64,000 nt of DNA, from assembly GCA_032622095.1 (NCBI GenBank), contig CP136068.1:124069989-124133988 (forward strand), in the 5' to 3' direction. This document shows, in pieces, positions 1 to 64,000 of this stretch (its first letter is position 1; each line of letters begins with the position of its first letter). This stretch comes from Siphonodentalium dalli (Eukaryota; Mollusca; Scaphopoda; Gadilida; Siphonodentaliidae). A model generated the notes under the pieces. It ran no database searches, was not told the origin of the DNA, and saw only the letters and a program-made list of their open reading frames with translations. The translations under genes were made by a program, and so were the position numbers.

Positions 1-300
1 TATCTGAACCAAATTTGGTATGTGAGTTTATCTGCCCTATGTACAGGTCAGGTTCGAAAATGAGTTTGCTCTGCCAATTTTTGTGAGAGGTATTGCCCTT
101 TTACGATTTAGAATACTGTCAATTTCTGGTTTCCGGATGATAACTTTAGTTTTTGTGATCATATCTGAATCAAATTTGGTATATGAGTTTATCAGCTCGA
201 AATACATATCAAGTTCGAATATGGGTACGACCCACCCATTTTGTCTGGTTGCTCTCAAATATGGAATATTGATTTCTTTTATGAAAACATAATATGAACT
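1..300. repeat. Fragment of a ~161-bp satellite-like repeat
   Basis: Two similar segments begin at about 2 and about 162 (shared core 'caaatttggtat.tgagttt', then 'caagttcgaa' or 'caggttcgaa'), giving a period near 161 bp. The array probably continues left of the window. The small open frames here on both strands are repeat-derived. Confidence 0.5.
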
Positions 301-730
301 TTTACCGATGATTTCTTATATAGAACAAGTTCAACTTTTTCCCGATGATTTCTTTGACTCAAAATTTGGTTTTGACTAATAAATCATTGAGAATTATACA
401 ATTGTTTCCCCAGTGATTTTCGACTCAACTGTTCGCTGATTTGAACAGATCATCTGGTAACATAGAACACAGACAGCATTAATGAAGGTAAAATTAACAA
501 ATAAATATTTAGAGTTTGCCGTCTACTATTTCAGGAGACACTGGATGGATTGTTCTGAAATTTAGTATCGGATTGAGGGTCCTTGTTATCTTTTTTCAGA
601 AAAGCTGAAGCCCCCTATGAAGTCACTTTTTCGGGGCCGGACGGCCTTTTTTAATGATATAACCTGATATAACAGGGGTTTCATGTGGTATAAAACGTCA
701 TGCGATTTTCGGAGCTTTGGCAACACTCAC

Positions 731-890
731 CATTATTATCATCCAACGAAAGCGTCCTCTGGTGGTCAATATCTCCCAGAAGGGAGTCTATATCCAGTTC
801 ACTGATGTCCTCGCCGCGCGTACAATGGAAATCCACAACACATAAAACAGCGACAAGCGCTACCAAAGAGACGAGTGCACACCCAGACAT
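731..890 (-). CDS. First coding exon of a secreted protein precursor (partial gene)
   Basis: On the minus strand an ATG at 890 opens a typical signal peptide: a short start, then a long Ala/Val/Leu core (residues about 5-19, LVSLVALVAVLCVV) and a likely cleavage site near Cys23-Gly26. An acidic stretch follows (EDISELDIDSLLGDID), then DHQRTLSLDDNN. The exon ends at a strong splice donor (G|GTGAGT; exon end 731, intron from 730) after 160 coding bases, so the intron is phase 1. Downstream exons would lie left of position 1. An ATG further upstream at 1028 is in frame, but it would bury the signal peptide, so I prefer 890. I do not recognise the family. A short secreted peptide precursor or the lead exon of an extracellular domain protein would both fit. 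Confidence 0.55.
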
Positions 891-1257
891 GTCGAACTTA
901 AATGTGATCTCCGTCAACAGAATGACAAATTTATTCATCCAAAAGATATGATAACGTAAGCATGGCCACTTGTAACACCCACGGGTTAAGTGGGTGCTAT
1001 GAACCGATGAGAAGGGATTTCCGACCAAACAGGATGCAGTTTTCTGTCTATGTCTTACGCATCACCCAGACGGTCGCCTGTGGGTGCATATAAGAGCACA
1101 CGCCGATTGCAATGGCTATTTTGCTAACCATACATGTACATGTAACACTTTAGCCTCATACGTATGTCCTGGTTTGAGACTTATTAAATTTACACAATAT
1201 CACCTATTAGTCATATTTGCTGACACAAGACTCACGTTCGTGTGTACGGTTATATTT

Positions 1258-1482
1258 CAAGTCTGCAATCCGGTAAAATACCGTATAAACAAAAAGAGCC
1301 CAGGAGAAGTCGGGACCGCCCGGGCGCCCCTTTGGTCCCTGGACACTATATATTGACGTTATAAAGTAACGACAGACATACCACCTGAGGGCAACCTAGA
1401 AATTTTTACTCGCTCGCTCTTCTCCGGTCGGTGTTATTAACCCCGCAAATACCGATATTGGCTATGAGAGCCCGGGACAGCC
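1258..1482 (-). repeat. Inverted copy of the 4.5-5.5 kb GC-rich satellite
   Basis: Read on the minus strand, this segment repeats the blocks found at 4890-5100: cggtattttaccgg, cccgggcgcccc, tagtgtccacgg, ggttaataacaccg. It ends directly at the TIR of the next element. Confidence 0.6.
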
Positions 1483-3933
1483 CAGGGGCCTGTTTCATGA
1501 AGCAAGGTCATAAGATTATCTTAAGATGGACTTAATCTAAGAATTAAGGTGGATCTTATGATGTAACTTTTCCGTTTCAAGAACGCGTTTCACAAAACAA
1601 GATTAAGTCATACTTAAGTAGTAATTTAAGTTCGCGCGCTTTTAGACTGGTTATCGACAACTTTCTACAGCCCGGAACAAAACAATGTGGGTTTGTACAA
1701 TCTTTATGTACGGCATTGAGAGGTTATCGCGAAAGTGCCGAGTCCGAGTTGGACATTATTGTGTGACAGGGATGCTGGATAGCGACAGGGGTGGGGTGGG
1801 CGAATCAGCGCATGTATCGTAGAGTCTATAGTCAGTGGCCTTATATTCGCATATATGGATCTTAGACTTGTATGAGTTCCACGATGTGAATTCGAACATG
1901 AGTACATCGCAGGCTCTTAAAATGACGAGCTTTGCGTTTACTGGCGAGTGGCGGAGTCAGAAATAAGACAATACAATTATATGGATCGATGCATGACTGC
2001 GACCATGCATTCACGCCGAGTTAATTCACTGAGAACAATGTTCAGACGGCGATTTTTTGTGTGTGAGCCGACATAACTCGTGTATTATCGACCACCGCTC
2101 TCTACGTGTAGCAATAATCAAAATAAATCGGCGATGTCATCAGGGCACACATATGTCATTTTTCGATTCAAAGGGAAATGAAAAATATTTTTTGGAGTAA
2201 CTTTTTATTATTTGTATGCAGATGTTTTATGCGATTGTCATACCATGTATATATAGAGGATATCCACACTTTTTCAGTGGATATGAGTTATATCTCATGA
2301 GTGATGACAAAACATTGAATTTCCACGAGTGGGATATCACTTATGTCTCATGCACTGCTAAACTCTTATAATTCACGGGAAAGTATATAATAAATATATA
2401 TAACTACGTTTTCATTAGCACACTCGTATTAAGGGGTGTCGTCGCTACGGGTGTGTATATCATATACACAGTATGCTGTACAACGGTCATCCCACCCCTG
2501 CAAAAAAACAAAAACATGACAACAATGTGGACAGCCTTGAAAATCACGACATATGGGCGTGGGCATAAACTCAATAAATAATATTCTCTATAGAAAATTG
2601 TCACTATTTCGAAAACATATTTTGATAAAGAGCGTTTGTGTTACCTTTCCGATATGACATATCTGCTTTGTAAACAGCCGACGGAAATTTGGAAAAAGGA
2701 AATAATCAATACATTCATTGATCTCATTTTACCCCATCTCCCCGCACCCATATGGAATAACATAGAGGAGATTGTGAGCTTTGAGCTAGGCCATAATTTT
2801 TCTCAAAAGTTTAATTCGTGGGTAATACAATTTTATAATATATATTATCTATATGTCACATATACAGCTGATAATTGACTATATCCTACATTCGACGAGG
2901 CTGGGGGTGGCTAGTTGGTCTCTGTGGGGCGGGGGGTACATCGTGAAATTTCCAACTGCACCTGCCCCTTGGTTGAACCGGGCCAAACTTCTATGTTCGT
3001 GAAATGCCATGTCCACCCCACCCGTTGGATTTAAACTTTCCAATTGGTAGCTCAAATATTCCAACAGTTCGAAATTTCTAACCTGACGCCCCTAAAGTTG
3101 GTGATTTTCGGTTGCTGCTGTTTGTCTAAAACAACACATTCCTTTACTAGTTAGAAATTCAAACAATTGAAACCTACATGTATATATAGTGTACGATTAA
3201 TGTTGTTGTCAAGCACGACATTGTCAATCGCTAAATTGCTAAACACACATGTGCACAAATAATTAATTATTAATCGTATTCAAAGTGACTTATAGGCCCT
3301 ATTGGCCGGATGTTATATTTATATGCATAATGTCACTATAATAAATAAATAAATTCTAAATTCTAAAAAAAATATTTTTGACCAAAGTGTGTGTTTGTAG
3401 GGGGGGGGGTAGACAGCACACAAACCCCATTCGCCACGTCCCTGATGATAAGCATGTGCTCTGAATTGTTTTTACCAAACTAACCCTATGGTTATACGGT
3501 GAGGGGGGTTTGCACTCTCCAAACTTTCGTTTTGGAAAGTTTGAGGTACCAGTTGGAATATTTAAACCCAAAGATAATTTTGTGTTGTTTAAGGGGGTGT
3601 AGTTGGACATTTCGAGGCGAACACCCCCTCTCACTATGTAGCCACGACCCTGTATACCAGGCGACGAATTGTCCATCCAGACAATGTACATAATCTCCGT
3701 AATTGCAAAAAACATAGGCCGCCATACTTGTGATCGATATGCCACTTATCACGTGGGTCTTAACTTTAAGATTATCTTATGACACCTCACAGCAGTCTTA
3801 AAGTTAAAACCAAAGTTAAGACCATCTTGAGTTAAGACATTGTTCGTGAAACGCACTTATGACTGAAGTTTGAACTTATGACCATCTTAAGTCCCAACTA
3901 TGTCATAAGTTGCTTTCATGAAACAGGGCCCTG
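1483..3933. mobile_element. TIR-bounded DNA element with CAGGGG(C)CCTGTTTCATGAA ends
   Basis: The left end reads CAGGGGCCTGTTTCATGAAG. The right end, reverse-complemented, reads CAGGGCCCTGTTTCATGAAA. Both continue into related GCAA..TTATGAC-rich sequence with many short 'ttaagat/atcttaa' motifs. No target duplication is visible, so the two ends could instead belong to two separate short foldback MITEs (about 1483-1640 and about 3755-3933). No transposase is recognisable inside. Confidence 0.4.
2901..3652. mobile_element. Degenerate relative of the hAT-type element at 48.3 kb
   Basis: Begins ctgggggtggctag, ends tagccacgaccctg, and carries the same internal vocabulary as 48290-49410 ('gaaatttccaactgcacc', 'gttggaaatt', 'gcccctaa.gttgg'). 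It is shorter and decayed, and appears nested in the preceding element. Confidence 0.45.
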
Positions 3934-4519
3934 GTGTCTTCTAAGAAAACATAACATTGCTACATAAGTCGCGTTTGGGTAAACCATCTTCATAAACCTT
4001 CCCACTTGAAAAACAAACGCATGACATTGAATTGAATATTCCTTTTTCGAAGTACAGCTCCAGTGTACACAAGGTTCATACACTCTTTCAGAAAGCCTGC
4101 GTACAAGTTGTGTTGCTGGACAACCAACTCGGCTACCTTAGCGCAGATTTAGAAAGGCTGAGACGCCTATACAAACAAGCATAGGTTACGGTCTCGGACT
4201 CCGAATGACTGAGATAGAAGGCGTCAGAAACGTTTATTTCACATATGCAGAATCCACAGCCGTGCATGAGCTAGAGGAACTGATGCGAAAAATAAACTGC
4301 ATAACAACAGAAGCCTATTCTGATCAACAAGAACACCGACATTGAGAACTGTTTAGATGTATATTGTCATTGTTAAGTTTGTTTACATATACTAGTTGTG
4401 GAATAAATGGATTTTGTTTATCGCACAATGTCTCTTTCTCTTCCGGAGAATCGGTAATTAGGCTTCCGAATAAAGGGACGACACCCTTTTTATACTATGT
4501 ATGTATAATGAGAGTGACC

Positions 4520-5460
4520 ACTTTCTGGTACGCGGGACTCAACCTCTCTCTCAACTGGCACTCTTCTTATCCATTTGATGGGTTAATAACACCGGTCGTG
4601 GATGCGCGATGTGTCAATACTTGAATGTCACACTCAGTTAGTTAATCACTACCAAATAACATCAAACTATACTGCCAGATTGTTCAAGGGGACACAGGGC
4701 TCGTCCGGGCTCTTCCAGTCAATGCGGTATTTTACCGGATTTTTGAGGGGTTAATAACATTTGCCGTGGATGGGTCAGCGGGTCAATATTTAAAAGTCAC
4801 ACTCAGGTGGTATTGCACTACCGCGCATAATCAAAATGTATACTGTCCGAAACCATGCGAAGACACCCGGGCTCTCCCGGGCTCTCTCAACCAATATCGG
4901 CATTTGCCGGGTTCATAACATCGACCGGAGTAGAGCGAACGAGTAAAATGTTCTATGTTTCCCTCAGGTGGTATGTAGCGACATTATAGGGTCAAGATAT
5001 AGTGTCCACGGACCAAAGGGGGCGCCCGGGCTCTCCCGGGCGGTCCTGGCCTCTCCTGGGCTCTTTTTGTTTATACGGTATTTTACCGGATTTTGAGGGG
5101 TTAATAACATCGGCCGTGAACGCGTCAGCGAGTCAATATTTGGATGTCACACTCGGGTGGTATATACTATAAAATATAATGTGCGAAACCACACGAAGAC
5201 ACCCGAGCTCTCTTAGCCAATGTCGGCATTTGCGGGGTTAATAACACCGGCCGGAAACGAGCGAGTAAAAGTTTCTAGGTTGACCTCATGGGGAATGTCG
5301 CTACCTTATCACGTCGAGATATAGTGTCCACAGGCCTATGGGCGCGCCCGGACGACCCCGGCCTGTCCGGGCTTTTTTTGTTTATATGGTATTTTGAATG
5401 GTTAGTAACACCGCTCGTGGACGCGCCAGCGAGTCAACAAGCCTCGAAATAGGGTGTCAT
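4520..5460. repeat. Imperfect ~165-185 bp GC-rich satellite array, about 6 units
   Basis: The landmark 'ggttaataacaccggc' recurs near 4579, 4748, 4913, 5098, 5235 and 5399. It is followed each time by variants of 'gtggacgcgtcagcgagtcaatattt', 'gtcacactcaggtggtat' and a 'cccgggctctcccgggc' block. Units are strongly diverged. No coding sequence is recognised. Confidence 0.65.
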
Positions 5461-6276
5461 ATGGCTAGAGGTGACCAAATGGTTGGATCCTCGGAGCTGA
5501 ACATTTGTACATATGAGTAATTTGACCCTGGGAATCTTATTAGATATGCCCAGTTGACCTTAGATGTCTTAAAATGGCACTATTAACTAATTTAACTAAA
5601 TCATTAATTATATACTCAACAAAATGGTTGAAATTTGGACAGTGAAAATTGAAACAAGGGATAATTTGACCCGTAGCGTGTCATGAGATTTAAAGTGTGT
5701 GGTACAGAAATGTGCAAATAATGGTTTGTAAGACAGGGCAACAACAACCCCGCCATCGACTATGTTCTAGATATCTCAGCTTGAGCGCTGGCAATAATCC
5801 ACGCTTTTTTCCTTAGAGGGATAATACATATATGGTAGGATATGAACCATACGTGACTTATAAAATGCATATGCCTCGCCATCTACTATATATGCATAGT
5901 GTAATCTATGTATTTCCTAATTTATTCTATATAACCGACATTTTCGCGAAATTATTATACAAATATAATGCAAGAACCAATTGCGTAATCGCTAGTGGAA
6001 TTTCATGGCTCTAATAAGCGTTATAAACAGCGTTTGAAGATACATGTTCTGTAATTCCTCAATGTATTACTCAAAATTGTAAAATTAGATAACCATCTAT
6101 GCTTGCCAATTTACCAGATATTTTTTTTCAACGGCGTGAACGTACCCTAAATATTCGAAAATAACAAGTATATTATGTTCAATATATTTCTTGGTTAAGA
6201 ATACGATCAGCGAGGGATGTTATGCGCAGTTGCGCTCTTCATGGCGCTCCGATTCCTATCAGATCGTGCTCGGTTT

Positions 6277-6708
6277 CTATCTTTCATGCGTGAACATCAC
6301 CTCAGGAATGCCATTCTCTTTGACAGATGCAGTGGCGTGACCAGTCAAGACATATGTCGTCCAGAAGATATCTGAAGGGAAAACAAATTTACATCTGTTA
6401 TCAAACGAGATCATGGAAACAGCCGGATGACAATATGTTGTGTCCCTGCAAGTGACGTTAGAAATAAAAACAACGAGTTGTTGGAAGTCGTTATAACAGG
6501 TTTTTATTACGAATTGCGTATTTGTATACGTTTCTGGTGGCCCTAATGTGCTTTCGTAGCGTGTTATATGGACCTCGTGTAAGGAAGTACAGGGAGGGGT
6601 GACAACAGCGCGTTTCAATCCCCTGTGCAGATACTCAAGCAATACACACGTGAAGTGTTGTTCGTATGTTGTGCCATGCATAGTGCATGTATAGCCACGG
6701 CTGACCAT
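6277..6708 (-). CDS. Cys-rich 143-codon open frame inside a dispersed repeat (uncertain)
   Basis: An uninterrupted 143-codon minus-strand frame starts at 6708. It has ten cysteines, an N-glycosylation-like NVT, and a plausible acceptor just upstream (tatag). It lies downstream of the CTLD exon relic at 7650-7859, so it could have been a 3' exon of that gene. Against this, the first part is shared with the repeat copy near 43.55 kb, where the frame breaks after about 20 codons, and I see no firm family match. Most likely it is a chance frame or a relic within the repeat. Confidence 0.2.
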   Translation of the reverse strand: MVSRGYTCTMHGTTYEQHFTCVLLEYLHRGLKRAVVTPPCTSLHEVHITRYESTLGPPETYTNTQFVIKTCYNDFQQLVVFISNVTCRDTTYCHPAVSMISFDNRCKFVFPSDIFWTTYVLTGHATASVKENGIPEVMFTHER

Positions 6709-7649
6709 TATTATTGTCTCGCTATATTGTGTGATTGTTTGATATGATCATCATTTGCTGACCTCGAGTGTTAGATTGGCAATTAGATTAACAGCTGTAT
6801 TGCAAAGTCGATGTTGCGGTTGGTCATATTTCATGAATAATTGGTCAATTGCAAATGTAGACGCTCTTTTCATTATTTTTCGGAGTGTAGACCTTACAGA
6901 TATGCAATCAATGAACACGGCTATGTATTCTGACTAATCACCTGCACGGTCATGGCATGCAGCCTATATATATAAGACAATGATTGTGTTATCAACTGAT
7001 ATAGATGACCGATCGCCAAAAACATGACACTGTCTTGCTGTCACAAAATAAAGAACGGGTTTTGGGCGTGTATGTCGACTCAACACACAAGTTTATATAA
7101 TACACAAGCCTCGTACATCTCGTCGTAGGTATGCTTTTCGGGCGAAAGAAATAAAAATAAAAGGTAGCTGACCAAAATGTCCACCGACGAAGGTGGCAGG
7201 TTTGAAGAATTTATGGGTTTCAGATCCCAAAACTACAAACTGTTGGAGGAATTGATTACACCAATATAGAAATTGCACATATATGTTGCACGTCTTCAAT
7301 GGGTCGAGAAAGAGTTAATAACTCTAGAATAAAAAGACATATAACATTTCTATGTCGAAAAATGGCAATATCTCCGCCAGAATGACTTCGAGTGAACTCA
7401 AAATAGCATGTGCGCAGGTTCCTATGCTGGTCGACAACTGTGCCAAGTTTAAAAAAAAATTGACTGGAAAATGACGGAATACAGGCGTGAACAAAAGATG
7501 AGTCCCAGGATGTACAATTATAAGTCGAATAAGGGCAATAACTCCGCCAAAATGAGTCCAACCGAACTCAAAATTGCAGGTTGATATATGTGCCAACTTA
7601 AAAAAAGATTGACCAGAAAATGACAGAATACAGGCTCGGATAAAGTTGC
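6560..7649 (-). repeat. Dispersed repeat, inverted partner of 41.74-43.64 kb
   Basis: The reverse complement of this segment matches 41740-43640 in the same block order: 'tccgagcctgta.tctgtcatttt', 'gcacagttgtc', 'gagttattgcc', 'gacatagaaatgtt', 'aatcct...cagtttgtag', 'aaacccataaat', 'gccaccttcgtcgg', 'gccgtgttcattg', 'gaggtcagcaaatgatgatc', 'cgagacaat..tggtcag'. The main difference is that the 59-bp unit present once here (about 6930-7010) is a long tandem array in the partner. At 7649/7650 the repeat abuts the CTLD exon relic. Confidence 0.75.
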
Positions 7650-7859
7650 GTTGCCAATTGTCGCGAATAATCATACTAAACCTATTTGAGTAGAAGAATA
7701 GTCCAAGGTAGTTGAGGGAAGCTTTGCAACCTGGGTCAGGTTGTCCGGTCTGCCACTGCGTGTACACAAGAGGGGACAGGTCGAACCATTGCAATCCGGT
7801 TCCATTTCCATAGAAACCATCGATTATGAAAGCCTTCCCGCCTGGACCGGAATTCATCA
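7650..7859 (-). pseudogene. CTLD exon 3 relic of the inverted lectin copy
   Basis: On the minus strand, an acceptor (cgattttcag, AG at 7861-7860) is followed by 210 open bases that closely match exon 3 of the plus-strand CTLD gene (37738-37956): VMNSGPG, IIDGFYGNGTG, WFDLSPLVYTQWQTGQPDPG, SLNYLGLF, FSMIIRDNWQ. It is 9 bases shorter, an in-frame difference. The long-loop motif reads QPD here but QPG in the intact gene; in CTLDs of known function QPD tends to go with galactose-type ligands. The donor present in the other copy (CAAC|GTAA) is CAAC|GCAA here, and the sequence continues into the dispersed repeat. With exon 2 also truncated, this locus is probably non-functional. Confidence 0.8.
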
Positions 7860-8211
7860 CTGAAAATCGAAGAGATATAAACATTATAGAGCTGTCACTC
7901 GCGCTTGAGTGAGGCACGTTGATTTGTCGCTCGCTCGAGACCTGTTTGGAATGTCACCCGAGGGCCGCCAGGTAAAATAGTGGTTTAAACAAAATAAAAA
8001 CAACAACTTTCAAGACTGGCCATAACTCACTGCATTATCTAGCTTATGAACCCATCTAGGGTATGCGCTCAGTTTACTGTCTGAAATCATGAACGTCAGC
8101 CAAAAAATAAATAAAACATTTTTCATTTATATTATAGTTTTTTTTGGTAACCATTTGCATAACTATTTTTTGCCGCGTGAAGGACCAAACAACAGAAATA
8201 TTCAACCACGT

Positions 8212-10398
8212 CAGGGGGGGGGGGCCGTAAAAAAGTTGCAAGACGTGGGGGTCTTTTTTTTACATTTCCATTTTTTTACACCCACCCACCCTTTCTTGCA
8301 TTTTTTTTTCATAAAATTTTAGACACCCACCCCAAAACATCAAAGCTTTATGTTGGTCCCCTCTGTAAAAACGACCAACCGCTCTATATTGGTCCCTTCT
8401 TTGAAAGACCAAATTAAATGTTACTTCCTGTTAACAAACATGTGCAAAATTAAACTCTAAGCAATCAACAAAGGTAGAATATTATGTGATTATATTGGTA
8501 AATTTATAACCCACCCTATTCATCTGTGTGAGTACAGCTGGTGAGTAGATGAAAAATATGTTGAATCCCCTGGAATGACAACAAAAAATAACTAGGGCCA
8601 GTGTTAGGGCCTACAGTATAAAAAATTACACAAACTTTAATTTATCTTTGTTCAGTCATCAACCAGCATCAACTAGTAGGCCTAGAGCCTATAGTAATAC
8701 CAAAAAGGAAAATGTGCATATGAACCAGTGTACAAATTAACTTTTATGTATGCCTGCATGACCACCGACCCGACCTCGCATTACGACTTAGAAATAGGCC
8801 TAAAATAATGCTTAACCCTTTGAGTTTGAACGTTGATGGTCAATTTAGTGCCAAATCCATATACACAGATGTATATTACTGAGATTCATTTGGACAATCA
8901 GAGCTGAACTTTCATGTACTGGATGGAGTTCATGTGCAATAAGAAATTCACACACATTCTGTACCTTCAAACTAGACCTCCTTGCATGCACATCATCTTA
9001 TAAATATACAATAATTAAGTAAATTTATTTTTCTTCTTTGATAATTTTCAAATTAGCCTGAATTAGACATTAAGTGTCATTTACATACTAGTATATGCAG
9101 GTAATTATGGGATATAATAATTACAAGTGAACAAAACTGTAATGTGTCCTGTCCCCTCTTCACATCTATTTAAATAATATTTTTATACTTTTCAGAAGAC
9201 TATCCAAAGAAGGTTATATTTTTGTTTCTTTCAATAAATGTTATTAAAACTTTATTTCATGTCTACTTATTTACTTATTGATGGTTGTCAACAACACTGA
9301 AACAAATAATTTGACAATTCAAATAATTATTTGACAAAAGTATATTTAAAAATCAATTTAGTATACAAACACTGATACAAATATTTAGTTCATACATTAC
9401 ACTCATGCATCAACTAACTGTATGAGTAAAGTATAAGAATTATTGTAATATTCTGTCATGAGTTGTTAGCTGATATTGTCAGACTGCATTAAGTTCACCC
9501 TACCCTAGAGCTATCTGAGGTTTTTTTTTATTGATCTACACCGTGAACTAGACAATTTTCAATATAAAAACTGCCAAGCAAGCTGAAACAGAAACAATAA
9601 AAAAAAATTGCGCGCAAAAAAAATCAATGGAAATTTTGGGACCCACCCCCACAATATTCACTATTTTTCCATTTTATATCAACTTATTGGGAGTAATTAT
9701 AACAATATTGAATGTATTAGTGCTTCTCATATTGCAACAAGCTACAACAAATAAACAAATATGTTTAAAGGTACTCAACCCGATAAAACTCCTCTCAATT
9801 ACTATTTCAATGGCTTCGGGGGTCAAAAATATTTGATTCGAGTCGAGGAAGTCACCCATCAAAGCTCAGATTTGTTAGATATCGATTTTAGAAATCTATT
9901 ATTTTTCATTATCGGGAATTCTTTCTGGCCCAGAAGAATGTCAAAAATTCGTTATTTTTACCCACTTGATTATAGAGTTATCCATCCTTGTCTGTTTGAA
10001 TAGAATTTTGGCGTAATATCTCGAGCAGGTTACCAAATTGACGGCAGTTATTGGTACTCATCTCGAGAACATAAGAATTTTCAACAATCAATATCTAATA
10101 ACTCTGAGCTTTGTTTGATGGGTTCCTCGACTCGAATCAAATATTTTTTACCCCCAAAGCCAAAGAAATAGTAATATAGGACCCTCTGATCGGATTGTTG
10201 TTGTTGGAATCTGTTGAGATGGGGACCCTCTTTACGGGTTGAGTACCTTTAAAACAGTTGAAAATATGTCAATGAAAGAAAAATGCAAAAAAGGTGGTCA
10301 AAAACTGTTTCCGGCCTCGGGTACCCACCCACCCCCCCCCCCCCCCCCCCCCCCACCTGATGTCTCGTAAAAAAAATTCGGCCCCCCCCCCCCTACTG
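8212..10398. mobile_element. hAT-like non-autonomous element, ACCACGT target duplication
   Basis: ACCACGT occurs immediately before (8205-8211) and immediately after (10399-10405) the element. The undisturbed sequence in the plus-strand duplicon has it once ('caaccacgttcgcaataagcg' on the complementary strand near 37352-37372), which is direct empty-site evidence. The ends are CAGGGGGGGGGGCC on the left and, reverse-complemented, CAGTAGGGGGGGGGG on the right. The 7-bp duplication plus C/A-rich CAGGG ends fits hAT (normally 8 bp). The interior is AT-rich with no recognisable transposase and carries a nested MITE. Confidence 0.75.
9769..10248. mobile_element. MITE, AGGTACTCAA family, TTAA-flanked (copy 1)
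   Basis: Left end TTAA|AGGTACTCAACCCGAT and right end GGGTTGAGTACCT|TTAA. Inside are 'ggcttcgggggtcaaaaatatttgattcgagtcgag' near the left and its inverted counterpart near the right ('ctcgactcgaatcaaatattttttacccccaaagcc'), so the element is broadly palindromic. Related copies lie at 21.3, 26.4 and 41.2 kb. Confidence 0.7.
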
Positions 10399-10410
10399 AC
10401 CACGTTTGCA

Positions 10411-10586
10411 ATAAGCGAGATAACTGAGTCGCTACCATATTGGATCCATCCAGCCCCCATTCCGCGGTTTAAGTGCTACAAGTAAAAGTTCTGGAATGCT
10501 ACTCCAGAACTTTGACCTGTAGCACTGAATGCGCGGAACGAAGCTGGATGGATCTAACATGGTAGAGACTCAGTAATCCCGCTTAT
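10411..10586. repeat. Foldback MITE (palindromic ~176 bp), duplicon copy
   Basis: The arms read ataagcgaga.aactgagtcg...taccat.ttggatccatcca and fold on tggatggatc...ggta...actca.t..cgcttat. A second inner hairpin is centred on 'ttctggaatgctactccagaa'. The same element sits at the same place in the plus-strand duplicon (37179-37354), so it inserted before the duplication. Confidence 0.75.
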
Positions 10587-10638
10587 AATCTGACATGCAT
10601 AAGCACTCAATACTGATTCATCTTTTCAGACATTATAT

Positions 10639-13135
10639 TTAGTAGAGTCGCTTATGTACTTTCGTGGGAATTTTTTGAACAAATGTAGAGACTATGATAT
10701 TATGATAGGGTATCACTTACTCTGTCGGAAAAAGTTTGTTAGACTTCATGGGTCTGCGACTGGAGAGAATTATGACGTCACAAAGATGACGTCATTGTCA
10801 GTTCAGTTCAGATGTAGGGTTATCATAAGAACTAACGAATTCAGCGCATATTTCTTAATTGTTATACATTTTTTTCAGTTAGGGCAATTCATCAATAGTA
10901 GTTTTCAAAGTACAGTACCCAATTTCACGGGAAAATTTTATTCCAGTCAAAGATGGCTGCCAAAATGGCACTAGAAAATAAACGATAATTATTGCTTCAG
11001 TAATGTGGTGACCAATTGTATTGTACAAAACATGTTCGATCTGTCCAAAAAACACTTTAGACAACCGAATTATAGCATCTTGTCAAAAATATATTCCAAT
11101 ATTGTAGCAATAGATTTAAAGAAATGAGCGGTATTCAGTGATGGGAAATAAGTATTCGTGCCACATATGGAATTATTATCACACTTCAACAAAACTGTTC
11201 AATTTCATCCAAGATGGCTACCAAAATGGCAGGCAAAATACAAAAGTCAGTGCTCGTTACGGTACATCGCCCTGGCATTCCATCATGTGGAATTAGGTTA
11301 ATCGGCTATTTTTAAGTAAATGCTCATAGCTTTAATTTCTTATAGACATTAGCGATGTCATATACGGCATACGCGTCATTTCTTCAAATTTTCTAATATT
11401 AAGTGAGGAGGGTGTTGAAGAGAAAATCCAACTCACTATGTGAAATTAGAAGGTATCTTAGAACGCCATCTTAGCTTGGGTGGGCAAGTGTTACTATTCC
11501 AATGTCTAGACTTCTGTGCTATACTCTAAGCCAGAGTACTAATTGAGAAGTATTGGTGGTTACCATATCAAATAGTAATTGATGATGCAGTTAATCGTTA
11601 GTGTTAGTGTTAGTGTTAGTGACATATCGGTAGCAAATGCATATAGTGTATAATAGAAGGTAGCAATATCCAATTGTTTATTGTGATAGCTATGAAGTGA
11701 GATTGTACTTCTCAGCTATACCATGAATCTTGGCAAGCAAGAAACAACACATCCTTGTTTATAAAACACAACCAATAGTAGAATGAATTATATAGCTGCC
11801 ATGGCCTGCTTGCCTCACTATTAGTTGCGCTGTAACCTTTAATTAAATTTGCATGGTAACACAATTTGAACCTCGTTTAGCTGAACTTAGCATGTTTCAA
11901 TCGTATTGATAACCACGACAGATCAAAATAGAATAGACACCCATAGGTGGGTAATATATCCGTATGAGCGGTAGTGTCCCGTATCAAGCTTAAAGTGATA
12001 TATTGTGAATACCAGGTTCTGAAATCTGGATGATTGATTTCAACAAAGTAGTCCAACCACTTTCATTGCATATGTGGAGTTTTGAAAAGTAAATATAAGT
12101 TAGTGACCCCACAGGACATGTTATTCAGTTGAAATGAACATTGCCATACACCAAGCTAGATCCCCACAAACGGGCGAAGTGGTGTGTATGCTTCTTGGCT
12201 TTCCTCGTGTTCAGTTAATTGGTGGTCGCCACACAAAGTGATTCGCCCAATATACGAAAGGTGGCTTGGCATGAAAAAGGTAGGCTGGTATGGACCATTG
12301 ATAGTATACATCAAACTAATATCCCATATTGATTTCTATGATTTAGGCATGTGAACAGTTTAGTGAGACAATACATTACGTTTGTACATCAGTTTAATAG
12401 GAAAGTGATTCTGGGGAAGGGTTATGACTGTGCTGCCGGTCGCACTTGATTTGTGATTATTATGAAGTTTATCGAAATCAACAGGGGCTGCGCAACTGCT
12501 TTGCATATCCAACCACGCAGCTTAGATGACGACAGAATGTGAATGGTAAGCGCAATAGATACGAGCCAAAAATAGACAGGCGATACTTATTATGATACTA
12601 ATTCCAGCGTTTTGACAAACTGTACGACCACATGGTGGGAAACGAGTGAAGCATCCATTGATAGTGATGGGTCTTCCAGTGTCATGTCATTAGTTTGATT
12701 TATTATGTCCAATATACTCTGGAATTCAGGTTATTAATACTGAATGACATTATGGGACAACGCAGTCCACTAACTTCTTACAGCATAATGTGAAGTAATA
12801 GTTGGAGTTAATAACAGCTCATGACGTGCCATGTTGATTCTGGTTATAACGTTATCGTGAACCAAAGGAAATGTGGAAATGAAGGAAGTTGAATCAGCAC
12901 GCGTAACTACGGAGGTGGCCACGGTTCACTATAATAATAATGGCATCTTTCAGATCATATTATATAGGCCGATCCATAATTATCATAATGACTCAAACTG
13001 TTCTAATTCTATTCGACTAGGAGTTATCAGATCAGTCTGGCTATATCCTATAAATTGAATATATCATGCTGGTCTCTATATTTGTTCATGAATTTCCCAC
13101 GGGATCCCAAAATCGGACATAAGCGACTCTACTAA
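10639..13135. mobile_element. ~2.5-kb TIR element inserted in the inverted CTLD intron
   Basis: The terminal inverted repeats are TTAGTAGAGTCGCTTATGT (left) and ACATAAGCGACTCTACTAA (right), followed inward by related 'tttcgtgggaatt' and 'aatttcccacggga'. The plus-strand duplicon runs uninterrupted across this point (about 37125-37140), which gives the empty site. Target duplication is unclear: there is AT-rich sequence at both borders. No coding domain is seen. Two 'aagatggct.ccaaaatggca' motifs occur at about 10950 and 11212, and a (GTTAGT)n microsatellite at 11595-11622. Confidence 0.65.
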
Positions 13136-13687
13136 TTGTTTTATGGTGACATTTCCTACAAAACAAAATAGTTCTGCAAATGGCCACCGCGAGAAGCTAA
13201 AATATGCAATGAAAGTGTTTTATTTATTTACTCGCAGACATTCATGATTTCAGGAAGGAAACTGAGCGCATACCTTATAGATGGGTTCATAATCTAGATA
13301 ATGCATGAGTTCGTTACAAATATTTCCTGTCAAACTCTCCAACGACCAGCCTTGAAAATTGTTGTTTTTATTTTGGTTCAGCCACTTTTTTTTTATACAG
13401 AATTAGAACTTATCTCTCATATTGTGGGGATGAACATGTGTTGGTATAGTACTATATATAGCATACATTCGTTATAAATGAAAATGATTTTTCCTTCAAA
13501 TTTATAGTTAGAAATTGTGATTTTTTAAGGTAACGTTATATACCTTTTCCGGGCATTCCGTATCCGGAATATCGATGAATATAAATAGCTGTTTTATTGA
13601 TTGGGACCCAATCACCGTGTCTAAATTTCTATTTGTTATGACTTCAATTCGTATTTCTGTGACATATAATTCTCGTAGAAAGTCAGT

Positions 13688-13998
13688 TCAAGTATTCATG
13701 GACCTATTTCGATACCGGGAAAAATTCAAAAGCGAATATTATTAGGTTTATTTTGGAGCGCAAATCGCCATGTGGCTTTAATTCAGAGAATAACACTGAT
13801 AACTTAGCAACCGAACATCGGAAGAAAGTATAGCAATCAATGAATCCTTTCTTACTAAAGAATCATCGAGGAGTAGTTATCCCACAGGAATGTTCAAATA
13901 ATAGGTCCTTTGTTGAACTTATTATCTAAACATGTTCCTCAATAAACATGGCTCATTCAGCCCTTTTGTGTATCGGTTGTATGCTTTAATTATAGTAT
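13688..13998. repeat. Scrambled repeat piece within the duplicon intron
   Basis: Absent from the plus-strand duplicon at the matching point (about 36477). Its first part matches 29520-29640 directly ('gcgtattttggagcgcaaa', 'cgggaaaa.tt.aaaagcga'). Its second part (about 13840-13960) is another diverged copy of the segment that contains the 68-bp unit and 'aaacatggctc'. Confidence 0.5.
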
Positions 13999-14126
13999 CA
14001 ACCCCCAATTAATCATAGACAATTCAGATATACACCTTTTAACTGACTGTGGGAATCCATTTAGTATAGAATTTATAGAAATGGTTACGTTTGTTGAAAA
14101 TTCCAACCACATAGACTGTACTATTT

Positions 14127-16744
14127 CACTGTGTGTGGACGGAAGTGAACGCTGGTTTGCGGTATACAGCCATAAACAAAAGACGATCACCTCAGACTGA
14201 CTACGGTACGTATATTTTCGTCTCTTCCTCCAATTGTGTAAAAATCCCAGCCCGGGTGCCAATCTGCCTCGATGAGGGATATGTTCCGCTACATTTTCGT
14301 ACTAATTGCGTTTCAGTGTCGTGTCTAGTTCTCTCGTAAATCAAGGTTAAACCTCCTATGTTCGTGCTAAAACACGTCACGTTTGCGACTAAAAGCACAT
14401 TTTTCAAACTATACGATGTCGTATTTAATAACAAAGACATGTTTTGGATGCCTTAATATCCCATTGAAAGCCACGCTTAGCTTTTGTCCCCTGTTCCTGT
14501 GTTTTCTCGATATACGAGCCAGATTTCAAAGCGTGGTGCTCCAACAGAATTGAACGCCAGATAAAATCTGACAAACAAGCATTGAACGTCCGGTATTTTT
14601 TTCTTATTTGTATTGAACGGCTGGTAAACATTCGATTATACCCTGAAAAATGCCTTTTACGACCGGTTAACATCATATTGCACGTTTCTAACATGATTTC
14701 CACGTGCCACAAATGTACATTTCACACATTTCTACAGCCAATATTGCTACTTGTGCTAACAACTGTTTATTAAAATGGTCAAATGCCAGTCAAGATCTGA
14801 GATGCATTAGATTATCGTACAAATAGTTCTGTGAATGTCCAAAGTTTGAGATTTGCCCTTGTTTATTATCTTAACTAGCACTTTAACTATCATGAGTGAC
14901 CATGACAACCCCACTTTCTTTTGTCGATGGTAGTCTTTTACATTTTAAAACTATAGATTAACTATAGTTTATAATGTGCTAGAATTTGTCCAAAATACGA
15001 CAAATTCTATCTTGTTTTAGTGGAAATAAGTCACACGATAGAATGTTCAAGAAAATAACACAATACAACACAGTATAAACGATATACTAGTATGTTTATA
15101 AATGTAAAATATTATCTTCGACCAAAGATGGTAGGTTTCCAAGGTTACACTCGAGAAAAGCGAAACCGTTTATTTGTACATGATGGTTGGTATACAATAA
15201 TATCGACACATAATACGGGGCATCCTAAGTCCCAATGCGATGTACCACATATGGGCGTATATTTAAAGAGCGTTTTATGATTACAAAGTTCCATATACTA
15301 GTAACATACATATACAGGGTTTGGTTGAACCTATTTGTCCTGACAGTTCACGAAAAAATATAATTTCAACGAGTGGATCACCATAATTGTCCTTACCGCG
15401 CACAGTTTGGACGCGTGTGGTATTTTTTTTTAACAAACTACGAAAAATAAACAGGAGTCAGCACCCAATACTACATGTTCGACGAGTGATGTTTGTGACC
15501 AAATCGCCACCTATATACATGACTGGGCAGGTGAACGTGTAACTGGTGTTACCACACCATCTTCATGTTGATCCACACTGGCACGTTCGTGGATTTTAAA
15601 ATGTCTGCTCAAGCTAGTTTTGTGTTTGGTGGTGAATGTACAGTCGGGCTTCCGACACCAGAACTTAGGTGTTGCTGGGGCATCCGACCCAAGATTATCA
15701 AAGGATTCGTCCATCTGAAATATAGAAATGGAGTGTATATATATATATATAGATTCAGCGACACGTCGAAATGAGGTCCACCAGAAGCATCGGAAGCAAG
15801 AGGAAGGGCTACATAAAAGGGCACTTTATATATGTATATGTTATGGACTATAACCAATGGAATACACACACGTCAGTTTAATATATATGTGTATAGTTTA
15901 ACAACTCCTTGCAAATTCCTTCAATTTTACATGCATTGCATGCAGTATGGTGACAAAAGGGCAATCTGTGGCACCTCTCGCCCCCTAGACCGAGGTCAAA
16001 TGTTCCCTCCGCATAATCGCATCCGGTGCCCCTGGTCCTGTTTGATGGCATGACCCTCCACGTGAAATATATGGAATATTCTATTTAGGTGTATGTATTT
16101 GTACCCTTTGTCACCATTGAGTTGAAATTTTTCAACTAGGCTAAATAAAAAATGCAAATTTAGAATAAAAATCCAGTCACTCCAATATACATAGATAATT
16201 AAGTGTATGGCATTCTATATGGTGTAATTGAAAGTTTACCAGCCGTTCAATACAAATAAGAAAACAAATACCGGGCGTACTTTCAATGTTTGTTTGTCAG
16301 ATTTTACCTGCCGTTCAATTCTGTTGCAGTACCACGCTTTGAAATCTGGCTCGTAATATCGAGAAAACACAAGAAACAGGGCCCAATCGCTAAGCATGGC
16401 TTTCAATGTGATATTAAGGCACCCAAAACATGTTTTTGTTATCAAATACGACATCGTATAGTTTGAAAAATGTGCTTTTTATCGCAAACGTGACGTGTTT
16501 TTAGCACGAAAATAGGAGGTTTAACCTTGATTTACGAGAGAACTAGACACGACACTGAAACACAATAAGTACGAAAATGTAGCAGAACATACACCTCATC
16601 GATGCAGATTGGCAACCGGGCTGGGATTTTTACACAATTGGAGGAAAAGACAAACATATACGTACCGTAGTCAGCCTGAGGTGAGCGACTTTTGTTTATG
16701 GCTGTTTACCGCAAACCAGCGTTCACTTCCGTCCACACACAGTG
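14127..16744. mobile_element. 2.6-kb DNA transposon with ~508-bp terminal inverted repeats
   Basis: It starts CACTGTGTGTGGACGGAAGT and ends with the inverse complement of that sequence. The two arms (14127-14634 and 16238-16744) are alignable over about 508 bp. TATTT flanks both sides (14122-14126 and 16745-16749), while the plus-strand duplicon has a single TATAT at the same place (within ctactatatcagag, complement of about 36355-36372). The loop of about 1.6 kb carries a C2H2 zinc-finger exon on the minus strand. I recognise no catalytic transposase domain, so the superfamily is open. Five-base duplications and long arms are unlike hAT (8), piggyBac (TTAA) or mariner (TA). Confidence 0.8.
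15511..15714 (-). CDS. C2H2 zinc-finger exon carried inside the transposon
   Basis: On the minus strand a good acceptor (ctatatttcag, AG at 15716-15715) leads into 67 codons with one clean zinc finger: C-x4-C-x12-H-x3-H (WCRKPDC...SLSRHFKIHE, residues about 20-43 of the frame). The preceding residues are DESFDNLGSDAPATPKF and a short tail runs to a stop at 15513-15511. The match to the classical finger spacing, including the hydrophobic positions (F before H, L at the usual helix position), makes chance unlikely. Upstream exons are not evident. It lies wholly between the long inverted repeats, so it may be a DNA-binding part of the element's own protein or a captured host exon. Confidence 0.55.
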   Translation of the reverse strand: MDESFDNLGSDAPATPKFWCRKPDCTFTTKHKTSLSRHFKIHERASVDQHEDGVVTPVTRSPAQSCI

Positions 16745-17114
16745 TATTTCAGAGAACAAAATTCCTTAACTGCATTTAGTCCTAGTTTTAGGGATGAATT
16801 AGCGAATAACATACGGTAATGCGTCCACTAACAATAATCCCTGCTCATATATCTAACAACTACGTTCTTTTCTGCCTATTTTGATATACATTTTATGGCA
16901 ATAACTGCTTTGGGCAAGATTATTCGCTATTCACTTCTGAACATCCAAGCCGAGTGTCCCACATCATTTTACCCCTTTCTATACTAAATGTAGTCTCCCA
17001 GTCAGTTAAAAAGTTTACACCGGAATGGTTTTTTATTGAGTTGGAGGAATGTAAGATGATAAAAGCAGACGACAGATAGATAAAAGTGCTGAATGAGACA
17101 TATTTCCTGAAGGA

Positions 17115-18019
17115 AATGTCTATGGGATAACTACTCTTCAATGATGCTTTAGTATAGAAAGGGTTAAACTTATTATCTGAACATTTCCTATGGGATAACT
17201 ACTCATCAATGATGCTTTAGTAATGAAAGGGTTAAACTTATTATCTGAACATTTCCTATGGGATAACTACTCTTCAACGATGCTTTAGTATAGAAAGGGT
17301 TCAACTTATTATCTGAACATTTCCTATGGGATAACTACTCTTCAATGTTTCTTTAGTATAGAAAGGGTTCAACTTATTATCTGAACATTTCCTATGGGAT
17401 AACTACTCGTCAATGATGCTTTAGTATAGAAAGGGTTCAACTTATTATCTGAACATTTCCTATGGGATAACACTCTTCAATGTTTCTTTAGTATAGAAAT
17501 GGTTCAACTTATTATCTGAACATTTCCTATGGGATAACTACTCGTCAATGATGCTTTAGTATAGAAAGGGTTCAACTTATTATCTGAACATTTCCTATGG
17601 GATAACTACTCTTCAATGTTTCTTTAGTATAGAAAGGCTTAAACTTATTATCTGAACATTTCCTATGGGATAACTACTCTTCAATGTTTCTTTAGTATAG
17701 AAAGGGTTCAACTTATTATCTGAACATTTCCTATGGGATAACTACTCTTCAACGATGCTTTAGTATAGAAAGGGTTCAACTTATTATCTGAACATTTCCT
17801 ATGGGATAACTACTCTTCAATGTTTCTTTAGTATAGAAAGGGTTCAACTTATTATCTGAACATTTCCTATGGGATAACTACTCGTCAATGATGCTTTATT
17901 ATAGAAAGGGTTCAACTTATTATCTGAACATTTCCTATGGGATAACTACTCTTCAATGTTTCTTTAGTATAGAAATGGTTCAACTTATTATCTGAACATT
18001 TCCTATGGGATAACTACTG
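17115..18019. repeat. 68-bp minisatellite, about 13 units
   Basis: The marker 'acatttcctatggg' recurs at 17181, 17249, 17317 and onward at 68-bp steps to about 17996. Units fall into subtypes (tcaatgatgcttta, tcaatgtttcttta, tcaacgatgcttta), showing homogenisation in blocks. A single unit in opposite orientation occurs at 35962-36030 in the paralogous intron, the apparent progenitor. The array ends inside truncated CTLD exon 2. Confidence 0.92.
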
Positions 18020-18170
18020 TTGACTAGGTCGTATCCCAGTTCCCGACATCGAGTGCTTGCAGCAGCATGGGTCCTCAGCTCTCTGTAGAAAATCAGCAGC
18101 TCAGTCTCCGTCCGCTCATCGAACACTTGGATGTATGATGACGTCACACGAGCCACTTTTTTCAGTTCCT
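18020..18170 (-). pseudogene. Truncated CTLD exon 2 of the inverted lectin copy
   Basis: On the minus strand an acceptor (ctattccaaag, AG at 18172-18171) is followed by an open frame aligned without gaps to exon 2 of the plus-strand gene: EELKKVARVTSSYIQVFDE, then TETELLIFYRELRTH, then AASTRCRELGYDLV. That covers the start of the CTLD fold including its first conserved cysteine. After GYDLV the sequence runs straight into the 68-bp minisatellite, so the last ~20 codons, the donor and about 110 bp of intron are gone. A first exon for this copy was looked for upstream (18.2-31 kb, minus strand) and not found. Confidence 0.8.
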
Positions 18171-18379
18171 CTTTGGAATAGAAAATAAACGAAACTTACG
18201 TTATAAAGGCTGAATTTAATATAACAAAAAAACTAAATATTCACCTTTTAGTCGAACAATAAAAAAACACAAGCACAAAAAAAAAAAACAAACAAACAAA
18301 ACAACAACAAAAATTAAAAAGAAACATACTAATCAAAACACGGAAACAACAAAACATATACCAGTGTTTTGAAATTTAA

Positions 18380-20310
18380 AAAAATGTGATAGCTCCCATC
18401 TAGTGGTCACCCCAAAGATCAGTATGAAGTTTTGTGACTACCGAATGAGGGATGTGGTCTGCAGGGTGTGCCAAAAGATTAATCGTACAAAGAGAAAAAT
18501 CCAAGATGGCTGCCGGCGGCCATGGTTTTCAACGAAATTCGGAAAAGATATGATGGCTCCCATCTAGTGGTCACCTAAACTATCCATATGAAGTTTGGTG
18601 ACAATAGGGTGAGAGATGACGTCTATAAGGTGTGCCAAAGGATTTTTGTCTTGCAGAGGGTAAGATCCAAGATGACTGCGGGCCGCCATGGTTTTCATCG
18701 AAAATTGTTCATGTTCAATGGCTCCCACCTAAAGGTGATCCTAAACATTCCCGAAAATTCCAAAACAATTCGCCAATAAATGCGGGCTACAGGCTGTCAA
18801 ATTTGAAATTCAAGATGGCTGCTGATGGCTATGTTTTTTTAACGAATTTCGGTGAAAACAATTATTATAAATAAGGGCTGCAGGGTGTGTCGATGGATTC
18901 AAATGTGAAATTATGTAGGCCATGTTTTTAAACGAATTTCGGAGAATAAAAAATGTGACTCACATCTAGTGGTCACCCTGAAGATCCGTATGAAGTTTGG
19001 TGATGGTCGGATGCGGGAGTTGGCCTGTATGGCGTGCCGAAGATTTAGCCATACAAAGTGTAAAATCCATGATGACTGCTGCCGGCCATGTTTTTCAACG
19101 AAGTTCGGAAAAAAATTGATGGCTCCCACCTAGAGATCACACAAAATATCAAGTTTGTTGATGATCCGATGAGGGACGTGGTCTGTAGGGTATGCCAAAG
19201 TATTTAGTCATGCAGAGAGTAAAATCCAAGGTGGCTGCCGGTGGCCACGTTTGATCGAAAATCGTTCAAATCTGATAGCTCCCATCTAGAGGTAAACATG
19301 ACTGTAAATTTCAGAACAGTTCTCTTATAAATGAGGGTTGCAGGCTGTGCCGATGGATTCAAATTTGAAATGCTGTAGGCCATGTTTTTAAACGAATTTC
19401 GGAGAATAAAAAATAAGGCTCCCATCTAGTGGTCACCATGAATATTCGTATGAAGTTTGGTGATGGTCGAATGCGGGAGGTGGCGTGTATGATGTGCCAA
19501 AGGATTTAGTCGTACAAAGAGTAAAATGCTAGATGGCCCACTGACGGCCATCTTTTTCATCGAAAATTTCAAATTAGATGGCTCCCATCTAGATGTAATC
19601 CTAAACACGTCTGTGAATGTTTCAAAAGAATTTTCCAATAAATGGGGGCTGAGTGTGTGCAGATGGATTCAAATTTGAAATCCAAGATGGCTTCTGGCGG
19701 TCATGTTTTTAACGAATTTCTGAGAGAGAAAAAATATGGCTCATATCTAGAGGTCACCCCGAAGATTCATATGAAGTTTGTTGATGATCGGATGCGCGGG
19801 AGGTGGCCTGTAGAGTGTGCAGAACGATTTAGTCATACAAAGAGTAAAATCAAAGATGACCACTGGCGACCATGTTTTTCAACGAAATTCGGAAACAATT
19901 GATGGCTCACAACTAGAGATCACCCAAATATCAAGTTCGTTGATGATCGGGTGAGGAGTGTGGTCTGTAGGGTGTGCCACAGTATTTAGTAATGCAGAGA
20001 GTAAATTCCAAGATGGCCCGCGATCATGTATTTCATAGAAAATTGTTCAAATTTGACTGCTCCCATCCGGAATTTAAAAAAGTGATCCTAGACATACGTG
20101 TAAAATTTCAAATCAATTATCCAATAAATGCGGGCCGAAGGCTTTGCCGATGGATTCAAATCTGAAATCAAAGATGCATGGCTTCTAGTGGCTATGTTTA
20201 ACGAATTTAGGAAAATGTCGATGGCTCTCATCTAGAGGTCACCCCGCATATCAATATGAAGTTTGTGACGAACTGAGATGTGACCTGCAGGGTGTCCTAA
20301 CGGAAATTGT
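18380..20310. repeat. Satellite-like block, ~160/320-bp units ('aagatggctgcc...ggtcacc')
   Basis: Repeating order of motifs: 'gatggctcccatctagtggtcacc', 'atgaagtttggtgatg', 'ggtgtgccaaaggattta', 'caaagagtaaaatccaagatggctgc', 'ggccatgtttttcaacgaa.ttcgg'. Landmarks near 18424, 18589, 18990, 19148, 19451, 19771, 19930 and 20259 give a basic step near 160 bp, often doubled to about 320. Copies are heavily diverged. An inverted fragment is at 26870-27115. Confidence 0.8.
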
Positions 20311-20692
20311 TGACGGATCACGCACGGATGATGGACGCCGACCATAGCAATAACTTGACTTTGTAGTAAAAAAAAAGTAGTGTCAATGGCATAACATGTA
20401 CTACTTAAATTTTGTGTCTAAACGAATCCTAGCTTCATGTCTGATCCGATGCTTAAAGGCCTTCGAATCAAGTGCTCGGCGAATAGAAAGTTTCGCCAAT
20501 CATATCATAATTATTAAAGCAATATTATAACATGTTACCAAAAGCATGTATAGGCTTCTCAATGTGTCAACATTAAATCATTGCGGTGTTTGTAAGAACA
20601 TTTAATATAAAGTGTTACAAAGGCGTCTATTTGTTTTTAATGCTAAGAAAAAAAATACTTCAAATAAGTGAACGAGGAGACAACAAGCAACG

Positions 20693-20850
20693 CCCCGTAC
20701 CTGATCATAATCAACTCCCCGTACCTGATCATAATCAACGCCCCGTACCTGATCATAATCAACGCCCCGTACCTGATCATAATCAACGCCCCGTACCTGA
20801 TCATAATCAACGCCCCGTACCTGATCATAATCAACGCCCCGTACCCCGTA
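20693..20850. repeat. 24-bp minisatellite, about 6.5 units
   Basis: Unit ccccgtacctgatcataatc plus aacg, nearly invariant. Because 24 is a multiple of three, several frames stay open on both strands (for example RPVPDHNQ repeats). That openness is a property of the repeat and not evidence for a gene. Confidence 0.95.
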
Positions 20851-21289
20851 TCAACGCTATTTGTATTTTAGTGTCACATTATATTTCGAATGGCTGTCGT
20901 CTGTTTATATTAACTGAATACACATCCAAATGAATTAATCCGTGAGCCAATTCTCAAAAGACGCTTAGTTGCACCCCCTCTCATTTTTCATTTCTATATA
21001 TCAATATGTCAGTCAAATCCTGTCGGTCACATTGACACTAATATCCGGTTATCAAAAGTGTCAAAAGGGTGAGCAAAGTGGTAAGATAATATGATATATG
21101 AGTACCTTTATATTGAAATACATTGTAGTACAAAACCTTGTAGATACTATACATTCGTTCCAATATATGTTTAGCTACCCAAGAAAGTTCTATTAGCTCT
21201 ATAAATATAATGTTCTCCCCTTATTTTTCTAAAAACCTGCTAGAGTCTCACCCTGTTAGTAACCCAGAATATATCGACCATTTGTTTTG

Positions 21290-21527
21290 CCAAAAACGCT
21301 AATTATTATTACCACTTGATTTTAGAGTTATCCATTTTCATCCGCATCTTCGTCCGTTTGACCAAGTGCTTCTGGTCCACAAACAATAGAAATATCAAAC
21401 TTCAAAAATCGATATATAATCACCCTGAGCTTTGATGGGCGGATTCCTCGACTCGAATCAAATATTTTTTACCCCCGAAGCCAAAGAAATAGTAAATTAG
21501 GAGTGTCTGGTCGGATTGAGTACCTTT
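21290..21527. mobile_element. Partial copy of the AGGTACTCAA MITE family
   Basis: The right end 'ggtcggattgagtacct' plus TTAA is clear, preceded by 'cctcgactcgaatcaaatattttttacccccgaagcc' and, further left, 'cacttgattttagagttatcca.tttcatccgc' shared with 41.2-41.6 kb. The left terminus is missing or eroded. Confidence 0.6.
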
Positions 21528-21999
21528 AATAATAAATGTATTTTAACATGCATGTTTCTGGAAATCAGTGATAAATGTGTTTTTTTAAATATAAATTATG
21601 GTGCCACTCCCGCAGCACATCCTGACTCGAACAGCGCCATGAAAATGGTCAACATGGAAGCGTGGTTGAAAGGTGTCTGTTCCGAATACAAAATTGTTGG
21701 TAGCAGGAAATGCATCAATTTACGACGTTAATTTTACTGGGATGAAATTAAAGTTTGTTACTGAACACTAAATCACCTGATGCACATTTACTCACGTGAG
21801 GCATATTCATGGAGTCACACTATATGAATTTGTTGCATATCGCTGGGTGTCTATACGTCTGACCTGCATGGATACGCACAGACGTACGAGGACGTCACGG
21901 GAAAACAACAAGAGACCAACACCAAAATTTCCAACAACGCTTTCGTGGTATGCATGCCATTGCATGGCGTCTATCAGAGGATTTGTGCGATATCGTTTT

Positions 22000-23140
22000 G
22001 GGCAGTAGAATTTTGATACACTTTTCCAAATTGCTGAAAAAAGCACCGATATTAATATGATACGAACTATCACCACAGGCGTTCGCGAGATAGTTTTCTT
22101 AATTAACGTAGTTTTTTTCTCGTTTTTATTTGGATACTTATGAAAATTATTTCGCTTTGGTAAGTCTTTTTATATCGACCGCGCACCCTCCGCTCGGGTG
22201 ATTTTGAACCTTAATCGAATTATCTAAAAAGACAAACGACTCGTCTGTCTGTCATTTACGGGTACGTCCTGATGTAGCCATTTGTGTATATGGTTACCCA
22301 GCCCCCTCTTCCTTGTCTGTCCCAGGTATTAATTTCCGTTCATTATTGGCTTGGGGGCTTTGCTTAGCTGTCAGAACTATTGTTTCTTGATTTACCCGCA
22401 TTGTTCCAAAGGTAGATACATGTATCAGGTAGAAGATATACCTGTGGAACAAACAACTGGTACTAAATCTAAATGACAATGAGCTTAACAAACTCACGAA
22501 GAATAGTTGGAGGCGCTTGCCAGAATAACATGATAAATCTAGTCAGAGGCGACGTAGGCGGGGGCATAGGGGCTATGTGTCCCCACATTTGTTTCACCAA
22601 TTATATCAGTACCTCAAAGTTGTATCAAATAGTCCGCCTCCAATGTGACTACCAAAACCACCCAAAGTGCACCGAATTGAACCTATTTTTTCTTCCAAAT
22701 TTTCTCAGACACAGGACCCACTGGCGTGCTCGGGTGTGTCGCACTAATATTTTGAAAGTGACCCCAAGTCTGGGTCACATAATTATAAGTTGACACTATA
22801 GACTTTTCTGTTCAGTGTAAACCCAAAAATATATATATACCTGTACTGAATTACCAATGCGGTGCGTGTCCCGTGATAATCTAAGTTTTAAGGATGGATT
22901 ATTTCCTCCTAAATACGCTTTATATAATTCAGGGGTATTAAATAATGGATATGAGTCGAACACACCTGTCCGGAAACGCTTCTGTCGATATTTTCTTATA
23001 CCATGCGATAATTAGATAGGACAATTTTCGTTACTATTTTTAGATTAGACCCTCATGAAACGTTCAGGCCATCTCTGGTAGAGATAGAGTTCTGCGCTTG
23101 CTATATTGTTACACTTAGTGCATCATGATAATATTATCGT
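22000..23140. other. No gene or repeat recognised
   Basis: Mixed-composition sequence with only short frames. No splice-supported exon, TIR pair or tandem repeat was found. Confidence 0.5.
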
Positions 23141-23144
23141 TTAA

Positions 23145-23536
23145 CCCTTTACCCAACAGAAGGGCCCTGTGCCAATGCATTCTCTTATATATGCGAGTCG
23201 ACCATAGGTCGCCTCGCATATATAAGAGAATGCATTGGCTTAACACATTACAAATTATAAAATTGTTAACGAATGTAAGAAAAAATGGTAAAAAGTGTTA
23301 AAAAAATATTTTTTTTAGGCCAATGCATTCTCTTATATATGCGAGGCGACCTATGGTCGACTCGCATATATAAGAGAATGCATTGGCACAGGGCATAACT
23401 GTAACTATCATAATGTGGTCAAGGAGCCGGTTCCAATGATATCCATATTTGTATGGTTTTATTGAGACAGACCGAAGATATTTTAGGCTGTTGAAGCTTT
23501 ATTTGGCCGGTTTTGGCCGGTTTGTTGGGTAAAGGG
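23145..23536. mobile_element. piggyBac-like MITE with two 69-nt hairpins (copy A)
   Basis: 392 bp flanked by TTAA on both sides (23141-23144 and 23537-23540), with TIRs CCCTTTACCCAACA. TTAA duplication plus CCCTT ends is the piggyBac signature. Inside are two near-perfect 69-nt hairpins (23171-23239 and 23319-23387) that are reverse complements of each other; each stem starts gccaatgcattctcttatat. No coding capacity. Confidence 0.85.
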
Positions 23537-24369
23537 TTAAAAATAAAATAAGGTTTAAAACTTAGCTAGAGCCAAACACTGCGAAAATGACAACTTTAGA
23601 AAAAATAACCGTACTTTTTCATTACGGCATTAGTTTTCCCTACCCGCATCATAGCAATTCAGCAGGACCACCAGCATCATAGCATATAAGCAGGACCATT
23701 TGACCAGGGTGAATCAGGTTATCTCAAATACATATAACCCCAATTATACATGATTCGAGATTTGGACGGAATATTATTATGTGTGTTGTCTTTAAAGGGA
23801 TGCTGTACTCAAATGTTGTTGTTGGTTTCTTTAGTCTCTCTGTTGTAGAATAAGGTAACCAGATTTCCATTATTTGAAAGTCTTTTGAGTACTAAGTATT
23901 GTTACGGATGGCAGATTAGCCGGAATGCGAAAATACCAATTGCCTTTGTCGAGTAATTTTCGGACAGTTTTCAAGCAAATGTATTAAATAAATATTATAT
24001 TATGCATACTAGTCCCATATACTCATTAAGTCATTGTATAGTCACTAGTCAGTGAATGGCTTGAGTTTACGTCCCTTATCAACATAATTTTTTACACGAT
24101 CATGTGTGGCACGCTTTGCCCAATCCACTATCCGTGAATTATTTTGATTACGTCTTGTACACGGGAATTCGTAATTTAAATTGTGACTCCAGCCATAATT
24201 AAAATTTATATCAAATTATTAACTTTGATTTTAAGATAACCTATTAACCTGGACGTTTACAGAATACATCTTCGACTCAAATTACTTAGTTTTATATATA
24301 TTATCGCTTTTAGATCGTTGTTATCACCGCGCGGGAATTTATTGAAATTGGCGTACAGTACCCCTTTGA

Positions 24370-24762
24370 CCCTTTCAGTGCCAGGGGCCGATCTCATCGG
24401 CCCTAATTTACGGTCCGTAAAATCGGCCCTAAAAAATTTGCTTAAGCATGCTATAGCGAATTTAAAATCAAACTGGATAAAACCTTAGGGGCAAAACTAT
24501 CACCAAGTATTCATAGTAATAATTTTGATGCCCATGAAAAACGTAAGATTCCCTGGCACTAAACCTACAAAATAAGTCTGTTAAAGAATATAAGAAAAAA
24601 TTATTAAAATTGTAAAAAATAATAACAAATGATGAAAAATTGTTTGTCCAATGCATTCTCTTATATATGCGAGGCGACCTATGGTCGACTCGCATATATG
24701 AGAGAATGCATTGGCACAGGGTATATGGGTTGATACAAAAATCGGACCTGGCACTGAAAGGG
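24370..24762. mobile_element. piggyBac-like MITE, variant TIR, one hairpin (copy C)
   Basis: 393 bp between TTGA (24366-24369) and TTAA (24763-24766), with TIRs CCCTTTCAGTGCCAGG. It contains one copy of the same 69-nt hairpin (about 24650-24716, with small changes), although its termini differ from the 392-bp type. The hairpin core therefore appears with two different sets of TIRs. Confidence 0.75.
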
Positions 24763-24781
24763 TTAAAGAAAATACTGGACC

Positions 24782-25330
24782 CACTGTGTAGGAACTGTTA
24801 CATCGGAAGTCGTTCTATCGCCGGTATTGTGATGGTTCTTGCCTGATTTGTTACGGTTCCTTCTGATTGGAAATAATCATTTTTGTGACAAAATCACGCA
24901 TAATTATAGATATCTTGAATATATTATACTTTCCTGAATGAACAGAGGCTGCAGAAATGCCGTGTTATCGAAACCTGAACTCTAGACCACAATTAACTCG
25001 GTATTAGCGAGTTAACGCGTAAATATTAACATGTTATCACTGAAAATCAAACCACGTGGACGCAATTTCTTTGTTTTTCGTGGCGTATAAAATATGAAAC
25101 GCATTCTGAACTGACTATACAGTATACCCGTTATATTCTTCTGTAAAATAGCTGAGAAAGTATCCCGATAATTGGGAGCTGTGGCTTCGTAATCAACATG
25201 GGTGCGTGTTACGGTTCTATTTCAAACCAATCATGGCTGTTACGGTTCTGTACATGAGATTTATTCGAACGATTTCTGCACTTTGGTCCGAAAATCGTCT
25301 TGTGTATCTGACATTTTCACAATGTATAAA
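24782..25330 (+). repeat. Partial copy of the CACTGTGTAGG element
   Basis: Begins CACTGTGTAGGAACTGTTAC and is colinear with 28424-28970 ('gttctatcgccggtattgtgatggttc', 'caaaatcacgcataattata', 'tcactgaaaatcaa.cc'). At about 25330 it enters one arm of a large inverted repeat. No matching right terminus was found nearby. Confidence 0.7.
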
Positions 25331-25800
25331 CCGTACAAACATTAAATCGGAAGTTGTTTTCGAAAAGACAAAAAAAGCTATTTTTAGAACGTAAATGTGA
25401 CAGGAATATCACAACAACACCACAAAATCCAGGTTTCAGACGGACACACGGTTGCACCACATCTATTAACGTAATTATAAATTGTATATACACATTTGCC
25501 TATCGTAAGCGGGGGCCATTTGAGCGAAGGACTCTGTTTAATAGATAAAAGCGGCCTTTGATCACTTCAGAAAAAAAAATTCTCGCAAAAATTCCCTCTT
25601 CAAATGTCATTTTAACACATATCCAGCATCTGTCGGAAACCCCACTATATTGCAACGGAAAGGCCGCTATGCGTGCAACATATATGGACATGCCCTTGGC
25701 TCGAGTGTATTCACAATTTAAAAGTAGAGAGTATTTATTTGGACACCCCAGTCGTCAGTCTATGTACGCCTAGTTGTGTACGACGACAATACTAGTTGCG
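25330..25800 (+). repeat. Left arm of a large inverted repeat (partner 27420-27920)
   Basis: The reverse complement aligns with 27420-27920: 'gtacggtttata', 'aacttccgattta', 'acgttctaaaaatagc', 'tcagacgggcacacgg', 'cgctcaaatggcccccgc', 'tgacatttgaagag', 'ggcatgtccatatatgt', 'agtctatgtacgcctag'. Spacer about 1.6 kb. The same protein-like frame is open in both arms (25500-25691 minus, 27541-27727 plus). Confidence 0.8.
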
Positions 25801-26424
25801 ATGTTATACAGGAATCGTACAGTAATGATATGTTCCTTTCGACCCACTTAAACATAAATATGTCTTCGAAATGTCACGTCATTGAACTTAATAAAATAGA
25901 CTCTGCCTGTATCAAACAAGGTATTCCGATACTATTTAGCTACTTTTATTCGACTCCGCATGTAACAAAACTGTATTTGGGGGTTGAGGAAATATGTTGT
26001 ATTCTGTGGTGAAATTGTGTATAGGTCAGGGGTGGGGTCTGCAATTGTTTTCCGAGCACTAGGCGGGGCGGTGGTTGGTTCTGCAGCCCTGCTTACACAT
26101 TTTTCCTGGCCTTGTAAATTATTTCCTAGAGTCATTTTTCCGCAAAATAATGGGACAGAAGGTTCTCAGAATGCTTCTATTATGTAATATGTATGCACTT
26201 AACCCTTGGTAGGGGGTTTGAATTCACCAGCAGTTAATACTGAGGAATGACACCAAGGGGTAATAAAAAATGTCAGCTTGCTAAATGCTCAAGGATCTAT
26301 CAATGCACATTGGCATGGAAAGGTTCATATTTAAATAGTTCTATTAAAATCATTTATTCAACCTGGTGTAAATGAAAGCATAACACAATAATAGATTCTT
26401 CAAATAAATCTAAACTCTTCACGT

Positions 26425-26789
26425 AAAGGTACGCAATCCGATTCGATGGTACCCATATCATCAGATTCCAACAACATTTTTTTTTGGAAATGCCGCTTCA
26501 GTATAAAATTGCCCAAAACATGTTATTGTCAAATATCTGACACAAAAAAGTAACTTGTTTTTCGAGTTATCCATCTTCATCCGCAATTTGTTCAGAGAAG
26601 TCTTCTCATCGACTATTTACTGGGCCACCTAAAATTAAAATAATATAATTCAAACATCGAGATCTGATCACTCTGAGCTTTGATGGCCCGGTCGGTTCCG
26701 CGACTCGAATCAAATATCTTTTACCGCCGATGCCACGGAAATAGTAATTTGCGCAGATTTGCGAGCGACATTTCGGATTGAGTACTTTT
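26425..26789. mobile_element. AGGTACTCAA-family MITE (copy 3)
   Basis: Left end AAAGGTACGCAATCCGATTC, right end 'cggattgagtactttt' with TTAA. Shares 'gactcgaatcaaatatcttttaccgccgatgcc' with the other copies. It lies in the spacer of the 25.3/27.9 kb inverted repeat. Confidence 0.65.
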
Positions 26790-26869
26790 AACTCTTCAAA
26801 TAAAAATAGACTATTAAAAAACTGTAATAAAATAAAACAAATGTGGTGCCTTCGATTTTTTCCCAAATT

Positions 26870-27115
26870 TTGTAAAATAAATGGCTGCAATTTTGGCCAT
26901 CTTGGATTTCACTCTTTGTATGACCAAATCCGTAAGCACGCCTTACAGGTCACATTTCTCATCCAATCGTCACCGAACTCGATATGGATCTTCGACGTGA
27001 CCTCTAGATGGGAGCCTCCATTGTTCCGCAAATTTTTTTTAAAACAAACATGGGCACCTGAAGCCATCTTGGATTTTAAATGTCAATCCATCAGCATACC
27101 GGACAGCCCACATTT
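26870..27115 (-). repeat. Inverted fragment of the 18.4-20.3 kb satellite-like block
   Basis: Contains the reverse complements of that block's landmarks: 'ggccatcttggattt', 'actctttgtatgaccaaatcc', 'gtgacctctagatgggagcc', 'cgcaaattt', 'gccatcttggattttaaatg'. Confidence 0.7.
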
Positions 27116-27419
27116 ATTGGAGAACTATTTTGAAACTTTACAGTGTTGTTAGTATATAAAAGTATGAATGCTTCTATAATCATGATACGGAACATTGATA
27201 AGAAAAGATAGATCAGGAAAATTGAGTAAAATAGTGATTTGAAACAGTTTGGATGGGGTGGCTCCCTATCCCAGATTCGGAAAACGGACATGGAGCTGAA
27301 CAGTACCTTTCTCTTGTGATTGAAGGTTAATAATGACCATCGGGAGGCCGAGCATCTCTAACATCGAAACCTAATTCATGGGTTCGTCTTTGCACATAAA
27401 TCCCATCATCACAACTTGG

Positions 27420-27920
27420 CGTACATATTTTTGGCAACTAGTGATCACAAACTTAAACAACTAGGCGTACATAGACTGAGAGCGATGTGTCCAAATCAAT
27501 ACTATCTACGTTCAAATTGTGAATACACTCGAGCCAAGGGCATGTCCATATATGTTACACACGTAAAGGCCTTTCCGTTGCTATATAGTGGGATTTCCGA
27601 CAGATGCTGGATATGTGTTAAAATGACATTTGAAGAGGGGATTTTTGAGAGAAAATTATTTTCTGAAGTGATCAAAGGCCGTTTTTATCTATTAAACAGA
27701 GTCCTTCGCTCAAATGGCCCCCGCTGACGATAGGCAAATGTGTATATACAATTTATAATTACGTTAATAGATGTGGTGCAACCGTGTGCCCGTCTGAAAC
27801 CTGGATTGTGTGGTGCTGTTGTCATATTTATGTCACATTTACGTTCTAAAAATAGCATTTTTCGTCTTTTCGAAGACAACTTCCGATTTAATGTTTGTAC
27901 GGTTTATACACTGTGATTTT
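27420..27920 (-). repeat. Right arm of the large inverted repeat (partner 25330-25800)
   Basis: It matches the left arm in inverse orientation. From 27880 to about 28100 it continues into sequence colinear with 28960-29190, so it is attached to a second partial copy of the CACTGTGTAGG element. Confidence 0.78.
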
Positions 27921-28423
27921 AAACCAGATATTGACTGTAGCTTATGTAATTTGCATAATAGAACAGATATATTAAGAAATAACACAATAGATACCTGATA
28001 CGGGAGATTAAGTGACATTAATTGGCAGAAATAAAATATTGAAAGTTCCGATGAATAGAGTATCATAATCATGCCCGCCTATATAACTGACCAATGGAAA
28101 TATATATCTACTCTCAGGAGAATATAAGATATAAGAATATAAGATATTCATTTACTTAATCTGGGCATTATTGAAAGATCCAGGTGTGACAATATTTCAA
28201 TGCCAGTGCCATCATATTTCCTCCTCTGAAGTCCGCCGGAGGGACATTTACACATGTTTGTCGCCCAGACATGAATATAACTTATGAAATCACGTTCAAC
28301 TAAATCATTGATAGGTTATGACGTGATTTGAGTGGTGGGGGACTTGGGGATGGGTGCTTAATTGGTGTCTACCCCCAACTTTGATCAATATGTTCAACAG
28401 TTACACATTTCTTATCTTACAAT

Positions 28424-30875
28424 CACTGTGTAGGGACTGTTACATCGGACGTCGTTCTATCACCGGTATTGTGATGGTTCGTGACTGATTTGTTACGGTT
28501 CCTTATGATTAAAAATTATCATTTTCGGGACAAAATCACGCATAATTATATATATATCTTAAATACATTAAACTTTCTTGAACGAACATAGGCTGCATAA
28601 GTGTCGTTATACCTAAACCTGAACTTTAGATCACAATTAGCCCGGATATAGCGAGTTAACGTGTAATTATCAACATGTAATCACTGAAAATCAAGCCTTG
28701 TAAACGTAATGTCTTTGTTTTCGGTAGCATACCGTCTGTGAAACGTATTCTGAAGACGAACACTGAGTATACATTGTACCTGTGTTATTCTTCTGTAAAA
28801 TAGCTGAGGAAATATCCCGATGTGTGTCGGTAATTTGGAGCATTAGCCACCTAATCACAACTTTTATGAGTGTTACGGTTCTATTCCAAGGTAATCACGG
28901 CTGTGACGGTTCTTTACATGATATTTATTCGAACGATATCTGCACTTTGGGATCATTTAGTTGTGTGTAACAAACGTTTTAAACCCGATAATGGATGCAG
29001 CGGATGTTACCTACATAATCCAACAAGTGTATTAATAAAAAATAGTATAGCTATCTATTATAACAGAATATTAAGTGGCATTACCTTCACTTCGAGTGGC
29101 AGATACAACATATTGAAAGTCATGTTGGGTATAGGAGCATATATAATCGTGCACGCCCGCATAATTGACCCAATGAAATTAGACAACTACTGTCATGATA
29201 TTCTATTAATTTAAATGGACATGGCTCATTCGAGCTTCCAAATTTTGTCAAAGTAATTTCTAAGGATGTATAAGATTGGTTGCAAATACAAGAAATGTTG
29301 ATAAGTATATATACCGGCCTCATATGTTCTGAGAAATACATACTGTGGTCAGAAACCTATTTTTTTTCGTACAGAAGTGAAACAAATGCTCTTTATTTCT
29401 ACCATATCAAGAATAGACTAACACGGAACGCCCTTTTCTGTTCCATGTCGTGCAAACATCGGGTTCAAAGTTGAATTTTTCATGACTCAAATGTGTCTTT
29501 CTGTGACATTATTATACTGCTCATAGAAAGGTATTTCAAGTGTTTATCGAGCTATTTCTATATCGGGAAAATTTAAAAAGCGACTATTTTTACGCGTATT
29601 TTGGAGCGCAAACCACCAAGTGACTTTATTTGATAAATGAAGGTCTGTGGTTGAAAGTTCCATGTGGGATATGTGTTCAATTCTAGCCAGGGTTGGTGTG
29701 ATTACATGCCAATGTAATCGATTACGATTACAATTACTTTTGATTTACGTGATTACGATTATTGATTACATTTTTTTCAAATGTAATTGATTACGATTAC
29801 AATTACTTTAGTAAAATGTAACTGATTACCTTTCGATTACATCTTATTACAATTTTTAGTTTCCAACAATTTTGATCCCATAGGAATAAATAATGAAATA
29901 AATAAAATTAAAATATCAAATGTTATTTAATAACAAACAAAAACTATATAATACGTAAACAAGGAACGACTGAACAAATAAAACAACCAAGCAATAAGCA
30001 CATAACCTTTTTACATTAATGTGTGATGTTTTGTCATGGAGTTGTGCACCAACATAGTGGGAATAGACCATGTTTTATGTGTATTTATTTAATTTTATTA
30101 AATATAGTTTTCATTTCGCTCGAACCATCCAAAATATCATCGAGTGAAATGTTAATACGCTCGTATATGCTTAGCTCCTAATTTGTATACGAAGCATTTA
30201 TATAAATAACCCAAATTGCACAAGTAAGCCCAAAATAGAGTTAAAACGAACTTAATTACAAACTATATACCGGTACACGGACCGGCTAAATCGACTCGCA
30301 ATCACTTTATCGTTCATACTGCCTCAAGGTGAAATGACAACTGTGGACAAAATGAAATTAAAACATGTGTCCATAAGACACCATAACCCCCCCCCCCCCC
30401 CCAATCCAAATTCAGTTGACCGCCGTCAATTTTGGATCGGTGGGTTTTGTAGTGACTCTTTAAGGCGTCTTGGGGGGAACTTACAGCACCCTTTGTTTGA
30501 CCTTAATATATAAAGGAACCGAGAAATGGCATGGGTCACCTATATGAACCCCTCTGCATGGGCGGCGGCCATGTTCGAATAAGGAATGGAAGTCACGTGG
30601 TTCGTATAAGTTTAATACCAGCTGAAAACAGTTTTCGTCGTTGTTATTACTCGCACAATAGGATTTTCATTATGTTTACGTTATTTGGTACCATAGATTA
30701 TGAGGGGAATGGAAAACTAATCGAATTGTCACCTAGATGGCTCAAACGTTGCGTTTAACTGTCAAACACTCGCGAAAATGTATAATTTGGATCATCAGGA
30801 ACCGTCACAAATCAGTCAAGAACCATCACAAATCGGCGATAGAACGATTTTCGATGTAACAGTTCCTACACAGTG
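28424..30875. mobile_element. 2.45-kb element with CACTGTGTAGG terminal inverted repeats
   Basis: The left end CACTGTGTAGGGACTGTTAC and the right end (complement CACTGTGTAGGAACTGTTAC) match over about 85 bp, including 'tcgttctatc.ccg...tgtgatggttc.tgactgattt'. Flanks do not show a clear duplication (aat / act). The interior holds no recognisable transposase. CACTG termini recall CACTA/EnSpm elements, but that is weak. The element ends 300 bp upstream of the CTLD gene start. Confidence 0.7.
29690..29870. repeat. GATTAC-rich simple-sequence segment
   Basis: Dense runs of '(c)gattacaattac', 'taatcgattacg' and 'attgattac'. Similar TAATCGATTAC-rich ends are common in non-autonomous DNA transposons of animals. 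No boundaries are resolved. Confidence 0.6.
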
Positions 30876-31160
30876 ACTGGACCTGGACATTATATTGTAA
30901 ACAGTATACACTGAAACCTTTACACAGAGGCCTATGAAAAACAGTTACACACGTGTAAACTATGACATTCGCAACGAATAGCGATATGCCTCAAGTTTTG
31001 ATAGCAGTAATTCTAACTTTCTGATGATGCATAATCGTAGTCACCAATTGTAGTAAATTGGATCAGTGAACAGGCATTATGCCATTACATATAAACATAG
31101 TGTAATTTAAAAGATATATATACTGTATGTAGGGCGCTGTACTATACGTGCAACGGAGTA

Positions 31161-31182
31161 ATATATAACATCAACGGCCATG
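31161..31182 (+). promoter_or_regulatory. TATA-like stretch and strong Kozak start of the CTLD gene
   Basis: 'atatataaca' at 31161-31170 lies just upstream of the initiator context ACGGCCATGGAG (ATG 31180-31182). That context has a purine-poor -3 but GCC before ATG and G at +4, a favourable start. The TATA-like stretch is too close to be this ATG's core TATA box unless the 5' UTR is absent, so the real transcription start may be further left. Confidence 0.35.
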
Positions 31183-31234
31183 GAGCTCGTCGCAGCCTTC
31201 CTTCTCCTGATGTTCGTATCGGCGCGATCTGAAG
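31180..31234 (+). CDS. CTLD gene exon 1 (signal peptide)
   Basis: 55 bases encoding a hydrophobic signal peptide, with donor GAAG|GTATGT at 31234/31235. It ends after one base of a codon (phase 1); joined to exon 2 the split codon becomes Asp. Confidence 0.75.
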
Positions 31235-34200
31235 GTATGTGAAAGACTCCGGTAGGGTGATTAAATAGAAATGGGTGATAACATCGTTAAAAGTAGTTAC
31301 TTTAACAGATATTAAATCCAAACTGACAACACACACCGTCATTATTATATATTAATTAAATTCAGTGACTCTCGATGTCGAAATCATTTTCGTTACTTTA
31401 TCGTCGATAGTTGCGTACCGAATTGAGAAGTTAATATTTACCATTGAGCGTAGTTCAGATGATGTTTTCTATGGAATGGTATGGTAGATTTGCTTGAGAT
31501 TTTCGGCGATGTAGTAAAGTGCTACATTTCTCATGTTGGCATAGTGCCTTAATACTAATTTAACAGTTTAACGTACCCGAACAAGTCCATAATATGTCTT
31601 TAAGCTCACAGCTGAACCAGTCTGCTTCTACCAAAATTTGTATGTTAGTAATTGCATTATTTTGTATAATAGACTAAAAAGATACAAATAAGATTTGAGG
31701 ACAATTTCTTTAAACTAATTTAAACAAAAAACAATGTTTTTAAAGGCACGGGCGGCGTTCGTCGCAGAAATATTCATATTTGTTCAAATCGCCATCAACA
31801 GAAGGAATATTAAAATATATATAGTTTTGTTCATATGCCAAACATAATCAGCGCGTAAATAGTATATTGTCGTCAATACGTACGATTGTGTACGTAAACA
31901 AGAGCTTGTTCGTGTTACAGAAGTTGTGCTTCTGTTTACATAACACAGCGCAATTCTATTGGTTAATCACACACAAATGATATAAACGCTCTTTATTATT
32001 TCCATATCAGGAAAACAGTAACAAATAACGCTCTTTGTGTTTACCATTTCCGGATCTAAACAAAAGCCAGGTAACATAACGTTTTTTTTGCTTTTGTTTA
32101 CATAACAAAGGACAACAAATTTACAATAACGTACTGCTTATACCATATTTCTGATTGGTATCAGAACAAAGTAGGTCTATATTTGATTATTCTTTCTGTT
32201 TATGGCGGTTTTTGACGGAGGTGAATATTTTAACAGCATATACCCACCGCCAACACCGCCAGTATCTTTAAAATATGAATTTGTGAAAAGTGTCAATTTT
32301 GAAAAGTGTCAATTTTGAGACTTCGTGACTTTGAATTCCCCCCCCCCATCATTAATACTTACTAGCTCTGTGACTTATCATATACACAACACCATGTCTA
32401 AACACCAGGTTTAGACACCTGGATAGGCATATATGACATCCCGGTGTTTTAAAACGTGGTGCCTTAAACCCGGGTTTTTATACATCCTGTCGTGCTAAAC
32501 CCGGATTTTTAACATCATGGGACCTTAAAACCCGTTTTTAGTTATAAGTGGCGTGGCACTTAGTGGTGAGGTGTGGTGGACGTTGCACATTTGAGTAAAG
32601 TGTGCGCTATAAGTGAAGGTGGCACTTTTTTAGTGCATTGTGCGTTATAAGTTGGCGTGGCACTTTTTTTAGTGCAGTGTGCGTTATAAGGCAATTTTGA
32701 GTAAAGTGTGCGTTATAAGTGGGCATGGCGCTTTTTTAGTGCAATGTGCGTTATAAGTGGGCGTTGGCACTTTTTTAGTGCAGTTGTGCGTTATAATCGG
32801 GCGTGGCACTTTTGAGAAAAGTGTGCGTTATAGATGGGCGTGGCAGTTTTGAGTAAAGTGTGCGTTATAAGTGGGCGTGGCACTTTTTTATTCCAGTGCG
32901 TATTATAAAAGGGCGTGGTATTTTTTAGTAAAGTGTGCGTTATAAGTGGGCGTGGCACTTTTTAGTGCAGTGTGCGATATAAGTGGCAGGCACTTTTGGG
33001 TAAAGTGTGCGTTGTAAGTGGGCGTGGCACTTTTGAGTAAAGTGTGCGTTATAAGTGGGTGTGGCACTTTTTAGGGCAGTGTGCGTTATAAGTGGGCGTG
33101 GCACTTTTTTTAGTGCCCTGTGCGTTTCACATCACTTTAAGGTGTTGTTGAATAATTGTCGATAGAAACCAGCCTCTTAATTGTTCGCTGTTAAATGGTT
33201 GCAGGCGGATACTTGTATATATTTGCATATGTTATACAATGGGCGTGTTATGTATACAGGAGCGTGGGTGACATTTATTTAGCTGTTTTTGCATCAGGTG
33301 ATTTGCCGTGTCTTGAAAATAGAATTGTTTTTTCCTCATGTACTGTAACAGCAATGTTTACATAACAATGGTTTCGACATGCGAAATGTCATTATGGGAG
33401 CTATTAATAATGAAAATAAGAACAAATTCGATCTATATATCATGTACTTGTTGATGCCATGCAGTTGTTTTTATAAAACAAATGTATGTTATTATCCATC
33501 TCTTAACTGACACTATTTCTGATTGGACAAAAGCCACCACGTGATAATCCGGGAATGCTTTTTGTGATGCTACTGTGATAAACTGTATTTATAGTATATA
33601 GCAACTCTCCACCAATGGAGGACAAGCCATTTCAGACCAAAATTTGGACCAAAGGTAGAAAAATATGCTACTGTTGGTCTAAAAACAAATGGGAAATATT
33701 CTACATATATGTTGTATAAAATACTCCCTGTCTCTTATGACGCATCTCATCTTTAACAATCTTAAAGATGTCCCATATCCGATTTGACTTTCTATTGGCC
33801 TAGCACTTGTCGCGAAGGCCATTATAGGCCCATTTAATTTTTGAGTCACCGATTATTTTTTGTATTAGTGCCTTGATATACGGTTTAAAATAAAATCCCA
33901 GACATAAAATATGATTAAAATACCATAATTCATCAGCATTTGGAACGTATGTGTCTCAGAAGGTGCCCATAGCGTAATATAAAATAGCTGAAATCATATA
34001 GAAACATTTGCCCCGTTTCGCTCCAAGAATGCAACATAATTCAAAGTAAGATATAGAGTTATTCACCTTCCATTGAAAATAATTAACTTTGCAGAACAGT
34101 CTAGATGAATCTTAAAGGCACGTGAGGCCTTAGTTGTCGAAAATATTCATATTTGTTCCAATCACCGTAAACAGAAAAACATTAAAACGCATACAGTTTC

Positions 34201-37200
34201 GTTCATATATACCATGACCATCACGTAAACAGCATGTTATCACAAAGACCTACTATATTTTACCTAAGCAAGAGCCTGGTTGTGTTACTGAAGACAGCAC
34301 AATGCTACTGGCTAATCACACACAAATGGCATAAACGCTCTTTATTAGTTCCATATCAGGAATTCACCAACAAAGAACGCTCTTTATGTTTACCATCATA
34401 ACATAAACAAACACCAAAAAAGTAACTTTTTATGCTTTTGTTTACATAACAATGGTCAAACAGATGACAATAACATACTGTTTATGCGATATTTCTTATT
34501 TGTATACGGACACAGTCTGTCTACATTTTGATGTTCTTTCTGTTTGTGGCGGTTTTTGACGGGTGTAAATATTTTCACAGGATACCCACCGCCAAGGCCA
34601 ACCGTACCTTTAAGCACAGAAAACATGTCGTTACCTCAACAAAAACATATTCACAGTTTATTACACCGGATAAGTTGATAATACAATGTATTAAAGCTTC
34701 CTCTTTCAAATGGTATATCATATGGTATATATTTTATATAATGAGATCTGGGGGTTCGAAAATTAAGTTAAAATTTAAACCTTGGATCATACATAAAGCT
34801 TGGATTAGCTTTAGACAATAAAAACTGAAGTGGTGTTAACCCTTTACCCAACAGAAGGGCCCTGTGCCAATGCATTCTCTTATATATGCGAGTCGACCAT
34901 AGGTCGCCTCGCATATATAAGAGAATGCATTGGCTTAACACATTAAAAATTATAAAATTGTTAAAGAATGTAAGAAAAAATGGTAAAAAGTGTTAAAAAA
35001 AGATTTTTTTTAGGCCAATGCATTCTCTTATATATGCGAGGCGACCTATGGTCGACTCGCATATATAAGAGAATGCATTGGCACAGGGTATAACTGTAAC
35101 CATCACAATGTGGTCAATGAGCCGGTTCCAATGATATCCATATTTGTATGGTTTTATTGAGACAGACCGAAGATATGTTAGGCTGTTGAAGCTTTATTTG
35201 GCCGGTTTTGGCCGGTTTGTTGGGTAAAGGGTTATGCCACTGACACTGATTTTTTTCTAGTGGGCGTTATTCCAGTGAAAAATGGCTTTCGTTATTGTGA
35301 TTGACGTCACGTGACGCGATTTCAACAAACTAACGTCTGATTGCTTTAGTGCTTGATCAAGAACATATGGACAACACCATGTATTCAGAGATGCGGCCTC
35401 GTGTGGTTTGCGGTTGGGTGTCTCACTCCCCCACTTCCCCACTCTATACCAGTTGGACATGTCATACCACAATCCAATATCTAATATAAAATAAGGTTTT
35501 CATACAAAAAGTATAATATTTTCATACTTTCAGTCAAAATTGTAGACTGAAATTGGCGTCAATAATCGGAACATTTCCTACGGTTTTTTTTATATTGATC
35601 GACTACAAGGTGAATATTTTAATTTTTGTTTCTTATATTAGACTCTTCCTGGCTAGTGGATCGTGTGATGTCATCACACATCCATGTGTTCGATGAGGTG
35701 ACTGAGACTGGGCTGCTGATATTCTACAGGGAGCAGAGGACCCATGATGATGCAAGCAGTCGATGTCAGGAACTGGGATACGACCTTGTGAAGGCGGACA
35801 CACCACACATGTATACCTTAATCAACGAAGTAGCAGAAAAATACCCCGGTAAGTAACAGGAAGAAACTAGAGCGTTGTTTGAATAATGAAAAAGGGATAA
35901 CCCCCAAAATAAGATTAATTGTTTACATGAAACTCGCATCGAAAAACATAATAGCCGTATTTGACACTTTCTATACTAAAGCATCATTGACGAGTAGTTA
36001 TCCAATAGGAAATGTTCAGATGAACATTTCCTTCAGTAAATATGGCTCCTTCTGCATTTTTATTTATCTGTCGTCTTCATTTATAACCTTAAGATCTCTC
36101 CAAATGAATGATATATCATTGCAATGTATACTTTTATATACTGAATGGGAGAATCCATTTAGTATAGAAAGGGTTAAAGTGATGTGGAACACTCGGCTAG
36201 GATGTTCAGAAGTTAACAGAATAATTTTTCCCAAAGCAGTTATTGCCATCAAATGTATATCAAAATAGGCTGGGGACTATTTTGGTGGAAGCATTGCCGT
36301 ATGTTTTCCGCTAATTCATCCATTATAAAGGAGTGAATGCAGTTCAGGAATTTTTTTCTCTGATATAGTAGAGTCGATGTGGCTGGAATTTTCGACAAAC
36401 ATAACCATTCTATAACTTCTATTCTAAATGGATTTCCCCAGTCAGTTAAAAAGTTTATATCGGAATTGTCTATTATTGATTGGGGTGACTTTCTACGAGA
36501 ATTATATGTCATAGAAATAGGAATTGAAGTCATAAAAAATAGAACTTTAGACACGGTGATTGGGTCCCAATCAATAAAACAGCTATTTATATTCATCGAT
36601 ATTCCGGGAACGGAATATCCGGAAAAGGTATATAACGTTACCTTAAAAAATCACAATTTCTAACTATCAATTTGAAGGAAAGATCATTTTCATTTATAAC
36701 GAATGTATGCTATATATAGTACTATACCAACGCATGTTCATCCCCACTGTATGAGAGATAAGTTCTAATTATGTATAAAAAGTGGCTTAAACAAGATAAA
36801 AACAACAATGTTCAAGGCTGGTTATATGAGATTTTGACTGGAAATATTTGCAACGAACTCATGCATTATCTAGAATATGAACCCATATACATTAATGCTC
36901 TAATTAATCGACCTCTTAACCACAGCAGAATTATGGGTAACTTTTCAGGATTTAGTCGGAAATATGGCTTGTTTCCATTCATCGGAAAGCTCTCGGCGCT
37001 CAGTTTACGTCATGAAATCATGAATGTCTGCGAGGAAATAAATAAAACATTTTCATTGCATATTTTAGTTTCTCGGTGGCCATTTGCAGAACTATTTTCT
37101 TTTGGAGGAAATGTCACCATAAAATAACATAATGTCCGAAAAGATGAATCAGTATTGAGTGCTTATGTCTGTCAGATTATAAGCGAGATTACTGAGTCTC

Positions 37201-38092
37201 TACCATGTTAGATCCATCTAGCTCCATTCCGCACATTCAATGCTACAGGTCAAAGTTCTGGAGTAGCATTCCAGAACTTTTACTTGTAGCACTTAAATCG
37301 CGGAATGGTGGCTGGATGGATCTAATATGGTAGCGACTCAGTGATCTCGCTTATTGCGAACGTGGTTGAATATTTATTTGTTTGGTCCTTCAGGCGGAAA
37401 AAAATAGTTCTGCAAATGGCTACCAAAAAACAATAATATAAATGAAAAATGTTTTATTTATTTTCACGCAGACATTTATGAGTTCACATAGTAAACTGAG
37501 CGCACACCCTAGTTGGGTTCATAACTATAGATAATGCAGTGAGTTTGTTGCAAATATTTCCTGTAAAACTCTCCAATAGCCAGTCTTGAGAGTTGTTTTT
37601 ATTTTGTTTAAACCACTATTTTACCTGGCGGCCCTCAGGTGACATTCCATGCAAGTCTCGAGCGAGCGACATATCCACATGCCTCACCCAAAGCGCTGGT
37701 GACAACTGTATACTGTGTACATCTCTTCGATTTTCAGTGATGAATTCCGGTCCAGGCCAGACGGTTTTCATAATCGGTGGTTTCTATGGAAATGGAACCG
37801 AATCACATTGGTTCGACCTGTCCCCTTTGGGGTACACACAGTGGCAGACCGGACAACCTGGATATTTAGCTTGCAAATCGTCGTCCCTCAACTACCTTGG
37901 ACTATTCTTGGACTACACGAACAGGTTTAGTATAATTATTCGCGACAGTTGGCAACGTAAAATCAACGAAAATGTGACGGACGTGCCCCCTTCCCAATCT
38001 CGCACCGACCCAAACGTTGGCTAGTATTTTCAACAGATGGAAATTTCAGATCAAACGAAAAATGGATTTGTTCTGATGAAAATGCCATCTAA
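31180..38092 (+). CDS. Secreted single-domain C-type lectin-like protein, four exons
   Basis: Spliced model: 31180-31234, 35642-35848, 37738-37956, 38037-38092. That is 537 bases and 178 aa, and all three introns are phase 1, which independently supports the joins. An 18-residue signal peptide (MELVAAFLLLMFVSARSE) precedes one CTLD. The CTLD shows helix 1 with the first conserved Cys (ASSRCQELGYDLVKA), a helix-2 region, the β-strand core FIIGGFYGNG, the W.DLSPL.YT.W..GQP long loop, and the terminal WIC motif (KWICSDENAI). The protein should be secreted and bind a glycan or protein ligand. The Ca-site motif is QPG in place of QPD/EPN, so sugar binding is uncertain. The second Cys pair also looks incomplete. 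Intron 1 (4.4 kb) is full of repeats. Without the last 80-base intron the frame stops at 38022. An inverted, broken paralogue lies at 7650-18170. Confidence 0.75.
31738..32275. mobile_element. ~0.5-kb dispersed element in CTLD intron 1 (copy 1)
   Basis: Starts 'tttttaaaggcacgggcggcg' and ends 'ccgccagtatctttaaaa', so the ends are weakly inverted. Colinear with 34108-34612: 'aaatattcatatttgttc', 'ctattggttaatcacacacaaatg', 'ataaacgctctttatta', 'gtttatggcggtttttgacgg', 'tacccaccgcc'. Confidence 0.7.
32540..33130. repeat. ~37-40 bp minisatellite in CTLD intron 1, about 14 units
   Basis: Unit 'gtgcgttataagtgggcgtg' plus 'gcacttttttagtgcagt', repeated with alternation between 'agtgcagt' and 'gagtaaagt' subtypes. 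GC content and strand composition differ from the surrounding AT-rich intron. Confidence 0.88.
33140..34107. other. Intron 1 sequence without recognisable features
   Basis: AT-rich, no tandem structure, no inverted ends seen. Confidence 0.5.
34108..34612. mobile_element. ~0.5-kb dispersed element in CTLD intron 1 (copy 2)
   Basis: Same orientation and block order as the copy at 31738-32275, from 'cttaaaggcacgtgaggcc' to 'ccgccaaggccaaccgtacctttaag'. The two copies flank the GTGCGTTATAAG minisatellite and about 1 kb of unassigned sequence. Confidence 0.7.
34840..35231. mobile_element. piggyBac-like MITE with two 69-nt hairpins (copy B)
   Basis: 392 bp, the same length as 23145-23536 and nearly identical to it. 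TIRs are CCCTTTACCCAACA, left flank TTAA (34836-34839), right flank TTAT (35232-35235, one mismatch). It sits in intron 1 of the CTLD gene, about 410 bp before exon 2. Confidence 0.85.
35642..35848 (+). CDS. CTLD gene exon 2
   Basis: Acceptor ttcttatattag (AG 35640-35641), donor CCCCG|GTAAGT. 207 bases, phase 1 at both ends. Encodes the start of the CTLD through the two helices (HVFDEVTETGLLIFYREQRT, ASSRCQELGYDLVKADTP, INEVAEKYP). The inverted copy at 18020-18170 keeps the same frame. Confidence 0.85.
35962..36030 (-). repeat. Single-copy progenitor-like unit of the 68-bp minisatellite
   Basis: The complement reads 'gaacatttcctattggataactactcgtcaatgatgctttagtatagaaag' (in two pieces here: gaacatttcctattggataa, then ctactcgtcaatgatgcttt). 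It is one unit only, at the position in intron 2 corresponding to the 13-unit array of the inverted copy. Confidence 0.85.
36040..36600. repeat. Internal inverted repeat in CTLD intron 2
   Basis: The complement of 36060-36190 ('tttctatactaaatggattc', 'tcccattcagtata') resembles 36415-36530 ('ttctattctaaatggatttc', 'cccagtcagttaaaaagttt'). Open frames here (36379-36663 and 36771-37127, plus) are intronic and partly shared with the inverted duplicon, where they are interrupted. I see no recognisable protein domain. Confidence 0.5.
37179..37354. repeat. Foldback MITE (palindromic ~176 bp), intron 2 copy
   Basis: Arms ataagcgagattactgagtc / gactcagtgatctcgcttat, with a nested hairpin around 'ttctggagtagcattccagaa'. 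Its counterpart in the inverted duplicon is 10411-10586. Confidence 0.8.
37738..37956 (+). CDS. CTLD gene exon 3
   Basis: Acceptor cttcgattttcag (AG 37736-37737) and proposed donor CAAC|GTAAAA at 37956/37957. 219 bases, phase 1 at both ends, holding the CTLD core and long loop. If the last intron is not removed, the frame reads on to a stop at 38022-38024 and loses the terminal cysteine. Confidence 0.8.
38037..38092 (+). CDS. CTLD gene exon 4 (terminal WIC segment)
   Basis: After an 80-base intron (GTAAAA...tattttcaacag), 56 bases encode HGNFRSNEKWICSDENAI and the stop at 38090-38092. The W-I-C context matches the last conserved cysteine of CTLDs and the phase fits. The short intron with a non-consensus donor is the weakest point of the model. 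Confidence 0.55.
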
Positions 38093-38138
38093 TATGTGTT
38101 GTTTTATTTTACCATAAGTCGAATATCTTCCTACTTTT

Positions 38139-38144
38139 ATTAAA
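38139..38144 (+). terminator. Candidate polyadenylation signal ATTAAA
   Basis: ATTAAA 47 bases after the CTLD stop codon, in an AT-rich 3' flank. No downstream GT-rich element is obvious. Confidence 0.4.
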
Positions 38145-38311
38145 TTTATGGACTATCAGTTGGAAATTTCCAACCATATTGGGGTTTTGTTTTGGAAATT
38201 TCCAACAGTTGGAAATTTTGAGGTACGGTAGCATTTTGAAAATTACAACTCATGGGGCGGTGCAAATGTAATTTCCTGGATTTGGACTTTCGGTCTCCTT
38301 CGTTGCTTAAA

Positions 38312-40372
38312 CCCCTGTCACACTCCGCTGCGATCAGGCCGGCGCTTGCATTGTGCTGAAAAATTATCAAAGCGCCAAGTTAAATGCATAAAGGTTTCCA
38401 AGAACCGATTAGTGACGCAGTTGACACTGGCTAGTACAGGAGAGGGTCCCCATGATCGACCATGAGCGCCAGAGTTCCGCGCAGAGATTCGGCGTTCTGA
38501 CCAGGGCGCAGTACTGTCGCCGTGGCAGCGAAAATCCAGCGACGTGAGCGTCCTGTTGACGTAGCAAGGATACATACAAGCTACTCGTGGTCGCAGCAAG
38601 AAACCATTCTTGTCATCTGCGACTGCAGCAAGCTTAGATTGCGCTCAAAAATATGAGTAACACGCAGGAGGAGCGCGGAAAACTGTCCAAAATTGTCAAA
38701 CTTTTAACACAAGGTATGCTCCTATGCCGCTTATCACGTTTTTATTGCGCTCTTATTACGACCCATTCCGTTCCTACTTTGTCAAGTCTCACGCTCTCAC
38801 GCGCACCCATTGTGTTTCCTCTACGCTATAAACGTCATTAGTGCGTCCAAGTCGCTGTCATTGTGTTGCTAGTAGGTTCTCAATAAGTTTGCAAAACGTC
38901 ATCTGCGTGGGCGCAGGAGTATAAATAGCGCCCCATGTGTGCTCCAGTCATATTCAGTTTTTAGGTTGTGGGAATATACCCAACAATCCACAATAGACTC
39001 GTTTTCCATGTTCCTACATCGCTCGGATATATAGTCATAATTTAAATTGAGTATATGTTTCGATTCACTTTTCCACTATAGTATGAGAGTGATAACGTGG
39101 AATTTGGTCAGGGAACAGCGTGACTAAAGAGAACGGCATAATAAATGCCTTTTTATATCTTTGAATGGCATGACATATGGAGGACGACAGCGCCATTGCC
39201 ATGGTTGTTTATGCCTGTTTACATATAGTTCATGTATATACGGAATACATTGGATTCCATTTAGGTGCCACTTCACGTGCACTATTCTTATAGATTATTC
39301 CATGCTATATAAGTGCCACATTCGTGACGGAATACATCGGAATCCAGTTTAAATTTGCATATTATATGCAAACTCCAATGGTGTGGGTGAGCAGATCGCA
39401 TTTCAAAGTGGGATCGTACTGTAAACCTGCTGCAAACGTTGGAAGAACGCCATTTGTCACGCTTGGACGTATAACGAGCGCCATATTCGCAGTGGCAGCA
39501 TCTTGTGCATGGACGTGCTATGATCGGGAACCAGTCCATAACGCCTCGTGGCAACGCAATAAGAGCGAAATAAGATCGAGAGAGAGACGAAATAAGGACT
39601 GGAAAGGTACGCAGTGAGAGTCCGATTAAGCTTACTGCAGTCGCAGAGGACAAGATTGATTTCTTGCTGCGACCACGAGTGGCTTGTTTGAAGCCTTGCT
39701 ATGTCAACGGGACGCTCAAGTCGCTCGCCTTTCGCTGCCACGGCGACAGCACTGCGCCCTGGTCAGAACACCGGCACTGGCGCTCAGGGGCGATCATTGG
39801 AACCATCTCCTGTCCTATCCAGTGTCAACTGCGTAACCAATCGGTTCTTGGATACCTTAATGCGTTTAGCTTGGCGCTTTGATACTTTTTCAGCGCAATG
39901 CAAGCGCCGGCCTGATCGCAGCGGAGTGTGACAGGGTTTTAATCTGACAACTAGTGGACAACTAGTCTATTGTAGGTTGTAGGGTATATTCCCACAACCT
40001 AAAAACTGAATATGACTGGATCACTCAGGAGGCGCTATTTATACTCTCCGCGCCACGCAGAGGACGTTTAGCAAACTTATTGAGAACGTACTAGCAACAC
40101 AATGACAGCGAATTGGGTGCACTAATGACGTTTATAGCGTAGAAGAAGCACAGTGAGAGCGCATGAGAGCGTGAGACTTGACAAAGTAGGAACGCAATGG
40201 GTCGTAATAAGAGCGCAATAAAAACGTGATAAGCGGCATAGGAGCATACCTTGTTTTTAAAGTTTGATAATTTTGGACAGTTTTCCGCGCTCCTCCTGTG
40301 TTTTACTCATATTTTGGTACCTTTTCAGCGCAATGCAAGCGCCGGCCTGATCCCAGCGGAGTGTGACAGGGG
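38312..40372. mobile_element. 2.06-kb DNA element with CCCCTGTCACACTCCGCTG TIRs
   Basis: The left end CCCCTGTCACACTCCGCTGC and the right end (complement CCCCTGTCACACTCCGCTGG) continue together into 'gatcaggccggcgcttgcattg'. Internally it is built from two inverted pairs: 38312-38620 with 39650-39945, and 38640-39010 with 39960-40310. A third terminus-like sequence lies at 39897-39940. No transposase is recognised; frames at 39324-39617 (plus) and 39288-39653 (minus) overlap one another and match no known family. Confidence 0.75.
38920..38960 (+). promoter_or_regulatory. TATA box and initiator-like pair inside the element, left arm
   Basis: TATAAATA (38920-38927) is followed by TTCAGTTTTT (from 38953), about 36 bases from TATA to the A of TCAGT. 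The inverted partner arm keeps both: complement of TATAAATA at 40036-40043 and of TTCAGTTTTT at 40001-40010. The two face each other. Confidence 0.4.
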
Positions 40373-40617
40373 TTTTAGGGTGTGAATATGAAATTCCAAG
40401 ATGGATACCCCAGCGAAGTAGCCACCCAGCGAAGTTGCGGACGAGAGGAGTTCTGTTATATTTTTAAATCGACAGAAATCTTTTTTCGCAATATGAGTGC
40501 TTACACTATACTTGTCCACGGTCCAACTTGACACCATAAAACTACTATATATAGCTACATTTTATATACCGGAAAAGTAAATATTGCCAGTGAGTCCATT
40601 AATATAGTCTCTTCATG

Positions 40618-41072
40618 GTGGCCTATGGTGTCCTGTTTCGCCAAATACTTTGTTTTTGCTTGCTTCGGTTCCTTCGTGGGGAATTAAGCGAAATGATCTC
40701 AATTATTTCGGTTAAGAAACCGAAAGAAGCGAAAAATCAAACAACGGAACCGAAAAAAAACATCATTATTATTTTTGCTTACTTCGTTTGTTTGTTTTTT
40801 TTTCGGTTCCCTCGTGTGACATTTTGTTTTATTTACGCTTTCGGTTGTTACTTCGAAGTATCATAGCATGCGAAGGAACTTGTCAAAAAAAAAACACAAG
40901 TTGTTCTTGGTTCTTGGTTGTTGTTGTCTTTCGATGGTTCCTTCGCTTGCTTCGAATACTTCGCGAATCAGGCTAAGGAGCCACAGAAACGAAAAACAAC
41001 AACAAAATGTCGCACGAAGGAACCGAAGAAAGCGAAAAAGTATGTGGCGGAAACAGGACGCCATAGTGGTCA
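40618..41072. mobile_element. Foldback element rich in 'ggttccttcg' motifs
   Basis: The left arm 'ctatggtgtcctgtttcgcc' and the right arm complement 'ctatggcgtcctgtttccgc' both lead into 'aata/catactttttcgcttg/tcttcggttccttcgtg'. The interior is almost entirely reiterations of cttcggttcc or its complement. Confidence 0.75.
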
Positions 41073-41191
41073 GATTTCAACTGGGAAAGTTATAACACGT
41101 GTTGATTTTTGCCAGCATCGCAAAACAATCAAATGATCGTCCCTTATAAAGAGTGTCCATGGTTACGCGTCTCAACAGCAATATATATTAA

Positions 41192-41612
41192 AGGTACTCA
41201 ATCCGATCAGATGCTCCTAATATAAATTACTATTTATTTGGCTTCGGGGGGGGTGGTAAAATATTTGATTCGAGTCGAGGAACCCACCCATCAAAGATCA
41301 GAGTGATCAGATATCGAGTTTGTTATTTCTCGAGATGTGTAATAATATGTGGCCCAGAAACACGTGTTCAAACGGATGGTCTCGGACAAAATTGCGGATG
41401 AAGATGGATAACTCTAAATTCAAGTGGTAATACGGTCAAATTTCGTTATACTTTAGTGATAATACGCCATATTTTGTGGAACAAAATGTTGATAAATAAC
41501 CAGTTTTGACAAATTTGATACCATAGTTGACAGTGGTTAGCATTATTTTGTTGCAATAAATCGATGCTGATAACTAAAGCGTATTTTGAATGTCTGATCG
41601 GATTGAGTACCT
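41192..41612. mobile_element. AGGTACTCAA-family MITE (copy 4, best preserved)
   Basis: TTAA|AGGTACTCAATCCGATCAGA ... TCTGATCGGATTGAGTACCT|TTAA, 421 bp. Shares 'ggcttcgggggg', 'atttgattcgagtcgaggaa' and 'gatgaagatggataactcta' with the other copies. The TTAA flanks fit piggyBac-type insertion, although the last bases could also belong to the TIR. Confidence 0.78.
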
Positions 41613-41739
41613 TTAAAGAACTTTATCATTTATGATATTTTTTACTTTCCAATGTAAAACTAATGGATGCTTTTGTGGATTTTCGCGATGCCTGATCCAT
41701 ACAAATGATGGTGATTGCACGTATTAATTGTCCCCCGAC

Positions 41740-43640
41740 ATTCCGTCGGAGGACTAGAGTAAAGAGACGCGTCCGTGCGTCCGTCCATCCGCCCGGAACT
41801 TTGTCCGAGCCTGTATCCTGTCATTTTTTTTAAAGTTGACACATATATCAACCTGTGATTTTCCGGTCGGTCGGACTCATTTTGGCTGAGTTATTGCCCT
41901 TTTCGACATATAATCGTACATCCAGGGACGCACCTTTTGTCCGCGCCTCTATATTCCGTCATTTCCCAGTCAATTTGTTTTAAAACTTGGCACAGTTGTC
42001 AAACAGCATGGGAACATGCGCACATGCGATTTTGAGATCAATCGGAGTCATTTTGACGGAGTTATTGCCATCATTCGACATAGAAATGTTTTATGTCTTT
42101 TATTTTAGAGTTATTGAGTTATCCTCGACACACTGAAGATGTGCAACATAGTACACATTTGGACTTTGTATCATATTGGTGTAATCAAATCCTCCTACAG
42201 TTTGTAGTATAGGGATCTGAAACCCATAAATCCTCCAAACCTGCCACCTTCGTCGGGGGACATTTGGTCAGCAAAATTTTATTTCTTTTGCCCGGTGAGC
42301 ATACCTCCGGTGATGTATGAGGCTTGTGTATTATATACATATGTGTATCGCATGGATATACACGCGCAAAACTTGTTCATTCTTTTGTGTCCGCAAGACA
42401 GTGTCCGCAAGACAGTGTCGTGTTTTGGGCGATCGGTCGTCCACATCAGTTGACACTCATCGTCCTATATATAGGTTGATACTCATCGTCCTATATATAG
42501 GTTGCACACCGTGACAGTCGGTCGTCCACATCAGTTGATACTCGTCGTCCTATACATAGGTTGCACGCCGTGACAGTCGGTCGTCCACATCAGTTGATAC
42601 TCGTCGTCCTGTATATAGGTTGCACGCCGTGACAGTCGGTCGTCCACATCAGTTGATACTCGTCGTCCTATATATAGGTTGCACGCCGTGACAGTCGGTC
42701 GTCCACATCAGTTGATATTCGTCGTCCTATATATAGGTTGTACGCCGTGACAGTCGGTCGTCCACATCAGTTGATACTCGTCGTCCTATATATAGGTTGT
42801 ACGCCGTGACAGTCGGTCGTCCACATCAGTTGATACTCGTCGTCCTATATATAGGTTGCACGCCGTGACAGTCGGTCGTCCACATCAGTTGATACTCGTC
42901 GTCCTATATATAGGTTGCACGCCATGACAGTCGGTCGTCCACATCAGTTGATACTCGTCGTCCTATATATATAGGTTGCACGCCGTGACAGTCGGTCGTC
43001 CACATCAGTTGATATTCGTCGTCCTATATATAGGTTGCACGCCGTGACAGTCGGTCGTCCACATCAGTTGATATTCGTCGTCCTATATATAGGTTGCACG
43101 CCGTGACAGTCGGTCGTCCACATCAGTTGATACTCGTCGTCCTATATATAGGTTGCACGCCGTGGCAGTCGGTCATCCACATCAGTTGATACTCGTCGTC
43201 ATGTATATAGGTTGCACGCCGTGATAGTCGGTCGTCCACATCAGTTGATACTCGTCGTCCTATATATAGGCTGCACGCCGTTACAGTGCATGTGATTAGC
43301 TGGAATACATGGCCGTGTTCATTGGCTGCATAATCTACAAGATCTGTACGCCGAAAATGGAAAATAATGTGCAATATCCAAAGAAAAGAGCGTCCATATT
43401 CGCAATTGACCAATTTTCATGAAATTTGACCAACCGCTACATCTGACTTTGCAATACAACTGTCAATCTCAATGCCAATCTATAATACCCGAGGTCAGCA
43501 AATGATGATCCTATAATTATCAAACAATCACACCATATACAGCGAGACAATGGTCAGTCGTGGCTACACGCACAACGTATGGCAAAACACACAAACAACA
43601 CTTCTCGTGTGCGTTGCTTGAGAATATGCACAGTATATAT
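41740..43640 (+). repeat. Dispersed repeat, inverted partner of 6.56-7.65 kb
   Basis: Includes two diverged ~150-bp subunits at its left ('gtccgagcctgtatcctgtcatt', 'acttggcacagttgtc', 'acggagttattgcc') and the 59-bp minisatellite at its right. The first 20 codons of the 143-codon frame of the partner are recognisable near 43551, but the frame is broken here. Confidence 0.75.
42440..43285. repeat. 59-bp minisatellite, about 14 units
   Basis: Unit: ttgatactcgtcgtcctata + tataggttgcacgccgtgac + agtcggtcgtccacatcag. Most units are near-identical; a few carry cattcg or 'tataggttgatactc' short-unit variants near the left edge. Each unit includes the palindrome cctatatatagg. Only one unit is present in the partner repeat (about 6930-7010). 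Confidence 0.93.
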
Positions 43641-43825
43641 CTCGCCGCCCAGCTCCCAAATAAAATTAATATCTAGACGCATAATGGTTCAATAAGTATG
43701 CATTTTCCATTCTTCTAAAATTAATATTTGCCTTGTTGTAGTAGAATTACAAAAGGTTCGTGGCGTTCTGCTTTATGTCCCGGTATATACATGTACACAT
43801 TTTTCAGATATATATATATATATAG

Positions 43826-44055
43826 ATAAATTGTTCTTCGACATGGATGCGCTTGACTCCCGTTGACGGTCAAATTGTTCTTCGACAGGAGGTACTTGAT
43901 GCCCACTGAGTGACAAATTGTTCTTCAACATCGATCTACGTGACACCCTTGAGGGACAAATTGTTCTTCGACAGGAAGGTAGCTGACCCCCGCTGAGTGA
44001 CAAATTGTTTTTCGAGATGGATGCACTTGACACCCGTTGAGGGACAAATTATTTT
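43826..44055. repeat. ~44-bp minisatellite, about 5 units
   Basis: 'caaattgttcttcgacatgg' + 'atgcacttgacacccgttga' repeated at 43-44 bp steps (about 43828, 43872, 43915 and on), with alternating second halves ('gtacttgatgcccactgagt'). Confidence 0.85.
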
Positions 44056-44059
44056 TTTC

Positions 44060-45263
44060 GGCTGCTAGCACTCCACTGGAGAGGCAATTTAGCCTTTCGT
44101 AGGGGTGGCTAAATAGTGCACATCAAGAGATGCAAATATTGCCTCTCCGATGAGCAATATTGCCTCTCCACTATTTAGAGTGTACATGTATTATCCCGTG
44201 CATTATTGCCAGCGCGTGAACGTCCCCTGAAGTTAAGCCATCTAGAACATAGTCGATGGCGGGGTTGTTGTTGTTGTTGTTTTGGTGTTCATTTGAGCGA
44301 AAAGGAGCAGAAGAGCAGAAAAGGAGCAGAAGTTTTTTCCTGTGTCATCTCCGACATTCACCCCCGGATACACACCTGTCCCACTCCCGCTTCACCCCAG
44401 CGCATATGTTTTCATTGATAGCCGTTGTCCCATGGGCATTTTATTTATAGATAATTGGTTTTTCCGGTTTAAAAGTCGAACTGCGCGACTAGGAGGCAGA
44501 GTACGGTAAAAGGTGTAGTTGGGAATTTCAATTTTGTTTATTGTCCTTTACATTATTATGCCAATAATGTTGATTTTTTGTTTGTGACAAGCTATGTCAA
44601 TTACCAATAAAAGAAATTTAAAAGATAATTTTTAAGTCTTATATTTCAACTTTTATAGATATTTTTCGTTCTGCAGCCCACTGATTGTTGTGGTCGGAGA
44701 CGGCCGAGTCGGCCACCGGTTCGTTAATTAGGTGCTGGTTGTTATTGTTATTTTAACGGAATTCTGAGTTGGTCATTCGCGAAACAAATATATTTTATAT
44801 TCTATAATTACAATCATGGGTATATAATATATGATCTTGAGCGCGTTACCATTTCTGACTATATATGGTTTTATTGTAATATATATAGGGATATGATGTT
44901 ATACATTTATCGTGCAAGGAAACAAAAAAAATCAGAATGATGACACAAATGAAGCTTCTTATATCGTGAAGGCAAACAATAAGTTATTTGGAGATTGGAT
45001 TATTGTGTGCAGTTATTAATTATTTTTTCAGTTCTTTATACCAAGAAGCAACAAAAAGCTAAATATTGCTTTCAACCTATCAATTAATGTATTAAAATCC
45101 ATTGTTTTTTGTCTTCTCAAAACATTTTAATCAATTCTGTGTAGAATGAATTAGATGATGATATGTGACAATCAATGTTTTTCGCGGATATACCAAGAGA
45201 AATTCTATATTGAAAATGTCTCTCACGTTTTGCCCAGATTTATGAAAAACGTGCGTCTGCCCC
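44060..45263. other. Mostly featureless AT-rich stretch
   Basis: Contains a small repeated motif at 44075-44178 ('gagaggcaatttagcc', 'attgcctctcc' twice, 'ctatttag') and the 44750-44880 dispersed repeat. Otherwise nothing recognised. Confidence 0.5.
44750..44880. repeat. Dispersed repeat shared with 53225-53345
   Basis: Common order in both places: 'taacggaattctga', 'aatatattttatatt', 'ataatatgatcttg', 'tttctgactat'. Boundaries unclear. Confidence 0.6.
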
Positions 45264-45267
45264 TTGT

Positions 45268-45718
45268 GGTTACACTGGTGTAAATAAGGTTCGGAGAGAC
45301 CTCTAGCGGATGCGGGAGGAATATATAGGAGAGAATAAAATAGACACTGGGCCCTGATTGGTCAATAGCCTTGTGTGCTTTTTGCATAAAAAAATCATCA
45401 CACCTCTTCCCTATGATTTCCCATAGGTAAGATAGCCATTGGCACAGGAATTAACCATTTGTAGTGAAGTTTGAATTTGTTGGTGTGGTCTAAAATATGA
45501 CAGTATTTTTTTATGCGGATCTGACACTAGTTACGAAAACACAAGATTTAAAGGCGAATTCCCTGCTAGACAGATATGATTTTTTTGTGTAAAAAGTTTC
45601 CCGAAATGTCAATTTTTCAGATTAAAAAAAAAAATTGGACCCATGGTTCATATAGCCAACAGCATACGCTAAAACGTTAGCACTGAGGCCTATGGAAAAC
45701 ATTTACACCAGTGTAACC
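45268..45718. mobile_element. 451-bp repeat with 18-bp TIRs (left copy)
   Basis: Starts GGTTACACTGGTGTAAAT and ends with its inverse complement. Nearly identical to 46621-47056 except for a ~15-bp segment ('aggtaagatagcc...') and a few bases. A shorter relic is at about 30907-30960. Confidence 0.85.
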
Positions 45719-46620
45719 TAAAGGGAAAAATGAACTTTTTGGCATTTTTGATTCCTGGGAGTCACTTTAAAGTATTTTAATGCATTTTTCACAGCCTGGT
45801 CTTTCAGTCCAATGAATCTCCCATGCATGGTGTGGCTATTCTTGCTGCTGATGTCTTCTTTCACTTCCATCGGCCAAAAAAATGGTATGATTTTTCATAA
45901 AAAATGCCAATTTTTCAAGGTATTTTCAAAAAATTTCAAGGTGGTAATTGTCACATGATAATGCAAATTACCCATTACATGAGCATGTCAATGACACACA
46001 TACCAATTGTTATAAGAAGCTAATCTAACAAGTATTTTGGATTTTATAGCCAGTGATATACAGATATATATAATAAAAGTGTCTCATTTTCACTGGTGGG
46101 TATGGCCATTTGAAGGTTAATAGCACTAAAACTTGGGCACATTTAAGAAAATGCTTCAGCATTTCAAAGAGAGCATATCTTTGTTCAACTAATTCAATAT
46201 ACACCCACATCCAGTTATCTTGGATCACCCTTGCCGACCTGAAAATGTCATATTTTAGTCTTCCATGTGCTGATAAAGTCATGTGCTTGATGCTCAGCTG
46301 ATCAGATCTGGACTCAATGACCTCACATCACCAGAAGTTCTCTCATGGAAAGGATCTTGTACAGTCTTCCATAGCTGATCCAAGTTTGCAACACCAGACC
46401 CCAAAAACTGTGTGAAAATGGGGCCTGAATATGACTTGTGGTGGAAAAATGTGCTTTTTTGATGAATAATGTGTTACAGAGAGTGGGGTTAAATTGTGTG
46501 TGATAAATAAAGAACCACAGAAGTGATATTAATTTTGAACACATTTTTTTCATTCATGGGCAATTCTGAAAAAATGTAGGGTGTTACAATTATTCCGCGA
46601 AAAAGCGGGCTATCGCTTTA

Positions 46621-47056
46621 GGTTACACTGGTGTAAATAAGGTTCGGAGAGACCTCTAGCGGATGCGGGAGGAATATATAGGAGAGAATAAAATAGACAC
46701 TGGGCCCTGATTGGTCAATAGCCTTGTGTACTTTTTGCATAAAAAATTCATCACACCTCTTCCCTATGATTTCCCATTGGCACAGGAATTAACCCTTTGT
46801 AGTGAAGTTTGAATTTGTTGGTGTGGTCTAAAATATGACAGTATTTTTTTATGCGGATCTGACACTAGTTACGAAAACACAAGATTTAAAGGCGAATTCC
46901 CTGCTAGACAGATATGATTTTTTTGTGTAAAAAGTTTCCCGAAATGTCAATTTTTCAGATTAAAAAAAAAAATTGGACCCATGGTTCATATAGCCAACAG
47001 CATACGCTAAAACGTTAGCACTGAGGCCTATGGAAAACATTTACACCAGTGTAACC
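46621..47056. mobile_element. 436-bp repeat with 18-bp TIRs (right copy)
   Basis: Direct-orientation partner of 45268-45718, same ends GGTTACACTGGTGTAAAT / ATTTACACCAGTGTAACC. Confidence 0.85.
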
Positions 47057-47726
47057 TTGTGTGCCTTGTCTTTGTATCGTATGGTCCAGCAAAATAGAGT
47101 TACGTCTCATACTCCGATGACTATTGAACATTCAGTTTTTTTCCAAAAACAATATTTATCGAAAAATAGGCCTGAGTCTGCCAACAAGTTGTTGATTGTC
47201 GTAACTCCGAATTGTGGCCTCGGATTTTGATGACTCCGTGTAAATTAATTCGAGACCACAATCTTCATCATTGATCACTTCTCAGACTAAAAGAGTTTTA
47301 CTGTTGAAAGTCACGTGATCAATTTGCCTTTGAGTTACACGAATCGTGGCCAAATAACTTCGCCCCCGTAATGTTAGATTTAAAGATACACGGTATGATT
47401 AAACAATTCAACTGTTGGACGTATTATGTAGTATATGCACATGTCATATAAAGGGAATTACGCATCAATGAATAATTAGTATAGGCATCTTTAATGAATA
47501 ATTAGTATAGGCATCTTTAATTGGAGGTTAGGATGATCATTCATGGACATCGATTTTCAAACGGGAAAGTAATTTCAAATGCACGTTTTGAGGTTAGAAA
47601 CTATTTCAATGATCGTCTCTGATGAAGAATATCCATGCTTCTTGTCCCATAATATATAAGCGTAGATCATTGTAATAAAGAGCGTTTCAATTCTGATATT
47701 TTATGCTCGTTTTTTTAAGGGGTAAT

Positions 47727-48013
47727 GTACCCTAAATCCGGTCATTTATGGGATCATCTCATTTTCTTTTATATTCAGCAGCATATATGCGACAAATGAA
47801 TGAATTTGAGCCTTGGGTTAGAGCAAAATACACCCGTGTGCTCTACAAACAACATGGTAATTATAACGAAATAATTACCATGTTGTTTGCGTCATTCATA
47901 CATCACATGCGTTTATTTTTCACTGACCCATGGCTCAAATTCATTCATTTGTTGCATATATGCTGTTGAGTATAAAAAGGAGATGGTCCCATAAATGGCC
48001 GGATTTAGTGTAC
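47727..48013. mobile_element. Foldback element, 287 bp
   Basis: Left arm 'gtaccctaaatccggtcatt' and right arm complement 'gtacactaaatccggccatt', continuing through 'tatgggatcatctc', 'gcatatatgc' and 'aatgaatttgagcc.tggg'. The centre is a perfect small palindrome 'aacatggtaattat..ataattaccatgtt'. Confidence 0.82.
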
Positions 48014-48289
48014 GTAAAACTTGTGGGTGATTTTGTGAATTTGTCCGATGCGTGTGCCATAAGAATGATGGTGGGTGCAAGCAATTTCAGTTATGTTTTG
48101 CCTGGTATTCTGAAATTTGGTTAGGAAACTCAGACTAATTTGGTGTCACTTCAAACCATGCATCTTATATTATATAGGTTTATATCTGTTTATAACTCTC
48201 TCGCTCTCGTGAAATATCGGGGTACATGTGAATGACATTTGCAATGCCAGTTTAGATAGTCAGGACGGTGTTCTAGAACGCTGTGTATG

Positions 48290-49410
48290 CAGGGATGTGG
48301 CTAGAGGGTCTCCGCTGGGGGGGGGGGGTATCCACCTTGGGAATTTCCAACTGCACCCCCCCCCCCCTTGAGTCGGAATCACACCAACACAACTTTTTAC
48401 ATAATTCCATTTGCACCCCCCCCCCCCCCTTGTAAGGTACCTCATGCTCAGGCCTAATTTCCTATATATTCATAAGCCATGCTTCTATTTTCCCAGAATA
48501 AGAACATTGCCCCCAAATAAAACAACTAGTGATCTAATTCCAGACAAATGCACGCAGCTACCGACAACAGACCAGGAAACACTGGGCCGACCATGGTTGT
48601 TTGGCCCGGTGTGAGAAAATTTTGAAAACTATATACAAGAAAATCGCAAATCCTAGCATCTAGACTGGCCTCAACTGAAGCTTTCCTAGTGTTGGAAATT
48701 TCAAACCTCATGCTCCCCCTCAGGTTGGAAAATTCTTCAACTGATGACCATTTATGTCTACAAGTTTGACCAAATGTAGTAAAATATTGTTTTGCTAAAC
48801 TAATTAGCAGTTTTGTATTGGCCATGTGGATGGGGTAATGACACACCGGGCCGACCATGGTTCGGCCCGATGTGCGAAAATTTTGAAATCTGAACAAGAA
48901 AATCGCAAAATCCTAACATCTAGACTAGCTTCAAGCCTTCCTACTGTTGGAAATTTCAAACCCTACACCCCCACTTAGGTTGGAAAATTTCCAACTGATG
49001 ACAATTCCAATGACAATGTTGACCAATTGTTTGACAATATTGTTTTCTTAAATTAACTAGAAGTTTTTGACTGGCCACGGGGGAGGGACCAGGACACAAG
49101 CTTTCCAAGTGTTGGAAATTTCCAACCTCTCACCCCCCTAAGGTTGGAAAATTTCCAACTGATGTCCATTTCTGTCAAAAATTTTGACCAAAAATAGGAA
49201 CATATGCAAATATTGGTCGAAAAACAATAAATTCCCCCCAATAAATTGTTTTATAATCAAACTACAAGAACATTTTCAACCTATTGTTGGTGTGAAATTT
49301 CGTTGTGGCAGGTATGAAATTTCCAACTATTGAAAATATAGCTCTCTGCTGGGGGTGTGAGACACCCCCCCCCCCCCACACCCCCCCCCCCCCCTCTAGC
49401 CACATCCCTG
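48290..49410. mobile_element. hAT-type non-autonomous transposon, perfect 8-bp TSD
   Basis: TIRs CAGGGATGTGGCTAGAGGG, with the octamer TGTGTATG at both 48282-48289 and 49411-49418. That combination is diagnostic of hAT. The interior has repeated 'gttggaaatttccaac' palindromes, poly-C tracts next to both ends, and two ~300-bp internal near-repeats beginning 'gaccatggtt.ggcccg.tgtg'. No transposase. Confidence 0.9.
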
Positions 49411-49856
49411 TGTGTATGACTTCACACGACGTCTGTTCCATATAGGTCGGCAACTGAATGTATTCTTATATGTTTGAAATAGTGCGAGGGTCCGATTAAT
49501 AACATGCTAATCTGGATAAACAGGACTTGCATGTGATCTGCAAGATATACACAGAACGACACGGGTGTGTTTATATGTGTCTGTCGATACGACCCGAGTG
49601 CTAGCGCGTACGAACAGAACGAGGGACACAGCCTTGAGTTCTATCCTTCCGTGATGGCACAAGTGCCGCCTCAACAAACCTATTTCTATAGTTTACTCAT
49701 GCACATACATGGCTTGATTTGTAATGTGCGGTGTTGCGTTTTAATATTCCCGATTACATGATTGAGGGAGCGTCATTTACGTCGAGTGACGTCAACGAAA
49801 TTCGTAGGGAACTCGTCCTCCATACAGATTTGTAAATATGGAACAACAAGAACACT

Positions 49857-49910
49857 GTTATTCTACAATAAGCGTGTGATACAAATCATGTATTACACGC
49901 TTATTCGTAG
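49857..49910. repeat. Short perfect-arm hairpin
   Basis: 'ctacaataagcgtgtgatac' pairs with 'gtattacacgcttattcgtag' around a small loop. It could be a hairpin relic of a MITE. Confidence 0.6.
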
Positions 49911-50435
49911 AGTTTGTCAGTTTCTGTATGCGGTCGGTTGTATATATACGTGCATTGGAGTGATTTCACCACGAAACTAACCCTCTGTGCGTATTTCCTC
50001 CACCCGTAAAACTGACAACGCCTTGGTATGACCGAGCAGCTGAAATGACGACAAACCATCACGAACCACATCAAATTTAAGATTGTTTGCCCATTGTTGT
50101 GAGGACGAAACTTATTTCCGACAAGATTGTGGGATATACATGGATATTTGATACCCGGATGTTGGCTCCGCCTCGGGATTCAAAATCGACAGACATGTAC
50201 CAAATATCCACGTTGTTGTGGAGATCACTTATAATGTACCACTAAATGTCGCATTGGGGTAGCACCGATATATAGGAACAAATGCCTTATAATTCCATCG
50301 CCGAAGTTCACGCAGTTTCGGACATGTTTTAAGTATCTGAATTGGTCAGCTCAGCATGAAGATGAGTCAGACTCGAGGCGTGAAAATATGGAAAGGTCTC
50401 CTGAAACAATACAATTAGACTAAGTGTCAACAATT

Positions 50436-50499
50436 GGACCTATAGGTTTTGGTTCCCTGATCCGCGTGACGCGGATCAGGGAGCCAAACCTATAGGTCC
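50436..50499. repeat. 64-nt near-perfect hairpin
   Basis: The arm ggacctataggttttggttc + cctgatccgcgt pairs with its inverse complement at one mismatch and one bulge, with essentially no loop. No TIR element around it was recognised. Confidence 0.8.
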
Positions 50500-50987
50500 A
50501 GACCGCGTCATTCATTGGAGGTCAAACATGTTCAATGATACGAGGGAGGCATTATTCTAATTGTTTGGGTGTGAATTCGGTTGAGTTTTTTTTGGCTTTC
50601 TGCGTTGGGCGATTTTTTGTAGCCGTGAATTAATATTGGGTAAATTGTTACCCTGCGTGTTCGCGTGGTGCTGTTGTACTATTATATGCACCATTGTGTT
50701 GGGTAAACGTTTACCCAACGCGATTTAGAGTGTACGTTCATGTTGCATCAGCGTCAAATTTTCTTGATCGTGATTTGCGTCTCATCCGTGTTGTTTACTA
50801 TGAAATATAAAACACATCAGTCATACGTGTTCTACAAAAATGTAAGACGATATATGCATTATTCATATGGAATTGGGTTCCAATGATATGTCATTACACA
50901 TGGAGTTTATAACACACATAGCTACTAACTACAGGTGTAAGTTTCGAGAACCCCTCTATCAACAAGTTAATTTAGTTTAGAGCACAT

Positions 50988-51762
50988 CAACCCTTCCATG
51001 ACTGGAGATTCCTGCAAGTTTGGCGAAAACCCGGTGCCAATGTATTCTAGGGAGCCTCGCACATATTATAATTTTAACGGGACGCTTAGTGTTCGGATAT
51101 AGCGTCATGTGAGGCAAAGTGAGATCAATATTAGGCGAGGCCGTAGGCTGAGCCTATATATAATATTGATCTCGCTGAGCCTCACATGACCCCATATCCG
51201 AACACTAAGCGTCCCGTAACGTATTTATTATGTCAGTGGACAAAATCCAGCATATCCCAGCATATCCCTTTAATTAATCTTGAGCTTGATAGTTAATTTA
51301 TGAGTTTTTAGAATTCCTCAAATACATCCGACTCCGCTTATGCAGGTTTTGGTACATGGTACCAGGTATTTATGTCTACTATGTCTTTCGCAAAAATGAT
51401 TTCCGACAGCCGACAGATATCACCTTTCTTAGCGCCAAAACACACCATAAATATCCCCTAGGCAACAGAGTTTTCTGAAAAACAAGATGGTGGATAAGCA
51501 CCTAATATTGATTTCATATGGGGTCACTGACCTAATATGGGTTCATATACCGTCACTATTTATCGACGCTGATTGGCTAATCGCAAGAGCTGACATAATA
51601 AAAGATAATACATTGGTCTAAACACTATTTACTTTGACCTTCTAAGCCAGTGCATTATCGTATATATACCAGGCTCCCTATGTGAGACCCGCATATATAA
51701 GAAAATGCACTGGCATGTGATCTGTAATGCTGCACTAGCGCAGCTCTCGTCGTGAAATGGTT
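50988..51762. mobile_element. Decayed piggyBac-like element with nested foldback
   Basis: Left 'tcaacccttccatgactgg' and right 'gtcgtgaaatggttaa' resemble the CCCTTTCAGTGCCAGG...TTAA ends at 24.4 kb. A degenerate 69-nt hairpin lies at 51646-51715 ('ccagtgcattatcgtatatata ... cgcatatataagaaaatgcactgg'). Confidence 0.4.
51077..51218. repeat. Foldback, 142 nt, long near-perfect arms
   Basis: Arms 'acgggacgcttagtgttcgg' + 'atatagcgtcatgtgaggca' pair with the complement at the right ('cctcacatgaccccatatcc' + 'gaacactaagcgtcccgt'), with 'gatcaatatta' / 'taatattgatc' inside. Confidence 0.82.
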
Positions 51763-51764
51763 AA

Positions 51765-54100
51765 GCGTGGATATGAACATGCTATCTGAGTCAGGAATAA
51801 ATGGCTCCTTATCAGCGTAATCGACTCTCTCTTCTCCGTAGTCTGTGGCCTCTTGGCCTCCACCGAACACCAATCGAATGGAGCTAATGAGCGCCAGATT
51901 GTTTTATTGACGAGTTAGCACCCCTGGGATAAATCCGTTTGATAAAGTCTGTTTTATTAGCATTTGATTAATTTGTCGATCAATGTCATCGATCACATTT
52001 GTTGGTATTGCTGCACACTAAGCATCGATCTGATATGCTACGCACACTATGATTGTGCCAGCGTTCTTATTTGGCCACAATTAGAAGTGTTACCAGCTGC
52101 CGCTGACTGAGAACATTTAGTTGACGAATGTCCAGTCGCGAGTCCATCAACCGACTTTAAACATAAAATAGTTTTATCATATACAAGGAGAAATTATATT
52201 TAAACAGATGAAAATTCCGATAAAAATCGATAAATGAGACGTTTACGAACGTTTTTCTGTAAAAGTAGTCCTTAGCTGACAACAAAACCACATCCCTTAA
52301 CAAGCCTCGTGTGAGTGGAAATTGCATGTGGACTTTGTCGTGAACATAATAGGCACAACGTCAAGAGGTTCACATATGTTTGAAAATAAACGTCGAAGTA
52401 AGCAAACATAATACAATATTTGTTTTGGCTGAACATATCGTCGCATATATACGTAATATATACTGTCGACGCAAACAAATCTGTATTTTGGTCACGTATG
52501 CATATAAATTTATGTTTGGACAATACATTCATATTATCAGGATACTGTTGTGTCAAGAAGAAGAACCGTAACACCATACTGCTGATGTTAGGTTTCAATG
52601 TGATGCCTACCCCATGGTGTGCACCCCAATGGTATGCAAATGAGCAGCACGCCTTTACCGACAAGTAACTTAATTAGGGGTTCATTAACGCCACCGGTGT
52701 ATACTGTTGGCCAAATATTAGAAAGACGTGGGCCGATGTAGGTTTTATAAATAGATTGGGTCGCTTTAAAAGATGTAGTGCTACCCCGAATGCGGTTATT
52801 TTGGGACGCGTTAAAGTTGTACTGCGACCCCGAGTCCGGTAAAAGCTGTAGTTGGAATGTCCAAGTTCGTGAAAGTTCTATTGACTATGCCGATGATTTG
52901 AGAAGCTTTATTGTTTTAGGATATTGTAGAAATGCTAATCTGGCCGGGTCAAATTGAGCTATAGCGATGGGACATCTCGCAGGACAACACATTTCGGGTT
53001 TTCGAGGGGTGCGTATTCGCTGGATGTCTTATAGTTGCAGTATGTAACCATTATGACCGCGTTAATTGCTTTCGACGTTTATGTATGAACAATGGCTGGG
53101 CCATGCACTCTTGGCGGGAACACAATACCTCCGATTTTTTATCCGCATTTAGAAGCTTTCTGGTGTGGTGAATGAGAAACCTGCAGTAATAAGCCGTAGT
53201 TTTTTGTAATAATTTGAAGGATTAGTTGTTTAACGGAATTCTGAGGCGGTGCATTAATGTAACCAATATATTTTATATTATAATTTATATTTATGGCTAA
53301 TAATATGATCTTGGGGGCGTTTCTGACTATGGTTTTCTTGTTTGCACTGTGCATATGTTTAGTCCTGTGGGTAGGTGTAGCAGATAACTATTTCTCGGCC
53401 ATAGGCCTCCGTGGGGAGCTCATTGTGCATACATTTGGGGACATGGACATTCTAGATTACGAATGTCAACTTTTAGTTTAAAACATGAACGTTCTAGATT
53501 ATGAATGTCGATTTATGGTATTTAAACCATGGTATAAAGTGCCCATTTATGAGAAATAGAAGGTTCGAGGTAGAATAACAGAGCTGGGTTTTAAGTAAGG
53601 ATAATAGCTGACAACTGTACATTATTTCATTGAAAGGACAGACCGAGGCCACATGTCTAGATCGTTCCATTTGTTGAAATAATAAACAATTTTAAGCTCT
53701 TATCCGGCTTTAAACCTGGAATCACTCAAAACGTTGCCTCTGATCAAAATTATTAACCAAAAATAATAAGTTAAATAGTGGATGTATACGACGTATGCTG
53801 CCCTGTCCACCCGCCCATTGGTTCCGCGTATGGCGTGACATCTTTTCCCATTTCTAACTTAATGGACTAAAATTATCCTATATTATCGTATTTCGGCAAT
53901 CGTTGTAAATTATTTATCTCGACGTATTTTGGAATTTGGTAGAGAATTATAAACTGAATGACTTACACGTGTATTTGTGCATGCGGTATATAAAATAGCA
54001 GATTAGACTATGGGATAATTTCTTATTAATGGTTACAAATGGTTTGTGGTAAGGGATGTTACAGAATGCCACGCGGGACCGGAATTAGATTCCACCGCCG
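51765..54100. other. No gene recognised
   Basis: Apart from the repeat at 53225-53345, I see only short frames without splice or domain support. Confidence 0.5.
53225..53345. repeat. Dispersed repeat shared with 44750-44880
   Basis: See shared blocks 'taacggaattctga', 'aatatattttatatt', 'aatatgatcttg', 'tttctgactatggtttt'. This copy continues for a further ~100 bp not present in the other. Confidence 0.6.
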
Positions 54101-54197
54101 AATACAGAGACTCTATATGTATACCCCCTCTGCCATGTTTCTAGTTATCAGTCACATGGCTATTATATTAATTGACAACCTGTGATTAGAATTGTTA

Positions 54198-54772
54198 TCT
54201 CATATATATTTTTGAAGACCTCTGTTTGTCTGTCTGTCTGTCTGTGTGTCTGTCTGTCTGTATGTCATTTATACAAATCTACGATTCTCGGCCGATCGGG
54301 ACGAAACTTGGTACGTGTGTGTAGTTTGACCAGGCGGTGGACGTTGTCGCATTGGCGAGCCCGTGCGGCGCCCGCTTCGTGCATGCGCAGACGAGATCTC
54401 GGAAACGGGTGGAGCTATCGACTTGAAATTTGCTATGTGAATGTATCTTGCCCCGGATACGAATTTTATCGGGTCGCCGAGCCAGTGCGACGCCAGCTTC
54501 GCGCATGCGCAGATGAGATCTCGGAAACGGGTGGAGCTATCGACTTGAAATTTGCTATGTGAATGTATCTTGCCCCGGATACGAATTTTATCGGGTCGCC
54601 GAGCCCGTGCGGCGCCAGCTTCGCGCATACGCAGACCAGATCTCGGAAACGGCTGGAGCTATCGATTTGAAATTTGTTTTTTGAATAGCCCGAACAACAT
54701 CGGGCTGGGTAGAGCTATCGACTTGAAATTGGGTTTTTGAATAGCCCGGACAACGTCGGGCTCATCGGCTAG
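54198..54772 (+). mobile_element. Helitron 1, family A (non-autonomous)
   Basis: Starts A|TCTCATATATATTTTTGAAG after host A (54197). It contains a CTGT microsatellite and two to three near-repeats of 'agatctcggaaacgggtgga'. It ends with the hairpin GCCCGGACAACGTCGGGC, then TCATCGG, then CTAG (54769-54772). A 5' TC, a 3' hairpin about 8 nt before CTAG, and insertion between A and T are the classical Helitron features. A second internal hairpin (gcccgaacaacatcgggc, 54688-54707) marks an older internal end. Confidence 0.85.
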
Positions 54773-55720
54773 TCTCATATATATTTTGAAGACCTCTGTC
54801 TGTTTGTCTGTTTGTCTGTTTGTCATTTATACAAATCTACGATTCTCGACCGATCGGGACGAAACTTGGTACGTGTGTGTAGTTTGACCAGGCGGTGGAC
54901 GTTGTCGTATTGGCGAGCCCGTGCGGCGCCCGCTTCGCGCATGCGCAGACGAGATCTCGGAAACGGGTGGAGCTACCGACTTGAAATTTGCTATATGAAT
55001 GTATCTTGCCCCGGATACGAATTTTATCGGGTCGCCGAGCCCGTGCGACACCAGCTTCGCGCATGCGCAGACCAGATCTCGGAAGATTCTCGACCGATCG
55101 GGACGAAACTTGGTACGTGTGTGTAGTTTGACCAGGCGGTCAATATGAGCTCATCAGATTTCAGATCCGAGATCAACTTTTCACGTGCCGAGGTCAAATC
55201 TGTTTTTACGCCGTTTTGCGCTAATATATTTCAGTTCGGTGCTCACAAATCGATTCGATATAGCGCGAATAATAAATTGCCAGTCATATAATTTGCATGT
55301 GGCGCTTCCTCTTTCCAGCGATGTATCACACGCCTGTGTCCGTTTAAAGTTTCTACCTTAATTATCGGGAAGAACGCAGGACCATGATTCGGTCATCGAA
55401 AAGCATTCCGTAAATCTATTAGCCGTCAAGAGACGTGATCGCGTTTAACTCTTAACCGGCCGATGTCGCGTTAACTCATCACCGGCCGAGGTATCCGCAA
55501 ATGATATTGGGCAATATATATATCTCGGAAACGGGTGGAGCTATCGACTTGGAATTTGGTATGTGAATGTATCTTGCCCCGGATACGAATTTTATCGGGT
55601 CGCAGAGCCCGTGCGACGCCAGCTTCGCGCATGCGCAGACCAGATCTCGGAAACGGGTGGAGCTATCGACTTGAATTTTTTTTTTTGAATAGCCCGGACA
55701 ACGTCGGGCTCATCGGCTAG
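54773..55720 (+). mobile_element. Helitron 2, family A, with internal insert
   Basis: Begins TCTCATATATATTTTGAAGA on the base after the previous CTAG and ends in hairpin + CTAG at 55717-55720. The middle (about 55140-55515) is non-repetitive sequence ('caatatgagctcatcagatt ... gatattgggcaatat') between two family A fragments. This looks like captured or nested DNA. Confidence 0.82.
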
Positions 55721-56457
55721 TCTATCTATCTATTATATATTTTGGAAGATCTGTGTGTCTGTGTGTCTGTCTGTAATCGATGGACTCGAAAACGATCGAG
55801 CCGATTTCGATAAAACTTGGTATGTGGGGATATTTTCGGCCGGGGAGTGACATGGGCCTATTAATTTGCCCGTGCGACGTGACCTTGACCTTGAAATCGG
55901 GTAATTTCAAGGGCAAACGCCCGAATATCACGGGATTTCGATGAAACTTGGTATGTGGGGCTACTTTCAGCCGGGGAGTGGCATAAACCTATTAGTTTGC
56001 CCGTACGACGTGACCTTGACCTTGAATCGGGTCATTTCAAGGTCAAACGCCCGAATATCACGGGATTTTGATGAAACTTGGTATGTGGGGGTACTTTCGT
56101 ATGGGGAGTCTCATAAGCATATTCATTTGCCCGTGCGACGTGACCTTGACCTTGAAATCGGGTCAATTCAAGGTCAAATCGCGAATTTTGATGGGATTTC
56201 GACGAAATTTGATACGTAGGGTTACTTTTGTCCACTGAGTGTATTGGACGGGTCGAGTCGTGACCCCGACCTGACATTGACCTTCAAAATGATCAATTCG
56301 AGGTCAAATCGGGTAAAACCGGATGGATTTCGACGGGTACATTTGTCGGGTACTTTTGTCCGGGCAGTGTATTGGACTGGTCAAATCGTGACCCCACTTG
56401 ACCTTTAAAATGGACAATTCAAGGTCAAAGCCCGGACGAAGTCAGGTCACCTTCTAG
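55721..56457 (+). mobile_element. Helitron 3, family B
   Basis: Starts TCTATCTATCTATTATATAT and ends 'cccggacgaagtcaggtcac' + CTTCTAG (CTAG 56454-56457). The body is about four ~130-150 bp subrepeats: 'atttcgatgaaacttggtat', 'cccgtgcgacgtgaccttga', 'caaggtcaaac'. Confidence 0.78.
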
Positions 56458-57585
56458 TCTATACTATATATTTTGAGACTTCGTATATATGTATGTGTGT
56501 GTGTGTGTGTGTGTACTTCATAGAATCCAAAACGCGTGTACATATTGAGCTCAAACTTCCTATGTAAGTGTCAAATCCCACCGACACGACCGTGGTCGCG
56601 GTTTAGAGAAGCTCAGAGCACCCGTTCTCCAATCTCAAATCACCGCAAAGGCACGGCGTGGGTTAATCAAGTGATCATTTAATGAGCGTTTGTTTTTTAC
56701 GCATCTCTATAAAGAGCGTCTGTTTGCCATTCAACGTTATTTGCATCTGCAGAGAGATATACGGAACATACATTAAATTTAAAAAACATTTGTTTCTGAC
56801 CAACCCTGCGAGCACGGATGGCGCGCTTTGTTTTTACAGTATATAGTTATATACCGAAATCATCCCAGATAATCACGAATATAGCATCAGATTTCTCCCA
56901 GATATACCGTTATAAAGCTACTGGAATCAGCCAATCTACGGGAAATTCCAGGAAATGCCGATTGAGCTCAAACTTGCTACCCACGGGAAGTGCCATATAT
57001 ATGAGTGTGTCCTTTATAGACTCGAACCGATTGAGCTCAAACTTGCTAAATAAGAAAATAGCCCCCAAGCCGTAAATATCAACAACGATATTACTAAATA
57101 CACGTTTTCGGCAATGTGAGAGTTTTCGGGGAGCCGTGATGCCAACAACAACGACCCGAAGCCCTGAATGCCAACAACAGATTCAATGCAATGTTATCTA
57201 TTATGCAGAGAGATTTCACGATATTACGACGGGTACGGCAGACTCAAAATATTATGCAGACAGATTTCCCGACGGGAAGCGTTTGTTTTAAATTCAATGC
57301 AATGTTATCGTAGAGAGATTTCACGAAACAAAGAATGCGTTGTCTGTCGTTCCTAGGAAGGGGGGATTTCTACGGGTAAATTTTTCCGCCAGAAACAAAA
57401 AAATTAATTTAAACAATTTACAATTTAATTAAAACAATTTAAAATTAAAAAAAATTAACAATAAAAAAACAATTCAGAAACAAAATATATTAAATTTAAA
57501 AAACATTAAATTCATATTCAAAAATGTCATGTTTCTGAAACAAAGCCATGGGACGAATGCCGCCAGTGGCGGGCTAACCTGCTAG
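56458..57585 (+). mobile_element. Helitron 4, family C
   Basis: Starts TCTATACTATATATTTTGAG and ends with hairpin CCGCCAGTGGCGG, then GCTAACCTG and CTAG (57582-57585). Body has 'gattgagctcaaacttgcta' repeats and a (GT)n tract. Confidence 0.8.
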
Positions 57586-58049
57586 TCTATCTCATATATA
57601 TTTTGAAGACCTCTGTCTGAATGTATGTTTGTTTGTTTGTTTGTTTGTCTGTCTGTCTGTCTGTCATTTATACAAATCTACCATTCTCGACCGATCGGGA
57701 CGAAACTTGGTACGTGTGTGTAGTTTGACCAGGCGGTGAACGTTGTCGTATTGGCGAGCCCGTGCGGCGCCCGCTTCGCGCATGCGCAGACGAGATCTCG
57801 GAAACGGGTGGAGCTATCGACTTGAAATTTGCAATGTGAATGTATCTTGCCGCGGATACGAATTTTATCGGGTCGCCGAGCCCGTGCGACGCCAGCTTCG
57901 CGCATGCGCAGACCAGATCTCGGAAACGGCTGGAGCTATCGATTTGAAATTTGTTTTTTGAATAGCCCGAACAACATCGGGCTGGGTAGAGCTATCGACT
58001 TGAAATTGGGTTTTTGAATAGCCCGGACAACGTCGGGCTCATCGGCTAG
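57586..58049 (+). mobile_element. Helitron 5, family A
   Basis: Starts TCTATCTCATATATATTTTG and ends hairpin + CTAG at 58046-58049. Its last part is identical to the end of Helitron 1. Confidence 0.78.
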
Positions 58050-58110
58050 TCTCATATATATTTTGAAGACCTCTGTCTGTTTGTCTGTTTGTCTGTTTGT
58101 CATTTATACA
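58050..58110 (+). mobile_element. Helitron 6, first 60 bp only
   Basis: Begins exactly as Helitron 2 (TCTCATATATATTTTGAAGA...) and is cut at 'tttataca', where the second copy of the 4,004-bp block begins. Confidence 0.75.
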
Positions 58111-58201
58111 GAGACTCTATATGTATACCCCCTCTGCCATGTTTCTAGTTATCAGTCACATGGCTATTATATTAATTGACAACCTGTGATTAGAATTGTT
58201 A

Positions 58202-58776
58202 TCTCATATATATTTTTGAAGACCTCTGTTTGTCTGTCTGTCTGTCTGTGTGTCTGTCTGTCTGTATGTCATTTATACAAATCTACGATTCTCGGCCGAT
58301 CGGGACGAAACTTGGTACGTGTGTGTAGTTTGACCAGGCGGTGGACGTTGTCGCATTGGCGAGCCCGTGCGGCGCCCGCTTCGTGCATGCGCAGACGAGA
58401 TCTCGGAAACGGGTGGAGCTATCGACTTGAAATTTGCTATGTGAATGTATCTTGCCCCGGATACGAATTTTATCGGGTCGCCGAGCCAGTGCGACGCCAG
58501 CTTCGCGCATGCGCAGATGAGATCTCGGAAACGGGTGGAGCTATCGACTTGAAATTTGCTATGTGAATGTATCTTGCCCCGGATACGAATTTTATCGGGT
58601 CGCCGAGCCCGTGCGGCGCCAGCTTCGCGCATACGCAGACCAGATCTCGGAAACGGCTGGAGCTATCGATTTGAAATTTGTTTTTTGAATAGCCCGAACA
58701 ACATCGGGCTGGGTAGAGCTATCGACTTGAAATTGGGTTTTTGAATAGCCCGGACAACGTCGGGCTCATCGGCTAG
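58202..58776 (+). mobile_element. Helitron 7, family A (copy of Helitron 1)
   Basis: Same ends as Helitron 1 at offset 4004, with the same preceding host A. Confidence 0.8.
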
Positions 58777-59724
58777 TCTCATATATATTTTGAAGACCTC
58801 TGTCTGTTTGTCTGTTTGTCTGTTTGTCATTTATACAAATCTACGATTCTCGACCGATCGGGACGAAACTTGGTACGTGTGTGTAGTTTGACCAGGCGGT
58901 GGACGTTGTCGTATTGGCGAGCCCGTGCGGCGCCCGCTTCGCGCATGCGCAGACGAGATCTCGGAAACGGGTGGAGCTACCGACTTGAAATTTGCTATAT
59001 GAATGTATCTTGCCCCGGATACGAATTTTATCGGGTCGCCGAGCCCGTGCGACACCAGCTTCGCGCATGCGCAGACCAGATCTCGGAAGATTCTCGACCG
59101 ATCGGGACGAAACTTGGTACGTGTGTGTAGTTTGACCAGGCGGTCAATATGAGCTCATCAGATTTCAGATCCGAGATCAACTTTTCACGTGCCGAGGTCA
59201 AATCTGTTTTTACGCCGTTTTGCGCTAATATATTTCAGTTCGGTGCTCACAAATCGATTCGATATAGCGCGAATAATAAATTGCCAGTCATATAATTTGC
59301 ATGTGGCGCTTCCTCTTTCCAGCGATGTATCACACGCCTGTGTCCGTTTAAAGTTTCTACCTTAATTATCGGGAAGAACGCAGGACCATGATTCGGTCAT
59401 CGAAAAGCATTCCGTAAATCTATTAGCCGTCAAGAGACGTGATCGCGTTTAACTCTTAACCGGCCGATGTCGCGTTAACTCATCACCGGCCGAGGTATCC
59501 GCAAATGATATTGGGCAATATATATATCTCGGAAACGGGTGGAGCTATCGACTTGGAATTTGGTATGTGAATGTATCTTGCCCCGGATACGAATTTTATC
59601 GGGTCGCAGAGCCCGTGCGACGCCAGCTTCGCGCATGCGCAGACCAGATCTCGGAAACGGGTGGAGCTATCGACTTGAATTTTTTTTTTTGAATAGCCCG
59701 GACAACGTCGGGCTCATCGGCTAG
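58777..59724 (+). mobile_element. Helitron 8, family A (copy of Helitron 2)
   Basis: Same structure as Helitron 2, including the non-repetitive insert, at offset 4004. Confidence 0.8.
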
Positions 59725-60461
59725 TCTATCTATCTATTATATATTTTGGAAGATCTGTGTGTCTGTGTGTCTGTCTGTAATCGATGGACTCGAAAACGAT
59801 CGAGCCGATTTCGATAAAACTTGGTATGTGGGGATATTTTCGGCCGGGGAGTGACATGGGCCTATTAATTTGCCCGTGCGACGTGACCTTGACCTTGAAA
59901 TCGGGTAATTTCAAGGGCAAACGCCCGAATATCACGGGATTTCGATGAAACTTGGTATGTGGGGCTACTTTCAGCCGGGGAGTGGCATAAACCTATTAGT
60001 TTGCCCGTACGACGTGACCTTGACCTTGAATCGGGTCATTTCAAGGTCAAACGCCCGAATATCACGGGATTTTGATGAAACTTGGTATGTGGGGGTACTT
60101 TCGTATGGGGAGTCTCATAAGCATATTCATTTGCCCGTGCGACGTGACCTTGACCTTGAAATCGGGTCAATTCAAGGTCAAATCGCGAATTTTGATGGGA
60201 TTTCGACGAAATTTGATACGTAGGGTTACTTTTGTCCACTGAGTGTATTGGACGGGTCGAGTCGTGACCCCGACCTGACATTGACCTTCAAAATGATCAA
60301 TTCGAGGTCAAATCGGGTAAAACCGGATGGATTTCGACGGGTACATTTGTCGGGTACTTTTGTCCGGGCAGTGTATTGGACTGGTCAAATCGTGACCCCA
60401 CTTGACCTTTAAAATGGACAATTCAAGGTCAAAGCCCGGACGAAGTCAGGTCACCTTCTAG
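59725..60461 (+). mobile_element. Helitron 9, family B (copy of Helitron 3)
   Basis: Same ends and subrepeats as Helitron 3 at offset 4004. Confidence 0.76.
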
Positions 60462-61589
60462 TCTATACTATATATTTTGAGACTTCGTATATATGTATGT
60501 GTGTGTGTGTGTGTGTGTACTTCATAGAATCCAAAACGCGTGTACATATTGAGCTCAAACTTCCTATGTAAGTGTCAAATCCCACCGACACGACCGTGGT
60601 CGCGGTTTAGAGAAGCTCAGAGCACCCGTTCTCCAATCTCAAATCACCGCAAAGGCACGGCGTGGGTTAATCAAGTGATCATTTAATGAGCGTTTGTTTT
60701 TTACGCATCTCTATAAAGAGCGTCTGTTTGCCATTCAACGTTATTTGCATCTGCAGAGAGATATACGGAACATACATTAAATTTAAAAAACATTTGTTTC
60801 TGACCAACCCTGCGAGCACGGATGGCGCGCTTTGTTTTTACAGTATATAGTTATATACCGAAATCATCCCAGATAATCACGAATATAGCATCAGATTTCT
60901 CCCAGATATACCGTTATAAAGCTACTGGAATCAGCCAATCTACGGGAAATTCCAGGAAATGCCGATTGAGCTCAAACTTGCTACCCACGGGAAGTGCCAT
61001 ATATATGAGTGTGTCCTTTATAGACTCGAACCGATTGAGCTCAAACTTGCTAAATAAGAAAATAGCCCCCAAGCCGTAAATATCAACAACGATATTACTA
61101 AATACACGTTTTCGGCAATGTGAGAGTTTTCGGGGAGCCGTGATGCCAACAACAACGACCCGAAGCCCTGAATGCCAACAACAGATTCAATGCAATGTTA
61201 TCTATTATGCAGAGAGATTTCACGATATTACGACGGGTACGGCAGACTCAAAATATTATGCAGACAGATTTCCCGACGGGAAGCGTTTGTTTTAAATTCA
61301 ATGCAATGTTATCGTAGAGAGATTTCACGAAACAAAGAATGCGTTGTCTGTCGTTCCTAGGAAGGGGGGATTTCTACGGGTAAATTTTTCCGCCAGAAAC
61401 AAAAAAATTAATTTAAACAATTTACAATTTAATTAAAACAATTTAAAATTAAAAAAAATTAACAATAAAAAAACAATTCAGAAACAAAATATATTAAATT
61501 TAAAAAACATTAAATTCATATTCAAAAATGTCATGTTTCTGAAACAAAGCCATGGGACGAATGCCGCCAGTGGCGGGCTAACCTGCTAG
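60462..61589 (+). mobile_element. Helitron 10, family C (copy of Helitron 4)
   Basis: Same ends as Helitron 4 at offset 4004. Confidence 0.78.
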
Positions 61590-62027
61590 TCTATCTCATA
61601 TATATTTTGAAGACCTCTGTCTGAATGTATGTTTGTTTGTTTGTTTGTTTGTCTGTCTGTCTGTCTGTCATTTATACAAATCTACCATTCTCGACCGATC
61701 GGGACGAAACTTGGTACGTGTGTGTAGTTTGACCAGGCGGTGAACGTTGTCGTATTGGCGAGCCCGTGCGGCGCCCGCTTCGCGCATGCGCAGACGAGAT
61801 CTCGGAAACGGGTGGAGCTATCGACTTGAAATTTGCAATGTGAATGTATCTTGCCGCGGATACGAATTTTATCGGGTCGCCGAGCCCGTGCGACGCCAGC
61901 TTCGCGCATGCGCAGACCAGATCTCGGAAACGGGTGGAGCTATCGACTTGAAATTTGGTTTTTGAATAGCTATCGACTTGAAATTTAGTTTTTGAATAGC
62001 CCGGACAACGTCGGGCTCATCGGCTAG
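61590..62027 (+). mobile_element. Helitron 11, family A, distinct 3' end
   Basis: Shares its first part with Helitron 5. After 61934 it has its own tail with a short internal repeat ('gctatcgacttgaaattt' twice) before hairpin + CTAG (62024-62027). Confidence 0.78.
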
Positions 62028-62437
62028 TACTATATATTTTGATACAATCTGTTTGTCTGTCTGTATGTTTGTCTGTCCTTAATACAAATCTACGATTCAT
62101 GACCGATCGGGACGAAACTTGGTACGTGTGTGTAGTTTGACCAGGCGGTGGTCAACATCGTATTGGCGAGCCCGTGCGACGCCCGTGCAGCGCATGCGCA
62201 GACGAGATCTCGGAAACGGGTGGAGCTATCGACTTGAATTTGGCATGTGAATGTGTCTTGCGCCGGGTACAAATTTTATCGGGTCGCCGAGCCCGTGCGA
62301 CGCCAGCTTCGCGCATGCGCAGACGAGATCTCGGAAACGGGTGGAGCTATCTACTTGAAATTTGGCATGTGAATGTATCTTGCGCCTTGTACAAATTTTT
62401 CTTAAATAGCCCGGACAACGTCGGGTCCACCAGCTAG
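62028..62437 (+). mobile_element. Helitron 12, family A variant
   Basis: Begins TACTATATATTTTGATACAA (the usual 5' TC is altered) and ends 'gcccggacaacgtcgggtcc' + ACCAG + CTAG (62434-62437). More diverged than the others, so probably older. Confidence 0.72.
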
Positions 62438-62461
62438 TCTACTATATAATTTGAGACTTCC

Positions 62462-62517
<56 letters not shown>

Positions 62518-63191
62518 ATGTGTGTGTATATACTTTATACAATCGAAAACGGCTGGACCGATTGACCTCAAACTTCATATATGAGGGTAAAAGCACACGG
62601 GACGCGTCGTCGCGGCGTTTTGGAGAAGCTCCCAGCACCCGTTCTCCACTCTCAGTCACAAAAATGACCGTCCTTAGCACTGTGGGGTTAATCGCGTTGA
62701 TAGTTAAATATAGCGTTCGTATCCGCAGTGTCGTTGATAAATAGCGTATGCGTGTAGTGTGATTCTTACGTCTGGGTCCAGACGTGAGCGTGACTGTATC
62801 CAGACCTGAGCGTGTTGTGAGATTATTACGTACTTAGGGCTTCCTAGGAACGGGGGAGATTTTCATCGGGTCAGTTTTTCCGCCCGATGTGATCTTCACC
62901 TTGAAACGGGTACCCACAAATGATATATATTTGTGTGTCCTTTATAGACTCGAACCGATTGAGCTCAAACTTGCTACCTACAGGTACTTTTGTGCGGGAA
63001 GTGTCATGAACGGATTAAATTGTGACCCCGACCTGACCTTGACCTTGAAAATGATCAATTCAAGGTCAAATCGGGTAAAACTGGCGGATTTCTACACCTA
63101 GGTGCAGCATACGTGTCTCGGAAGCTGTTGCAATTGCTTTTTCGAACAAAGCCATGAGACGAACCACGCCAGTGGTGGGCTAACCTGCTAG
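62438..63191 (+). mobile_element. Helitron 13, family C
   Basis: Begins TCTACTATATAATTTGAGAC, contains a (TA)n/(TG)n tract (about 62463-62528), 'gattgagctcaaacttgcta' and 'tgaccttgaccttga', and ends 'acgccagtggtgggctaacc' + TG + CTAG (63188-63191) followed by host T. This closes the array. Confidence 0.76.
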
Positions 63192-63202
63192 TATATATAT
63201 AA

Positions 63203-63351
63203 AGGATCTCCAACGAGTTATGTTGGGATATAAGATTCTATGATACGGGTTTGATAAAGTTGATTCACAACGAGTCGTAGACGAGTAGTGAATCAAATTT
63301 ATCAAACGTGTTTCATAAAATCTTATATCCCAACATAACTAGTTGAAGATC
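63203..63351. repeat. Foldback, ~150 nt
   Basis: 'gatctccaacgagttatgtt' + 'gggatataagattctatgat' pair with 'atcttatatcccaacataac' + 'tagttgaagatc'; inner arms 'gtttgataaa' / 'tttatcaaac' and 'gattcac' / 'gtgaatc'. Confidence 0.8.
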
Positions 63352-64000
63352 TTGTATATCTCATGAAAAAAAAATAGAGCTTTATGCCTTTTTAACAAAT
63401 CTCTAGTCCTTAAAAGTAGTTTCAAAAAGTTTATATTTACAGCGTAGGCTGAGACACTTCACAACTGTATACGACAGTATTGCGCTCTGTGGTTGGCGAC
63501 GAACAATATAGTTCCCCAATTTATCTCTTTGTTTTTGTGTCTATTTTCGTTAGTGCAACGAACTTGGACAAAAATTTAACTTTAAAGAACAAAGCAATCG
63601 TTTTGCAGTTTCTGGTGTTGGTGTAATGCGCATCTTTTCGAAATAGTATTAATCCGCCTGGCTCAATGTAACGACGAAGCGCCGTCATTGTTTTGGCGCG
63701 ATGCCAAGTTTTATGTAGTACACGCCTATTCATCACTAGTGACAGATAAGGAAATATGTAATGGCTTTTTGAATGATATCATAGGGGTGATATATGCTGA
63801 TATCATACTTGCAAGTCGAAATGAAATTACTCACAATGAATTAACTGTCGATTAACTGGTTCAAAGGCACGCATTGTGAAATTCGAAAGTCGTGGGTATT
63901 ATACATCAGTGGAAGCCATATTCGAAATCACACAAGTATTTGGAATAATGTTCAGATGAACGGAATACACTATTAGGTTATCCTTAGAAATCAAGAGTAC
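63352..64000. other. No feature recognised at the right edge
   Basis: A 71-codon minus-strand frame (63521-63736) has no motif or splice context that would support it. Confidence 0.5.

What the first reader, a model, noticed from the sequence alone, without database searches (positions are those of the whole stretch)
54198..63191. Nine-kilobase unbroken head-to-tail array of short Helitrons from three families
Twelve complete elements, plus one fragment, follow each other in the same orientation. In most cases each CTAG 3' end is immediately followed by the 5' TC of the next, with no spacer; the only unrelated DNA is the ~96-bp flank carried by the duplication. Families A, B and C differ in body and in 3' hairpin, so this is not one expanded satellite: different Helitrons have repeatedly inserted at the T that follows an existing CTAG end, or multi-element units were mobilised together by read-through of the 3' terminator. 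The outer borders (A at 54197, T at 63192) fit normal A^T Helitron insertion. The sequence shows the ends; the Helitron features used (5' TC, 3' hairpin before CTRR, A^T target) are established knowledge; the mechanism is inference.
Basis: partly seen in the sequence, partly recalled or inferred. Interest (0 to 1): 0.8.

Follow-up and report, generated by a model that had tools for sequence, protein, structure and literature searches.

The report
Self-stacking Helitron transposon arrays
Short rolling-circle transposons in this large genome stand nose to tail without a gap, apparently because new copies often insert at or inside the front end of copies already there, and small leftover letters record the order in which some of them landed.

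Summary
The array is real: 12 complete elements and a 56-bp fragment at 54198-63191; 10 of 11 internal CTAG ends are followed at once by TC. It is not 12 separate insertions: 54102-57929 and 58106-61933 are identical (3,828 bp), so about seven founding insertions plus a local duplication explain it.

The elements meet the canonical Helitron tests I made (B's hairpin is degraded); intact RepHel frames exist, one between A-type ends inside another array. Joining is genome-wide: 11,875 of 17,889 exact A-family 3' ends (66%) run straight into another head.

The T after CTAG (G^T) is not the favoured site. Evidence favours independent insertion at A^T at, or inside, the 5' head of resident elements. 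Insertion at TCTA^TACTATATA leaves TCTA before the newcomer and a head lacking TCTA behind it. On C1, 21 of 35 A elements followed by such a remnant have a TCTA-preceded A head upstream, 3 downstream, 0 on the other strand. Tandem amplification is a real second mode, notably in C-type arrays (5 of 14 neighbour pairs at least 98% identical).

Head-to-tail Helitrons are known; scale and ordering footprint look new and bear on an open question (A^T or G^T).

The parts
54102..54197 (+). 96-bp unrelated 5' flank, repeated at 58106-58201; ends in A (5' base of an A^T target)
54198..54772 (+). A1, A-family Helitron (575 bp), TCTCATATATA head, GCCCGGAC..GTCGGGC hairpin, CTAG
54773..55720 (+). A2, A-family (948 bp) carrying a ~350-bp module shared with B-type elements elsewhere
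55721..56457 (+). B element (737 bp); head with two extra TCTA units (TCTATCTATCTATTATATA), for which I see no matching remnant downstream
56458..57585 (+). C element (1,128 bp), complete head TCTATACTATATATTTTGAG
57586..58049 (+). A3 hybrid (464 bp): A3 5' part joined to an A1 3' part (tract 57907-58110 identical to 54630-54833)
58050..58105 (+). 56-bp fragment identical to the A2 head; 5-bp overlap ATACA with the flank follows
58106..61933 (+). Second copy of 54102-57929, 3,828 bp, 100% identical (flank, A1b 58202-58776, A2b 58777-59724, Bb 59725-60461, Cb 60462-61589, start of A3)
61590..62027 (+). A3 (438 bp): leader TCTA + TCTCATATATA, inserted into the head of the next element
62028..62437 (+). 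A5 (410 bp): headless remnant TACTATATATTTTGATAC. Without A3 the head reads TCTA^TACTATATATTTTGATAC
62438..63191 (+). C2 (754 bp), C-related, outer 3' end CTAG followed by T

Best explanation
The array grew mainly by serial, independent insertion of non-autonomous canonical Helitrons, moved in trans by RepHel elements present in the genome. New copies land at A^T, and a favoured A^T is the 5' end of a resident Helitron: either the host A plus the first T of the element, giving a perfect CTAG|TC joint and restoring A^TC at the new 5' end, or an internal A^T in a C-type head (TCTA^TACTATATA), leaving TCTA in front of the newcomer and a remnant starting TACTATATA behind it. Arrays therefore grow at the 5' side of resident elements, and the TCTA surplus/deficit records order. 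In this window a later 3.8-kb local duplication accounts for five of the twelve elements. Shown: the ends, A^T flanks, genome-wide joints, directional TCTA pairing on C1, independence of A-A and A-B neighbours. Inferred: that RepHel uses resident 5' ends as targets (the same A^TC it cuts as donor), and that full-head joints also formed from the 5' side.
For: 66% (11,875 of 17,889) of exact A tails run directly into a head. TCTA-preceded A heads are 676 of 16,987 (4%), yet on C1 21 of 35 A-tail|headless-C joints have one within 1.2 kb upstream, 3 of 35 downstream, 0 on the opposite strand (binomial tail 5e-21 at p=0.04, 2e-11 at p=0.12, clustering of sites ignored). In sampled chains 24 of 31 deficits had an unmatched surplus upstream; within-chain shuffles averaged 15.6, 2 of 5,000 reached 24, reversed order gave 8. 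Neighbouring A-A pairs are no more alike (mean distance 0.064, n=15) than A copies of different loci (0.069); A and B of 18 A-B pairs do not co-vary. The less diverged A (median nearest-neighbour distance 0.043) lies upstream of B (0.093, first 350 bp) more often than the reverse: 2,016 A>B and 469 B>A exact joints, the B>A pattern being the shorter one. A^T flanks. RepHel frames.
Against: In C-type arrays 5 of 14 neighbouring pairs are at least 98% identical, so tandem amplification, or reinsertion beside the donor, is not rare there. An A>A age test showed no direction (5 upstream less diverged, 9 downstream, 1 tie). Surplus-then-deficit was significant over all successors (14 of 38 after a surplus, 9 of 72 after a native head, p=0.004) but not when successors were restricted to C/E heads (14 of 30 versus 9 of 29, p=0.17). 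7 of 31 deficits had no visible surplus; 14 of 35 C1 remnants lacked an exact TCTA-preceded A head upstream within 1.2 kb. Only 6 of 22 fetched TCTA+A loci had a remnant at the very next joint, 3 more at the one after. B heads also hold TCTA^T (A^TT), yet no CTAG|TTATATATTTTG was seen against 29 native B joints in the loci. The two surplus units of window B are unmatched. One A-A pair (0.013) and one pair of A-B loci look like copies. Exact-match counts bias all rates.
Confidence: 0.75

Rival explanations
1. Rolling-circle read-through or unequal crossing-over amplifies one unit or a multi-element unit in tandem; mixed arrays are decayed or recombined products.
For: Neighbouring C units at 100% identity (1125/1125/1123 bp in L005, 1140/1140 bp in L006), and pairs at 98.3% (L013) and 99.5% (L015): 5 of 14 neighbouring C pairs at 98% or more. 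A-B dimer satellite at C1:188.85 Mb: 7 of 8 dimers 98-99.9% alike. The window itself holds an exact 3.8-kb duplication.
Against: Adjacent A-A pairs are as different as copies of different loci; A and B of a pair do not co-vary; the directional TCTA pairing has no place in this model; tails and heads of a family should join equally often, but 66% of A tails and about a third of listed A heads are in joints.
Confidence: 0.15
2. New Helitrons insert at the T that follows an existing CTAG end (non-canonical G^T target), so arrays grow at the 3' side.
For: It gives the same CTAG|TC letters; it was one of two readings offered for a maize pair (PMC2267711, passages). The A>A age test does not exclude it.
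Against: Copies outside recognised joints use A^T. Remnants after TCTA^TA show insertion within the downstream head. The less diverged A family sits upstream of B more than downstream.
Confidence: 0.06
3. The TCTA surplus and deficit are microsatellite slippage at TCTA heads, unrelated to insertion.
For: TCTA is a short tandem unit; some leaders vary irregularly (TCTTCTATA, TATATATATATATATCTA); window B's two extra units have no partner.
Against: Surplus lies upstream of deficit (21 versus 3 on C1; shuffles), and surplus occurs on A heads, whose usual 5' end TCTCATATATA has no TCTA.
Confidence: 0.04

Closest known systems
[quoted passage not shown] 2008, PMC2267711; passages seen)
   Same: CTAG directly followed by TC, different bodies, so consecutive insertion; the A^T versus G^T question is stated there and left open.
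   Different: One pair there; over twenty thousand exact joints here, with remnants that show which element was entered.
Bat Helitron tandems (Pritham and Feschotte 2007; known to me only as quoted in PMC2267711)
   Same: Perfect head-to-tail joints.
   Different: Read there as tandem repeats; A-A and A-B neighbours here are unlike each other.
Rolling-circle amplified centromeric Helitrons of plants (Xiong et al. 2016; known to me as summarised in PMC12628747)
   Same: Tandem Helitron arrays; resembles the second mode here.
   Different: Truncated copies, many arrays with several 5' ends and one 3' end; here complete elements, each with both ends, of several families.
Self-insertion and tandem FoHeli-like elements in fungi (PMC5148889, passages)
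   Different: Helitron2/Helentron type and a single case; here TC/CTAG/A^T elements genome-wide.
Preference of maize HelA to insert near or inside other Helitrons (PMC3288121, passages, citing earlier work)
   Same: Helitrons as targets of Helitrons.
   Different: Exact targeting at the 5' end is not stated in the passages I saw.

Membership tests
Canonical Helitron (Helitron1) | 5' TC | tested here: met
   Heads TCTCATATATA, TCTATTATATA, TCTATACTATATA; 10 of 11 internal joints CTAG|TC; the exception is a remnant
Canonical Helitron (Helitron1) | 3' CTRR preceded by a hairpin | tested here: met
   CTAG at all 12 complete ends; hairpin predicted in A and A5; C has CCGCC-AGT-GGCGG by eye, not in the predicted fold; B hairpin weak and mutated
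Canonical Helitron (Helitron1) | Insertion between A and T, no target duplication | tested here: met
   18 of 19 A heads outside recognised joints follow A (one of them an array leader), 15 of 15 tails without a recognised head precede T; window A54197/T63192
Canonical Helitron (Helitron1) | RepHel (Rep + PIF1 helicase) partner with the same ends | tested here: met
   L026 frame of 1,614 codons with Helitron_like_N and PIF1; A-type head upstream, and the next recognised tail downstream (in L018) is A-type. L027 frame of 1,608 codons behind a C-type head, its 3' end not found
Canonical Helitron (Helitron1) | Rolling-circle, copy-and-paste movement via circles | not testable with these tools
   Needs cells or reads
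Helentron / Helitron2 | Insertion between T and T (recalled) | tested here: not met
   A^T flanks
Helentron / Helitron2 | Asymmetric terminal inverted repeats | not tested
   No systematic search made
Satellite DNA from one expanded unit | Neighbouring units more alike than distant ones | tested here: not met
   Not met for A-A neighbours (0.064 versus 0.069); met in some C arrays and in an A-B dimer array

The most novel reading that the evidence does not exclude
The Helitron transposase of this genome treats the 5' end of any cognate Helitron as its preferred target, because the A^TC it cuts as donor is also an acceptor. Every insertion restores that site, so Helitrons act as self-renewing landing pads: about two thirds of A-family copies stand directly before another Helitron, near-identical C neighbours could be copies reinserted at their own donor end, and the TCTA ledger makes the arrays readable as an ordered record of transposition.
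Probability: 0.48. Interest if true: 0.75.

Novelty: new variant of a known kind. Interest (0 to 1): 0.6.

Why it matters
How Helitrons come to stand head to tail has been left open between rolling-circle multimers, G^T insertion and A^T insertion (PMC2267711; PMC5876387; passages). This genome holds over twenty thousand exact joints plus internal remnants that give direction, so the question can be settled by counting. If donor ends double as targets, that constrains the RepHel mechanism and would help to explain Helitron clustering.

Tried and rejected
Rejected as the main process: one expanded satellite (for A; but 5 of 14 neighbouring C pairs are at least 98% identical); A-B as one composite transposon (18 pairs, Mantel r -0.15, with one pair of loci, L014 and L036, alike in both parts); insertion at G^T after CTAG; TCTA slippage only. 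Inconclusive: A>A age direction (15 pairs: 5, 9 and one tie). On C2 and C3, where only the narrower CTAG-prefixed list was at hand, TCTA+A heads lay within 1.2 kb upstream for 2 of 29 and 4 of 33 remnants, downstream for 0 and 0. Target mimicry by the TA tract was considered: 15 of 15 3' flanks without a recognised head (two of which may be Helitron remnants) have TATA within 14 nt, against 15% of A^T sites on the + strand of the window outside the array, and heads carry the same tract; but A^TC heads lack the A^TA seen in 12 of 15 flanks, and TA-tract sites, extrapolated from 54.6 kb, number about 4-10 million genome-wide, so mimicry alone seems too weak. In one search (hand-copied rows, first 13.6 Mb of C1) A>B was 11 and B>A 0; my joined lists caught 30 of 62 A-tail joints where one search lists 36, because B heads with other endings are missing. 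Organism not identified; the window's ORFs were not searched against any library.

Dropped rows and samples: G000 pattern searches list only the first 100 places, so all locus sampling is from C1 (apart from RepHel loci and L027). In one search, L002 and L028 (copies of other loci), internal E-like motifs of D elements and unclassified leaders were left out, D-type leaders were classed by hand, and the near-duplicates L048/L049 and both window copies were kept. One search used 18 A-B pairs after removing L002, L028, L049 and identical B parts. One search used 56 distinct complete A elements of 57. One search left out L002, L028, L049 and L062. In one search two unit ends (last unit of L011 and of L013) were set by me, not by a recognised joint.
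Full report
WHAT IS THERE. The window lies at G000:C8:124069989-124133988 in a 2.23-Gb, nine-contig assembly of an organism I did not identify. Between 54198 and 63191, twelve complete elements and a 56-bp fragment follow one another on the + strand. Ten of eleven internal CTAG ends are followed at once by TC; the eleventh, after A3 (62027), by TACTATATA. A at 54197 and T at 63192 frame the array. An exact 3,828-bp duplication (54102-57929 = 58106-61933) accounts for five of the twelve (four exact extra copies, one hybrid). Its inner junction carries a 204-bp tract identical to 54630-54833 and a 5-bp overlap (ATACA) with the flank, as a template switch would leave; an assembly artefact cannot be excluded without reads.

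FAMILY. Heads TCTCATATATA (A), TCTATTATATA (B) and TCTATACTATATA (C) and tails ending in CTAG, in A with a clear hairpin, are canonical Helitron ends (definition as in the passages of PMC6591975, and PMC13286980). In the loci fetched, 18 of 19 A heads outside recognised joints follow A (one of the 18, in L026, is really an array leader), and 15 of 15 tails without a recognised head precede T. PF14214 gave 151 matches in G000, with 150 of 457 candidates scored, so a lower bound; many lie in open frames over 1,600 codons. One, L026, has a frame of 1,614 codons with Helitron_like_N and PIF1, an A-type head upstream and, as the next recognised tail, an A-type tail in L018, and stands inside an array. 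A second, L027, has a C-type head; I did not find its 3' end.

SCALE. CTAGT-N{0,12}-TATATATTTTGA occurs 21,518 times, control 38. Exact A tails: 17,889, of which 11,875 (66%) run into a head. Exact A heads: 16,987; in the first part of C1 21 of 66 listed A heads had CTAG directly upstream, and 20 of 59 in a second count. B heads: 13,088; B tails: 16,112. These are exact-match counts and so lower bounds.

INDEPENDENT INSERTIONS, AND A SECOND MODE. For 18 A-B pairs, A distances and B distances do not correlate (r = -0.15), so A-B is not in general one travelling unit; one pair of loci (L014, L036) is alike in both parts. Fifteen adjacent A-A pairs differ by 0.064 on average (one by 0.013), A copies of different loci by 0.069, so they are mostly not recent tandem copies. 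C-type arrays differ: of 14 neighbouring pairs in six loci, 5 are at least 98% identical (L005 two and L006 one at 100%, L013 98.3%, L015 99.5%), the rest 46-94%. In L013 the near-identical pair carries the TCTA footprint (extra TCTA on the first, remnant on the second), so at least that one looks like a copy inserted into the head of its twin rather than a plain duplication (inference). An A-B dimer satellite stands near C1:188.85 Mb, 7 of 8 dimers 98-99.9% alike.

THE TCTA LEDGER. A3 in the window begins TCTA+TCTCATATATA, and the next element begins TACTATATATTTTGATAC. Taking A3 out gives TCTA^TACTATATATTTTGATAC, a complete C-type head with an A^T in it. So A3 entered the head of the element now downstream. 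This predicts that remnants (CTAG|TACTATATA) follow elements with extra TCTA. On C1, of 35 A-tail|remnant joints, 21 have a TCTA-preceded A head (96 listed on C1) within 1.2 kb upstream, 3 downstream and none on the opposite strand, although only 676 of 16,987 A heads are TCTA-preceded. In the sampled chains 24 of 31 deficits had an upstream surplus; shuffles within chains averaged 15.6, 2 of 5,000 reached 24, and reversing the order gave 8. Of 22 loci cut around CTAG+TCTA+A heads (two are near-copies of each other, and one lies in a locus already held), 6 had the remnant at the next joint and 3 more at the following one; 2 showed no further tail, and one had an unclear TACGTATATA. Against: restricted to C/E successors the pair test was not significant (p = 0.17), and on C2 and C3, with a narrower list, only 2 of 29 and 4 of 33 remnants had the head upstream (none downstream).

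DIRECTION FOR FULL-HEAD JOINTS. CTAG|TC could arise from the 5' side (A^T made of the host A and the T of TC) or the 3' side (G^T). A is the less diverged family (median nearest-neighbour distance 0.043 against 0.093 for the first 350 bp of B, 18 each) and stands upstream of B 2,016 times but downstream 469 times, the second pattern being shorter and so more permissive; 17 of the listed B>A joints are one dimer satellite. On the first 13.6 Mb of C1, B heads (22 of 46) are in joints more often than B tails (14 of 64), A tails (30 of 62 by my lists, 36) more often than A heads (20 of 59). This fits growth at the 5' side. The A>A age test gave no direction, so this step is inference supported by asymmetry, not proof.

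WHY HEADS ARE HIT. 3' flanks without a recognised head are T followed by a TA tract (15 of 15 with TATA within 14 nt; 15% of A^T sites in the window outside the array). C heads offer the same inside TCTA^TACTATATAT. The exact 5' end A^TC does not match the A^TA seen in 12 of 15 flanks, so I suggest, as inference, that RepHel's own 5' donor site serves as acceptor. No B remnant was seen (0 against 29 native B joints in the loci).

LITERATURE. Maize and bat head-to-tail pairs, plant tandem arrays and one fungal case are known (passages only; Xiong 2016 and Pritham and Feschotte 2007 were not read in the original). In the maize passages the choice between G^T and A^T is left open. Six searches of an open-access library (one search showed 30 of 397 papers) listed no title or abstract start that reports a TCTA-type ledger or this scale; I saw passages of nine papers. 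Most subscription papers are not held, so absence from print is not shown.

Noticed in passing
window 63197-63359: Foldback (80-nt arms, 85% complementary, 3 nt apart) begins 5 bp beyond the array's outer CTAG end.
   Followed up: partly
window 17120-18018: 68-bp tandem repeat, 13.2 copies, 94% matches.
   Followed up: no
window 42475-43287: 59-bp tandem repeat, 13.7 copies, 96% matches; a separate 44/87-bp array follows at 43828-44050.
   Followed up: no
window 32576-33110: 37-bp tandem repeat with 184-258-bp longer periods.
   Followed up: no
window 55140-55510 (A2), L004, L008, L010: A ~350-bp module inside A2 also occurs at about 87% identity in B-type elements: body modules are exchanged between Helitron families.
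   Followed up: partly
L062 (G000:C1:188852000-188861999): A-B Helitron dimer turned into a satellite: 17 listed B-tail|A-head joints at C1:188850295-188868841, spaced 1,055-1,197 bp, nine of them inside L062.
   Followed up: partly
L005 and L006 (G000:C1:5.78-5.81 Mb): C-type Helitron units repeated in tandem at 100% identity; by eye the two loci share flank sequence in opposite orientation.
   Followed up: no
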